From the NCBI GenBank assembly GCA_024427265.1, contig JAKSVP010000003.1, forward strand, positions 1-58,656: a DNA stretch of 58,656 nt, written 5' to 3'. The translations under genes and the position numbers were made by a program. Position 1 is the first letter of the stretch; every line of letters starts with the position of its first letter. Under the pieces are notes generated by a model. It was given only the letters and a program-made list of their open reading frames with translations, was not told where the DNA came from and searched no databases. The stretch is from Mycoplasmoidaceae bacterium. GTDB taxonomy: Bacteria; Bacillota_I; Bacilli_A; Mycoplasmatales; Mycoplasmoidaceae. This document shows positions 1-58,656 of the stretch, piece after piece.

Positions 1-614
1 GGCATTATATTAGATAAATCTAATACTTCTTTAGTTCCTAAAGGATCAAGTCCAGCGGTTGGTTCATCAAAGATAACAACATCAGTTTCTAATGCTAACA
101 CTCCAGCAATAGCTACTAAACGTCTTTGTCCATTTGATAAATCAAATGGATTAGCGCGTAAAAGAGATTTATCTAGACCAACTAAATACATATATTTAGA
201 AGCTAATTTTTTGGCTTGAGCCTTATTAATATGATAATTAATAGGTCCAAAGGCAATATCCTTTTCTACTGTATCCTTAAATAATTGATACTCAGGAAAT
301 TGGAAGACAAGTCCAACATCTTTTCTAATTGCTTTGTAGTTTTTTATTTTTTTACGCGCACCTAGAATTGATTTATCTTTTATAAATATATTTCCAGTGT
401 CAGATTTTAATAGTCCATTGAAATGACTAACAAGAGTTGTCTTTCCAACTCCTGAGCTACCAACTATTGCATATATTTTGCCTTTGGCAAAACTATAGCT
501 AAAATTATCAATGATAACTCTTTTGTTCTTTTTAGAACCATATGAGACACTAATGTTATCACAAGTGATAACATTGTTAGTTTTAAAGTTAGGATTAACT
601 ACTACTTGTTTCAT
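1..614 (-). CDS. ecfA2: ECF transporter ATPase EcfA2 (partial)
   Basis: ATP-binding subunit of the energy-coupling-factor module that powers vitamin and cofactor uptake with EcfT and interchangeable S components. The N-terminal ~204 residues are present; the C-terminus runs off the left edge. Visible motifs are Walker A GSSGVGKTT, the Q-loop region FQFPEYQLF, a slightly altered signature LSNGQ (usual LSGGQ) and Walker B VVIFDEPTAGLD. It starts 2 nt after the stop of the companion ATPase, so the two are one operon. ecfT is expected next, outside the window. The FolT-like S component near 51-52 kb is a likely client (inference). Confidence 0.93.
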   Translation of the reverse strand, partial: MKQVVVNPNFKTNNVITCDNISVSYGSKKNKRVIIDNFSYSFAKGKIYAIVGSSGVGKTTLVSHFNGLLKSDTGNIFIKDKSILGARKKIKNYKAIRKDVGLVFQFPEYQLFKDTVEKDIAFGPINYHINKAQAKKLASKYMYLVGLDKSLLRANPFDLSNGQRRLVAIAGVLALETDVVIFDEPTAGLDPLGTKEVLDLSNIM

Positions 615-616
615 AA

Positions 617-1375
617 TTACATCCTTCCTAACTTATAAGCAATAGGTTTGTCTAAAGACAAACCTTTTAGTTTATTACTACTAAAGATTTGCTTTGGACT
701 ACCAACCATTGCGACTTTGCCTTTTGACATAACAATGATTTTGTCTGCCTTAGCTGCTTCGTCCATATCATGAGTAATAGTTACAATTGTCTTATGCTTC
801 TTTGTCAACAAAGAAGAAATTAGATTATTGATCTTATTTTTAGCTTGAGCATCAAGCATACTTGTTGCTTCATCAAAAACAATAAGTTCTGGGTTCATAG
901 CTAGAACAGAAGCTATAGCCACTAATTGTTTTTGTCCACCAGATAAATCTTTAACACTTGATTTTAATAAATCAATGACACCAACATACTTTGCTACATT
1001 ATTAATAATGGTTTGCATTTTATTATGTGGTACACATTGGTTTTCTAGACCAAAGGCAATATCATCTTGTGCTGTTAAACCAATAAATTGGTTGTCTGGG
1101 TTTTCAAAGACGATTCCGGTTTGATTCTTTAAAGTTCTAACATTGGTTTTATCAATAACTTTATTATTAAAAATAATAGAACCGCTTTTAGGTTTAAATA
1201 AACCAACAAGCATTTTAGCTACAGTTGATTTACCACATCCATTAGCTCCAATGATGCAAACATGTTCGTTTTTCTCAATGGAGAAAGACACATTAGATAA
1301 AATAAGTTTTTTTGGCTCATAACCAAAAGAAACTTTATCAAATCTTATCAATGTCTTTGATTTAGTTTTGAACAT
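617..1375 (-). CDS. ecfA1: ECF transporter ATPase EcfA1
   Basis: First ATPase of the ECF A1/A2 pair, 252 residues, a usual length for the family. Walker A GANGCGKST, Q-loop FENPDNQFIG, signature LSGGQ and Walker B LIVFDEATSMLD followed by the H-loop THDMDE are all intact, so it should be a competent ATPase. It lies directly upstream of ecfA2 on the same strand with a 2 nt gap, the order seen across Firmicutes and mollicutes. Calling it A1 and the next A2 rests on operon order. Confidence 0.95.
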   Translation of the reverse strand: MFKTKSKTLIRFDKVSFGYEPKKLILSNVSFSIEKNEHVCIIGANGCGKSTVAKMLVGLFKPKSGSIIFNNKVIDKTNVRTLKNQTGIVFENPDNQFIGLTAQDDIAFGLENQCVPHNKMQTIINNVAKYVGVIDLLKSSVKDLSGGQKQLVAIASVLAMNPELIVFDEATSMLDAQAKNKINNLISSLLTKKHKTIVTITHDMDEAAKADKIIVMSKGKVAMVGSPKQIFSSNKLKGLSLDKPIAYKLGRM

Positions 1376-1392
1376 TTAAATAATTATATTAT

Positions 1393-2265
1393 TTACTTAT
1401 TACGTTCAAAATATTGTTTAGCTTTTTCTTTATCTTTACTTAAAGCAGCAATTAGTGCTTTTTCATTTTTATATTTAGTATTAGGACGTAAATATTTTAA
1501 AATTTCAACTTTTACGTGGTTTCTTGTCTTGGCTGGGTACAAAGTCCTTGGCATCAAGTGTTTGTGCAAAATATGAGCCTCTAAAGTGCATTTAGTAGCT
1601 TTTCTAGTTTTGCTCTTGCCATAAAAAGTGATAGCGTTGTACTTTCTTGAACCGATTGTTAGTCTAGAAATATATGAACCTTCAGATAAGAAAATTCTGT
1701 GCTTAATTAATAAATTAACCGTTCTAAAACCAATCTTTCTTCCTAGCTTTTGTCCACCAATTCATTCTGATTCATAATAATATGGGAAGAAAAGCAAGTC
1801 GTTTGCTTTCTCTACCTTTTTATTTAATAAAAGTTGAGCAATAATTGTTGAAGATACTCTATTGTTTTGGTTAACTGTTTGAACAGGAAAGTACTTTTTA
1901 AGTAAATCATATGGTTTGTGATCACTACCAAACTTAAAGTTTGATCCAACAATAATCATACTTGGGTTTATCTTTAATAAAACCTTTTGGATAAACTCTT
2001 CAGCTTTCATGTTGCCTTTGGCAAGATCATAGACTAAGATATAGTTTGCATGGAATTGTTTTAAATTATCAATTCTTTGTTCGAAAGGATATAGTTGGCT
2101 ATTAGCCTTTCTAGCAAAATCAGTAAATGTTAAAATACTGAATGGTCTAGGTGTAGCCAATAATTGGCTATGCATTACATGGATAGAACCAAAGTATCCT
2201 ATAACCATAGGGAAGTTAAACTTCTTAATGTTGTCTAAAGTGATTGTTCTAATTTTTGTTGCCAT
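1393..2265 (-). CDS. ribF: Bifunctional riboflavin kinase/FAD synthetase RibF
   Basis: Makes FMN and FAD from riboflavin. 290 residues with one in-frame TGA read as Trp. The N-terminal FAD-synthetase (nucleotidyltransferase) half has GYFGSIHVMHSQLL, a drifted form of the usual GxFDGxHxGH, and IIVGSNFKFG. The C-terminal riboflavin kinase half has GRKIGFRTVNL and a normal length. The start overlaps the 3' end of truB by 17 nt, and truB-ribF adjacency is classic in Firmicutes. FMN supply matters here because the hydrogenase subunit HydB needs it. Confidence 0.92.
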
Positions 2266-2920
2266 ATTTATTTAGATAGTTAATTAAAGTATACGCGTTT
2301 TTTAATTTAAAGTCTCCACATTTAGTTCTTACTAAATTAGTAAGATGTGCGACAGTTTTTAGTTTTGCAGCCAAATCTTCAGCAAACGATCTAACATAAA
2401 ATCCTTTAGTTACATTCAATGTAATTTTAAGTTCTTGTTTGTTAGGATTGAAGTCTACAATTCTAAATCCATTAATCTTAACCAAGCGTGGTGGAAGATT
2501 TAATGGTTGACCTTCACGAGCATATTCATATGCTTTCTTTCCTTCTACTTTAACTGCAGAGTATGGATGTGGTCTTTGCAAATAGTCTGCATCAACAAAA
2601 CTAGCTAGAGCTTGTTTAACTTGCTTTAAGTTAAGTTTAACTTTTTGTTTTTCTATGATAGTTCCAGTTTTGTCACCAGTATCAGTTCTAATACCAAACT
2701 TGATTGTTGCTTGGTATTGTTTATCTTGCAACATTAAGTCACCTAATAGGTGAGTTCCTTCATCATATCCTATAACTAATAGGCCTGTAGCCATTGGATC
2801 TAATGTTCCAGCATGACCAACTTTCTTATAATGACAAGCGTTACGAATCTTAGCAACGACATCGTTGCTTGTTCATCCTTGAGGCTTGTCAATCAATATA
2901 AGTTTATCAGATATAAACAT
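2249..2920 (-). CDS. truB: tRNA pseudouridine-55 synthase TruB
   Basis: Converts U55 of the tRNA T-loop to pseudouridine. 223 residues. The N-terminal motif begins LILIDKPQGWTSND (Trp from TGA) and continues to the catalytic GHAGTLDPMATGLL containing the nucleophilic Asp. The ATG at 2918-2920 was chosen because the motif upstream of an internal Met is essential to the family. It lies 24 nt from the divergent ttcA-like gene, so both promoters must fit in, or overlap, that short gap. Confidence 0.94.
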
Positions 2921-2944
2921 AATATAATTTTATCATATAAAATT

Positions 2945-3724
2945 ATGAGAGTCATAATTGGTAACATTATTAGAGCAAACAGCATTTTCAAAATGATCAA
3001 GAAAAATGATCATATTGCTGTTGGCATATCTGGTGGAAAAGATTCACTAGTTTTATTTAAAGCTTTAGATATCTTTTGCAAAAAGATAAATCAACAAAAA
3101 CATTGAAATCTTAAAGTTAAAGGTTTTCATGTTTCTTTAGGTTTTAAGAAAATAAACTATAACAAATTAATAAAGTTTGCTAAAGCAAATGATTTGGATC
3201 TTGAAATTATTAAGTCTAATGTAGCTGAAGTTTTATTAGCCAAAAAAGAACATGGTAAAATTCAATGTTCACTATGTGCTAAAATGAAAAAAGCTATCTT
3301 AGTTAAGGCAATGAAAGATCAAAAGTTTAATAAGTTAGCTTTAGGTCATCATGCTGATGATGCTATTGAAACATTCTTTATGAATATGTTAAATGAATCA
3401 AGACTAGCTACGCTAAGACCTATTAGTTACCTTGACCGTAACAAGATCTGATTAATCAGACCTTTGATTCTTTCTAGAGAAAAAGAAATTCAAAAGGTAG
3501 CTAATAGGTACAAGATGCCTGTTATTAATAACATGTGTCCTAACGAAAAGATAACTCAACGTTCTTTTGTTAAAGATTTCATAAATGAAAACTTCTATGA
3601 ATCTAAACATTGACCTAATGCTTATGTTAACATCTTTAGAAGTTTTCTAAATAAAGATGGTTCATATCTTTGATTTGATGAAGATTTTGACCAAAAACTT
3701 ATAAAAAGTCACAATAAAATCTAG
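2945..3724 (+). CDS. ttcA: TtcA-family PP-loop tRNA thiolase
   Basis: PP-loop ATP pyrophosphatase of the TtcA type (2-thiolation of cytidine 32 in tRNA), 259 residues with several TGA-Trp codons. The P-loop is SGGKDS near residue 37. The family's CxxC pair appears as CSLCAKMKKAIL, and a third Cys lies in NNMCPNE, together matching the [4Fe-4S]-binding pattern of TtcA rather than TilS. GHHADDAIETFFMN is the conserved HxxDD-type motif. The start is the ATG 17 nt after a TATAAT at 2923-2928; a longer in-frame extension overlaps truB and is unlikely. Substrate is from family knowledge only. Confidence 0.8.
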
Positions 3725-3781
3725 TTTTTTTTATAAGTGAGGTTAAATTGGTTTTATAATTAAAGTATATTTATTCAAAAT

Positions 3782-4051
3782 ATGAAGAGTATACAAATTA
3801 AAATCACAAACCCATCTTATCTACATAGACAAATGGCTTCCAAACTACAACAAATCGCTGGTAAATATACTTGCGATGTTGATGTTATTGTTGGAACCAA
3901 CAAAGCAAATGCTAAGTCATTAATTAACTTAATGACGGTATATGCTAAAGTTAAACTTCCTGGAAAGATTGAAGTTAGAACTTCTAGCTGAAATGATGAA
4001 GAACAAGCCATTAAGGAAATTGCTGACTTCTTCGGAGTAGATTACAAATAA
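3782..4051 (+). CDS. HPr-like protein with altered active site
   Basis: 89-residue protein with the size and fold pattern of HPr, the phosphocarrier of the sugar phosphotransferase system. The canonical active-site block GxHARPA is replaced by SYLHRQMA: the phosphorylatable His is kept, but the Ala-Arg-Pro after it is Arg-Gln-Met. The regulatory Ser-46 region is recognisable as AKSLINLM. A TATAAT lies ~30 nt upstream and a hairpin terminator follows at once, so it is a single-gene transcript. It could be a working HPr with drifted sequence or a regulatory paralogue; sequence alone does not decide. Confidence 0.75.
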
Positions 4052-4073
4052 AAAGCTTCTTATGAAGCTTTTT
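4050..4073. terminator. Bidirectional terminator between HPr-like gene and PHP gene
   Basis: Stem AAAAAGCTTC / GAAGCTTTTT with a TTAT loop, A-run on one side and T-run on the other, so it can act on both strands. The stop codon of the convergent PHP-family gene lies inside the loop/stem. Confidence 0.85.
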
Positions 4074-4896
4074 TATTTAGTTTTCTTAATTTAATCTTAT
4101 CAGTTAGATTTTTAGCTAGACCATAACTGATCGCTAATTGTCTTGCTTTCTTTAATCAGTCTACTTTTAGAGGATGCATATCATGTGCATCTGATTCAAT
4201 GATTACTGGAATATTAGTTTTAGAAACTAACTTTCAGAAATGTTTACATGGATAATGTCATGGACTTTTAGTTTTATAACTTTCAAAGTTAACATTAAAT
4301 GCTAATGGTAATTTATATTTAATTGCATACTTAATTGTTGTTTTAGAAACAGCAATAGCTGTTTTGTCTCATTTTTTATATGAGTTTAAGAAAATATCTG
4401 GGTGCGCAACTCATGACATTAAACCACTAGACATAGCGGCTTTGTTATTATCATTAAATTCTTCTAATTGTTTTTTAGTTTTAGTGACATTCATTACCAA
4501 AGGTAATGGAAGTTTAATTTTAAATAGATCACCATAGAAGTGATTACCAAAAATTAAAAATTCACAATATTTATCTTTTGCTAATTTTTGAATATATCAA
4601 CGATTAGCTTTGTTATATTCGACTTCATAACCAAAATAGATGTGTAATCTGTTTTTGTATTTCTTATTTACTTTATCTATATCATGTTTTAATTGAGCTA
4701 TTTCTTCATAACTTGCTCTTCTAGATTGATATGGACATTTAATGGTAATAGGCGGGTGTTCTGTAAAATATAACTTCTTATAGTTATGCTTCAAAGCATA
4801 ACTAACAATCTCATCTAAATGATTGGATGAGTGTTTACAAATATATGTGTGAATATGAAAAATTGTATTTTGCATATTATGTAAATTATAAAACAT
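4060..4896 (-). CDS. PHP-domain phosphoesterase (histidinol-phosphatase-like)
   Basis: 278-residue PHP-family metal-dependent phosphoesterase. Metal-ligand motifs seen in order: FHIHTY (HxH) near the N-terminus, YFTEHPP, FGYEVEYN, FLIFGNHFYG, WVAHPDI and a C-terminal IPVIIESDAHD. Spacing resembles the HisK/HisJ histidinol-phosphatase group, but no histidine-biosynthesis genes are seen, so the substrate is unknown; mollicutes commonly carry such a protein. Two in-frame ATGs lie at the N-terminus, 8 codons apart (the second at 4870-4872), and either could start it. Convergent with the HPr-like gene through a shared terminator. Confidence 0.85.
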
Positions 4897-4902
4897 TAAA
4901 TA

Positions 4903-4925
4903 AAAAAGAGGTTAAACCTCTTTTT
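4903..4925. terminator. Terminator after secreted DUF6273-like protein
   Basis: AAAAAGAGG / CCTCTTTTT stem with TTAAA loop and T-run on the minus strand; its end coincides with the stop codon of the gene at 4924-5733. Confidence 0.8.
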
Positions 4926-5733
4926 AGATGTTAAAGATTGGGGCAACAGGGTGACTATCAGTGGGAATATCCATAGAAGTTAATAACCCGTTCCCACAAT
5001 CACATATCCCAATATGATAATCTCCACCATACGGTTGCCTTGTTCAATAAAAGTCTCCTTCATGATAAAAACCTTGAATACATCTTCTTGAAGATTTACC
5101 GTATGGGTCTTCATCTGCATAATATGCATAAGATCTAGCACTTTTACCAATCTCAGCATAATCTGGAGCAAACACTGTATCACCAATTATTTCTTCAGGT
5201 TTTCCTCATACTTTATATGGTTTATCAACCGCAGGAATATCACTACCCAAAATTAACTCAATTTTGCTTGCAAAGTCTCTTTGTAAAAACGTTCTTAATG
5301 ATGATGTTTTTCAATTAGGTTCTTGACCAAATTGTAAATAAAGCGGTTCTAATGCTTTGGAGTCAGTTAATAAATTTCTAAATTGTAATGTTAAAGCTGT
5401 CTTCTTTTCTGTTCCAGAAATTACATCTTTATTTTCATCAATAACCATAATAGGATAAGTTAAACCATCGATTGTCATTTCTTTTGTTAAACCAACAAAT
5501 GTGTTACCATTATCAACATAATCTTTTTGATATTTTTGTTTAAAAGTTTCAAAACCTTCATTGGCTCAATAAGCAACTGTTCCTCAATCATCAGTTGCAA
5601 AGCTTTTAGCTTCAGGCGGTGTTGGCATAAGTGGACTTGGGTTAGCTACAGAGGCAGTTACAATCGGTGCAACAACTACACCACCAACTCCAACAGTGGT
5701 TGATAAAACTATAGGTACTAGCAAATTTTTCAT
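4924..5733 (-). CDS. Secreted protein, DUF6273-like
   Basis: 269-residue exported protein of unknown function. It begins MKNLLVPIVLSTTVGVGG, an N-terminal signal/anchor with no lipobox Cys, then a Pro-rich linker (PSPLMPTPPEA). The body has NWKTSSLRTFLQRDFASKI and IIGDTVFAPDYAEIGK, which resemble the SxLRxWLN and GDKxFxLSxxE patterns of DUF6273 surface proteins of gut bacteria (recalled, not searched). The C-terminal third is Tyr/Gly-rich with a short CDCG motif. Five Trp are encoded by TGA. Monocistronic: own -10 region and terminator. Role presumed extracellular. Confidence 0.7.
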
Positions 5734-5746
5734 AAAAATTCCTTTT

Positions 5747-5769
5747 TATAATTTCTTATAGAAATTATA
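5747..5769 (-). promoter_or_regulatory. 5' inverted repeat before secreted protein gene
   Basis: Perfect 9-bp inverted repeat TATAATTTC / GAAATTATA with a 5-nt loop, between a TATAAT at 5771-5776 (minus strand) and the AAGGAA ribosome site. It may be an operator overlapping the promoter or a 5' mRNA hairpin. Confidence 0.5.
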
Positions 5770-5792
5770 TATTATAAAAAACAGAAAAAGAA

Positions 5793-5814
5793 AAAGAGTG
5801 CTCGAGCACTCTTT
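5793..5814. terminator. Terminator of hydrogenase-ferredoxin operon
   Basis: Perfect palindrome AAAGAGTGCTC/GAGCACTCTTT followed on the minus strand by T-rich sequence, 18 nt after the ferredoxin stop. It ends the hydCBA-fdx transcript. Confidence 0.85.
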
Positions 5815-5831
5815 CTTGTATTTAAGAAAAA

Positions 5832-6011
5832 TTATTTGTTTTCAATTGCTTGTACTGGACAAACTCCTGCACAAGCTCCGCAACCAACACATTTAGAGTG
5901 GTCAACACCGGCTTTGCCATCAGAACCGATAGCTACAGCACCTACTGGGCAAACGCCTGTGCAAGCACCACAGCCTAAACATTTTTCTTTATTTACGACA
6001 GCTTTTGACAT
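5832..6011 (-). CDS. 2[4Fe-4S] clostridial-type ferredoxin
   Basis: 59-residue electron carrier with two CxxCxxCxxxCP motifs: CLGCGACTGVCPVGA and CVGCGACAGVCPVQA. This is the normal size and duplicated structure of a clostridial ferredoxin. A good ribosome site (AAGGAG) precedes the ATG. It is the last gene of the hydrogenase operon, starting 71 nt after hydA, and is the obvious partner supplying low-potential electrons to HydABC (inference from context). Confidence 0.95.
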   Translation of the reverse strand: MSKAVVNKEKCLGCGACTGVCPVGAVAIGSDGKAGVDHSKCVGCGACAGVCPVQAIENK

Positions 6012-6082
6012 AAGTTAATATATATCTCCTTAATACTTATTTATTATATATATTTTTGATATAAATATGTTAAATATTTACA

Positions 6083-7828
6083 TTAAATAAATTCACGTTT
6101 TTTATAGCTTCTATGAAGTAATTCATGAGCTTTGTGTGAGTTTGGTTTTTCCAAGAATTCTTTATAGATTTTAATGATGGATGGATTCTTGTGACTCTTA
6201 CGAATTTCTTTATTCGCATCGTTCTTGTAAAGAGCTTTAGCTCTTAACTTTATAACTGTGTCACGATCAATTTGGTCGTAGTCAACATATGGCATTCCAC
6301 CACCGTTAACACATCCACCTGGACAACACATAATTTCAATGAAGTGGTATTGTTTCTTTCCGGACTTAACATCTTCTAATACTTGTCTAGCATTTGCAAG
6401 TCCAGAAGCAGCACATACCTTAATCTCTTTACCTTTTAAGGTAATTGTTGCTTCCTTAATACCTTTAATACCACGAACCTTCTTGTATTCAATATCTTTT
6501 AGATCTTGTCCCGTAACAACGTCAGCAACAGTTCTTAATGCTGCTTCCATTACACCACCAGATGCACCAAAGATAACTCCAGCACCTGTTGATTCACCTA
6601 ATAGATCATCAAACTTACCATCATGTAGTTTAGGGAAGTTGATACCCATAGCTCTAATCATTCTTGCAAGAGATCTAACTGTTAAGACAGCATCGGTATC
6701 TCTCATGCCTTTTAAGGCATCACATCCATATTGAATTTCAGATTTCTTTGCAGTACAAGGCATAATGTGAACAGTAAAGATCTTCTTTGGATCAATGCCC
6801 ATCTTTTGTGCTCAGTATGTCTTTGTTAAAGCACCTTGCATTTGCATTGGTGATTTAGCAGTTGATAGGTTTGGAATAAATTCTGGATAGTAAGCAGTAC
6901 AGTAATTTATTCAACCTGGAGAACAGCTTGTAATCAATGGAAGTTTACCACCATTATTTAAACGGTCAAGGAATTCGTGTCCTTCTTCCATAATTGTTAA
7001 GTCTGCTGCAAAGTTTACGTCAAAGACGTATTTGAATCCTAGACGTCTTAAAGCAGTAATCATTTTACCTTCAACATCAGTTCCAATTGGTAAGCCAAAT
7101 TCTTCACCAAGTGCAGCTCTAACAGATGGAGCTGGTGAACATACTACGATATAGTTTGGATCAGCTAATTTTTCAAATACTTCAGTATAACTTGTTCTTT
7201 CAGTTAATGCTCCTGTTGGACAAACCAATGTACATTGGCCACAGCCTACACAAGCTGTTTTATCCATCTTTTCATCAAAGGCACAACCAATGTATGTTTT
7301 AAATCCTCTATCATTTGCATGAATTACACCAACATCTTGTTGTTTTTCACAAACAGCAATACATTTCTTACACAAAATACATTTGCTTGGGTCTCTAATA
7401 ATACATGGAGATGTAGTATCTGGTTCGTGTGTATGCTTTTCACCATCATATTTATGATCATTGATCATATATGTTTCTGCATATTCTTTTAATTTACAGA
7501 AATGAGATTTTAAACAGTCTGAACAATCTTTTCTATGATTAGACATTAATAATTCAAGGTTTTGTTTTCTAGCTTGAATTACTTTTCAAGTGTTTGTAAA
7601 TACTTCCATGCCTTCGGCAACTGGATAGACACAAGCTGCTACTAATCCTCTAGCACCTTTAACTTCAACTAAGCACATTCTACATGCACCAATTGGGTTA
7701 AGGTCTTTTAGATAACATAAAGTGGGAATGGTAATACCATTAGCTCTTGCAGCATCAAGAATAGTTGAACCTTCTTCAACTTTGACCTTAATACCATCAA
7801 TTATCAAATTAATTAATTTCTTTGCCAT
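6083..7828 (-). CDS. hydA: [FeFe] hydrogenase catalytic subunit HydA
   Basis: 581-residue catalytic subunit of a multimeric [FeFe] hydrogenase (2H+ + 2e- to H2). Domains in order: N-terminal [2Fe-2S] ferredoxin domain (Cys in TIPTLCYLKD, ACRMCLVEVKG and VAACVYP); His/Cys [4Fe-4S] motif HRKDCSDCLKSHFC; two [4Fe-4S] motifs CILCKKCIAVCE and CVGCGQCTLVCPTGA; then the H-cluster domain with L1 TSCSPGW, L2 MPCTAKKSE and L3 EIMCCPGGCVNGGG. L2 and L3 are canonical. L1 has Ser where TSCCPxW has its second Cys. TGA encodes Trp at several sites, including the W of L1. It lies 11 nt after hydB. Needs HydE, HydF and HydG, which are not in this window. Confidence 0.96.
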
Positions 7829-7839
7829 AGTCTACCTCC

Positions 7840-9714
7840 TTACTTCTTTGCTACTGCACCAAAACGACAGTTTCTAGCACAGGCTCCACATTTAATACAT
7901 TTAGTTTGGTCAATCACAAATGGTTTACCAATTGTTCCACTAATTGCTTTAACTGGACAGTTTCTAGCACAGCTAGAGCATCCTTTACATTTGTTGGCAT
8001 CAATGTAGTAACCAGTTAATGATTTACATACACCAGCAGGACATTGTCCTTTAGTGTGAGCAATGTATTCATCTCTAAAGTATCTTAGAGTTGAAAGGAT
8101 TGGGTTTGGAGAAGATTGTCCTAAACCACAAGCTGAAGTTGCTTTAATGTGAGCAGATAATTCTTCAAGTTTAGTAATGTCTGACTCTTTTGCTTTACCT
8201 TCAGTAAACTTGTTTAGTAATTCAAGTAATCTCTTGTTTCCAATTCTACATGGAACACATTTACCACAAGATTCTTCTACACAGAATTCCATGTAGAATT
8301 TACAGATGTCAACCATACAGTTATCTTCATCCATAACAATTAAACCACCAGATCCCATCATTGATCCAATAGCCATTAGGTTTTCATAATCAATTGGAGT
8401 ATCTAATAGTTTAGCTGGAATACATCCACCAGATGGACCACCTGTTTGTGCAGCTTTAAATTGTTTACCATTAGGTATACCACCACAAATATCAAATACT
8501 ATTTGTCTTAGTGTAGTACCCATCGGTACTTCAATAAGTCCAGTGTTTTTAATCTTACCACCAACTGCAAATACTTTAGTACCTTTAGATTTTTCTGTAC
8601 CAATCTTAGTAAATCATTCTGCACCATTCAAGATAATTCTTGTAATGTTTGCATATGTTTCAACGTTATTTAATAATGTTGGTTTTCCAAATAAACCTTT
8701 AACTGCAGGGAATGGAGGTCTTGGTCTTGGTTCACCTCTATTACCTTCAACTGAAGTCATTAAAGCAGTTTCTTCACCACAAACAAAAGCTCCAGAACCT
8801 AATCTTAAAGATAGTTTGAAACTAAAGTTTGTGCCAAGAATGTTTTTGCCGAGCAAACCATATTTCTTAGCTTGAGCAATTGCTTTTTCTAATCTTTGAA
8901 CTGCAATTGGGTATTCTGCTCTTACATAAATGAAACCTTCATCAGCTCCAATTGCATAAGCGGCAATAGTCATTGCTTCAATTACTGAGTGTGGATCTGC
9001 TTCAAGGATAGATCTATCCATGAATGCACCTGGGTCTCCTTCATCAGCATTACAACAAACATATTTCTTTTTGTTTACTGATTTCTTAGTTAATGATCAT
9101 TTTAGTCCAGTAGAGAATCCACCACCACCACGACCACGTAATTGAGAATCTGTAATTACCTTAATTACATCATCTTGACTCATTGATGTTAAAACTTTGT
9201 TTAGAGCAAAGTATCCATCACAAGCAATATATTCTTCAATGTTTTCAGGATCAATGATACCTGCATTCTTTAAAGCAATCTTAACTTGATTCTTATAGAA
9301 GTGTGTTTTATTTAATGGAATAATATTCTTATTTTCATCCAATTGGTTTGGTCAAACAAGTTCTTTAACAACCTTGCCTTCCATTAGATGTTCTTCAATT
9401 ATTCTTACAACATCTGTTGGTTTTACCTTACGGTAAAAGATACCTTCTGGATAAACAAGAACAACTGGTCCTTGTGAACACAGACCGTGACATCCTGTTG
9501 GACTTACTTCTACTTTATCTTGTAGATTGTGAGCTTTAATACTTTTTTCAAAAGCATCAATAACTTCTTTTGCTTTATTACTTAAGCAACCCGTTGAAGC
9601 ACAAACAAGAATTTGTTGCTTACCAGATTGTTCAGCTTTAGATAATCCTAACTTACGATCATTAATTCTTTTAGCTAATTTATCTTTGATAGCTTGTAAT
9701 TCTTTAATTGTCAT
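7840..9714 (-). CDS. hydB: NADH-binding hydrogenase subunit HydB (NuoF-like)
   Basis: 624-residue FMN/NAD-binding subunit of a HydABC-type hydrogenase. The N-terminal thioredoxin-like [2Fe-2S] domain has CASTGC and TGCHGLC. The NuoF core follows: [11 protein letters not shown] (FMN/NADH loop), [19 protein letters not shown] and [12 protein letters not shown] plus TSACGLGQ ([4Fe-4S]). The C-terminus carries two extra [4Fe-4S] motifs, [12 protein letters not shown] and [11 protein letters not shown]. This fusion of NuoE-like, NuoF and ferredoxin domains is the HydB architecture of electron-bifurcating hydrogenases. Four TGA-Trp codons split it in standard-code translation. It starts 2 nt after hydC. 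Confidence 0.95.
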
Positions 9715-9716
9715 AA

Positions 9717-10196
9717 TTAAGCATCACCTCCTACTTTCTTATCATGTTTAAGAATCAAGTCAATTGTTTCTTGAACTTGATCAGGAAGAATAGTGTAAAC
9801 CTTATCATTAATCATAGTAACTGGTGCTAAACCACAGCAGCCTACACATCTAGCGGTTGCTAGAGTAAACATGCCATCCTCTGTTGTTTCGCCAAGCTTA
9901 ATACCAAGGATTTGCTCAAATTTTTCTAAAACTTTAGCAGATCCTTTAACATAACAAGCTGTTCCTAAGCAAACAGTAATTACATATTTACCTTTTTTAG
10001 TAAATGTAAATTGTGTATAGAATGTGGCAATGGAATAAATTTCACTAGTTGTTGTGTCAAACTCATCAGCTATTAATCTCATTGCTTCACGAGATAAATA
10101 ACCAAAGTTTGCTTGTGCTTCTTGTAAGCACATCAACTTAGTACCATTTTTGCTATGAATTTGTTTAATTTTCGTAGCAAATTCTTCAATAGTCAT
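9717..10196 (-). CDS. hydC: Hydrogenase [2Fe-2S] subunit HydC (NuoE-like)
   Basis: 159-residue thioredoxin-fold [2Fe-2S] protein. The cluster ligands are in VCLGTACYVKGS and ATARCVGCCGLAP, and the N-terminal helical part (EFATKIKQIHSKNGTKLM...) has the usual NuoE form and length. First gene of the hydC-hydB-hydA-fdx operon, the order seen for trimeric bifurcating hydrogenases. The ribosome site GGAG lies 8 nt before the ATG, and a 13-bp perfect inverted repeat sits just upstream between promoter and start. Confidence 0.95.
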   Translation of the reverse strand: MTIEEFATKIKQIHSKNGTKLMCLQEAQANFGYLSREAMRLIADEFDTTTSEIYSIATFYTQFTFTKKGKYVITVCLGTACYVKGSAKVLEKFEQILGIKLGETTEDGMFTLATARCVGCCGLAPVTMINDKVYTILPDQVQETIDLILKHDKKVGGDA

Positions 10197-10209
10197 GAAT
10201 TTCTCCTAT

Positions 10210-10241
10210 TAATTATTAAAATATTGTAATTTTAATAATTA
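10210..10241 (-). promoter_or_regulatory. Inverted repeat at hydrogenase operon promoter
   Basis: Perfect 13-bp inverted repeat TAATTATTAAAAT / ATTTTAATAATTA with a 6-nt loop, overlapping a minus-strand TATAAT (10238-10243) and ending just before the hydC ribosome site. It could be a repressor operator or a 5' mRNA stem-loop. It does not match the Rex consensus TTGTGAA-N4-TTCACAA. Confidence 0.55.
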
Positions 10242-10288
10242 TATTAAATAACATATAAAAAATATACTATTTGTATATAATGTTATCA

Positions 10289-10864
10289 ATGTTTAAATTA
10301 CAAGATCTTAAACCTTCTTCTGATTGAATATTAGAAGATAGCAACGAGTTTTTATCAAGACAATGTAAAGAGGTCGCTTTTCCATTAAATGATAAAGATT
10401 TGTTATTAGTTAACCGTATGGTTAGCTATATTGATGCTTGTTATGAAAACAGAGATAGTCAATATGACATTCGTGGTGGTATTGCTGTTGCTGCACCTCA
10501 AGTTGGATGCGATAAGAAAATTATCTATATCCATTTTGATGATGAACACAATAAGGAGCACAGATACTTACTAGCTAATCCAGAAATTGTTGCTACAAGC
10601 GTTGCTTGTTGCTACATTAAATCTGGAGAAGGATGTCTATCAGTATTCAAAGATCATAAAGGTCATGTTAAAAGATTTAACAAAATCAGAGTTAAAGCTT
10701 TAGATATGTTAAATGATAACAAACCTATAACAATCAATGCTGAAGGATTATTGTCTATTTGTTTACAACATGAGATTGATCATCTATCAGGAATTTTGTA
10801 TTATCAAAGAATTGATAAGAAACATAAATTCTTGGATGATGACAAGTCTCTCATAGCTTATTAG
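10289..10864 (+). CDS. def: Peptide deformylase
   Basis: Removes the formyl group from nascent proteins. 191 residues. The three family motifs are GGIAVAAPQVG (GxGxAAPQ), EGCLS (metal Cys) and QHEIDHLSG (HExxH). One TGA-Trp lies near the N-terminus (SSDWILED). A TATAAT at 10276-10281 places the transcription start at about the ATG at 10289, so the mRNA is probably leaderless; an in-frame ATG at 10280 overlaps the -10 box and is less likely. It is followed 8 nt later by the RNase J gene, with which it forms an operon. Confidence 0.93.
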
Positions 10865-10872
10865 GAGGCTTT

Positions 10873-12567
10873 ATGCCAGACTTAAATAAAAAACCAACAA
10901 CTGTCTTTGCACTAGGTGGAATTGAAGAAATTGGTAAGAATATGTATATCATCGAACATGATGATGAATTATTCATTATCGATTGCGGAAACAAATTTAG
11001 TGATGAAAATGAATTACCTGGTGTTACATCGGTAATTTGTCCTTTTGATTATTTGGTTGAAAACCAAAATAAGATAAAAGGTTTAATTATTACTCATGCT
11101 CACGAAGACCACATTGGTGGTGTTCCATTCTTATTAAAGACAGTTAAGATTCCGGTTATCTACGGAAGTTTATTGGTTCAAAATATTTTAAAAAGAAAAA
11201 TGAAAGAACATCCAGATGCAAAAATTGAAAAGTTTGTTGAACTTAAGGATGATCTAAAGATTGAAACTAAGCACTTTAAAATCGATTTCTTTAGAGTGTG
11301 TCACTCAATTCCATTATGTTTTGGTGTTTGTTTACAAACACCTAATGGTAATGTAGTAACTTGTGGTGACTTTAGATTTGATTTTTCTGACAAGATGGAA
11401 CAAACAGATATTCATAAAATTTGCGAAGTTGCTAAACGCGGAGTTGATTTACTATTATGTGAAACAACAAACGCTGAAGCACAAGGTTTCTCAACTTCTG
11501 AAAAATATGTTCTAGATGAAATTAGAAGACAAATTTCAAAAGCTCCAGGTAGAGTTTTCATTACTACTTTTGCTTCTAACTTACGTAGAATCCAAAACAT
11601 TATTGAAATTGCTATCAATTTAAATAAACGTATTTGTATTATTGGTAAAACAATGGATGATAACATTAGAACATCTATTAATACTGGTTTATTAAAAACA
11701 TTTAAAACAGACTTTGTTGAACCGTGTGATATTAAGAATACACCTGACAGTGAATTAGTAATTGTTTTAACTGGTTCTCAAGGAGAACCTACTGCTGCTT
11801 TAAGTATGATGACAGCAGGAAAGTATCCTCATGTTATTTTAAAACCAAGTGATACTATCTTATTTAGTTCTAACCCAATTCCAGGAAACTTTGCTTCTGT
11901 AGAAGAATTAGTTAACAAACTATACAAGTGTGGAGTTAAGGTTGTTCAAAACTCTGCAACATGTAAACTACACGCTTCAGGACATGCTACTCAAACTGAA
12001 CTTGAATTAATGATTAAATTAGTTGCACCTAAATACATTATTCCGATCCACGGTGAATATAAAATGTTATCAGCTATGGAACAAAATGTAGAATTTTTAG
12101 GAATTGAACCAGAAAGATATGTTCAATTGTCCAATGGACAAAAAGTACATTTAGTTAACCACGAATTACAAGTAACTGATGTCTTTGTTGATACTAAAGA
12201 AGTATATGTTGATGGTAAAAAGATCAATGAAGACAACTCTAAAGTATTAGGAGCAAGAAGAATTCTTGGAACTGATGGTGTCTTCAATGCAACAATCGTT
12301 ATTGATCGTAAAGCAAAGAAGATTATTGGTTTACCAATCTTAATCACTAGAGGTTGCTTCTATGCTAATGCAAGTATGGGATTAATTAAGAAGATTTGTT
12401 ATTCAATTAAAGAAAATATTGAACGAGAGATGCAACAATCTCATCAACCAATCACTAACCAAACAATTAGAAAGATTGCTGAAAACACAATCACATTCTT
12501 TATTTGAAAAAACAAAAATAAGAGACCACTTGTTAAAGCAACAGTGTTTGATGAAAAAATAGGCTAA
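10873..12567 (+). CDS. rnj: Ribonuclease J
   Basis: Metallo-beta-lactamase/beta-CASP ribonuclease for mRNA turnover and rRNA maturation, 564 residues. Metal motifs: THAHEDHIGG, CHSIP, TCGDFRFD, then beta-CASP motifs VLTGSQGEP, HASGHA and IPIHGEY. The start has the ribosome site AGGAGG 6 nt upstream. One in-frame TGA near the C-terminus is read as Trp, adding about 20 residues. A hairpin terminator overlaps the end of the gene and the stop of the convergent toxin gene. Confidence 0.95.
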
Positions 12568-12579
12568 TGCCTATTTTTT
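12554..12579. terminator. Terminator of def-rnj operon
   Basis: Stem AAAAAATAGGC / GCCTATTTTTT with TAAT loop. It overlaps the last codons of rnj and contains the stop codon of the convergent toxin gene. Confidence 0.8.
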
Positions 12580-12849
12580 AAATAAGTCACTATGGGATCC
12601 GCTTCGATACAAATACAATATTAGTTCATCTTTATAAATTTTATATATGAGAAGTCAGTCATTTTCAACATGACATTCTCTATATCCAGAATATTTCCCA
12701 GACAATGAATGATCTTTGTATTTTGTCTCTAGGGGTTTCTCTTGCGCTAGTGTGTTTACAACATATTCAAAGGTTTGAAAATTGCAATGTCTTTTCTTTG
12801 CTAATTTCAAATCTTTTTTTATTTGTGTTGATAATTTAATCTTTAACAA
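12571..12849 (-). CDS. YafQ/RelE-family toxin
   Basis: 92-residue ribosome-dependent mRNA interferase of the YafQ branch of RelE/ParE toxins. The C-terminus shows the diagnostic pattern HSLSGKYSGYRECHV then DWLLIYKIYKDEL and RSGSHSDLF; the Trp is TGA. His and Asp positions expected for YafQ catalysis appear present. It starts with TTG directly after the stop codon of the antitoxin, so the two are translationally coupled. It would act in the cytoplasm on ribosome-bound mRNA when its partner is degraded. Confidence 0.88.
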
Positions 12850-13125
12850 TTAAATCACTCCTATGTCTTCTAGTGCTTCGTGTATATTGCTATAAGTTTT
12901 TGTAGTCTTTTTACCAGACATAACCTTTTTACCTTCGTTGAAAGATTTAATTGTCTTTTTATTTGGTTGCAATTTTACTTCAAATGGTAATCCTTGTTCT
13001 TGAATAGCTTGTTTTAAAAATAAAGATACAGCAGTTGAAAAATCTAAACCAAGTTGTGTAAACAACTTAGCTGATTCTTTTTTTAAATATGGATCTAGTG
13101 TAATATTTGTTCTTTCTTTAAGCAT
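12850..13125 (-). CDS. RelB/DinJ-family antitoxin
   Basis: 91-residue antitoxin. The N-terminal ribbon-helix-helix reads LKERTNITLDPYLKKES, then AKLFTQLGLDFSTAVSLFL and KQAIQEQGLPFEV, the DinJ pattern. The C-terminal half is basic and ends in a helix that should wrap the toxin. The ATG at 13123-13125 is preceded by GAGGT at good spacing, so the longer in-frame extension upstream was not used. It probably represses its own promoter, as DinJ does (family knowledge). Confidence 0.88.
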   Translation of the reverse strand: MLKERTNITLDPYLKKESAKLFTQLGLDFSTAVSLFLKQAIQEQGLPFEVKLQPNKKTIKSFNEGKKVMSGKKTTKTYSNIHEALEDIGVI

Positions 13126-13175
13126 AATATACCTCAAATATATTATACACACTTTATACACACTTTATACAAATA

Positions 13176-14654
13176 TTATATTTCCATCTCTCCACTTGTA
13201 TTAAATTTAATATTTGGTCTACCTTTTTGTGGTGGATATTTTGTATGAATAACATATGAACATACAAACAATACAATCATTAATAACACAACACCTATAG
13301 TTATTCCATTTACTATTGTGTTTTTGTTATCGAAAGCTGTAATGTGTGATGTTGATTCACTATAGTGGAAGTCAAAGATATCACCCTTCATAATGTTATT
13401 AAATGCTGATCCGGCAGTAATACCAAGGGCTAAACTTGTGTTGTATAAACCAATTGGAGTAATGATGTTTTTATCAGTATAGTATTTGTTCAACATAATA
13501 CCTATAAACACAGGATACATCAAACCATAACCTAGACCATTTAATAAGTTTGTACTAAAGTAAGTTGGAACATTAATAATGTTCATGTTAACTATTAAGT
13601 TAGTGAATCAACACAATGAACCAAATAAGATAAGAATTCATTTCATCTTGTTTTGGTGTCTAGACAAGAATGCAGCTGCAATAATTGCTCCAACTAATTG
13701 ACCAAGAGCAAATACTAATGATAAGTAACCTTCAAAGAATTTAACTTCATCAATAACATATGTTGGATAAACTGCATTTGGTAGAGGAATATCAAAAGCA
13801 AAAGCAATATAAATTAATTGAGTTACTGAACTTGGACCAGCTAATACTCAACGAACAAAACCAAAGCAAACAGCTGCCATACAAACCAAAAGGACAACTG
13901 AATGATCATGTTTGTTTTTAACTGGTTCTTTTGTAGAAAGGTTGTGGAACAATGTCTTTCTATCTTCTTTTATAAAGAAGGTAATGACAAAAGAGACCAC
14001 AACAAATACAATTGCTAACACTCACAATCATTTCATGTAGTCAAGATAAATTGTTGGTGAAGGATCATCAGCAGATGCTCCATGTTCAGGAACAAGACCA
14101 CACAATACTGCTTCAACGCATGATGTTACAAATTCTGCAATAAGAATTGGCAAAACTAAAATAGAAACAGTTGTAAATATTTTTCTTTTGTGTTCTTGTT
14201 CTGAGAACATTAAGTTAAATAATCCAATACCTGAAGCTCCAACTCCAGTTCCAACAGATTGAATGATGTTACAAGCAAATGATCATGGTCATACAAACAT
14301 TGGTCATAATGTTGCAAGTTGAATAGCTAACGAGATAAAGATGACATTCTTTCTTGATTTCATTTTAAATGAAAGAACATCGGTTAATGGTCTTCATGCT
14401 AAGCCGACAATACCATAAATAGTTAGTGGTATTCATAATAGGCTTCCGCCATCGCCTAACCCTTGGTGAATATGCATTTGACCAGTATATTCTCTAGTCA
14501 TTAATGGTGCCATCCAATAAAAAATAAATAAGACAAAAAGTAAAACCTTGTTTTTACTACCTAGTTTTAATCGTCAAATTAAAATACCAGTGCCAATAAT
14601 GACAATAGCTAAAATAATTGAATTGACAATTAAAGCTCAGGTTTCAAAATCCAT
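13176..14654 (-). CDS. Multi-pass permease, MFS-like (copy 1)
   Basis: 492-residue integral membrane protein with about 12 hydrophobic segments and a charged central loop (FIKEDRKTLFHNLS), the layout of a major facilitator superfamily carrier. It is a clear paralogue of the next gene upstream: both share NIIQS, GxGASGIxxFNLMF followed by EQ, and a C-terminal PPK/PPQK tail. Many Trp are TGA. Substrate unknown. Being in tandem with copy 2, which is divergent from fumarase, a carboxylate or amino-acid related substrate is possible (inference). Confidence 0.75.
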
Positions 14655-14680
14655 ACTTGTCTAATTATAAATATAAAAAA

Positions 14681-14701
14681 ATAAATCCCATAGGGATTTA
14701 T
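14681..14701 (-). terminator. Terminator after permease copy 2
   Basis: Stem ATAAATCCC / GGGATTTAT with ATA loop, followed on the minus strand by a T-rich tract; located at the stop of the gene at 14701-16116. Confidence 0.75.
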
Positions 14702-16116
14702 TAGTCATCCATATCTTGTTGATTACGAACTTTATTTATCCTAACCATTTTTGGTGGGTGTTTCTTTGTTATTCAGTGAGATGCGGTGAATAATCCTCAC
14801 ATTGCTACTATTGTTGCAATTACAGCAATGGTTACAATTCAGTTTCTTCAAACAAATTCATCTCATTCAAGTTCACCACCAAATACTGATTGTTTCATGA
14901 ATGTATTGAAGAATTGACTTGAACATATTCCTATTGATAACCCAAGATTGTATAGAGTAATTGGTGTAATTTTGTTTGTTTTTGCAAAGAACTTATTCAT
15001 CACCAACCCAACAATTAGGTTGTATGTCATACCAAAAGCAAAACCATTTAAAATGTTTGTCGCCAATCTTGAATATACATTCAGAATTGATGCAGACAAT
15101 ATTACATAAACAATTCATAAACCTGAAGCTAAAGAAAAGATTGCTCATTTATTCATTCTCTTAACTAAGAATAAACCTGTTATGATGTTAGCAGCCATTT
15201 GTCCAATTGTAAAAATTACAGATAAATATCCTTCATAAGCATTTGTAACAACACCTTGATGTTTACCAATATATTTAAATTCAGTAATTGCTGTTCCACC
15301 AGATGTACAGAACTTAATGAATGATGTAATTGCAGCTGCTAAAATCAATAATAGAACGACTGATCCATCTCATTTATTTTCAATTGGTTCTTTATACTTG
15401 TTGTCTTGGTATAAATATGCTCTTTTTTCCTTAACAAAAATAGTGCATATTGCTGTAATAACAATACATACCAATCCTACAACTCACATATATTTAACAA
15501 TATTTATGTAGTCTTCGCCTTTAGCTTCAGCTGGAACAAAACTTGTCACACAGCATTGTAAAACTGAAGAAAAGAATTCAGCTAATAATGGTGGCAATGA
15601 TAATAATGTTACGGTTAAGAAAACCTTTCTTTTTGCATATTGTTCATTAAACATTAAATTGAACACTGCAATACCACTAGCACCAATACCAACAGTTATT
15701 GATTGAATAATGTTAGTTGCTAAGCATGGAACAATGATCATTGGAATAGTTCCAGCAGCTTGAATGAATAATGAAATGTAAATAACATTCTTTCTTGATT
15801 TAAGTCTATGACTTAGTAAGTCATTAAGAGGTTTCCAAAATATTCCAATGATCCCATATACAGTTACTGGTAATCACATTAATGAAGATGTAGCTCATCC
15901 TGCATCCACCATTGCCGTATGCATCTGACTCGTATACTCTCTTAATAGCATAGGAGCAATTCAATATAAGGTATAGATGATAAATAGTAAACGATAGTTC
16001 TTATCATCAAACTTAATTTTGAAGATTAGAAAAATGGATACTCCTAGGGAAACTAGCAGTACACTGAAATTAACAATCAATGCAATAATTTGATTATTAT
16101 CTAACCCATTTATCAT
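14701..16116 (-). CDS. Multi-pass permease, MFS-like (copy 2)
   Basis: 471-residue polytopic membrane protein paralogous to the gene just downstream, with ~12 membrane segments and a central cytoplasmic loop (FVKEKRAYLYQDNKYKEP). Shared blocks: REYTSQMH, SRKNVIYISL and GIGASGIAVFNLMFNEQ. Its promoter region (minus-strand TATAAT at 16127-16132) lies next to a 26-bp palindrome that also covers the fumarase promoter, so the permease and fumarase are probably co-regulated. Substrate not evident. Confidence 0.75.
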
Positions 16117-16145
16117 AGTATTTACAATTATAAAGCATTTCTATA

Positions 16146-16171
16146 ATACTTTAACACGAGTGTTAAAGTAT
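16146..16171. promoter_or_regulatory. Operator-like palindrome between permease and fumarase
   Basis: Perfect palindrome ATACTTTAACAC-GA-GTGTTAAAGTAT. Its right end overlaps the fumC -10 box (TATAAT 16169-16174), and it lies upstream of the divergent permease promoter: ideal placement for a repressor controlling both. It is not a terminator (no transcript should end here) and does not match Rex or CIRCE spacing. Confidence 0.7.
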
Positions 16172-16183
16172 AATATAAGAGTT

Positions 16184-17554
16184 ATGAAAATGAAAATAAT
16201 GAAGGATACTCTAGGCACCATAGAAGTTCCTGCAAATGTATTTTGAGGTGCACAAACTCAAAGAAGTAAACAAAACTTTACTATCTCTGATGAAAAAATG
16301 CCAAAGCAATTAATCAAGTGTATTACATATATAAAGAAAGCTTGTGCTATTGCTAATGCAAAAGTTGGCAAATTAGACAACAATAAGAAAAATGCAATCG
16401 TTAAAGTTTGTGATGAAATCTTAGCAGGTAAACTTGCTGACAACTTCCCATTGTCTATTTGACAAACAGGAAGCGGTACACAAACAAACATGAATGTTAA
16501 TGAAGTGGTTGCTTACCGTGCTAACTATGAAGCTAAGAAGGAAAAATTCATTCACCCTAATGATCATGTTAACATGTCACAATCAAGTAATGATGTTTTC
16601 CCAACTGCTATGCATTTAGTTATTGCTACATTAACTAAAGAAAAACTATTACCTAATCTTGAAAAATTAATTAAAGAACTAAAAGTTCTAGTTAAGCAAA
16701 CTTGAAATATTATCAAAGTTGGTCGTACACACTTACAAGATGCTACACCAGTAAGATTAGGTCAAGAAATTTCTGCTTGAGTTGCAATGTTAGAAAACTC
16801 AAGAGATATGATTCTTGATGCTAATAAATACATCAACCAATTATGTATTGGCGGTACAGCTGTAGGTACAGGATTAAATACTCCAAAGAACTTTGATAAG
16901 ATGGTTTGTGCTGAATTATCTAAGATGATTGGTATTAAATTCACTGCTTTACCAAACAAATTCCAAGGTTTAAGTTCTAAGGATAGCGTAAGTCACTACC
17001 ATGCTGCACTTAAGACTTTAGCTGAAAGTTTGATCAAGATTGCAAATGATGTTAGATTCTTAGCATCTGGACCAAACTGTGGTATTGGTGAAATTATTAT
17101 TCCATCTAATGAACCTGGAAGTTCAATCATGCCAGGTAAGGTTAATCCAACTCAATGTGAAGCAATGATGATGCTTTGCATCAGAGTAATTGGAAATGAT
17201 ACTTGTGTTACATTAGGTAATGCAATGGGTAACTACCAACTTAACACATTCATGCCAATGATGATCTACTCAATCAACCAATCAATTAACTTATTGGCTG
17301 ATGGTATGGATTCATTTACAAGAAAATGTGTAATTGGTATTAAACCAAACTTAAAGAAGATTGAATACAACCTATACCGTGACTTAATGTTAGTAACAGC
17401 ATTAAATGTTAAGATTGGTTATGAAAAAGCTGCTGATATTTCTAAATTAGCACAAAAAGAATCAATCACATTAAAAGAAGCTGCTAGAAAACTTGGCTAC
17501 TTAACAGATGCTGAATTTGATAAGATAGTTGTTCCAAGTAAGATGGTTGGATAA
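16184..17554 (+). CDS. fumC: Fumarate hydratase class II
   Basis: 456-residue class II fumarase (fumarate + H2O to malate). Motifs: [52 protein letters not shown] and the family signature [15 protein letters not shown]; it ends KMVG as in E. coli FumC. The WQTGSGT and SSNDVFPT blocks match fumarase rather than aspartase. Three Trp come from TGA. The ATG lies ~10 nt after the -10 box, so the leader is only a few nt. A second class II lyase is encoded at 23.5-24.9 kb with different active-site neighbours. Confidence 0.92.
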
Positions 17555-17560
17555 AAAAGA

Positions 17561-17581
17561 AAAAGAGGCAATGCCTCTTTT
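17561..17581. terminator. Bidirectional terminator fumC / lipoprotein
   Basis: AAAAGAGGC / GCCTCTTTT stem with A-run and T-run flanks between convergent genes. Confidence 0.85.
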
Positions 17582-17583
17582 TT

Positions 17584-18372
17584 TTATTTGCTGCTTGGTC
17601 CTGGTACTACATTAGCTAAATAAGGAAGGGGTGGTGACATTGATATAATTTGTTGGCTCTCTAATCAAGCTTTTAAAATTTTAAGTGCTGCACTACCATC
17701 ATCATAATCAAAACTACAATTTAAATCTGCATCAATAGAAAAGACATCAATGGTTCCTTTTGCAGCTCCTGAACAAACTATACTTCATTGATTAAATGAA
17801 GGGTAAGAAAGTTTAGCGGTATCAATAAAAAATGTTCATAAGTTTATGCTTTCTTCTGTTATCACTTTTCCTTCTAAATAGATTGGAATATTTTTAATAA
17901 CAGCTGAGGCGTTTATGCACAAATCAATTAGCGTTTCTTCTTTTTTTGGTAGGACTCGTATCATTTTTCCTTTAATAACTACATTCTTAACTATTACATC
18001 TATAGATATAGTGTTGTTTGATGTATTAACATCACTCAATGTTAAGCCTAATGTTCCTTTTAGGCTTTCAATCTTGTAATCCCCACCAACTTCTCCTTCA
18101 GAATGATCTTTAAATAAATCTTGAAAAATATCATCATAAAATATTTGTTTATTGTTTTGAATTGCTTCTAGATAAAATTTTAGAGCGCTAGATGGGCTCA
18201 TTGGGCCTACTTCAGTTGCTATTTGGGTTTCTCTAGTATAAGATTCATTAAGATATTGAGATATATCTTTCGAAAACTCAGCCTTGGCACAAGAACATGA
18301 TGAAATAAAAGGGAATGTAGCGGCTAAGCTACTAACAAATGCAATTGGTAATAATTTTTTTAATGTTTTCAT
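17584..18372 (-). CDS. Surface lipoprotein of unknown function (A)
   Basis: 262-residue predicted lipoprotein. The signal peptide MKTLKKLLPIAFVSSLAA ends in lipobox FISSC (Cys ~27). The mature part has a helical N-terminal stretch (FYDDIFQDLFK) then alternating beta-rich sequence (SNNTISIDVIVKNVVIKGK). The internal ATG was chosen over one 7 codons upstream because it begins a standard signal peptide. It lies 1 nt after the stop of lipoprotein B, so they are one transcript. Layout resembles lipoprotein B, suggesting paralogues; function not recognisable. Confidence 0.8.
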
Positions 18373-18373
18373 A

Positions 18374-19219
18374 TTATTCAATATCCTTTTCAACTGTTAT
18401 ATTTCTTAGTGAACCTAGACTAAAAGCAGCAGCAGGATATCTTTCTGAATCTTCTGACATAAATTTGCTAATAATCAGAAAGAATTTTTCTACTGTCTTA
18501 TTTTCAGATGAGGAATTGATAGTAAGGCCGACTTTAACTTTTCCAGAAAAGCCCAAAAATTTACTTATATCTAAGTTGGCTTTTACATCTATACATCAAT
18601 CTTCTGACATGAAATAAGATAAACTTGGTATACCCTTATTGTTATAGTAATCAAATGTTAGAGAGATTGGGCAAGTTTGATCTCATACACCTCCAGTTGG
18701 TGGTGTCTCAATAGCTTTAACTCTAAAGTTGTTCATAGATACACGACATTTTAGACCTATTGTTGCATCTCTATATAAAAATGTAGGTTGGTCAGGATCT
18801 AATTCAATTTCTGAAATAACAACATCAAAATCAAGATTCGCAGACCCTTTATATGTTTTTGTTGATTTATCAATAAGAACTTTTGTTGGATTAAATTTAC
18901 ATTTACCCTCAATCAATGCAATTCTTTGGTCAGGGCCCAATTCCTGCAATGCTTTAATCAACAAATTGCTTAGGTATTCACTAAAATCATCATTAAAAAT
19001 ATTGGGATTTTTTTTAACTAACTCGCCATATTTTTCTGTTGCTTCTGAAAGTTTTCATGTGTCAGGTGCGATTATTGTGGATTCATCTCTGACAAATGTT
19101 CCTTCAAAAATATCATATGCATTATTAGCTCGAACACCACATGATGCAAACATTGGTACTGTTACACCAAGAGTACTAGCTATAGTTGCTACAGGTAATA
19201 ATTTTTTTAAAATTTTCAT
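18374..19219 (-). CDS. Surface lipoprotein of unknown function (B)
   Basis: 281-residue predicted lipoprotein: signal MKILKKLLPVATIASTLGV, lipobox MFASC. The mature region starts with a helical block (NIFNDDFSEYLSNLL) followed by beta-rich repeats (IEGKCKFNPTKVLID, GSANLDFDVVISEIEL, FSGKVKVGLTINSSS) as in lipoprotein A. First gene of the A/B pair, with its own TATAAT at 19257-19262 and a 6-bp hairpin starting at the predicted transcription start. No enzymatic motif seen. Confidence 0.8.
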
Positions 19220-19233
19220 TCTATTTTCTTTCC

Positions 19234-19250
19234 GTAAGACATTCTCTTAC
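19234..19250 (-). promoter_or_regulatory. 5' mRNA hairpin of lipoprotein B
   Basis: GTAAGA-GAATG-TCTTAC stem-loop beginning about 7 nt after the -10 box and ending next to the GGAAAG ribosome site; likely the very 5' end of the mRNA. Confidence 0.55.
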
Positions 19251-19287
19251 AAAGTTATTATATATTTATATAAATGCATTACAAATT

Positions 19288-20337
19288 TTAGAATTTGAAT
19301 GGGGATGGATACTCTTGAGTTGAATAATAATATGATGATCATCCACCCATCATAACTAATACTAGAACTAGTCACTCAGGGATTTCTATTCTGTTTTGTT
19401 GTTCATCAAAAAGGTAATGGTATAAATAATAATCTAATCTAAATTTATCGACAGTTGTACCAACTAATGATATTTTAATGTTTTCATTAAAGATGGATAC
19501 AGACAAATCACCGCTTGCTAATCCATATCACTCCTTATTGTCACCTAAATATTCATAATTTTGAATATCAGGTAAAAAACACAATCCATGATTTGTAGAT
19601 TCTTCCGAATCTGGTTTATCATTAATGTAATCTAATAAAGTTTGCTTGTAAATTTGTAAAGGATCAGCCCATACAATAAATGGAATTTTATGAAATTTGC
19701 AATCAACACTTGCTTTTATTTCTATATTAATTGCTATATCAAACCCTAATGACTCAATCAAATCTTTAATTTCTTTAGGTAAATAATCAAACCCTATTTT
19801 GCTAACTATATCTAGATCTATTTGTTGGTTATATGAAGCTAAATATTCTGGTTCTTTACTTATTATTTCAAAATTTGATACTTTTCCTCTAAGTTTTTTA
19901 GCCTCAAGGGTTCTAACTGGTGTTAATGGTAAATATTCATGAATAATTTCCCATAAACTTTCTGGAATTTCTAAATCTAATAATATTTGATCAAGAGTTG
20001 TTGGTCAATCTTTTTGTGATGCATCTTTTAAAATAGGCAATATAGAATTCATTTGATTCAATGAATATCATAGATCATTTTTAATTGTTCCATGTTTTTC
20101 TTCAATTAATTGAACATATCGTCTAGTCGCTTCAAGAGCACATTTTTGTCATCATGGTTCAATATCATTGTCTTTTACAATAATTTGTTCTTGACATAAA
20201 TCAAACTTGGACGTGTCTACTTGTTTCGTTCCATCAATCCATCCAGTTTGTATTCCACAAGACGAAATAACTGGCGCTAGTCCAGCTATGGTGGCACAAA
20301 CCGCACCCAATGGAATTATTTTCTTATTTAATTTCAT
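19288..20337 (-). CDS. Surface lipoprotein of unknown function (C)
   Basis: 349-residue predicted lipoprotein: signal MKLNKKIIPLGAVCATIAGL, lipobox VISSC. GGAG lies 6 nt before this ATG, which favours it over an in-frame ATG 4 codons upstream. The mature part is Trp- and Leu-rich (WWQKCALEATRRYV; NDLWYSLNQM), and the C-terminus is unusual: IPEWLVLVLVMMGGWSSYYY, a hydrophobic stretch followed by aromatic residues. Separated from lipoprotein B by ~70 nt with B's own promoter. Function unknown. Confidence 0.75.
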
Positions 20338-20366
20338 ACTTTTCTCCATGATAAAATTATAGAAAG

Positions 20367-20393
20367 AAAAAAAGAGGCTCTGCCTCTTTTTTT
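20367..20393 (-). terminator. Terminator of the lyase-permease-malic enzyme operon
   Basis: AAAGAGGC / GCCTCTTT hairpin with T-run on both sides, between the malic enzyme stop and the promoter of lipoprotein C. Confidence 0.8.
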
Positions 20394-20415
20394 ATTTAAT
20401 GACTAAGATTATTTC

Positions 20416-21801
20416 TTAGCTCTTTTTTGGAGATTTTTTTGTTTTCTTAGCAGAAACTTTTTTAGCTCTCTTGTTAAATTGTCTAATATCGTTTCTATTA
20501 GCAACAATAGCTTCAGAAGAAGCAATTCTTTGTTCAGCAGTAACAGGTCCTGTTTCTGCCTTAGAAGCTGCACGTAAGTTTTCGTTAGCTAATCTTTCAG
20601 CTCTCTTAGCTCTTTCTTTTCTTGCAACTTCGTCTTTTCAACATCTTGCAACTTCAGCAGCAACTGCTTCAGCAACGTTTTTGTCTAATGCTGAAGGCAT
20701 AATGTTATCTGGAGTTGGATTTTTAACCATTGAAGCAATTGCTCTAGCAGCAGCGTGTTTCATTTCTTCAGTAATTTGTTTAGCTCTTACTGATAATGCA
20801 CCTTTGAAGATACCAGGGAATGCTTGTAGGTTGTTAATTTGGTTAGGGAAGTCTGAACGTCCTGTACCAACAATGTATGCACCAGCTTGCTTTGCAATAT
20901 CTGGCATAATTTCTGGAGTTGGGTTAGCCATTGCAAAGACAATTGGTTTATCATTCATTAGTTTAATTCAGTCTGGTTTTAATGCACCTGGAACTGAAAC
21001 ACCAACGAAGATATCTGCACCTTTAAGAGCATCAGCTAAAGCACCTTTAACTGCTTTCTTGTTTCCACCCTTAATTGCAGCAGCTACTTGATATTGGTTG
21101 AATTGTCTATCTGATGGATCAACAATTCCAGCACGGTCAACATATATAATGTTGCCCATACCCATATCGTGTAGTAAGTTACCAATAGCCATACCAGCAG
21201 AACCAGCACCATTAATAACTGTTGTACAATCTTCTCATTTCTTACCAACTACACGTAATGCATTTGTTACAGCAGCAGCTACAACAATTGCAGTACCATG
21301 TTGGTCATCATGGAATACTGGAATATCACAGATGTCTTTTAGTCTTCTTTCAACTTCTACACATCTTGGTGCACCAATATCTTCTAGGTTGATACCACCA
21401 AATGAACCAGAAATAAGATAGATTGTTCTTACTAATTCATCTACGTTCTTACTTCTAATACAGATTGGTACTGCATCAACACCACCAAATGTTTTAAATA
21501 GAGCACATTTACCTTCCATAACTGGCATACCAGCTTCTGGACCAATGTCTCCTAATCCTAATACTGCTGTACCATCAGTAATAACAGCAATAGTGTTATT
21601 TCTTGCTGTTAAGTCTCAAGACTTTTGATAATCCTTATGGATTTCAATACATGGTTGAGCAACACCTGGAGTATACATTAAAGACAAATCATTTTTATCT
21701 TTAATTGCATACTTAACATTAGTTGAAATTTTTCCTTTTAACTTATAGTGTAAGTCTAATGACGCCTTAGCAATTGGGGTCATAGTAGTTTTAATTGCCA
21801 T
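20416..21801 (-). CDS. mae: Malic enzyme (NAD(P)-dependent) with charged C-terminal tail
   Basis: 461-residue oxidative decarboxylase (malate + NAD(P)+ to pyruvate + CO2 + NAD(P)H). Motifs: [44 protein letters not shown] (metal/catalytic block), NGAGSAG (dinucleotide fold) and [13 protein letters not shown]. The core matches short bacterial malic enzymes; ~65 extra C-terminal residues are Lys/Arg/Ala-rich, ending [15 protein letters not shown]. Last gene of an operon with the permease (16 nt gap) and the aspartase/fumarase-like lyase. NAD versus NADP preference cannot be read safely. Confidence 0.93.
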
Positions 21802-21817
21802 AAATAATCCTTTCTAA

Positions 21818-23437
21818 TTATTTAGCACCTTTAATGCTTACTGATCTTTTAGCTTTTTGTCAAAGCAATGGTTGTGCATAGTTCTTATCAGTTAACTTAA
21901 TTAATAAGTCATTTAAGAATGGATAACCAATAAAGAAGATTGCAGCAGATCAGAAGACACATGCAGCTTGTCAGTTGTTTAATTCAAAGCCAGATTTAAC
22001 CATTGCAAATCCAAATGAGTTTGCATTTGTTAATTCTGGGCCCATAGCTACTTGTGTACTAAATTGATAGAACACACAGTAACCGAAAGCAAAGAAGCAA
22101 CCAATGACTGCAATTATTCCAAATGGAATAAAGTAACCTACTTTATGTACTTGGTTCTTATTTGTAATACGGTTAATTAATCCACCAAGGACTGTCATAC
22201 CGTAAATACCAAAGTAGAACAATACTGCTAATGTACTAAATCCATCATAGATGTGGCTAGTATCTAGAATACAAGATGGTATAGCCACAGCAAAGAAGAT
22301 TAAGCAGATGAATATTGAATAGATTGCAAATCCACCTAAGTTATCATGACCATTTCCAAGCTTGCTAGCTCATTTGTGGCCAAAGACAACTTTGTCATCA
22401 ACTAAAGCTTGAGTTGCTCTAGTTCCTGCCATTGAATATGAGTTAATTACACCTAGTGTAGCAATTGTGATTGATACTGATAGAATGCAAACACAAAGAA
22501 TGTATGCTCAATCACATTTAGCATAATCAACAAGTGCCATGTGTAATAATTCATATGGGTTTCCTGTACCCATAGTAATGCAACCAATAGTAATTAATAA
22601 TTGGAAGATGGCTGCAATTATCATAGATACAATAATTGATAGTGGAACGTTCTTTTCTGGATTTTCTACATTCTTTTGAACGTTACCAATAATTAAGAAT
22701 GAATCGAATGCAAATAGAATTGCAGGAATAGATCTAAATACTCCACCTATTTCAAAGCCACCATTTGATGCTGTCTCTGAAGCAAATGTAATATTAGATA
22801 CATCTTTTGTTCATAGTCCACCACCTGTTAATATTCCAACAATGATACCAATTAAGATAATCATTAAGATTGGAACAAACTTAACAAATGTTGCACCTTT
22901 AGATACAATACCACCAAACTTGTTTGAGAAGAAGTTTGCTAGCATGAAGATGGCAATTAAAGCAATTGCCATAGACATAACTATAAGTGTTGTATATCTA
23001 TCATCCGTTCCTAATAAACTTGCATGGAACTTATTTTGTCCAAGTGCAGCATAATAGATTTGGAAAATAGATACCGCAGCAAATGTTGACATTGCAACGA
23101 ACTTTGCTGGGTAGTAGAATGTGGATTGCGTTAAGCTTACATGTCTACCGAAATTGTAACCAACCATCTTTTCAGATCAGCCAGCTAAACCAGCATTAGG
23201 GTTTCTTAAACCCTTTACTGTAACAATTTCAGCAAAACTAAATGCTGTGAATAAAGCAATAACAATTGCTAGAATTCAGCTGATTAAGACACCAATAGCA
23301 TCGTTGTTGTTATTTGCAAAAACGGAACCGTTCTTAAAAAATACACCAACACCAACTACGGTGGCAATAATTAAGCTTATTGAACCAACTAGACCAATTT
23401 TACCTGCAGTTTTTTGTGAAACTGAAGTTTTTGCCAT
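21818..23437 (-). CDS. APC-family amino-acid permease
   Basis: 539-residue integral membrane transporter with ~12-14 membrane segments. The N-terminus has the APC signature GLVGSISLIIATVVGVGVFF, the Gly-rich unwound helix 1 that binds substrate; further on are PAILFAFDSFLIIGN and NPEKNVPLSI, both typical of APC carriers. Sandwiched between the lyase (17 nt) and malic enzyme (16 nt) genes, so it probably brings in the amino acid fed to that pathway, for example aspartate (inference). Several TGA-Trp codons. Confidence 0.85.
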
Positions 23438-23454
23438 AGTTTTATCTTTCTATA

Positions 23455-24888
23455 TTAGTTGTGGCACATCTTAGCAGGAACAACGTATTTGTCGTAATCC
23501 TTTTCAGAGATGTAACCTAATTTGTGAGCAGCTTCCTTTAATGTTAAACCATTACGTTGAGCATATAAAGCAATTTCTGCTGATTTGTGGTAACCAATAA
23601 CATCCTTTAAAGCTGTTACTAACATTAATGAGTTATCAACGTAGTATTTCATCTTTTTAGGGTTAACTGTAATACCAGCACAACAATTCTTGTTGAATGA
23701 GTCGATGTAGTTTGCAAATCTGTTTACAGAGTCTGCAAAGTTAGCAAATTGAATTGTACCAAATGTGTTCAATTCAAAGTTAGCACCACCACCTAGTCAT
23801 GCAACAACAATGTCACGACCTACAACGTCAACGCACATCATAGACATACCTTCACATTGTGTAGGGTTTACTTTACCAGGCATAATTGATGATCCTGGTT
23901 CGTTTTGAGGAATGTTAATTTCTCCAAAACCTGATCTTGGACCAGAAGCTAAGAATCTTACGTCCATAGAAATCTTGTATAAGTTCATAGCTAATGCTTT
24001 GATTGCACCATGAACGAAGATTAATGCATCTTTAGATCATGTTGAATAGAATAAGTTTGGAACTACTTTAAATTGTTTAGCTACACTAAAGTGTTTGTTG
24101 TTCTTTAATACTTTGTTTAAAGCATCACAACAGTATTTAGCATAACCTTTCTTTAATGGACAAGTAGATCCTGTACCAACAGCAGTTGCACCCATTGTAC
24201 ATACATATAATGAGTCAAGTGCTTTAACGATCATATCTCTACCATTTTCACAAGCAAATCTTCATCCAGATACTTCTTGACCAAATGTAATAGGTACAGC
24301 ATCTTGAATGTGAGTTCTACCTAATTTAACTAGATTAGCATGTTCCTTTTCTAGTTTCTTGTAAGTAGCAATTAATCTATCAAGAGCTGGTAGTAATTTG
24401 TTTTCTACCATGTAGATAGCACATAGGTTTGCTGAAGTTGGGTAAGCATCGTTAGTAGATTGAGACATGTTAGCATGATCGTTTTCATGAACATATCCTG
24501 GTTTACCAGCAATCTTACTTGCTCTACGAGCGATAACTTCGTTAACGTTCATATTTGTTTGAGTACCAGCACCTGCTTGGTAAGAGTTAGTTGGGAAGTG
24601 TTTGTCTAACTTTCCAGCCATAATTTCTTCACAAGCTTGTCTGATTAATCTTGCACGGTTGTGGTCTAATTTACCACATTTTTCGTTTGCTGTAGCAGCA
24701 GCGTGCTTTACAGCACCAAAAGCATGAATTAAATCTAAGCTAACGATTTGGTCAGCAATTTGGAAGTTCTTCATACTTCTTTGAGTTTGAGCACCTCAGT
24801 AAGCTCAGTTAGGAACTAACATTTCGCCTAATGAGTCATGTTCAACTCTATAGCCAGCTTTCACTGACGTTTTGTTTGTTTTTTTCAT
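23455..24888 (-). CDS. Aspartase/fumarase-family lyase
   Basis: 477-residue class II lyase of the fumarase/aspartase superfamily, about 21 residues longer than the fumC in this window. Motifs: [51 protein letters not shown] and [15 protein letters not shown]. The YQAGAGT and STNDAYPT blocks match aspartate ammonia-lyase, while the C-terminal half ([21 protein letters not shown]) is fumarase-like. With a separate FumC present and an amino-acid permease downstream, aspartase (aspartate to fumarate + NH3) is my preferred call; a second fumarase is the alternative. First gene of the operon. Confidence 0.8.
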
Positions 24889-24930
24889 TTTAAATCTCCT
24901 AATTAAATTATATGTTAGATTTGGTTTTTT

Positions 24931-24953
24931 TATATTTAATGTAATTAAATATA
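24931..24953. repeat. Inverted repeat upstream of lyase operon
   Basis: Perfect 10-bp inverted repeat TATATTTAAT-GTA-ATTAAATATA between the membrane-protein terminator and the lyase promoter (minus-strand TATAAT near 24907-24912). No T-run follows it on the minus strand, so an operator is possible. Confidence 0.45.
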
Positions 24954-24956
24954 AAT

Positions 24957-24982
24957 AAAAAAGAGGTTCCCCCTCATTTTTT
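24957..24982 (-). terminator. Terminator after 4-TM membrane protein
   Basis: GAGG / CCTC hairpin with A/T-run flanks immediately after the stop at 24991. Confidence 0.65.
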
Positions 24983-24990
24983 ATAAATTC

Positions 24991-25500
24991 TTATATGTGG
25001 TTAAGTGTTTTACCAATAACGACTATCGGTATTCAATATATAACTGGAAAGAATCCCGAAATAACCAAGAAAATGAATCCTGTCAATGCAAAAACATTAC
25101 CATTCTTAAGTACCATTAAAATAAGAATGACACGCAAAACAATAGTGGCTATTGCAATTACCATCTTGATAATAAATCAAACTAATAATCTTGCTTTTAA
25201 CACTCCCATATTAATTTTGCCCATACTTTTTATTTGACAAAGAAGATAGAAAAATGTTGCAAAAATAATGGTTTCAATTATTACACAAAGTGCAGTTAGT
25301 CCAGTTGGAACAGATGCAAGAATTATAAACCTGCTAGCAGGAAAAGATTCTTGCCCATATTGTCAACCCAAAAAAATTGTTAAGGCAAAAGCTGGAAAAC
25401 AAGTAATAAGTCCTAGAATTCAGTTTGATTGGTATCAACCATTATGTCTTTTAGAAAATATTTGATCCCTAGTAGGTTTGCTTTTTTTATATAGTCCCAT
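24991..25500 (-). CDS. Four-helix membrane protein, unknown
   Basis: 169-residue protein with four predicted membrane segments (GLITCFPAFALTIFLGW; TALCVIIETIIFATFFYLL; IKMVIAIATIVLRVILILMV; ALTGFIFLVISGFFPVIYW) and a basic N-terminus (YKKSKPTRDQIFSKRHNGW). Six Trp, most from TGA. It has its own AT-rich promoter region and terminator, and sits between the lyase operon and coaE. I do not recognise a family. Confidence 0.7.
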
Positions 25501-25586
25501 AATAACTCCTTTTTGAAATTATATATATATATATAAAATGCATTATTTTTCAAAATTAGCATTATTTTTATTCATATAATCAAGGT

Positions 25587-26210
25587 ATGAAAATCTGTAT
25601 AACAGGTAAACCTTGTAGTGGCAAAACAACTGCAATGGAATACATTAAAGAAGCAGGATATCACACATTCGTTGCAGACGAATATGTTCATTCTATATAT
25701 AAGGTAAACAAACCTGGATACAATGCTATCAAGAAAGCTTTTGGATCTAAATACATTACTAATAAGGAAGTAAATCGTAAAGCTTTAGGTGCTTTAGTAT
25801 TTAAAGATAAAAAAGCTTTAACTAAATTAAATAAAATAATGAATCCTCTAATTGCTAAAGCAATTAAGCAATTAGATAATAAAAAACTATGATTCATAGA
25901 ATTAGCAACATATATCTTTTATCCTCAAGATTTTGCTAATTTATTTGATCAAGTTTTGTTAGTTTTCACTAACAAAGTTTGAAAAAAAGAATTTCAAAAT
26001 AAAAAATTTAACTACTTAAAAAAGATTCCCACATTCTTTGTGGATAACTCTAAAAAATCAAAGTCTTCTATATTTAATATAGATAATAGGGTATCTGCAT
26101 CACCCCTTATCAATGTGGATATCTTTGTAGAAAACTCAGCAAATAAAAAGATTTTGAAAAATAATATTTTAAAAATTTGCAAATCTCTTAGTCAACATAA
26201 TATAAAGTAG
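25587..26210 (+). CDS. coaE: Dephospho-CoA kinase
   Basis: Last step of CoA synthesis. 207 residues. P-loop TGKPCSGKTTA at the N-terminus, then the characteristic VADEYVHSIY and NRKALGALVFKDKKAL, which match the Dx(D/E) and NR..LG..VF blocks of CoaE. The start follows a TATAAT by ~10 nt, so the leader is minimal. It precedes the helicase-loader genes dnaB-dnaI by 66 nt with a fresh ribosome site there. Confidence 0.88.
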
Positions 26211-26276
26211 TTACATTAAAAATTTAATTACTTAAATTTATTAACTTATTACCTAAGAAAGGATATAGAGATTTAC

Positions 26277-27410
26277 ATGTTTAACAATTTTTTCTTTACA
26301 GTTAAAAAAGTAAACGAATTCAAGCTAAACATTAATGCTTTATATGATCTATATTTACCTGTAGTTGGTCAAACTGCTACTAGTTTTTATGTAATCCTTT
26401 CTAATTATGTAGAAAGCAACAAGAATGAAAGCTTAACTTTTAATTCTTGTGCTATCTGTAAGCAATTAAATGTAAGTAACGAGGAACTAACCATAGCTAA
26501 AGATAAACTAGAAGCTATTGGTTTACTATCCACCTTCATCTCTACTAACAATAAAAAGGATAATATCCTTATATTAGTAGTTAAACCAGCATTAGCTTAC
26601 CAAGACTTTATTGCTAACCCTAAGCTTAAAACATTGTTAATTAATGCTATTGGTACATCTAACTATGAATATCTAGAATTCAAGAATGCACCATCTAGTC
26701 AATTAGAAGAGGCAATTGAAATAACTAGAAGCTTTGATCAAGTCTTTAATGGCAATGAATTAAAGAATGTTCATATTCTTGATTTTGAGAAACTATATCA
26801 AAACATTCAAAAGACAACATCTTTACCATTAGTTATTGATGACAATTGCAAAAACATTATTCAAGATGTTTATGCTAAATATCAAATCTCATTAAAAGAT
26901 ATTGAATTTGTTATCTATGATTCTATTAATGATATGGACGGCTTTAACAAAGTTAATGCCAACCTATTAATCCAAAACTTTAATAGATTAATTAATAAGC
27001 AAGTAACTGCTCCAGTTCAATCTGTTAACCGTGACTTTAGATTATTTACTACAGGTTTAGATAAGGAAATGGAAGATAAGATCTATTTAGATTACAAAAT
27101 GTGTAATGCTGAACTATATTTATCTATCATCTTTAAAAAACCTCTAAACTCTGAAGAAAAACAATTAATTCATATCTTAAGAACTAAATTCCATCTTATA
27201 GATGAACTAATTAATGTTTTGGTTGACTTTAGCTTAAACAAAACAAATGGTAAGCTAAATAAAAAATACATTACTAAAGCAGCACATACAGTAAATGGTT
27301 TAGGTTTAATTGATGCTAAACAAGTAGTTAGCCACTTAAAAAATGCTAACAAAGAAGTTAAAGTAAGTGTTGAAGATAAAGTAGATCAATACTTCAACAA
27401 GGGATTCTAG
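26277..27410 (+). CDS. dnaB: Replication initiation/helicase-loading protein DnaB (Firmicutes type)
   Basis: 377-residue primosomal protein related to B. subtilis DnaB/DnaD. The N-terminal winged-helix block reads LNINALYDLYLPVVGQTATSF, diagnostic for the family. The C-terminal DnaB/DnaD-type domain includes AAHTVNGLGLIDAKQVVSHL. Not the replicative helicase. It is 3 nt upstream of dnaI, the conserved dnaB-dnaI pair that loads the helicase at the origin. No TGA codons within it, unlike its neighbours. Confidence 0.85.
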   Translation: MFNNFFFTVKKVNEFKLNINALYDLYLPVVGQTATSFYVILSNYVESNKNESLTFNSCAICKQLNVSNEELTIAKDKLEAIGLLSTFISTNNKKDNILILVVKPALAYQDFIANPKLKTLLINAIGTSNYEYLEFKNAPSSQLEEAIEITRSFDQVFNGNELKNVHILDFEKLYQNIQKTTSLPLVIDDNCKNIIQDVYAKYQISLKDIEFVIYDSINDMDGFNKVNANLLIQNFNRLINKQVTAPVQSVNRDFRLFTTGLDKEMEDKIYLDYKMCNAELYLSIIFKKPLNSEEKQLIHILRTKFHLIDELINVLVDFSLNKTNGKLNKKYITKAAHTVNGLGLIDAKQVVSHLKNANKEVKVSVEDKVDQYFNKGF

Positions 27411-27413
27411 TTT

Positions 27414-28304
27414 ATGACTAAAAAACAAACTAAAGATATATTTGAAGAATATAAACCCTTCAAGGCTTTAAAACTAACAGCAGAAGAAAAGACACAATAT
27501 AAAGATGTAGCAATGCAAATTTATATAAATGAAGCTGCTTGTGCTGCTTTACCAGCAGAAAAATGTACTTCTGGTTCATTCTTACATATGTGTCTTGTTC
27601 GTGATGAAGATACAGGTAAAATTGTTCTTAAGACAAAGTCTTGCCCTAAGAAAAAATTACAAGACAACTATTTAATTAGACAATTTAGCGATAACAAATT
27701 AGGTTTATCTTTAACTAACAATAAACAAGATTATCCAATAGTTGATGTTAGAGAAGAAAAACTAAATCAAATCCTAACAGACTCTATTAAAGAAAACAAG
27801 ATTATTGGTTTCTGTTTACAAGGAACTGTAGGTGTAGGTAAAACCTACAAGATCATTAGTTATTGTAATGATATGATCTTAAAGAACAATAGATCAGTTG
27901 CTTACTTATTCTTACCAGAAGCAGTAAGACAAATGAAAGATAACTTCTCTGGAGATAACTTATTAAACAAGAGAATTATCGATAATTGTTGTACTGCTGA
28001 TATTCTTGTCTTAGATGACTTTGGTGCAGAATATACTAATGCATGATTCTATCTAAATGTTATGTTAGTAATACTAAACTATCGTTGTGAACAAGAAAAA
28101 CCAGTTATTGTTATTTCTAACTTAAAGATGAACAAGTTAATTCAAATGTTAAAAAAGAATCTAACAACTAAAGATGGTTCTTTAGATGCCGAAACTAAGG
28201 ATATCATGATTGCACGATTAATTGATCGTTTGGCAATGTTAGTTGACAATACTGAAATTAGCTATGAAGGTCCAAGCAAACGACTAAAGAAAAAAGCCCA
28301 ATAG
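27414..28304 (+). CDS. dnaI: Helicase loader DnaI (AAA+ ATPase)
   Basis: 296-residue AAA+ loader. Walker A GTVGVGKTYK near residue 140, Walker B ILVLDDFGAE; the N-terminal ~100 residues with Cys-containing segments (FLHMCLVRDED) correspond to the helicase-interaction domain. One Trp from TGA splits it in standard code. Translation begins 3 nt after the dnaB stop. Ends at a strong terminator facing the large nucleotidase gene. Confidence 0.88.
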
Positions 28305-28312
28305 GGCTTTTT
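28291..28312. terminator. Bidirectional terminator dnaI / nucleotidase 1
   Basis: AAAAAGCCC / GGGCTTTTT stem with AATA loop between convergent genes. Confidence 0.85.
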
Positions 28313-28322
28313 ATATTAAACA

Positions 28323-31031
28323 TTAAGAGTAAATTACTAAATCTTGGTATGTGTCTTTTGGCAAATCAAATGTTATAGATGGCAATTTTTGACTAGTTAA
28401 ATTACAGAATTCAATCAACAAATCTCTTGTAATATCAACTTTATGATGGATGTTATACAATTTTGGGTGTTCTGCAGCATTATATTCAAAGTATTGCTTA
28501 AACATTGTTGCTTGAGCATTACCACCTTCAAATAAGAAACTATTAATAACACATGGAATATATGCATTTTGTTTTATCCATTCAGATGCAGGAATTCAAC
28601 ACGATGCATCATCTGGGTCGTATAAACCGCTTGGGTCAAATTCGTCTGGTGCTTTATAGATTCAAATTTTTGGAATGGCTGTATATTTATTAGCCAACTC
28701 TGTGTCAGCTGGTGCTTCATATTTTAATTTATATGTTCGACCAATAGCAATATCAGAGGCATCAGATGTCTCATCACATTTTTCTACTTCAAATTTAAAT
28801 CCATATCATTGAAGCGGTCCGCAAAGATAATTGCATTTTCTCATTTCATCATCTTTATACTCAACTGTTTCATATTGATCAATACATTCAATTGGTTCTA
28901 AAGGAGTACCTTTAAGGCATGCATCATCCATATCAATTTTTTCAAGGTCGTTTCTTGGGCAAGTACTTATATTAAAATATTCGTTGTTCATATCATAATG
29001 GAAAACATCGTCTCTTTCAAGACCAGCTAATAAATAATTGATAATATTAGCTAATTGTCATACTGATAAGTATCCAAGAGTAATCGAATTTTCATATCCT
29101 TGAATTGTAAATAAGTCTTTCAATGTGACTTCTTTTCTTGCAGCACCAGTTGGTCCGGGAATTTCACCGCCTAATGAGTCGAAATTAATAAATGAAATTG
29201 ATGGGAACTTTAAATTTGATTCTATTCCTTCAATCTCTTCTTGATATTTACTACTAAACCCAATTAACTGTGCTAAGTTAATTCATGCTCCTAAATCGTC
29301 TTCATATGTATCAACGGTTTGTCCACTTTTTATAATATGTGGTCTAAAATATTTGTGGCCTATTGATGCATTGGGGTCGTGATATACTTGATAATGACAT
29401 CCGTACTTTGTTTCAGCAATTTTGTGATCTAATACGTCAGCTACTTCATTTCTTTGTGTGTCGTATGCATCAATAACCTCTACAGTGGTAGCATTTCTAG
29501 GGTTGGCTCTAATTTTTAATAATTGTTCTTTTGCTTTTTGTTCATCCCCTGTTTCTGAACCCTCAATTGTAATGGTTTTTGTTTCCATACTAATTGATTT
29601 TAATCTTTGACCTGCAGGCTTAGAATTATCAAATGTTAGTGTTGTATCAACATATTGTTGTCCTGAGTTTTTACCTTGACCTATTCATAAATCTTTACCA
29701 AAGTGATTTTTTACTGTGCCCATTACATCTTTGTGCGAGTGACCAGCAATAATACCATCTACCCAATTAACATCGATCTCTTTTGCTAGGTCAGCTGCTG
29801 GACCTGTTATTTCATGTCTTGTACCATCTTTGTCAATTTTTTGATCGCATTCAAGGTGTGTTAATAATAAGAAGCAGTCAATTTTATTAAATCAATCTGG
29901 TCCTAATTCCTTTTGACAAAGATATGCAGAATAAGATACTGCTGAGTTGTAATCAATGAAAGAGTAATGATTAACAACATCTTTGTTTCCATCTGTTATT
30001 GTCGCCTGTGTTGTTAAACCGAATAAACATATTAAGTGTCCGTCCATATTTACTAACTTGTATGGATCAGCCCATTTAACACGTGTGTTGTTTCAAATAT
30101 TAAAATAATAATCAAATTGAGGATCATTAGGATCTGTTACTCAAGGTATATCAGAATAGAATGGAACAGATAGGATATTACTTGCAACATAATATTTTCC
30201 GTTTGTTTTATCTGTTCTTCCTCAACCGTCATATACTTCACCAGCTAATTGATCATTTCCTCAGTCAAACTCATGGTTTCCAACTGCAGAATATTGAACA
30301 CCTAAACTCTTTTCAACCGGGAATAGGGATTTACCATGCATTGCTGTTGAGAATGCATCTCCAGTTGCATTATCTCCAGCAGATAAAACAATAGATCCAG
30401 GATAATCTCTAAGTGTTTCACCCATTTGGTCAGCTATTCTAATTAACCCAGGGTTGTGTCGAGACACACCAGAAATAACATCATCACCATAGCCTGGTGC
30501 AGCACCATGTAAATCGTTAATATCTAAAATGTGAAGGACTTCTTCACCTTCTGGTCTATCTTCATATTTAGAAAAAACTTTTAAGTTCTTCAAAATACGG
30601 ATTTCTTTCTTGCCACTCTTTCCAGTATATTCAAGGAATATATTGAAATCAGCGCTCATGTCAATACCATAGAAGTTTCTATATCCAACGCTAAAAGTAA
30701 AGAAATTATGATCAACTTCGTATTCAGCACTACTAACACCAATACCTAGGTTGTCTCATGGTTCAACCAATCTAACATCAATGCTGGTTGGTAATTTACT
30801 AATAGTAACTAATACCTTACCATCTTTTGGTTGTTCACCAAGTAAAACACCAAAAGTCGCAGCACCTAATTCAGTATTCATCCTAGCTTCAGTTGTAGTA
30901 AGATGAATATCTTCTGGAATATCAGGTGTTGGTCCTTCTGGATCATTACAAGCTACTAAACCAGCAACCATTACGATTGGTGTTGGTAAAGCTAGTGCTC
31001 CAGCAAGTAGTCATTTTGAAACTTTTTTCAT
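28323..31031 (-). CDS. 5'-nucleotidase-family surface lipoprotein 1
   Basis: 902-residue lipoprotein (signal MKKVSKWLLAGALALPTPIV, lipobox LVAC). After an extra ~180-residue N-terminal region comes a calcineurin-like metallophosphoesterase of the UshA/5'-nucleotidase family: DINDLHGAAPGYG, LSAGDNATGDAF, VGNHEFDWG, LLLTHLECD and IAGHSHKD give the full set of metal-site motifs. The C-terminal half corresponds to the substrate-specificity domain but is long and divergent. It would release nucleosides from extracellular nucleotides for uptake (family knowledge). A tiny ORF and hairpin precede it. Paralogous to the gene at 31769-33988. Confidence 0.87.
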
Positions 31032-31053
31032 AATTTGCTCCTTTTAACAAAAA

Positions 31054-31077
31054 ATTCCCCGCAATATCGCAGAGAAT
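31054..31077 (-). promoter_or_regulatory. Terminator-like leader hairpin before nucleotidase 1
   Basis: On the minus strand ATTCTCTGC-GATATT-GCGGGGAAT forms a 9-bp stem (some G-U pairs) followed by TTTTTTG and then the AAGGAG ribosome site and ATG. Placed like an attenuator. The same arrangement recurs before nucleotidase 2. Confidence 0.65.
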
Positions 31078-31181
31078 TAGTGTTGTTTTATAAGATTATC
31101 AGCGTAAGAAAATGGTGCTTGTCCACTTATTGCATTTGGTCTATTTTTAACATTAAAGTTAACTTGAACCTTCATAATCAT
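31077..31181 (-). CDS. Candidate leader peptide upstream of nucleotidase 1
   Basis: 34-codon ORF (MIMKVQVNFNVKNRPNAI..., ending DNLIKQH). Its ATG sits about 7 nt after a minus-strand TATAAT at 31188-31193, so it would be translated from a leaderless mRNA. Its stop codon abuts the base of the terminator-like hairpin. No homology recognised. Treated as a possible regulatory leader ORF rather than a functional protein. Confidence 0.4.
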   Translation of the reverse strand: MIMKVQVNFNVKNRPNAISGQAPFSYADNLIKQH

Positions 31182-31211
31182 ATCACTATTATATATAAAA
31201 TCATAAATTCT

Positions 31212-31233
31212 AAAAAGATATTTATATCTTTTT
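31212..31233. repeat. Inverted repeat between nucleotidase 1 and dCMP deaminase promoters
   Basis: Perfect AAAAAGATA-TTTA-TATCTTTTT repeat lying between the two divergent -10 boxes (minus-strand 31188-31193; plus-strand 31242-31247). Possible shared operator for two nucleotide-salvage genes. Confidence 0.45.
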
Positions 31234-31256
31234 AATATCTGTATAATAAAGACACT

Positions 31257-31742
31257 ATGAAAACTAAACCGCATGATATTATTTCTTGAGACGAATTCTT
31301 TATGGGATTAGCCTCAATGTCTGCTTTAAGAAGCAAGGATCCATCTAGTCAAGTAGGAGCTTGTATCGCTGCTCCAGACTATAAAGTTGTATCTATTGGA
31401 TATAACGGTATGCCTAGAAATTGTCCAGAAAAAGAATTAACTTGAGACAAAGATGAAGGTACACTAAACAATAAGTACCTTTATGTATGCCATGCTGAAT
31501 TTAATGCAATATTAAATGCATTAGGTGGCAGAGACCTTAAAGGTTGCACAATCTATGTTAATTTGTTCCCTTGCAATGAATGTGCTAAGGCAATCATTCA
31601 AACTGGAATTAAAGAAGTTGTATATGAATCAGACAAGTATGCACATCTAGTGTCAACTAAGGCTGCAAAGAAACTATTTAAATTGGCTGGTGTAAAAACT
31701 AGAAAATATACTGGTAGAACAATCGTTCATACAGTGAAATAA
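31257..31742 (+). CDS. dCMP deaminase (ComEB-like)
   Basis: 161-residue zinc cytidine/deoxycytidylate deaminase (dCMP to dUMP). Zinc and catalytic motifs VCHAEFNAI (HAE) and [11 protein letters not shown] (PCxxC) are intact; the N-terminal [20 protein letters not shown] and SIGYNGMPR are typical of dCMP deaminase. Trp twice from TGA. TATAAT at 31242-31247 puts the start of transcription within 3 nt of the ATG. Works with the surface nucleotidases and thymidylate kinase in pyrimidine salvage (inference). Confidence 0.9.
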
Positions 31743-31764
31743 AAAAGAGGTTGAACCTCTTTTT
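31741..31764. terminator. Bidirectional terminator dCMP deaminase / nucleotidase 2
   Basis: AAAAAAGAGG / CCTCTTTTTT hairpin between convergent genes. Confidence 0.85.
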
Positions 31765-31768
31765 TTTA

Positions 31769-33988
31769 TTAAATGTTTATCTGAATTAGATTTTTCATGA
31801 AATCATAATTTATACCATCATCAATATTTCGTTTTTGTCCTGTTAGATACTTGCAATAATTTAATGCGTAGTTTCTTGTAATTTGACTCAATGCATGTTC
31901 TTGTGCTGCTGGTGCAGGAACATTTTCACCATTATATTTAAATCAATGGTGTAACATTCTATTTTGACCATTTCCGCCTTGTCATGTAAAGTTAGGCATA
32001 ATTACTGGAATTAAGCCATTAAATGATTTTCAATTAGAAGCCTCAATCCAAGTTTTTGGGTCATCAAGACTACAAGCATTATTGCTTGGATCATATATTT
32101 TTAATGATCCTGATTTATATTGATAAGGTTGAAATTCAACACCTGAATCTTTTCTTACAGATCCTTTTTTCTCTACTTCAAAACTCATACCATAGAATTG
32201 TTGGCAGCCTGATACATATGATGTGCCATTAACAATTTCTTTTGCACCCTCAGCATTAAGTATTCATGCTTTTTCATTAGCATCATATATCATAGATTCG
32301 CCAGTAGATTTACCATCCATAGTTATTTCTACTTCATCAGCTTCATAACCATATGCTTTTTTCTCACCACTATAATCAAAACGTGCAGCACCTTCTAGGA
32401 AGTAATTAATGTATTGTTCTAGTTGTGCAGGTGTTAAACATCCATAATATGTACTATTTTCAAAAGAATGCATTTGGAAAATTTCTTTTGTTAATAGATC
32501 GCGTTCTGTTTCCTTGTCCCCTAACAAAAATCCTGTTTTTAATGAATCAAGATTTATAAGTGAAACGCAAGCAGGGTATAATTCACCAGCTTTAATATTA
32601 TCTTTATATTCTTCATTAAAACCTCATATTTGAGCTTTGTTAGCTCAAGCCCCAGCTGGTTCTATTAAAGTATCACTTTGCATGTATTGTGTACCAAAAG
32701 ATCTTTCAGGATGTTCAGTAAAGTAATAGTGCACATCATCTTTTAATACTCCAAGTGGTTTGTCTAGTTCACGAAGAGCAACTTCTTTTTGTTTTGTATA
32801 TTCTTCAATCGTTTTCTTAACAACTTTATTCTTTGTATTGTCTATAATGTCGTTTAATTGTTTTCTTGCACAAGCTTTAGCTTTTTCTAATTCTTCTGGT
32901 TTAGTTGGATCGTTCTTTCCATAATCAATAAATGGTGTTTTAACATTCATTGAAATAGATTCCAATCTTTGACCTACAGGTTTACCGTCATTAAATACTA
33001 ATTTTGTATCAACATATCTTCTACCAGCTTGTGATGCTTGAGCAACAGGAATCATGTTTCCAAACTTTTCATTTTTAATTAATCCTGAACATTCTCTGTG
33101 GCTGTGAGCAGCTAAGATACCATCAATTCTAGTTGTTGCGTTCTTAGCTAAATCTGCTGCTTCACCTTCAATAATTGTTGGATCAACACTATTTGGTTGA
33201 CATTCACAGTGAGTTAATAAAATGAAAGCCTCAATTGAATTAAACTTTTCTTCTCCTAATTCAGATTTAGCTAATGTCTTAGTATAAGTAACAGATGCAT
33301 TATAGTCAATAAATGCTAAGTCCTTAATTGCATTAAGGTTTCCATCAACAAGTGTTCCTTTTGTTGTTAAACCAATAATACAAACGTTGTGTCCATTCAT
33401 ATCCAAAATTTTGTATGGATCTGCTCATGAAATTAAATTATCATGTCACTTTGTATAGTCTTCTTGATATTTTGGGTCTTGTTCATTAACACATCATGTA
33501 TCATCTCGATATTCACTACCAGTTAAAACATTTGAAGTAACAAAATAATTACCATTAGTTTGATCAGTTCTTGCAACTTCATCTCAGTGGTGATCTTCTA
33601 AATGTTCTGAACCTCATTCTCATGCATGATTACCAACTGCTGAATATGTAATATTCATTGCATGAAGTACTGGATATAGTGTTTCAGCATGTGTTACAGT
33701 TGAAAACGCTTCACCTGCATTATAGTCTCCACATGATAACATGTATGAACCAGGATATTTATTTATTATTTCTTGTGCTTCGTTTGCTAAACGAACAGCA
33801 CCAGCATTTTGATAATTAATAACAAATTCTTCTTCACCAAAACCTGGTGCAGCACCATGGAAATCATTGATTGAAACGATATGTGTTTCTACCTTTCCAT
33901 CATTACCACATCCTGTTAACATCGATGTTGGTAATAGACACATAGACATTGATGCTGATACAACTAATCCTTTAACTGCTTTTTTCAT
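31769..33988 (-). CDS. 5'-nucleotidase-family surface lipoprotein 2
   Basis: 739-residue lipoprotein (signal MKKAVKGLVVSASMSMCLLP, lipobox LTGC) paralogous to nucleotidase 1. Metal-site motifs follow the signal directly: SINDFHGAAPGFG, LSCGDYNAGEAF, VGNHAWEW, LLTHCECQ and LAAHSHRE. Compared with copy 1, GNHE is GNHA and GHSH is AHSH, but the metal-binding Asp/Asn/His residues remain, so activity is plausible. It lacks the ~180-residue N-terminal insert of copy 1. The C-terminal region is rich in Trp from TGA. A leader ORF and hairpin precede it. Confidence 0.87.
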
Positions 33989-34002
33989 ATTTACTCCTTA
34001 AC

Positions 34003-34030
34003 AAAAAATCCCCCGCTTTAGCAGAGAACT
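34003..34030 (-). promoter_or_regulatory. Terminator-like leader hairpin before nucleotidase 2
   Basis: Minus strand: AGTTCTCTGC-TAAA-GCGGGGGAT (G-U tolerant stem) followed by TTTTTTG, then AAGGAG and the ATG. Same order, sequence core (CTCTGC...GCGGGG) and spacing as the hairpin before nucleotidase 1. Confidence 0.65.
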
Positions 34031-34098
34031 TTTAATGCGTAATTGCAGAATAACCCTGTTGTTGTTATTTTAACAGTAGAATTTGTTCTGCAAATCAT
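34018..34098 (-). CDS. Candidate leader peptide upstream of nucleotidase 2
   Basis: 26-codon ORF (MICRTNSTVKITTT..., ending ALKVLC). The ATG lies ~10 nt after a TATAAT (34108-34113, minus strand). Its TAA stop is exactly the loop of the terminator-like hairpin, so a translating ribosome would melt the stem. Sequence differs from the ORF before nucleotidase 1, while position is conserved. Confidence 0.4.
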   Translation of the reverse strand: MICRTNSTVKITTTGLFCNYALKVLC

Positions 34099-34127
34099 AA
34101 CTATTAGATTATACAATAAATCGAAAG

Positions 34128-34151
34128 AAAAAAAGAGCATAGCTCTTTTTT
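34128..34151 (-). terminator. Terminator of tRNA pair
   Basis: AAAAAGAGC / GCTCTTTTT hairpin with T-run on the minus strand just beyond the tRNA 3' end. Confidence 0.8.
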
Positions 34152-34155
34152 ATAA

Positions 34156-34229
34156 TGGCAGGGATTGAATGAATCGAACACTCATCAAAAGTTTTGGAGA
34201 CTTCTGTTCTACCATTGAACTAAATCCCT
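34156..34229 (-). tRNA. tRNA-Trp (CCA anticodon)
   Basis: 74 nt including encoded CCA. Acceptor AGGGATT pairs with AATCCCT, D-arm TAGTTCAATGGTAGAAC, anticodon stem-loop GAAGT-CTCCAAA-ACTTT with anticodon CCA, T-arm GAGTG-TTCGATT-CATTC. It reads TGG; a separate UCA tRNA for the frequent TGA codons must be elsewhere. Confidence 0.9.
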
Positions 34230-34230
34230 A

Positions 34231-34306
34231 TGGTTACCCGTACGGGATTTAAACCCGTGATCTTCACATTGAGAGTGTGACGTGTTAATCGCTCCACTAA
34301 CGGGCA
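34231..34306 (-). tRNA. tRNA with CTC anticodon (Glu), atypical loops
   Basis: 76 nt including CCA. Acceptor TGCCCGT / ACGGGTA, anticodon stem TCACA / TGTGA with loop CTCTCAA (anticodon CTC, codon GAG, Glu), T-stem ACGGG / CCCGT. Oddities: the first pair is U-A, the D-loop AGCGATTA lacks the conserved GG, and the T-loop is TTTAAAT instead of TTCRANT. The cloverleaf is otherwise sound. Confidence 0.75.
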
Positions 34307-34317
34307 ATAAATAACAA

Positions 34318-35106
34318 CTAGTTGTTGTTAATATTGTAACGCCAGATTTTAACTGGTTTACATTTACTATCAAACTCAATAATAACTGAGTTAAATTGAT
34401 AGTCTCCTTTTGCTGGTTCTAAATGGAAATGAGGAATCTTGCCTAAGAACATGTCAACTATTTCTTGTGGTTTAGCACCAATAATTGATTCTTTAGCCCC
34501 ACACATACCTGCATCAGTTATAAAGGCTGTGCCTTTATAAATCTTTTCATCTGCAGTTTGAACGTGAGTGTGTGTTCCAACAATTGCTGAAACTCTACCA
34601 GCAAAGTGCATCAAGAAAGCGTTTTTCTCGGATGTTGTTTCAGCATGGAAATCAATAATGTGAATATCTTGATCTTTATTTGTTTTTAAAACTTCTTCTA
34701 AAACTAAAAACGGATTAGTCAATGTTGCTCTAGCAGTACATTGAGTAGACATTAAGTTAGTAATTCTTACTTTCTTACCATTAATAGAATATACCATAGA
34801 ACCAAAACCACATTTTGCTTCTTTAGATTCTGGATCTACATTTAAAGGACGAATAATCTTTTTATTCTTAAGAACATCATAAACTAGAGTTGTATCTCAA
34901 GTATGATTACCCATGGTAATCATATCAACACCAGCTTTGATTAATTCATCATAATGGTCTTGAGATAAACTACGACCATGTGTTGCATTTTCTGCATTAG
35001 CAATGGTCAAGTCTATTTTTTCTTTTTTGATAATATTTGCTAAGTTTTCAGTAACAGCTTTTCTACCAGCTTTAGCAAAAATATCTCCAATAAATAATAT
35101 TCTCAT
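34318..35106 (-). CDS. ymdB: YmdB-family metallophosphoesterase
   Basis: 262-residue cytoplasmic calcineurin-like phosphodiesterase of the TIGR00282/YmdB family (2',3'-cyclic nucleotide phosphodiesterase in Bacillus). Motifs: LFIGDIFAKAGR (metal Asp), ANAENATHGR, DMITMGNHTWD (GNH), IIDFHAETTSEK and VGTHTHVQTAD plus ITDAGMCG. Length normal. Follows pcrA with a 15 nt gap on the same strand. In Firmicutes it often neighbours rny; here it neighbours the helicase. Confidence 0.9.
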
Positions 35107-35121
35107 GTTTCCTATTATATA

Positions 35122-37323
35122 TTAACTAACTACTCTCTTTATAGCGTTATGAGTAGCTACAATTGTTTTCTTTCCAAATGGTTTCTTAAAGATAACATCG
35201 ATCATTGTGCCATCAACTTTTGTTACTATACCTGAACCAAAAGTTGTATGAACAATGACATCACCAACTTTAAATTGTTCTTTGTTGGTATAAATCTTGC
35301 TTAAATCAATCTCTTGTTGGAATGGTTGATTTTCTAATTTTGAATCATACCAATCAAGATCTTTGTTGGAAATACTTCTAGTATTTCTATAAGCCATTTC
35401 ATATTTCTTTATTTCCTTTAAGAAACGACTTGGGGCATAGTTTCTATATCTACCTCTACCATATCCCATGTCTCTAGTACATGTAATGATTAGATTGTTA
35501 ATTGCTCTTGTCATAGCAACATAAGCAATTCTTCTTTCTTCTTCCAATCCTCCTGCATCTATTAATGCATTAGGACTTGGAATAACACCTTCATTAAAAT
35601 CATAGATAAAGACAGAATCATATTCTTTGCCTTTAGCCATATGAACTGTCATTAAATGAACTGCATGTGAATTATCAATTCTTGTCTTTTCTGCTGCAGT
35701 GTATAAACTTATTTCATTTAGGTAATCAATAATAGTTCCTTTAGGGTTTTGTCTTAAGAACTCTAAAAGAGCTCTTGATAATTCATCAATGTTTTCTCTA
35801 CGTTCATCAATTTCTGTCTCACTTGTTTCAAGATATTCAATGTATTTAATTTCCTTAACAATTGTTGGAATAGCACTAGCTATACCGTCACGATCAATAC
35901 AATCTTTAAGATATTTAATATCTTCTATGAATGCTTTAACTTTATTTTTAGTTGAATCAGAAATTGTATCAACTTCTTCAATTTGATATAAAGCTTGAAC
36001 AAATGTTATGTTTTGTTTAGTTGCTCATGCAGAGATGTTATTAACTGAATCAATTCCTATTGCTCTTTTAGGAACATTAATGATTCTCATTGCTGAAATA
36101 TCATCTGGCTTAAAAATCATCTTTAAATATGAAATTAAATCTTTGATTTCTTTTCTTGCATAGAAGTTAACTGTTCCGAAGACAATATAAGGAATTTGGT
36201 TTTGCATTAATTTTTCTTCTATTGATTTAGAACAATAATTAGCTCTATACAAAATAAGCATGTCAGAGAATTTCTTGCCTTGTTTAACAAAACTTTTGAT
36301 TGTTGAACAGATAAAATTTGCTTCATCATCTAAATAACTACCAACGTAAACATTAACATTAGAAATGTTAGGGTTCATTGGATGTAATTCATTTTTAAAG
36401 TTAGATGTGTTGTTACTTATTAAATTATTTGCAGCAGTCAAAATATTTGCTGTTGAACGATAGTTCATGAATAGATTAATGATTTGCGTTCCTTTAAAAT
36501 GTTCAACATAATCATCAAATACTTCAGGATATGCTCCACGTCATGTATAAATTGTTTGGTTTGGATCACCAACAGCAAAAACGTTATTTTGTCTTGATAC
36601 TAAGAACTTGATAATATCAAATTGTTTCAAGTTAGTATCTTGGAATTCATCAACTAATACATAATCAAATGATTCTTGTCATTTCTTTCTAACATCTTCT
36701 TTTGTAGAAAGTAATAAATGAACAAAATTAATTAAATCAGAGAAATCTAGTTGGTTTGCTGCTTTTAATCTCTTTTGATAAGTCTCAAAGATAATCTTTG
36801 CTGCTTGAGCATCGTGTTCATCTGGAACTTCAAACATTCTTGCTAAATCATAGTATGAATGAGCATCAAATGAAATATCATCTAGCTTAATCAAACCAAT
36901 AATCTTAGCAAATTTCTTTGCTTGAACTTTAGTTTGAACATTTAAATCTTTCATTATTTGTTTAACTAAAGATACTTGATCGTCTTCATCAATAATAGAG
37001 AAATTGTTGTCTCATCCCAGATTTAATTTATCAATATCTTCTTTTAAGATCTTTACACATGTTGAGTGATATGTTCTAATTCATTGTGCATTTACTCTAG
37101 GAATCATTTTATTGATTCTTGTTTTCATTTCATCAGCAGCTTTATTAGTAAATGTAAAAGCTAATATTCTATTAGCATCAACACCAAGTTCTGAAATTAG
37201 ATATGCAATTCTGTGTGTTAGAACTGATGTTTTACCAGTTCCTGCACCAGCAATAACTAAAACTGGACCTTGTGTTGTGGTCACAGCTAATTTTTGGTTT
37301 TTGTTTAATTGCGATAAATCCAT
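35122..37323 (-). CDS. pcrA: ATP-dependent DNA helicase PcrA/UvrD
   Basis: 733-residue SF1A 3'-5' helicase for repair and replication restart. Motif [11 protein letters not shown] and Ia [14 protein letters not shown] are at the N-terminus; later come [12 protein letters not shown] motif [12 protein letters not shown] (motif IV), [15 protein letters not shown] and [13 protein letters not shown] (motifs V-VI). The C-terminal [20 protein letters not shown] is the PcrA Tudor-like RNA polymerase-interacting domain. Five or more TGA-Trp codons break it in standard code. Confidence 0.94.
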
Positions 37324-37328
37324 AGTAT

Positions 37329-38072
37329 CTATATATTATCTATTTCATCTAAAGATTCTGCAGAAAGATGACCTGGGACTTTAATATCTTTCTCATCATC
37401 CTTATGAGGTTTGTTAACAGGACTGAATTTGCTTCCTATAGCTTCAGTGTGTATTACATACACATGTGAATACTTGTCATGGAAAGCTGGATGGTTGTTC
37501 TTAATGCATGTTGCAACAATTATTGCTATTAAGAATAAAATTGATATTCCGTAAAAACAAGAAAATCCTGTTCCTACATAATAACAAGCTTTGTCAAGAC
37601 CTTCCGCTGGTTGATTAGCAAAGATTGCATTTGCTCCTTGAAACAAAGCATCAACTTGTTCCGGAGATAAGAATGCTAATGTTCAACCCATAATGAAAGC
37701 AATAAATACAACTATCTCTCAAATAAACAATTCATGTTTAAAGATTGCAAAGGTGTAGTTGTATTTAGTTTCTCTCAAGAAATAAGAAAGCTTAAAAGCT
37801 TTCATTCCTATTGTTTTACCTCATAATCTTGGTAAAACCAACATTAGACTAAAGAAAATAATTGCCATTAAACTAACAAACAATCCATATCTTCATCCTG
37901 CAATCTCTAATTTTTGATGTCAGGCAAAATTAGGGTCAGTGCAAAAAATAGCAAACCCTAATCCTGTTACAACAATACTAATAATAACAATGTCTAAGGC
38001 TTTAGCAATGATCCTTCTTCCAGCAGAAGCAAGAGGATATTTTACTGTTTTAGACTTATTTTCGTTTTGCAT
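37329..38072 (-). CDS. RDD-family membrane protein
   Basis: 247-residue membrane protein with an RDD-like start ([19 protein letters not shown]: Arg-Arg and Asp in helix 1) and about four membrane segments, then an acidic/basic C-terminal tail. RDD proteins are proposed transport or ion-exchange proteins, role unsettled. Its start overlaps the end of the glycosyltransferase-like gene by 17 nt, and its stop is 5 nt from pcrA, so it is in a compact transcript. Confidence 0.75.
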
Positions 38073-39054
38073 GACCTTGAACAAATAATTGACTATACAA
38101 AGCTCTTAAAACATGAATAAGTTTTGGTTTAAACTCTCTTAGATATTCTAAGTAAGTTTCATCATTCTTATTCTTTTTAGAATAAAGCCATTCATTTCTT
38201 TCCCAATTTGGAAAGTTACGATCCATAAAGTCTTCAATCTTATTTAAGATATGTCTTTGATTAATAAAGTTTGTTTTGTTTGCTTTAAAGAATGCATATG
38301 TAAAGTTTCTAAATAATGTAACAATACATAAATATTCAATTTCTGAATAGTGAGATTTAAATCATTTTTCATCAAGTAAATTAACAATTTCTTGACATTG
38401 ATCAAACAAATCCATAACGTTAAATGCATATGATGGTTTGTTAGATCCAGAACAAATTTGTCTTCCTAATGAATATCATTTTGGATTGTTCTTAGCTAAC
38501 ATTACATAGTAAAGCAATGGATAGTTTTTAAATTTTTGTTCAACAATCTTGTTTTGTTTAATGAATTCATAATTGATAAGTTTGTTATCAAAGAATACTA
38601 ATGGACGATTGCAAAAATCATCTGATAAAGTTTTAACATTTATAAAGTCTTGTTTGAAGTACATATTAGGTACACCAAAGAAACTCAAAACATCAGTATC
38701 TGGATGATCTGTAACAAACTTATTTAATGTAGCAACAAAATCAGGAGTGATAATTACGTTGCTATCAAAATAGTAATAATATTTAGTTAATAGGTTGTTT
38801 TTAGCAACATATTCAAAAGCATAAACATCGCCTAAATTTTCAGAAATTAAAATATGATCAACTTTGTTGAATCCACTTCAATCAAATTTTCTAAAAATAT
38901 CTCTTTCAGCTGGACCACAGCTATTAAATACAAAAACTAAATTACAGTTTTTATCAGTTTGTCTAACAATAGAATCAAGTGCCTTAGATAATTCAGCACT
39001 TCTTTTATTGATAGAAAATATTAATGTAATATTAGCTTTTGTATTTTTTGTCAT
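38056..39054 (-). CDS. Glycosyltransferase family 2-like protein
   Basis: 332-residue protein with a GT-A nucleotide-sugar fold start: ITLIFSINKRSAELSKALDSIVRQ and LVFVFNSC, then a DxD-like YYYYFDSNVIITPDF. The C-terminal half is hydrophilic and specific to mycoplasmas as far as I can tell. Probably transfers sugar to lipid or surface protein. Overlaps both neighbours, so it is translationally coupled with the 106-residue protein upstream and the RDD protein downstream. Confidence 0.7.
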
Positions 39055-39352
39055 CAGGAATTTCGTCTTTCTTTGCTTCAGGTTTTTTGTTTTCTGGTTT
39101 TTTCATTCCAGCAAACATATCCTTAAGTTGACTTAAATCACCCATTTGTCCCATTAGATCTTCTAGGTTCATGTCTTTTAACATTTCACCTAAGTTTGGT
39201 CCTTTGGCACAACTAATAACAATTTCTTTACAGAAATCGTCAAAATTAAGAGCCTGACTTGCTCCAACTGGTGCTTTCTTTGCTTGTTCTCATAACTTAC
39301 AAACAGCATCATATTCTTCTTGAGTTAATTCAAATGTAATTCTTTTATTCAT
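39032..39352 (-). CDS. Small acidic/Met-rich protein of unknown function
   Basis: 106-residue soluble protein starting MNKRITFELTQEEYDAVCKL, with a Met/Leu/Asp-rich middle (LGEMLKDMNLEDLMGQMGD) and a charged C-terminus (KKPENKKPEAKKDE). The N-terminus looks like a ribbon-helix-helix strand-helix, but this is weak. First gene of the run leading to pcrA/ymdB; overlaps the glycosyltransferase gene by 23 nt. Confidence 0.65.
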
Positions 39353-39431
39353 AGTGATTTAGTAATATTATATATAATAAGTGTAGTATATTTTTTATTT
39401 ATAAAAAATATAAATTTTAAGGGAGAAAATC

Positions 39432-41368
<1,937 letters not shown>

Positions 41369-41379
<11 letters not shown>

Positions 41380-42172
41380 ACTGTTTAGCTCAGATAAAAT
41401 TCCTCAAGCATTAATTGTTAGACAAGCACCTTTGTCTAATTTTGATGCTTGTTTAAAAGATATTTTAAAAGGAATTATCTGTCCTAAACATGGTTGCGGA
41501 GAGTGTGTTTGATGTAAGAAGATTGATGCAGGCAAATATTTTGATTTGCTAGTCTTCGAAGGCAAACAAATGAAAAAGCAAGAGGTTCTTGACTTAATGA
41601 CAAGATATTCTCGTGCTGGATTAGAATCATGTAATATTCGTGTTTATGTTATTAAGAATATTGAATATGCTTCTAAATCAATCTTAAATAGTTTATTAAA
41701 GTTTGTGGAAGAACCACCTAAAGGTGTTTATGCTATCTTCACAACTAGAAACTACAATGCTGTTATTCCTACTATAAGAAGTAGATGCTTTAGCATATAT
41801 CTTCCAAAAGATGAACAAGCAGTCAATGAATATCTAAATACAAAAGATATTTCTGAGCTAGATAAACAACTTATCAAGAAATGTTTTCATGAACTTGATA
41901 GTTTAAAAACATACTATGATAAGTTTGAACAATATCATGCATTAATTAAAAAATTAGCAAGTGTGGATGGATTAACATTTGCTAATGAAGGTGTAAATCT
42001 ATTTAGAAAGCTAGAATATATAGATATAAATTTGTTTCTAGAAATTTGCAAAAACATGTTCCCTAGAATTGCAAATCGTGTAATAGATTTACAAGATAAC
42101 TTATACTTAAATAGTCCAAAAGCATTAATTTATAGTCAAATCTATCAATTATTAACTGAGGTAAGAAGATAA
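41369..42172 (+). CDS. holB: DNA polymerase III delta' subunit (HolB-like)
   Basis: 267-residue clamp-loader subunit. It keeps the zinc-type Cys cluster (CPKHGCGECVWCKKID) and the KFVEEPPKGVYAIFTT and IRSRC sensor-1 region, but no Walker A is seen, as is typical of delta'. The ATG overlaps the tmk stop by 11 nt; tmk-holB adjacency is conserved in Firmicutes. Its stop overlaps the mnmE start codon. Confidence 0.88.
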
Positions 42173-43497
42173 TGAAAACAATAGTTGCTTTAGCAACAGC
42201 ACCACTTAATTGTGCTATTCACATAATTAGAGTGTCTGGTGATGATGCTTTCAAAATTATTAACAAAATCTCAAAAGATAAAATTAGTAAAGTTGGTTTT
42301 TCAATCCAACATACTACTATTTTAGATAATGATAAATCACCTATTGATGATGTTTTGGTAATGAAATATGTTGCTCCTAAATCATATACAGGAGAAAATA
42401 TTGTAGAAATAAACTGCCATGGTGGTTTGTTCATTGCAAGTAAAATAATTGAACTTCTTGTTAAAGCTGGAGCAACATATGCTAAACGTGGTGAATTTAC
42501 ACAACGTGCATTACTAAATGGAAAGATTAATTTAATTAATGCTTATGGTATTAACAATACCATTAATGCAACTAACTTAACTTCTCTAAAACTTGCTCAA
42601 AACTCTTTAAACAATAAGTTAACAAAAAAGATTCAAGGGTTTATTGAAGAACTATTTAAATTAATTGGTTCTATAGAAGTTAACATTGATTATCCAGAAT
42701 ATGATGGTGTAGATAATGTAACAAATAAAGTTCTTATTCAAAAGTTAACAATCCTAAACAAAAAACTAAAAGAACTTTATGAATACTCACAAGTTTCTTG
42801 CAAATTAACGCAAGGATTCAATATTGCTTTAATTGGTGAGCCAAATGTTGGTAAGTCTAGCTTATTAAATAAGCTATTGCATGAAAATAAAGCAATTGTT
42901 TCTAATATCCCTGGAACTACAAGAGATATTGTAGAAGGTAGAATCAACTACAAGGATTTAACATTTAACTTTGTAGATACTGCAGGAATTAGATCTAAGG
43001 CTAATGTTGTTGAAGCTTTAGGAATTAAAAAGACATATCAAGAACTTAAGAAAGCAGATTTAATTTTATTAGTTCTTGATGCTTCTAAGAAAAATTCTAA
43101 AAATGAAGAAGCATTAATTAAAAAGATTAAATCTAGAAATCACATAGTTATTTTAAATAAATCTGATTTGGCAAGAAAAAATAAAACTCCAGGTTTATTG
43201 TTTAGTTGCAAAAAATCTAAAGTTAATGTTTTAATGGATTTGATTGTTAAGAATGTTAAAGCTAAAGATCTTAACAAGACCGATATGACTTATTTGCAAT
43301 CTGCAGATCAAATAGGATCTTTAGCTAAAGCTATTGATCAAATAGATAAAGTAATTGACAAAGCTAAAAAGAAACAACCTATTGATTTATTAGTTGAACA
43401 TCTACATCAATGTTATGATTCTCTAAATGAATTAGTTGGCAATGGTGATTTAGATTTCCTAGATAAACTATTTGCTAACTTCTGCGTTGGAAAATAA
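42172..43497 (+). CDS. mnmE: tRNA-modification GTPase MnmE
   Basis: 441-residue GTPase that with MnmG makes the cmnm5 group at U34. N-terminal tetrahydrofolate-binding domain (YTGENIVEINCHGG), G1 GEPNVGKSSLLN, switch TTRDIVEG, G3 DTAGIR, G4 NKSD; C-terminal FCVGK, the variant of FCIGK with the catalytic Cys. Start codon overlaps the holB stop (ATGA-type). Followed by a bidirectional terminator. Confidence 0.95.
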   Translation: MKTIVALATAPLNCAIHIIRVSGDDAFKIINKISKDKISKVGFSIQHTTILDNDKSPIDDVLVMKYVAPKSYTGENIVEINCHGGLFIASKIIELLVKAGATYAKRGEFTQRALLNGKINLINAYGINNTINATNLTSLKLAQNSLNNKLTKKIQGFIEELFKLIGSIEVNIDYPEYDGVDNVTNKVLIQKLTILNKKLKELYEYSQVSCKLTQGFNIALIGEPNVGKSSLLNKLLHENKAIVSNIPGTTRDIVEGRINYKDLTFNFVDTAGIRSKANVVEALGIKKTYQELKKADLILLVLDASKKNSKNEEALIKKIKSRNHIVILNKSDLARKNKTPGLLFSCKKSKVNVLMDLIVKNVKAKDLNKTDMTYLQSADQIGSLAKAIDQIDKVIDKAKKKQPIDLLVEHLHQCYDSLNELVGNGDLDFLDKLFANFCVGK

Positions 43498-43518
43498 AAA
43501 AAGAGGTTAACCTCTTTT
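43496..43518. terminator. Bidirectional terminator mnmE / ytpR
   Basis: AAAAAGAGGTT/AACCTCTTTTT palindrome between convergent genes. Confidence 0.85.
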
Positions 43519-44112
43519 TTAATTGTTTGAGTATGCTTCTTTAAAGTATTCACCAACTTTGTAGTTATCATCTAGTTCAACAATTCCTTTAGATTCTTTG
43601 TTGATACAAAGTTCTTTGTAACTACATAGCATTCCTTCTGATTTATGGCCAAGTAATTGTCCAGCAATAATTTGTTTTCCTGTTGGCAACATAGTTCCAT
43701 TTGTTGCAACAACAACTCTTAATCCTTGTCTTGCATTTGGTGCACCACAAACGATATTCAATTTTTGTGTTCCAATGTCCACAACACACTTATGTAAATG
43801 TGTTCCTTCAATACCTTCACATTGTTCAATTAAACCAATTTTAAAACCATTATCAAGGTATTGTAAAAGATCTTTTCCTACTAATGTATTTATATGATTC
43901 ATTAGTTCTTGTGTAGGAAATAATAATCCTTCTTTTAATAGCTTATTATCTATCTTTTTAGACACATTAGCTATATTAACAAAAGCTATATTATTATCAC
44001 AATAACCTATAGTAATATCACCATTGGTTTTAACATCGGTTGGCTTAGCAGATGATACATTAATTATTAATGTATCATTTAGTGTTTTATTTTGGTAAAA
44101 TATGTTTAGCAT
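43519..44112 (-). CDS. ytpR: YtpR-family tRNA-binding protein
   Basis: 197-residue protein with a C-terminal EMAP/OB-fold tRNA-binding domain: VVDIGTQKLNIVCGAPNARQG, ATNGTMLPTGKQI and SEGMLCSYKEL are the domain's conserved blocks, as in the N-terminus of PheT. The N-terminal ~85 residues are the YtpR-specific part. Divergent from degV across only 23 nt. Role in tRNA binding is from the family; the substrate is not known. Confidence 0.88.
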   Translation of the reverse strand: MLNIFYQNKTLNDTLIINVSSAKPTDVKTNGDITIGYCDNNIAFVNIANVSKKIDNKLLKEGLLFPTQELMNHINTLVGKDLLQYLDNGFKIGLIEQCEGIEGTHLHKCVVDIGTQKLNIVCGAPNARQGLRVVVATNGTMLPTGKQIIAGQLLGHKSEGMLCSYKELCINKESKGIVELDDNYKVGEYFKEAYSNN

Positions 44113-44135
44113 AATAAAAAAATTATAACTTAATT

Positions 44136-45005
44136 ATGATAGGCTTAAATAATAAAAAAATAGGCTTTATAGTTGATTCTTCATCAAATTTAAAAGATGG
44201 ACAATTTGACGATGTTAAGGTTATTCCGCTTGGAGTAACTATTCAAGCTGGAGCAGATGTTAAATCATATCAAGATGGAATAAACTTCCATGAAACTGAT
44301 TTAGCAAATGCTTTAAAAGATACTAATGTATCTATCAAAACATCTCAAGCAACTATGCCTGATATGTTCAAAGCAGCACAAGATATGTGCTCTAAATACG
44401 ATCAAGTGTTTGTTTTTCCAATTCACAAAAACTTATCTGGAAATGTTAATTCGTGAAAAATGGTTAAGGAAGATTTTCCAAATTTAAATGTTGTAATGAC
44501 ATGTGATATTGGTTATAGCTTTGCATGAACAATTGAAGAAGTTAAAAACTTCTTAAAAACAAATAATGCAGATGAACTAACTGTTCAAAAGTTTGTAGAT
44601 GAACAAGTTATTCCTCACCGTGTTGGTTTCTTAATGGTTGAAGATTTAGAACAACTTAAAAAAGGCGGAAGAGTAAGTGGAATTAAAGCTGCATTAGCAA
44701 AACTATTTAAAATCAAACCAGTTATTTTGTTCGATCAAAATGGTTTAACAAACTTCGATACAGTTAAAGATTATGAAGGTTTGTTTAATATCTTAGATAA
44801 ACAAATAGCACAAAAATATAACAATCAAAAGATTGTTAGAGCAATAGTCTTTGTTCCGTTTGGAGATGAAGAAACAAAGAATAGATATCTAGCAGAATAT
44901 GCTAAAAAATACGCTCAAATCCCATATGATTTAGTTAACTTCCCAACAGTGGTTGTAAGTCATACTGGACTAAAACATGTTGCTATCTATGTAAAACTTC
45001 AATAA
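44136..45005 (+). CDS. DegV-family fatty-acid-binding protein
   Basis: 289-residue DegV protein. The N-terminus FIVDSSSNLKDGQ (DSxxDL-like), KTSQATMPDMFKA (TSQP motif with Ala), FPIHKNLSGN and the C-terminal FVPFGDEETKNRYL and HTGLKHVAIYV fit the family, which presents fatty acids to the FakA kinase. Two TGA-Trp codons. Ends in a hairpin terminator. Confidence 0.88.
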
Positions 45006-45027
45006 AAATTACCTAAAGGTAATTTTT
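45004..45027 (+). terminator. Terminator of degV
   Basis: AAAAATTACC-TAAA-GGTAATTTTT hairpin and T-run at the stop codon. Confidence 0.8.
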
Positions 45028-45048
45028 TTATTTTTATATATAATATTT

Positions 45049-45071
45049 TTATGTTTTCATAGAAAACATAA
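45049..45071 (+). promoter_or_regulatory. 5' mRNA hairpin of lipoprotein D
   Basis: Perfect 10-bp stem TTATGTTTTC-ATA-GAAAACATAA. TATAAT at 45039-45044 predicts transcription to start near 45051, so the hairpin is essentially the 5' end of the mRNA; the AAGGAAA ribosome site follows directly. Confidence 0.65.
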
Positions 45072-45083
45072 AAAGGAAACATT

Positions 45084-46007
45084 ATGAAAATTAAAACAAA
45101 ATTAATTCCAGTATGTTCTTTGTTGTCTACCACAACAATGGCTGTGCCTCTTTTTGCGGCATCTTGTGGTACAGGTAATGTTATTGGTAAATCTTTTGAT
45201 TTAATCAAAAATTATTACCCAACCATCGAAAGACATAAAGAAGAGAAGAAAAATATTTACTTAATCAATGAAGATTATGCAAATCAATTGAAAGTCAGCC
45301 CTGAAACATTTGTTCAAGATTATTTATGGTCAAAAAGTTGAACAGGTTTTGCTTTCGAACAATTCTTGTTCTGACAAGAACTTCTTCCAGAAAAGATTGA
45401 ACCACCAGAAGATGCAGATAAATTGATTGTTGCACCACCAAAAGAAATTTATTCAAAAGATAACGAAGTTATTTCAAATTTAGTTATTGAATGACAAACA
45501 GCTCAATGACACGATAATCTTTGAACATTCCCAACTTTGTCTTTTACATTAAAATATGAATCTGTGATTCATGATATCATTTTGCAAGACTATTATTTTG
45601 GTGAAGAACAAATCTCTGGATATATCAATGGCACTACATCTGGAACCATTAAATTTTTACATGTTCCTTTCTATGTTATCTTAAGAACAGTTAAAAGTGA
45701 AAAACTTGATGTTACAACTCAAGTTATTTGCTTTGAACCATTCTATGAATGAATGGCTGGTATAGAACCAGATATGGTTCCTGTAGAACCATGAAGAATT
45801 GAAACTGTTTCAAATTCACAAGTTAATGGTGAAGTGACATTCACAACCGGTTTAACCCAAAGAATTGCTGATGATTGAACTCTAAATGTGGTTTCAGACC
45901 AAGACAGTCCTGAATGAAAATATTTGGATCTTTCATTAGAAAATACTATCGGCTGTGTATTTGCTACACCATATTACTTATCTGAAATGCAAGTGGAGGA
46001 GGAATAG
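45084..46007 (+). CDS. Surface lipoprotein of unknown function (D)
   Basis: 307-residue predicted lipoprotein: signal MKIKTKLIPVCSLLSTTTMA, lipobox AASC. The mature part is rich in Trp (mostly TGA) and aromatic residues (WQTAQWHDNLWTFP), with beta-rich stretches (SGYINGTTSGTIKFLHV). Resembles lipoproteins A-C in layout but without a clear shared motif. First gene of a pair; the next starts 1 nt after its stop. Function unknown. Confidence 0.78.
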
Positions 46008-46008
46008 T

Positions 46009-47304
46009 ATGAAAAGAATTACGAAATGACTAATTTCTGCTCCTTTAGTTGCATTAGCAACTACACCTGCCATCTGTTTATCATCATGTGGTGGTCAAGA
46101 ACAAGAAGTAATAGATATGTATTCATTCACATCTCATGATGAATTTAAGCCTACATTTAAATCATTAGCGGATGAACATCCAGAACCTATGACACAGCTG
46201 ACATCAACCTTAGCATATGTGGAACATATGAAAGATCATCCGGATGATTTCAAACAAGATATGACTTATTTTGCAAATGATTTTGCCCTTTTGTTAGCTA
46301 GTGAGGTGACTGGCCTTGGAACGTTAACAACATGTGAATTTGGTTTTGGAAAACCAACATTTGGTAAAACAACAATTTGGTCTTTCGGTTTTGAACCAGA
46401 TGAAGTAGACACAATATCATTCAAACAAAAAATACATTTAGTTTATAACAAACCAGCCGTTGGTGGAGATGCATTGGTTAAGAAAGATCTTAGCATAACA
46501 GTTGAGTACAAAGATTTAGTATTCCGTTGTTTTGAATATTTTGGTGGTGAAGACAAAGATGGGTGGACAACTGGCATAATTGACAAAACGTTAGGCGATG
46601 AGGCTTTTTGAATTCATCAATATAATTCAAACCCTTGATCAATATCATATAGTTGCATTGATGAAACAACAAAAATAATCCCTGGTGTTGAAGGCAAACC
46701 TACAGTTGAAATCAAGAACTGTAGATATTACAGTGGATTAATAGACAATGCAGATAAAATGTACAATTTGTGGGAATATAGAAAAAACTGTCAAAGTAAA
46801 ATTGAAAATTGTATTATCGACATAATATTAATGAGAAATACAAGACCTTCATACTATTTTGCACATGATGGATTATGTGTTAAAAATATACCGGATATTT
46901 CATTAGTTGAACAAATGAATGTTGAAACCACTAAAAATACAACAAATATAGCTATAGGTGGTCTTCACTTTATTAATGAATTTGGTTCTACTTCTCATCC
47001 AACAGCAAAACTTACTTTAAATGAAGATTTAATACTAAATGAAAATACTGAGTCAGATCCTAGAACAATGACAATAAAAAAGGATGCTGAAGTTCACATT
47101 ACTCAAGGAACTACCACAGCAAGAATCGGGTCTTTTCAATCAACAGATGTTCAATTAAGTGAAGGTTACACAGAAGTTACACCTACATATCGTTCTTTTA
47201 CTATTAATCTAAAGACCCTACCTATAGAACTAACACTTGAAGGTGAAACATACCCTATAACTCTATATCTGCACTACAATAGTATAAAGGTATATGTAAA
47301 GTAA
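46009..47304 (+). CDS. Surface lipoprotein of unknown function (E)
   Basis: 431-residue predicted lipoprotein: signal MKRITKWLISAPLVALATTP, lipobox LSSC. A strong GGAGGAGG site inside the end of gene D precedes it. The mature region begins helical (FKQDMTYFANDFALLLASEV), then beta-rich; a Cys-containing middle (CIDETTKI, IKNCRYY, CQSKIENCI) is unusual for mycoplasma lipoproteins. No enzymatic motif. Cotranscribed with D. Confidence 0.78.
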
Positions 47305-47306
47305 AC

Positions 47307-47333
47307 TAAAAACTAGGCTTTGCCTAGTTTTTA
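47307..47333 (+). terminator. Terminator of lipoprotein D-E operon
   Basis: TAAAAACTAGGC-TTT-GCCTAGTTTTTA hairpin after the stop of E. Confidence 0.85.
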
Positions 47334-47354
47334 CTTTTACCAAATGAAATAAAA

Positions 47355-47389
47355 AATACACTTTAGATTTTTGCAATCTAAAATGTATT
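47355..47389 (-). terminator. Terminator of Trp-rich small protein gene
   Basis: 15-bp inverted repeat AATACATTTTAGATT-GCAAA-AATCTAAAGTGTATT read on the minus strand (one G-U pair), followed by a T-run. Confidence 0.7.
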
Positions 47390-47408
47390 AATTAAAATAT
47401 GCTTAGAA

Positions 47409-47732
47409 TTATTTCTTAGCAGCTTTCTTTTCAAGAATCTTAGCTTTACGAATTTCTACTTTTTCAAGGAATTCGATGTATTCTTTCTTGCTAGGCATGA
47501 ATCAGTCAGCAGGAGTCGTAGATTGTGCATATGCGTTACATTTCTTAGCTCAAGCTTTTCTTCTGATTTCATTGTCCTTTTCTTTTTGAGCAGGTCAGAA
47601 TCAATCAGGAATGTTATTCTTGTCGTTGTAAGTTTCTTGTTTTTGACCTCAACGCATTTTTCTGAATTCTTGTCATTCAGAATCGTTGAATTTCTTGATT
47701 TGATCTAAAGAGTAGGTTAAATTATTTTTCAT
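47409..47732 (-). CDS. Small Trp-rich basic protein with internal repeat
   Basis: 107-residue protein with six Trp, every one encoded by TGA, so it is invisible in standard-code translation. It contains a duplicated motif: IPDWFWPAQKEKDNE and TPADWFMPSKKEYIE, sharing DWFxPxxKE. Remaining sequence is strongly charged (KFNDSEWQEFRKMRW; KAKILEKKAAKK). It has its own terminator and an AAGGGG ribosome site. I recognise no family; a nucleic-acid or ribosome-binding role is only a guess from the charge. Confidence 0.7.
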
Positions 47733-47799
47733 TTTTCGTTGCCCCTTTTCTTTTTTTATGTATATTATTATATTATTAGATTAGGGATTGGAGGCAATT

Positions 47800-48402
47800 A
47801 TGGCTAAAATATTTTATTTACTTACATACGTAAGTAATTATGAGACCCCTTTATGGGCAAAAATAGCGATTCAGGTGTCAATGTGGCTTGCTGTGGCTAG
47901 TCAAATCTTCTTACTTGTTCCTGACATGTTACACGTAATTAAAACACGTGATACGCGTGATAATAAGTGATTTAAATGAATAGTTTGATTTGTATGTTCT
48001 GCCTGCTGAATTGCTTATTCTGTGTTCTTAACGTGAGAAAACATCCCAATAGGGGAAGTAGTAGGGTTAGCCGTTGCCGAGGCTGTAAACCTAGTTTGCT
48101 TGTTTGTAATCTATGGTATTAAGCTTCATAACATTCGTTTGGCCAAGAAGTTTGGACTGACTGAAGCTCAATGATGTTCTCTATTACATACTGTATATAT
48201 CGCTAAGAAAACTCTATCTGATAAAGTACGTTACAAGCTAAAATTAGCTTGTAAAGGTCTAAATAAAAAAGAGAAAATGGAACTTTACATCGATGCCTTA
48301 AGACTATATAACGTCGCAAGAAATGTTAAACGTGGTATTAAACATACTGCTAAAAAGGTTGCAAAGAGAGTAATTAGAAAAGCAAAGAAAAAAAGAGGGT
48401 AA
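47800..48402 (+). CDS. PQ-loop-like membrane protein with basic tail
   Basis: 200-residue protein: three membrane segments in a PQ-loop/SemiSWEET-like pattern (FLLVPDMLHVIKTRDTRDNK then WFVCSACWIAYSVFLTW and LAVAEAVNLVCLFVIYGI), with Pro-Asp in place of Pro-Gln, followed by a ~90-residue very basic cytoplasmic tail ending KKVAKRVIRKAKKKRG. The ATG with GGAGG 5 nt upstream is preferred to an in-frame TTG four codons earlier. Substrate unknown. Confidence 0.7.
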
Positions 48403-48413
48403 TTCCTCTTTTT
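48391..48413. terminator. Bidirectional terminator PQ-loop gene / scpB
   Basis: AAAAGAGG / CCTCTTTT hairpin between convergent genes. Confidence 0.8.
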
Positions 48414-48971
48414 TTATCTTGAACTATCAAAGAAGTTTAGATCATCATCTGTTACATTAAAGTCAACATCTTCAATTGGAGGTAAATCCTTTAAGGATTT
48501 AATTCCAAACAATTCAAAGAATTTTTGTGTTACTTCATATAGGAATGGGTTGCCTGGAGTATCAGCTCTTCCTGTATTTTGAATTAATCCTAATTCAATT
48601 AATCTATCTACAGCAAAAGATGGATCAATATTTCTAATTTCTTCAATCTTAGTTCTAGTACAAGGTTGGTTGTAAGCAATGATAGCTAATGTTTCTAACA
48701 AAGCCGGAGTCAATGGATTCTTTGTTTTAATGTCTACTAGCTTTGCTAGAAACTCATGATTCTTTTCTTTGGTTAACAAATAATACTTCTCACCAAAGAC
48801 TTTAATACAAAGTCCACAGTTTTCATCATCTGCCATTTCTTTAGCCATCTCTTTTAATGTGGCTTTAATATCATTGGTTGCTATGCCTAGAACTTTCTTT
48901 AATGAAGAAAGTTCTACTCCATCAGAGCCAACTGTATATAGTATTGATTGAATTATTGATTTATTGTTCAT
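48414..48971 (-). CDS. scpB: Segregation and condensation protein B
   Basis: 185-residue partner of the SMC complex. Tandem winged helices: IIQSILYTVGSDGVELSSLKKVLG at the N-terminus, then LTPALLETLAIIAYNQPCTRTKIEEIR, the ScpB hallmark, and GLIQNTGRADTPGNPFLYEVT. Starts 3 nt after scpA. Confidence 0.94.
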   Translation of the reverse strand: MNNKSIIQSILYTVGSDGVELSSLKKVLGIATNDIKATLKEMAKEMADDENCGLCIKVFGEKYYLLTKEKNHEFLAKLVDIKTKNPLTPALLETLAIIAYNQPCTRTKIEEIRNIDPSFAVDRLIELGLIQNTGRADTPGNPFLYEVTQKFFELFGIKSLKDLPPIEDVDFNVTDDDLNFFDSSR

Positions 48972-48974
48972 TGC

Positions 48975-49745
48975 CTATCTCCTTATAACATCAAAATATA
49001 TTTCATCTTCAAACTCATCTTGATGTAACGTTATTTGTCCATTCTTTGCTAAGTCTAGCAAACATACGAAACATGTTACTAAATATTGATCAGACAAATA
49101 CTTTTCATCTATTAGTTGAAAGAAGTCTGATAATGAGTATTTTGTAACATCAGGATATTTTTCAAATATCTCTTGAATTTCTTTTTCTACTTGTTCAGCA
49201 GAAACTTCTTGCACAATAATCTTACGATTATTGAAGATGTTTAATCTTCATTTATCATAAGCTGCTTGCATTGCTTTTTGTAAAGCATTGAAATTAATCT
49301 TGTTAGGAATAACAAAGATTTCTTTGTTAATCTTTGTATTTAGAACCTTTTCAACATCATCTTGGTTCTTAGCAAGCATCTTTTCACGTGCATCATAATA
49401 ATTATTTAATTTAGGAACCAAATCACGGTATTTCTTATAAAGAATAATTTGGTTAATTAGTTTTTGTCTTTCTGCATCAATTTGACTTTGTTCTTCTTCA
49501 GAAAGCTTAACAGTAAAACTTAAAATAGTTTTAGACTTAATTCAGACAAGCGTACTAGCAATTAATAAATATTCACTAGCTTCATTTATTTCTAGATCCT
49601 TTTGACCGTAGACAAACTTTAAATATTGGTCAGCAATCTTTAAAAGATTGATATTTTCAATATCCATCTTATTTTCTCTGACCAATGTTAGTAGTAAATC
49701 TAACGGACCATCAAAATCTGATAAACGTAAATTAAGTTCGTTCAT
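48975..49745 (-). CDS. scpA: Segregation and condensation protein A
   Basis: 256-residue kleisin of the SMC-ScpAB condensin. The N-terminus LRLSDFDGPLDLLLTLVRENKMDIENINLLKIADQYL and SEYLLIASTLVW are diagnostic; the C-terminal winged helix binds the SMC head. Start lies 1 nt after the DHFR-like gene's stop; scpA-scpB coupling is conserved. Confidence 0.94.
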
Positions 49746-49746
49746 A

Positions 49747-50244
49747 CTAGTATCCTATAAAGTTTGTCTTTTCTCTTACGAAGTATCTTAAAGTAAAGTC
49801 TTTGTAGTCTGTTTTCTTTAATAATGTATAGTCTGCAAAGTTGATAGTATCAAAGATACTTTGGTTTGTATGACCTAATTCTTCAGTACTATAGTCGATG
49901 ATGTAATCTGCATCTTTTGAAAAACGTTCAACTACTTCTTTAGTTGATCCGATAACATAAATGTCTTCAGACTTTTCTGCAAATTCTGAAACAATGTCCT
50001 TAAAGTTATTGTTTACTAAAACGTTAGGAATTTTGTGTGCTTTACGTAAACGTGAGAAAACAATGTTTACTCTGTTGGGTAATGCTTTTTTATTAAAAGC
50101 ATTGTATGTTTCTAATGGGTACAAAATAGTTTTATGTAAAGTTAAGTCAACAATAGATTTTCAAACTTTAGTTTGAAGTTGTTTTTGTGAATCTATGTTT
50201 GATAATCTTTTTTGACGATCATGTACTGTAACTAAGTAAATCAT
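49747..50244 (-). CDS. DHFR-like protein with divergent N-terminal half
   Basis: 165-residue protein whose second half follows dihydrofolate reductase: LPNRVNIVFSR (NADPH-binding region) and EDIYVIGSTKEVVERF (the conserved IGG block, here IGS). The first half lacks the expected IGxxxxLPW segment and the catalytic acid motif WxxPxDxxxF; it reads SQKQLQTKVWKSIVDLTLHK instead. It may be an inactive relative or a reductase with drifted active site. Its ATG overlaps the plsC stop (TAATG). Folate context: a FolT-like transporter lies two genes upstream. Confidence 0.65.
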
Positions 50245-51011
50245 TATTTTCTCTTTTCTTGAGCTTTGAGCTTAAGCTCAATGTATTTATCAACAATTGA
50301 ACTTTGTAGTGATAACATCAATTTCTCTTGTTTAGTGTTGATAAAATTATTTGGTTGAACAGCTCTTAGAGCTGAAACATAAATTGTTTTCTTATTTCCA
50401 ATTTTTCTTTTTTTGTCAGCACCATAAATTGTGACTGGTGCAATAGCAATAAAGTTTTGGAAGGCAACCTTTAAAGTTGTAGGATTGAATTCTTTAAATT
50501 CATCACCAACAACTCTTGTACCTTCAGGATATACAACTACAGAATATCCTTTCTTGATGTATTCCATTTCTTTTAAATAACAGTCGTAGATACTACGACC
50601 ATTGTCTCTTTGAATAAAGATTCCGTCAAGTAATTGAATCACACTTCTAGTGTGTCAATGTTTAGATAATTCATATTTACAAATAAAAGTAGATGCACCT
50701 AACTTGTTTGCATCATATAATGCTTTGAACATAACCATAGGGTCTAGAATACTCTTGTGGTTAGCAATGAATAACATTTGCTTGGCAGGAAGCTTATCAA
50801 AGTCTTCAGCTACAACTTCAACACGTTTAAGATATAAGAATTTAGAAAATATTTTGTAAACAGCTTTATATCTATCTTGTAGGAAGATGCTGTTTGGGTC
50901 TTTAATATATTTTTTAGCTTTTCTTTTAATAGATAAAAGCCCAAACATCATAGCTATAAGAACAAAAGGTGCTGATAAGCAATATCCAATAGATTTGAAT
51001 ACTTTTTTCAT
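50244..51011 (-). CDS. plsC: 1-acyl-glycerol-3-phosphate acyltransferase
   Basis: 255-residue membrane-associated acyltransferase making phosphatidic acid. HX4D motif NHKSILD, then FIQRDNGRS and YPEGTR. The N-terminal hydrophobic segment (YCLSAPFVLIAMMFGLL) anchors it. One TGA-Trp just after the HX4D block. Overlaps the DHFR-like gene by 1 nt. Confidence 0.92.
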
Positions 51012-51031
51012 TTTTGTTCTCTATCTATAAA

Positions 51032-51199
51032 TTATTTGAATTTTCTTCTTTGAGCTTGTTTAGATTTTTCAGCTTTCTTAAGACCTGGTCTTAAGTAGTA
51101 GGTGTGTGCTTGTGCAGCTCTACGAGTTTCAGCAGCAATTCTGCTGAATTTCTTCATAGCGTCATTTAAATCACCGTCTTTAACGATTACTTTTTGCAT
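51032..51199 (-). CDS. rpsU: Ribosomal protein bS21
   Basis: 55-residue highly basic protein: MQKVIVKDGDLNDAMKKFSR, then RRAAQAHTYYLRPGLKKAEK, the bS21 pattern and size. AGGTGG ribosome site upstream and its own promoter region. Confidence 0.93.
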   Translation of the reverse strand: MQKVIVKDGDLNDAMKKFSRIAAETRRAAQAHTYYLRPGLKKAEKSKQAQRRKFK

Positions 51200-51261
51200 A
51201 AATTCACCACCTTTCTCTTAATGCTAATTATTATATATTATAAAATTTAAATACAAAAAAG

Positions 51262-52185
51262 TTAGGCAAGGTTTCATGAGTTGTTAATTTTATTAACAAT
51301 ATTGATAACTTTTTTGTCAAATAAACAAACAACTCCAAATAAACAAGATGCCTCAACTGGTACCTTAATTGCTTCAACACAAACTCTTGGTACTAAATAG
51401 AATAATGAACCATATTTTAAGAATGGTTCAGGTGTAATTCCGCCATTAATAAATTTCATATATTCAACAGCAGTAATTGGTCCTAATGCTACTGAAAAAA
51501 TTAACATCGTAATAATAACTAAGCTGCTAGTATAAACAAAGTTTATCATTGTGTGATGTTCTGCTTTTCCAATCTTTTTAGTTAGTGTTAAAACGGTTAA
51601 AACTTCATACACAACTACAAGTAATGAGATACCACCAACCACAACTCATTTATAGATTTGGTAGAATTTTTCAAATTCTTCTTCATGTCCTTCAAACTCA
51701 ATAGATGGATCTAATCACACAATTAATGCTACATAACTTATAACTGCAAAAGCTATCACTATAATTTGGTTTAAAACAATGTCCAAAGATATACTTATCT
51801 TTTCCTTGTTCTTTCTGTATCTGCATCAACCAGCAATCAAGCCTGATAGTAATCCAACAATTGGTTCTTGAATTGCATACATCCAGAACCAAATACCACC
51901 ACCAGCCATAAGAAAACTTATGGTGTCTGTAAGAATACCAAATATTAACCCAACCACCGGACCAAAATATCATCCCAATACCATTAATGGTACTCAGGCA
52001 ATTGATATAGATAAAGAGAATGGAGCAATCCGAATGGTTAGTAAACCAAGAACAATTCTTAAGGCTAATAAAATAGCCATTAAAAATAATAAACGAACTG
52101 ATCTAAAAGATTTAATTGGTGAAAAAGGAAAGAAAAACTTCTTTACACTAAATTTTGAGTTTTTCGTTTCCTTTTGATCAATCAT
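51262..52185 (-). CDS. folT: ECF transporter S component (FolT-like)
   Basis: 307-residue membrane protein with about seven hydrophobic segments. The N-terminal half follows folate ECF S components: RSVRLLFLMAILLALRIVLG, then IRIAPFSLSISIAWVPLMV and GWYFGPVVGLIFGILTDTI. The C-terminal half is extended by further membrane segments compared with the ~170-180 residue S-component norm. TGA near the C-terminus is Trp, adding four residues. It would use the EcfA1A2T module whose ATPases open this window. Substrate folate is an inference from sequence pattern. Confidence 0.75.
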
Positions 52186-52189
52186 CTAT

Positions 52190-53380
52190 TTATTTCTTAT
52201 TCTTGCCCTTTTTAGTTTCTTTAACATCAGTAGGCTTTTGAACATCTGCTTTTGGAGGAACTGGACTTTGTCCAGACTCGGCTGAGAATAAATCAATGTA
52301 CTCTTTAATCTTCTTGTCAACAGCTACAGGATCTGGTTTAGGATTAAAAATTGAACCAAGGATAATTGGAATAATATTTAATCCAATTAACCCACATGCA
52401 ACTAAGAACATAACTCTTCAACCAGTTCATGCAATATATGGTAATGATGATGGATCATCATAAATGGTGAATCCAATCAATCATGTCTTATTTATGTCCA
52501 GCATTACCATTAAGAATATTAATACTAGCGAAGCTACAATAACTCCTCAAGAGAAGTGATACTTTAAATTTAGGTTCTTACTGTTTTTGCCAAAAAGTGT
52601 TAGACCTACTATTGTCATAGTATAAATACCAAAACCGGCAACAAGAATATAAATGATACCGCTACCAATTCCACCAAGGAACATATCTTGACTTCCATCG
52701 TTTACAGTTAAATTGTTTGCCATAAAGGCAAAGATACCCATAAGAATTAAACTTAATGATAATAGTCCCATTAATATAAATGAAAATCATTTAACAATAG
52801 GAATAATTCTAGGTTGAGTTTTATATCTATAAAACTTGCCTTGTTTCATATCATCATTTAATTTAGCATAAGCTTTACCAAGTAAATATGGATTTTCATA
52901 TGGTGTAGCAGCTAATGGAATTCCTGCACCAGCAAAAGCAAAGTTGGGATTAACTTTTGCTCCTTCATCATCAAATGATGGTTTGGCTCTTAAATCAATC
53001 TTTGGATCAGTTGCTGTAATGTTCTTTCCAGCAACTAAATCATCTAAGTTAACTTTAAACATGTTGTTACAGAATGTATATAGATAATTGATTGCATCAA
53101 TTAAATCTGTTTCATCTTCATATTTAAAGTTTTCATCAATTTTAAATTTGTCTTTAGTTAGCTTGTTAAAATTCTTTACAAGTGATTTAGCAGTATATTT
53201 AGCTTCTAAATCTACTTTAGTAAATAGTTTTTCACATGCAAATAAAACATTCAATTGGTTCTTTAGAACATTATTAAAATCAGGTCTAGTTAAAAAGCTT
53301 GCAAATGTAGATTTTTCATCTATGATTGCATACATTCTTTTTGCATGTTTTATATATAAATCTTTTTCTAGTTTCTTCAT
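52190..53380 (-). CDS. Membrane protein with long soluble N-terminus, unknown
   Basis: 396-residue protein: ~200 residues soluble and Lys/Asn-rich (AKRMYAIIDEKSTFASFL; LTKDKFKIDENFKYEDETD), then four hydrophobic segments (GLLSLSLILMGIFAFMANN; GIIYILVAGFGIYTMTIVG; IVASLVLIFLMVML; FLVACGLIGLNIIPIIL) and a Pro/Lys tail (VPPKADVQKPTDVKETKKG). Starts 1 nt after holA's stop. I do not recognise the family; a mycoplasma-specific membrane protein. Confidence 0.7.
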
Positions 53381-53381
53381 A

Positions 53382-54287
53382 TTATTTAAATAGTATTTTT
53401 ATTAATTGAGTATATGGTATATTTTTTTGTTTTTTAACATTTATATCAAATTGATATAGCTTGTCTAACATTTGATTTATCATCTCTAGTTTCTTATCAT
53501 ATGGTCTTAAGTTGCTATAAATTGATTGTTGTCAGAATGGTAAACCTTGTTTAGCTGTAATAATATCACTTGATCATTTAGCTAACTTTGCAGATAAGAA
53601 CAATTTGATTTGAACTAATTTTAAAGCAAAGATTGGCACGAAAGCTTGAATAGTAATATTCTTAGATATTAAATCATTTAAACGCTCAATCGTTTCAACT
53701 TCATCACCTTTCAATCAAGAATCTACAATATTGAATACTGTTGCATCTCCAATATCAAAAACAATTTCTTTAATTTCATCTACATTGAATGTTTTTTGAT
53801 TCATCAGTTTAAGTTTTTCAACTTCGTTCATGATGAAGTGAATGTTATCAGGTAATAGATTTACAAGTAAATCTTCAGCTACTGGATCTAATTTAATCTT
53901 AGCTTTTGCTAACAGTTTTTGTACCATAGCTGTTTTAGCTTTTTTAGTTACAGCTGTTGCTTTAACTATTTGAATCTTTAATTCAGAAAAGATTTTATTT
54001 TTTACAGTTGATGATTCAATTGCAAAAATAATTTCATCTGGTAATTGATGCAGTTCTTTAATGTTTGCTTTCACAGCTGCATCTGTTAATTTTCAACCAT
54101 CTATGTTTACAACATAAACTTTGTTTTTTGCATCTGTCATATCAAATAAACTAGTTTGTGATAATTGATCAACTATTTGCAATGACGTAGTCTTACTTGG
54201 AAAATATCTGATAACTTTATCTTTGTTATCAGAATAGATTCTTCAATTAACTGCGTCAAGATTGGCGCTATGATATACTCTTACCAT
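53382..54287 (-). CDS. holA: DNA polymerase III delta subunit (HolA-like)
   Basis: 301-residue clamp-loader delta subunit by architecture: the N-terminal domain lacks Walker motifs, the middle block LVNLLPDNIHFIMNEVEKLKL is the delta signature (xLLPxNLxxIxNELEKLxL), and VFDIGDATVFNIVDSWLKGD matches the domain III start. Three TGA-Trp codons. Downstream of comEC by 8 nt: comEC-holA is a conserved Firmicutes neighbourhood. Confidence 0.88.
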
Positions 54288-54295
54288 TTTTCTAA

Positions 54296-55393
54296 TTATA
54301 TCTTATTGTTATAAACAATAAGATAAACTACCTTAAACACAATAATTCCTATAAAATAATAAACAAAATCTAACCATATTGGCCATTCGGTTGAATAGAT
54401 GTAGATGTTGCTAAAACTTATGTTTCCAATCAGCACATATGATGCAATCATTAGGCCATAATGAATAATTGCCATAAATGGCATTCAAGCAAAAATGAAG
54501 AAATATAAAAAGATAAAAGAGGAAAAATAAGTAAAAACAAAAGCATTAACAAATGTAAGTAATGAAATCTTATGATTCATATTTACTACAAACGGAATAG
54601 TAATTAAAAAACACAAAATGTTTATTGTTATAGATCTTATTAGTTTGTTGTTTAATTCTAAACTCATGACAAAATATGTTGTGGCACTAACTATAAATGA
54701 AAGAAGAAATCCATATGATTGACAACAAATTGGGTTTAATAAACAAATAATAATGCCAATAAATCCCAACCTATCATATTGTTTCACCTCACATTTTTTA
54801 AATACTCAATCAAAACAAAGTTTTAATAAAACTCTAATACTTGCATATGAAAAATTTAATAGTAATGAATAAAAACTAATAATAAAAATACTAATGTATT
54901 TTCCTACTCTAGGTTTTTTCTTAAAAAGAAATCTAATGATTCTAGCTAGTAAAGAAACATGAAAGCCACTAATGCAAATCAACCACACTATTCCTAGATC
55001 GACTGTTTGTTTATAAAAGATTCATGTGTCATCTGATTTAACATTAAATAATATTAGTTTGATAAAACTAGCAATCTCTTTATCATAATGTCCATCTAAG
55101 AAATTCAGCATTGCATTTCTTATCGGTTTACCAAAACTTATTAATTTAAATAAACTAAATTGATTTGCAAACACTGCCAATAAAATAAAAGTTAGTAATA
55201 AGCTAACTATCAACATAGTTTGTCATTTGTTCATTTTTATTCTTCTAAAAGAAAAAGGTATCAACAAACCAGACAACAAAAATCAATAATTAACAACAAA
55301 ACCCAAATAAATAACGACCATTAAACATAAAAGACTAAATAGAGGAAGATTACTATTTAGAATTGGGTTTTGTGCTTGCTTAGTTTTAAACAT
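54296..55393 (-). CDS. comEC: ComEC/Rec2-like DNA-uptake channel (short form)
   Basis: 365-residue membrane protein with ~9-10 segments. The competence-domain core is visible as ICISGFHVSLLARIIRFLF and later NPICCQSYGFLLSF, as in ComEC. Neither the N-terminal OB domain nor the C-terminal metallo-beta-lactamase domain of full ComEC (~750 residues) is present, so it is a reduced, membrane-only form as known in mollicutes. Start lies 18 nt from the divergent S1 gene. Confidence 0.82.
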
Positions 55394-55411
55394 TTGTTTA
55401 TAATGATATTG

Positions 55412-55744
55412 ATGAAATCACAATATGAAATCAATAAATCAATAGTTAGGGGTACAATAATCTCTATTGCTAAAACATACGTTTTAGCTTCTTTTGATGG
55501 AAATGTTGGGATTTGTCACATTTCAAATGTGTCAGATTATTTAGTTAGAAGCTTAAATAATTTCTTCACATTAGGTGACTCTTATCACTTCTTAGTAATA
55601 GGAGATGATGGCTATGGACAAATAAATTTGTCTTTCAAGGCTATTCACCCTAAATTTCTAAAATCACACAAAGATGTAATTCCTACACCTAGTGGTTTTG
55701 ATAAATTAAAAGAAGATTTAGACCGACGAATTAAAAAACTATAA
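55412..55744 (+). CDS. S1 RNA-binding domain protein (YabR/CvfD-like)
   Basis: 110-residue protein with one S1 domain: GTIISIAKTYVLASFDGNVGICHISNVSDY and FLVIGDDGYGQINLSFKAI. A TATAAT at 55399-55404 puts transcription start at about the ATG at 55412, so it is probably leaderless; an upstream in-frame ATG at 55403 overlaps the -10 box. Small S1 proteins of this type act on ribosomes or mRNA (family knowledge). Cotranscription with the following tRNA-Arg is likely: only 10 nt apart. Confidence 0.83.
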   Translation: MKSQYEINKSIVRGTIISIAKTYVLASFDGNVGICHISNVSDYLVRSLNNFFTLGDSYHFLVIGDDGYGQINLSFKAIHPKFLKSHKDVIPTPSGFDKLKEDLDRRIKKL

Positions 55745-55754
55745 TCCTATTTAT

Positions 55755-55832
55755 GCACCATTAGCTCAATTGGATTAGAGCGTTAGACTTCGGATCTAAA
55801 GGTTGTTGGTTCGACTCCAATATGGTGCGCCA
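55755..55832 (+). tRNA. tRNA-Arg (TCG anticodon)
   Basis: 78 nt with encoded CCA: acceptor GCACCAT / ATGGTGC, anticodon stem-loop TTAGA-CTTCGGA-TCTAA (anticodon TCG), T-arm GTTGG-TTCGACT-CCAAT. Standard form. Confidence 0.92.
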
Positions 55833-55835
55833 TAT

Positions 55836-55858
55836 AAATAAAGGCATTGCCTTTATTT
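55836..55858 (+). terminator. Terminator after tRNA-Arg
   Basis: AAATAAAGGC-ATT-GCCTTTATTT hairpin and T-run; overlaps the stop of the convergent membrane-protein gene. Confidence 0.8.
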
Positions 55859-56221
55859 TTTTATTAAATATTCATACACATTTAAACTATCAATGATTAT
55901 GTTAGTACTAAAATAATTTACTGACTTTTCTACAATAGATGGTAATGAGATTAAGTAATATGAATAGTCTTCACTACTTGATGAAAAAGTAATATGACAA
56001 CTAAAATATTGTTTCTCATATTCCATTTTAATGTAATCTAATTGATGATTTTCTATATAAGACGCACTCTTATTTTCAATTGTTATATAGCTATAACTAT
56101 CTTCAAAACTTACAACAGCTTGGCTGGTTATGTCAATCCTTATAAAAATTAAAAGAACTAATCAAAAAGCTACTAATCCTAATATTGCAAACAAGGCAAT
56201 CTTTATATTTTGCTTAATCAT
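55853..56221 (-). CDS. Small single-pass membrane protein of the C39 locus
   Basis: 122-residue protein with one N-terminal membrane segment (IALFAILGLVAFWLVLLIFI) and an extracellular/outer-facing beta-rich domain full of Tyr and Ser (SYSYITIENKSASYI; HITFSSSSEDYSYYLISL). GGAGG ribosome site inside the end of the C39 gene; start overlaps that gene's stop by 8 nt, so the two are coupled. Layout resembles small HlyD-like accessory proteins of peptide exporters, but without a recognisable motif. Confidence 0.7.
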
Positions 56222-58088
56222 TTTCCTCCTTTCCAATAATAAAGACATTGTTTGTTCTTTTAATTTTGTTGATTAGTTGTTTTACAACTACCTTATCTTT
56301 TTTCTTGATATATTTCAAAACATCATCAATAAAAATAATTTTGTGTTTTTCTGATAATAGACACAAAAGGTTAATAATGATGTTTTGGTAAAATAATTGT
56401 TTGTTATTCAAATCAATTTTAAAATACCTCAAATATTGACTATAAAGCAAAGGTTGCTTTTCAATCTGCTTCATTATTAATGAAATATCTATACTTGAAT
56501 TTGAATCAACGACAATAAATGAATCGAGTAGTTGTTTATTAATTGTTTGTTTTTGATCATTAATTAATATTCTTGAAGCATTTTGGATTAAATCAATGAT
56601 AGGTAGTGGTAATTGATTATTATTTGTTTTTAACTCATATGTTTCTTTATCAAGTTGAAAACTAATTGTTTTAATATGTTGTATTGATTTAATTTGTTTG
56701 TCTTCTTCAACATTACTAACGGTTGTTAAGTCTTTATATACCTGTCAATAAACATCAAACTCTAGCTTTGCTAGGAAATAATTGAAGAGACTACCTAATG
56801 AATTTCTATACAAAGCAAAGGCAGAAATACCAAATGTTAGTTGGCCAATACTAAGTTCATTTGTTTTAATAATAAAATAAGACATAATAGCAATAACAAA
56901 TATTTCCATTAAGCTCTTTAGTAAAGATTTAAATAAAGTGGTATTTGATTTAAATAAGATAACATCGCTGTAATTCTTATAGATTGCGCTATAGTTATCC
57001 TTAATCTTGCTAATAATAGAATGTCTTTTAGCAGATCACAATTCGCTAGTCAATGAATTAATTAAGTTCTTATAATGTTGTGCATTGTTATTCTCATTTC
57101 TAACAATGTTCATAAACACTTCTTTCTTTTTTCTATATGCAAACAAAAAGAAAATAAGTTCGATTACTCCATAGAGTAAGACAAAGATTAATAAATAGTA
57201 TTGAATTGAACCAATAATGCAAATACAAACAAAGCAGAAAACAATACTAGTAATAAACTTATTAATTTCAACTATACAGAAATTGGATATATTGTAAACA
57301 CATTCATCAACCTTAAATATCCAATTCTTGTCTACTTTATTCAAAAAATCTGATTTCTTCGATTCTAAACAAGACAAAATCTTGTTTGTAAATAACACAA
57401 AATAATTTTTTATATGTTTAGACATATACAAGTTAGAAACATACGTTAATATGTCATTACTAAAATAAACAAGAACAAAAATAAAGCAAATGGTAATTAA
57501 ATTATTAACTGATCCTTTACTAATGGATAAGTCAATAATAAAGTTCAAGAAACTTGCACATCCTACTGACACTCCTAACAACAATAAAGATAGTCCCAAA
57601 TTCAATAAAACAAATTTTAAATCAAATAATAAAAGCGTTCTTGCTTTACCAAACACTTTATTAAATGTTTTGTTTGGGTGTCTCTTAACCAGAATAATGA
57701 CATTTAAAAATATCTTCTGTAATTGTTTATATGACATCTTATTCATTTCCATCGAACACGAATCATATATCTCTATGTACTTCTTTTGTTTTCGACCAAT
57801 CACGTAGTGATTATTGTTTGAACCAGTTGAAACCAAAAGAATAAAGTAACTATTAATCTTTAAGTTTGAAAACTCATTAAAATCTATCTCATAGCTTTCA
57901 CATTCAAGACCTAGTTGTTGTCCTAATGATTCTAAATCAAAGATAGTCATACCGTTTTCAGTAATATGACTATGTTCTAAAACTTGTTCCTTACTTAATG
58001 AATCTTTATAGAAGTGGTTATACATTGATGTCAATGCACAAACACCACACTCTTGTTCATTAGTTTGGTTTACTATTTTTATTCCCAC
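56214..58088 (-). CDS. C39-peptidase ABC exporter with degenerate ATPase domain
   Basis: Bacteriocin/peptide-exporter-type protein, 624 residues from the GTG used here (ATG at 58169 would add 27). N-terminal C39 cysteine peptidase: NEQECGVCALTSMY (catalytic Cys region), ITENGMTIFDLESLGQQLGL, and HYVIGRKQKKYIEIYDS (His and Asp). Then ~6 membrane segments. The C-terminal nucleotide-binding domain is eroded: no GxxGxGKS Walker A, no LSGGQ; only a Walker B-like HKIIFIDDVL remains, with Asp for the catalytic Glu and no H-loop. The GTG start is favoured by the repeated intergenic element just upstream. Confidence 0.8.
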
Positions 58089-58138
58089 ATATAACTCTTC
58101 GCGAAAAAAATAAAAATTTTGGAATTTTTTTCCAAAAT
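58084..58138 (-). repeat. Repeated intergenic element, copy B
   Basis: Minus-strand order: hairpin TTTTGGAA-AAAAA-TTCCAAAA, T-run, CGCGAAGAGTTATATG, reaching the GTG start of the C39 gene. Nearly identical to copy A upstream, apart from one- or two-base length changes in A/T runs and one inserted T. Confidence 0.8.
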
Positions 58139-58161
58139 TATTATTTATTTGACAAAATTCA

Positions 58162-58404
58162 TTATTCAATTAGATTGTTTTTTGTGACAATGTTATCAAG
58201 TCTGATTTTAATATCTTTGATCTCGATCATTATATCTTCCAAAGTAACCCTTGGTTTCTTTCTATAACCAAAGGCAACTGCTTGAGAATTAGGATTAAAA
58301 GTCTTTAATTGTTCCATAATGTCTTGTTTGTCAATTAATATCTTGTCTATATTATAGTTATCTCTAAATTCGGTTTTGTTTATTTCTTTATATGGCTTTG
58401 CCAT
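58162..58404 (-). CDS. Small coiled-coil protein of tandem KPRVT family (1)
   Basis: 80-residue protein: MAKPYKEINKTEFRDNYNID, a Lys/Asp-rich middle, the motif RKKPRVTLEDI, then an amphipathic heptad helix (MIEIKDIKIRLDNIVTK). GGGAGG lies 6 nt before the ATG and fixes the start. Mycoplasmas carry families of short coiled-coil proteins of unknown role. The shared KPRVT motif with the next gene upstream, and equal spacing through the repeated element, show recent duplication. Confidence 0.7.
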   Translation of the reverse strand: MAKPYKEINKTEFRDNYNIDKILIDKQDIMEQLKTFNPNSQAVAFGYRKKPRVTLEDIMIEIKDIKIRLDNIVTKNNLIE

Positions 58405-58415
58405 AATTAGCACCT

Positions 58416-58467
58416 CCCATATAACTCTTCGCGAAAAAATAAAAAATTTTGGAATTTTTTCCAAAAT
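58416..58467 (-). repeat. Repeated intergenic element, copy A
   Basis: Terminator-like hairpin TTTTGGAA-AAAA-TTCCAAAA plus T-run, then CGCGAAGAGTTATATGGG leading into the GGGAGG ribosome site of the gene at 58162-58404. Three nt downstream of the stop of the partial gene at the window edge. Confidence 0.8.
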
Positions 58468-58469
58468 CT

Positions 58470-58656
58470 TTAATTTTTGTCTTCTTTTAACCAACCGTGG
58501 GCTTTAAATTGTTCTATTACGAAGTTATTAAACTCCTCTTGTTTTTTAAAACCATTACGCATCTCTTTTGCTAATTGGCTAACATTAGCCGTTAATTTAG
58601 TCATGTTTTTTGCTAACTGATTAACAGTTACTCTGGGCTTTCTTGGCCCTTTAGGA
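58470..58656 (-). CDS. Small coiled-coil protein of tandem KPRVT family (2, partial)
   Basis: C-terminal 61 residues of a gene entering from the right edge: PKGPRKPRVTVNQLAKNM, then TKLTANVSQLAKEMRNGFKK and EEFNNFVIEQFKAHGWLKED. Shares RKPRVT and a following heptad helix with the neighbour. Its single Trp is TGG, unlike most genes here. Confidence 0.65.
   Translation of the reverse strand, partial: PKGPRKPRVTVNQLAKNMTKLTANVSQLAKEMRNGFKKQEEFNNFVIEQFKAHGWLKEDKN

Follow-up and report, generated by a model that had tools for sequence, protein, structure and literature searches.

Whether a mollicute can run an [FeFe]-hydrogenase, and how it would activate one, is the question raised by an operon in the window, the whole stretch of 58,656 nucleotides analysed here. 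Such enzymes are generally taken to be active only with the HydEFG pathway, which provides the CO, CN and dithiolate ligands. The enzyme is real and its mode of activation is the puzzle; the new point is that the maturases are missing from the hydrogenase-bearing mollicute relatives searched.

Operon structure and subunit assignment

Reading frames of hydA, hydB and hydC were taken under genetic code 4 (UGA=Trp). Four genes follow one another in the same orientation, from 10196 to 5832 on the minus strand, each with a Shine-Dalgarno-like stretch in front of it, and the ferredoxin gene begins 71 bases downstream of hydA. The features are as follows.

10261..10289, minus strand: promoter-like site TTGATA-17-TATATT upstream of hydC (pattern only; 10/12 matches)
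9717..10196, minus strand: hydC, 159 aa, NuoE/HoxE-like [2Fe-2S] subunit (PF01257, 2Fe-2S_thioredx, 153 bits), with Shine-Dalgarno-like stretch
7840..9714, minus strand: hydB, 624 aa, FMN/NAD(H) diaphorase subunit with N-terminal [2Fe-2S] and C-terminal 2[4Fe-4S] domains
6083..7828, minus strand: hydA, 581 aa, [FeFe]-hydrogenase catalytic subunit (motifs TSCSPGW / MPCTAKKSE / EIMCCPGGC)
5832..6011, minus strand: 2[4Fe-4S] ferredoxin, 59 aa, two Fer4 stretches, own Shine-Dalgarno-like stretch
5791..5816, minus strand: terminator-like hairpin with T run after the ferredoxin gene (pattern only)

The operon genes are far beyond chance and their coordinates are correct. The promoter-like site (10289-10261) is one of the two best, of a class no commoner than in shuffles (23 vs 20.5), and the region contains three terminator-like sites, against 2.1 expected by shuffling.

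HydA scored 851.7 bits against NCBIfam NF040763 (group A6; curated cut-off 765), exceeded the Pfam cut-offs for Fe_hyd_lg_C, Fe_hyd_SSU, Fer2_4 and NADH-G_4Fe-4S_3, and had A. woodii HydA1 as its best PDB match (7q4v_A, 664.9 bits). The features of a bifurcating HydABC are present in all three subunits: the H-cluster domain, motifs L1-L3 and N-terminal Fe-S clusters in HydA; a NuoF core with extra N- and C-terminal Fe-S domains in HydB (Complex1_51K, NADH_4Fe-4S, 2Fe-2S_thioredx and Fer4); and a NuoE-like HydC within the operon. Frames, family profiles and coordinates thus agree with the original prediction of a complete hydC/hydB/hydA and ferredoxin operon of the bifurcating type.

The NF040763 name ("NADH-dependent, group A6") and the score against it would also suit a non-bifurcating, NADH-dependent hydrogenase. 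Bifurcating HydB subunits are described as having Ala/Glu and Met, Phe and GGPSG, and non-bifurcating ones as having Thr/Ser, Lys/Ser/Ala and Tyr without GGPSG (PMC7311640 section 17). Alignment with A. woodii HydB, the best PDB match (7q4v_B, 879.7 bits), showed GAFMD, GLFGKPT and GGPSG in the window's HydB, which places it with the bifurcating subunits by motif on the A. woodii alignment, the criteria being numbered on T. maritima HydB; the non-bifurcating residue set was not found in it. The A. woodii enzyme is listed among known bifurcating hydrogenases (PMC7311640). These residues (Ala/Met, Phe and GGPSG, placed by motif) and the A. woodii match weigh against a non-bifurcating enzyme, which we consider very unlikely.

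Conservation of HydA cluster and pocket residues

The positions generally assigned as N-terminal Fe-S ligands of HydA are kept at 16/16 in 21 mollicute rows. Three of the four cubane cysteines are present in the window's HydA, the fourth (CpI C300, which we take to be a cubane ligand) being Ser. As a disabling change this Ser is not decisive, since the A. woodii HydA1 chain carries it. Ser also stands at this position in 75/76 non-mollicute rows. CpI Gln325, a variable site, is Met in the window's group, and all other Fe-S and [2Fe]-pocket residues checked are kept.

Fifteen [2Fe]-pocket and proton-path columns were testable, each constant across the 76 non-mollicute rows, and none of the 15 varies among the 21 mollicute rows; their conservation was not significantly above that of the remaining columns (Fisher p = 0.064). 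Left out of this test were G049, G052, five HydA forms of ~450 aa (G035 and G057-G060) and P0028 (identical to G040). The left-out rows show Met353 to Ala in five and to Val in one, Gln325 to Ile in five, Ser323 to Thr in G052 and Gly507 to Ser in G059. With its pocket residues kept, the window's HydA was rejected as a disabled enzyme.

Host, selection and origin

TGA, noted originally at Trp positions of both genes, encodes each of the six Trp residues of HydA and HydB. The partner codons in Ca. Hennigella equi, a horse-gut mollicute, are TGA in five cases and TTA in one. HydA is 92% identical to that of Ca. Hennigella equi, the local gene order is the same, and the ferredoxin has a 98% identical partner in L001. 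Hennigella is placed in Mycoplasmatales, Mycoplasmoidaceae (PMC8957277). TGA at conserved Trp positions and kin in Mycoplasmatales fit a UGA=Trp mollicute; the host would be a gut-dwelling code-4 mollicute near Ca. Hennigella (Mycoplasmoidaceae).

The dN/dS values against Ca. Hennigella equi are 0.093 for hydA, 0.109 for hydB and 0.100 for hydC, and hydABC is under purifying selection. Values near 0.1 together with the common gene order speak against both a chimera and a decaying gene. GC content is 34% over the operon and ~30% beside it, as an assembly chimera or contamination might produce, but other parts of the window also reach 35%; synteny, the gene order being repeated in an independent MAG (L001), and TGA at Trp positions rule this origin out for practical purposes, and HydA nests in a mollicute clade. 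The operon is therefore native, as had been claimed. In the HydA tree, an analysis that the original prediction had called for, a clade of 22 mollicute rows is nested among Clostridia; the best matches outside mollicutes are ~60% identical, and mollicute HydA probably stems from gut Clostridia.

Hydrogenases and maturases in the mollicute family

We surveyed 95 genomes of the window's mollicute family, a set outside which the window's own genome lies. A strong group A HydA match was found in 20/95 and a second, group B-like match in 11/95, giving 23 genomes with either; the sizes listed for 20 genomes range from about 0.5 to 1.2 Mb. Of the 20 relatives with a strong group A match, 17 exceeded the cut-off in the search for pyruvate:ferredoxin oxidoreductase (PFOR) proposed with the original prediction, which suggests that the window's genome would also encode PFOR.

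In profile searches, HydE, HydF and HydG were each over cut-off in 0/95 family genomes, and HydG in 0/320 genomes of the order, where the weak match noted was in G231 (138 bits, under cut-off). The HydF C-terminal domain was found in 0/23 mollicutes vs 3/3 control genomes. The 18 radical-SAM matches of G062, G001 and G044 (six each) resemble housekeeping types, nine of them by a profile score over cut-off and the other nine as judged by eye. The three maturases are a feature of genome context outside the sequence definition of the enzyme, and in the relatives searched this feature was not found; by extension from these relatives, the window's genome would lack them too. The original prediction was to be given up if HydEFG were absent and hydA carried disabling substitutions: the first was found, in relatives, and the second was not.

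Canonical HydEFG might still be encoded outside the window, the relatives' assemblies missing them or holding versions too divergent, given that the searches covered relatives rather than the window's genome and that the relatives' genomes are of unstated completeness. Set against the recovery of PFOR in most of the same hydrogenase-bearing relatives, the HydF domain result and the housekeeping look of the radical-SAM matches (half by profile, half by eye), we regard this as improbable.

Among non-mollicute genomes with similar HydA, HydG was over cut-off in 35/61 and not in 26/61, so its absence is only partly mollicute-specific. HydF was over cut-off in 10 of these 26 and not in 16; G145, one of the 26, has a 77-bit HydG start inside an open frame too long to be real, which may be a masked stretch, and absence there is unsure.

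No neighbouring gene that could serve as an alternative maturase is common to all 11 hydCBA loci. In 5/11 loci, but in neither the window nor Ca. Hennigella, a divergently oriented gene of the metallo-beta-lactamase fold sits upstream of hydC. A PflA gene adjoins a group B hydrogenase in two genomes, scoring 234 bits in G001 (cut-off 231.75) and 211.9 bits in G019 (under cut-off); it was rejected as a maturase candidate because in G001 it follows the C-terminus of pyruvate formate-lyase and is most simply the activase of that enzyme.

Function of the complex

The explanation we favour, with somewhat more confidence than doubt, is that of a complete bifurcating-type HydABC with ferredoxin, derived from Clostridia, kept by selection and evolving H2 without canonical HydEFG. 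HydABC would most likely be confurcating: NADH would enter at the HydB FMN, PFOR-reduced ferredoxin would deliver electrons through the Fe-S clusters, and HydA would form H2 from protons. An unrecognised route or other cells would supply the [2Fe] half of the H-cluster. Against this explanation, a genome without HydEFG normally has no active [FeFe]-hydrogenase, and the p value of the pocket test, Ser at CpI 300 and Met at Gln325 count on the same side.

Either the [2Fe] subsite reaches the enzyme by an unrecognised route or is obtained from other cells, or HydABC works without it. In the last case the complex would act as a ferredoxin:NAD oxidoreductase between PFOR-reduced ferredoxin and NAD, with HydA in a structural or electron-entry role and no H2 formed. 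The lack of each maturase in the 95 relatives and the retention of HydB and HydC at dN/dS ~0.1 would fit such a role. The invariance of the [2Fe]-pocket and proton-path columns (21 rows, not significantly above the rest) argues against it, as do group B1 hydrogenases in the family, of which the Ca. Hennigella copy is flanked by a PflA gene and PFOR in a stretch that contains neither hydB nor hydC. Three relatives (G061, G062 and G067) have full-length HydA and no hydB or hydC in the stretch examined, which is hard to explain as part of a diaphorase. We judge the oxidoreductase unlikely, if the most serious of the alternatives.

Returning to H2 evolution, H2 is a plausible electron sink; the original prediction that it is a main one is not supported as stated, because H-cluster maturation is needed and HydEFG is absent in the relatives. 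For the family, we propose tentatively, with slightly less than even confidence, that UGA=Trp mollicutes have two groups of functional [FeFe]-hydrogenase, the trimeric HydABC and a monomeric group B enzyme, without HydE, HydF or HydG; their [2Fe] would come from a bacterial route yet to be discovered, from protists with hydrogenosomes or from bacteria living nearby.

A small-genome clade with intact-looking group A and B enzymes, in which the pathway was not found, makes a clear case for an additional route of maturation, for [2Fe] passing from cell to cell, or for a hydrogenase complex retained in a different role; the small genomes make for a short list of candidate genes. H2 feeds methanogenesis in gut ecosystems, and it is added here as a possible end product of their mollicutes.

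Comparison with known systems

Ca. Mycoplasma girerdii, a Trichomonas symbiont, is likewise an anaerobic mollicute with PFOR and ferredoxins, and differs in that its authors could not identify hydrogenase genes (PMC5476646). In anaerobic eukaryotes with [FeFe]-hydrogenase, maturases are reported in some and not all (PMC3785491); every archamoeba studied has a group B homologue that is probably cytosolic, and the Entamoeba histolytica organelle is without HydA and maturases (both from PMC10711303). Those with hydrogenase and no reported maturases resemble the present case, but are eukaryotic, whereas the complex here is a trimeric bacterial HydABC. HydG was not detected in five Clostridium species among hydrogenase-bearing acetogens (PMC9431212); their maturase set is similarly incomplete, but the rows consulted in its table include HydE and HydF, and none of the three was found in the mollicutes. 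The HydA-bearing non-mollicutes, mostly gut Clostridia, are the group in which mollicute HydA is nested, and differ in that many carry HydG, against none in the mollicute family. From A. woodii HydABC (7q4v) the window's complex is set apart by a UGA=Trp host, relatives without HydEFG and Met at CpI Gln325 in its group, and the two have in common the TSCSPGW motif and the 16 N-terminal Fe-S ligand positions of HydA.

Hydrogenase operon and its descent

Profile search named all three HydABC subunits and a ferredoxin in the window, bearing out the original prediction of a hydC-hydB-hydA-ferredoxin operon (hyd genes in NCBI code 4 frames):

9717-10196, minus strand: hydC
7840-9714, minus strand: hydB
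6083-7828, minus strand: hydA
5832-6011, minus strand: 2[4Fe-4S] ferredoxin, 59 aa

Successive genes are separated by 2, 11 and 71 bases, each of the four is preceded by a Shine-Dalgarno-like stretch, and a terminator-like hairpin lies 3' of the ferredoxin gene. TGA accounts for all Trp codons of hydA and hydB (6/6). A divergent metallo-beta-lactamase-fold gene stands upstream of hydC in 5 of 11 hydCBA loci (L146, L148, L150, L152, L153) and not in the window.

Among named HydA proteins the nearest comes from Ca. Hennigella equi (92% identity), an organism reported in work on the equine faecal microbiome. Its MAG and the window have in common the local gene order HPr, PHP-domain, ferredoxin, hydA, hydB, hydC, deformylase and RNase J, differing by one added window gene (4924-5733, minus strand; DUF6273 protein, 27 bits against a cut-off of 23.5), which is missing at that place in Ca. 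Hennigella equi. Between the two, dN/dS was 0.093 for hydA, 0.109 for hydB and 0.100 for hydC. Elsewhere the window holds a toxin-antitoxin pair (12571-13161, minus strand; YafQ-type toxin PF15738, 111 bits; RelB antitoxin PF04221, 38.8 bits), two large 5'-nucleotidase-like proteins with matches under cut-off (28323-31031 and 31769-33988, minus strand) and, just past the latter, tRNA-Trp and tRNA-Glu (34156-34306).

The HydA tree that the original prediction had proposed was built as a quick tree of 102 rows, in which 22 of the 24 mollicute rows (six of the 24, P0002 and P0004-P0008, labelled mollicute by likeness) fell together in a clade with SH-aLRT support of 100 that sits among gut Clostridia. 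A single transfer into mollicutes would explain these 22 rows; mollicute rows G049 and G052 fell outside the clade and grouped with CpI.

Enzyme type and active-site residues

For HydA residues we used CpI numbering, together with CpI residue roles (cubane ligands, including C300) and a list of pocket positions. In the window HydA, Cys fills three H-cluster cubane ligand positions out of four; the remaining one, CpI C300, carries Ser, a residue shared by the A. woodii HydA chain and 75 of 76 non-mollicute rows. Three genomes (L091-L093; G061, G067, G062) encode HydA proteins of full length that belong to the mollicute HydABC clade; they have Cys again at CpI 300, their genes lie near PFOR, and the stretch retrieved around each holds neither hydB nor hydC. 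Fifteen of 17 pocket or proton-path positions were constant (98% or more) across the 76 non-mollicute rows, and all 15 were invariant in 21 mollicute rows, against 55 of 69 other constant H-domain columns (Fisher p = 0.064), so that stronger keeping of the pocket than of the rest of the H-domain is suggestive only. Met replaces Gln325 in the window HydA and seven kindred rows.

Hydrogenases, PFOR and maturases in relatives

Across the 95 genomes of the family of Ca. Hennigella equi, the group A model NF040763 matched with E < 1e-100 in 20 (12 over cut-off), and a second, weaker match (E 3e-40 to 6e-29) was found in 11, eight of them among the 20; an [FeFe]-hydrogenase-like gene is therefore present in 23 of the 95. 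Four of the second matches were scored whole against the group B1 model TIGR04105, and all exceeded its cut-off of 450 (518, 501, 519 and 473 bits). In Ca. Hennigella (L205, G001 contig C31), a pyruvate formate-lyase end, PflA, a 778-aa hydrogenase protein and PFOR stand in a row; the 778-aa protein has a group B1 [FeFe]-hydrogenase at its N-terminus and about 300 more residues.

The original prediction had proposed searching the rest of the genome for PFOR and for HydE, HydF and HydG, known maturases for the [2Fe] subsite; in these relatives the first was found and the maturases were not. PFOR was over cut-off in 31 of 95 genomes, among them 17 of the 20 and each of the three with a group B match only, and the assemblies are therefore complete enough to reveal such genes. 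HydG gave zero matches in the 95 genomes by profile search; HydF was over cut-off in 0/95, the matches listed all stopping by position 195 of 392, approximately the GTPase domain; and HydE was over cut-off in 0/95, with weak matches (≤ 27.8 bits) in nine. Across the order, HydG was over cut-off in 0 of 320 genomes, with one weak match. The HydF C-terminal domain (PF18133) was found in 0/23 mollicutes; all three control genomes had it, two being Clostridia and the third a Haloplasma MAG.

Radical_SAM matches numbered 4 to 7 per genome in the 20, and the proteins of three of these genomes (G062, G001 and G044, six each) were examined singly. All six of G062 were over cut-off (HemW, MiaB, MtaB, PflA, RlmN, NrdG), as were three of G001 (RlmN, NrdG, PflA); the other nine of G001 and G044 were assigned by eye from cysteine motif and flanking sequence. 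None of these 18 proteins resembled HydE or HydG.

Controls outside mollicutes

From 76 loci with similar HydA, 61 non-mollicute genomes were searched. HydG was over cut-off in 35 (5/12 and 30/49), and HydF in 10 of 26 HydG-negative versus 5 of 5 HydG-positive genomes; the search therefore detects both maturases where present. Since 26 of 61 lacked HydG over cut-off, named Holdemania and Bittarella strains included, hydrogenase without a detectable full set is not confined to mollicutes. The maturase gap may thus extend further, as in G106 and G151 (Holdemania) and G104 (Bittarella), named strains with a TSCSPGW HydA and neither HydG nor HydF over cut-off.

Proposed pathway

Further window genes may supply the hydrogenase:

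20416-21801, minus strand: malic enzyme
16019-17554, plus strand: fumarase/aspartase-family gene
23455-24888, minus strand: fumarase/aspartase-family gene
21818-23437, minus strand: amino-acid permease

With malic enzyme and the fumarase/aspartase-family enzymes, fumarate, malate or aspartate could be turned into pyruvate with formation of NAD(P)H, possibly feeding PFOR and hydrogenase. PFOR, seen in relatives, would reduce ferredoxin, and HydABC, running in the confurcating direction, would use this ferredoxin jointly with NADH to form H2. Assembly of the [2Fe] subsite is the step of this pathway without a known gene. Judged from sequence, an unconventional [2Fe] source appears likelier than an active site that stands idle. 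The reasons are the conserved HydA pocket and the co-occurrence, in the absence of maturases, of group B1 enzymes with HydA forms that have neither hydB nor hydC in the retrieved stretch.

Comparison with known systems

Source names of Hennigella, Mycoplasmoidaceae and Mycoplasmataceae proteins already read [FeFe] hydrogenase, and the mollicute gene is therefore already annotated. Titles and abstract openings searched with mollicute, Mycoplasmatales, Mycoplasmataceae and Mycoplasmoidaceae words yielded no paper describing a mollicute hydrogenase, and no published account of the missing mollicute maturases was found in the literature searched. PMC5476646 describes PFOR and ferredoxin in Ca. M. 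girerdii, in which its authors could identify no hydrogenases, unlike in the window; for its relative Ca. M. trichamica, PFOR is reported and the word hydrogenase occurs 0 times in the main text (PMC10557491). Absence of HydG from five Clostridium acetogens is already in print (PMC9431212, in extract), resembling five related Lachnospiraceae MAGs (L021, L024-L027; G114, G117-G120) with HydF present and HydG not over cut-off. All three residue patterns given for bifurcating HydB subunits by Losey et al. (PMC7311640, in extract) occur in the window HydB, placed by motif in an alignment with A. woodii HydB. The best solved relatives of both HydA and HydB are subunits of the A. woodii HydABC complex (7q4v), whose HydA has the same Ser at CpI 300.
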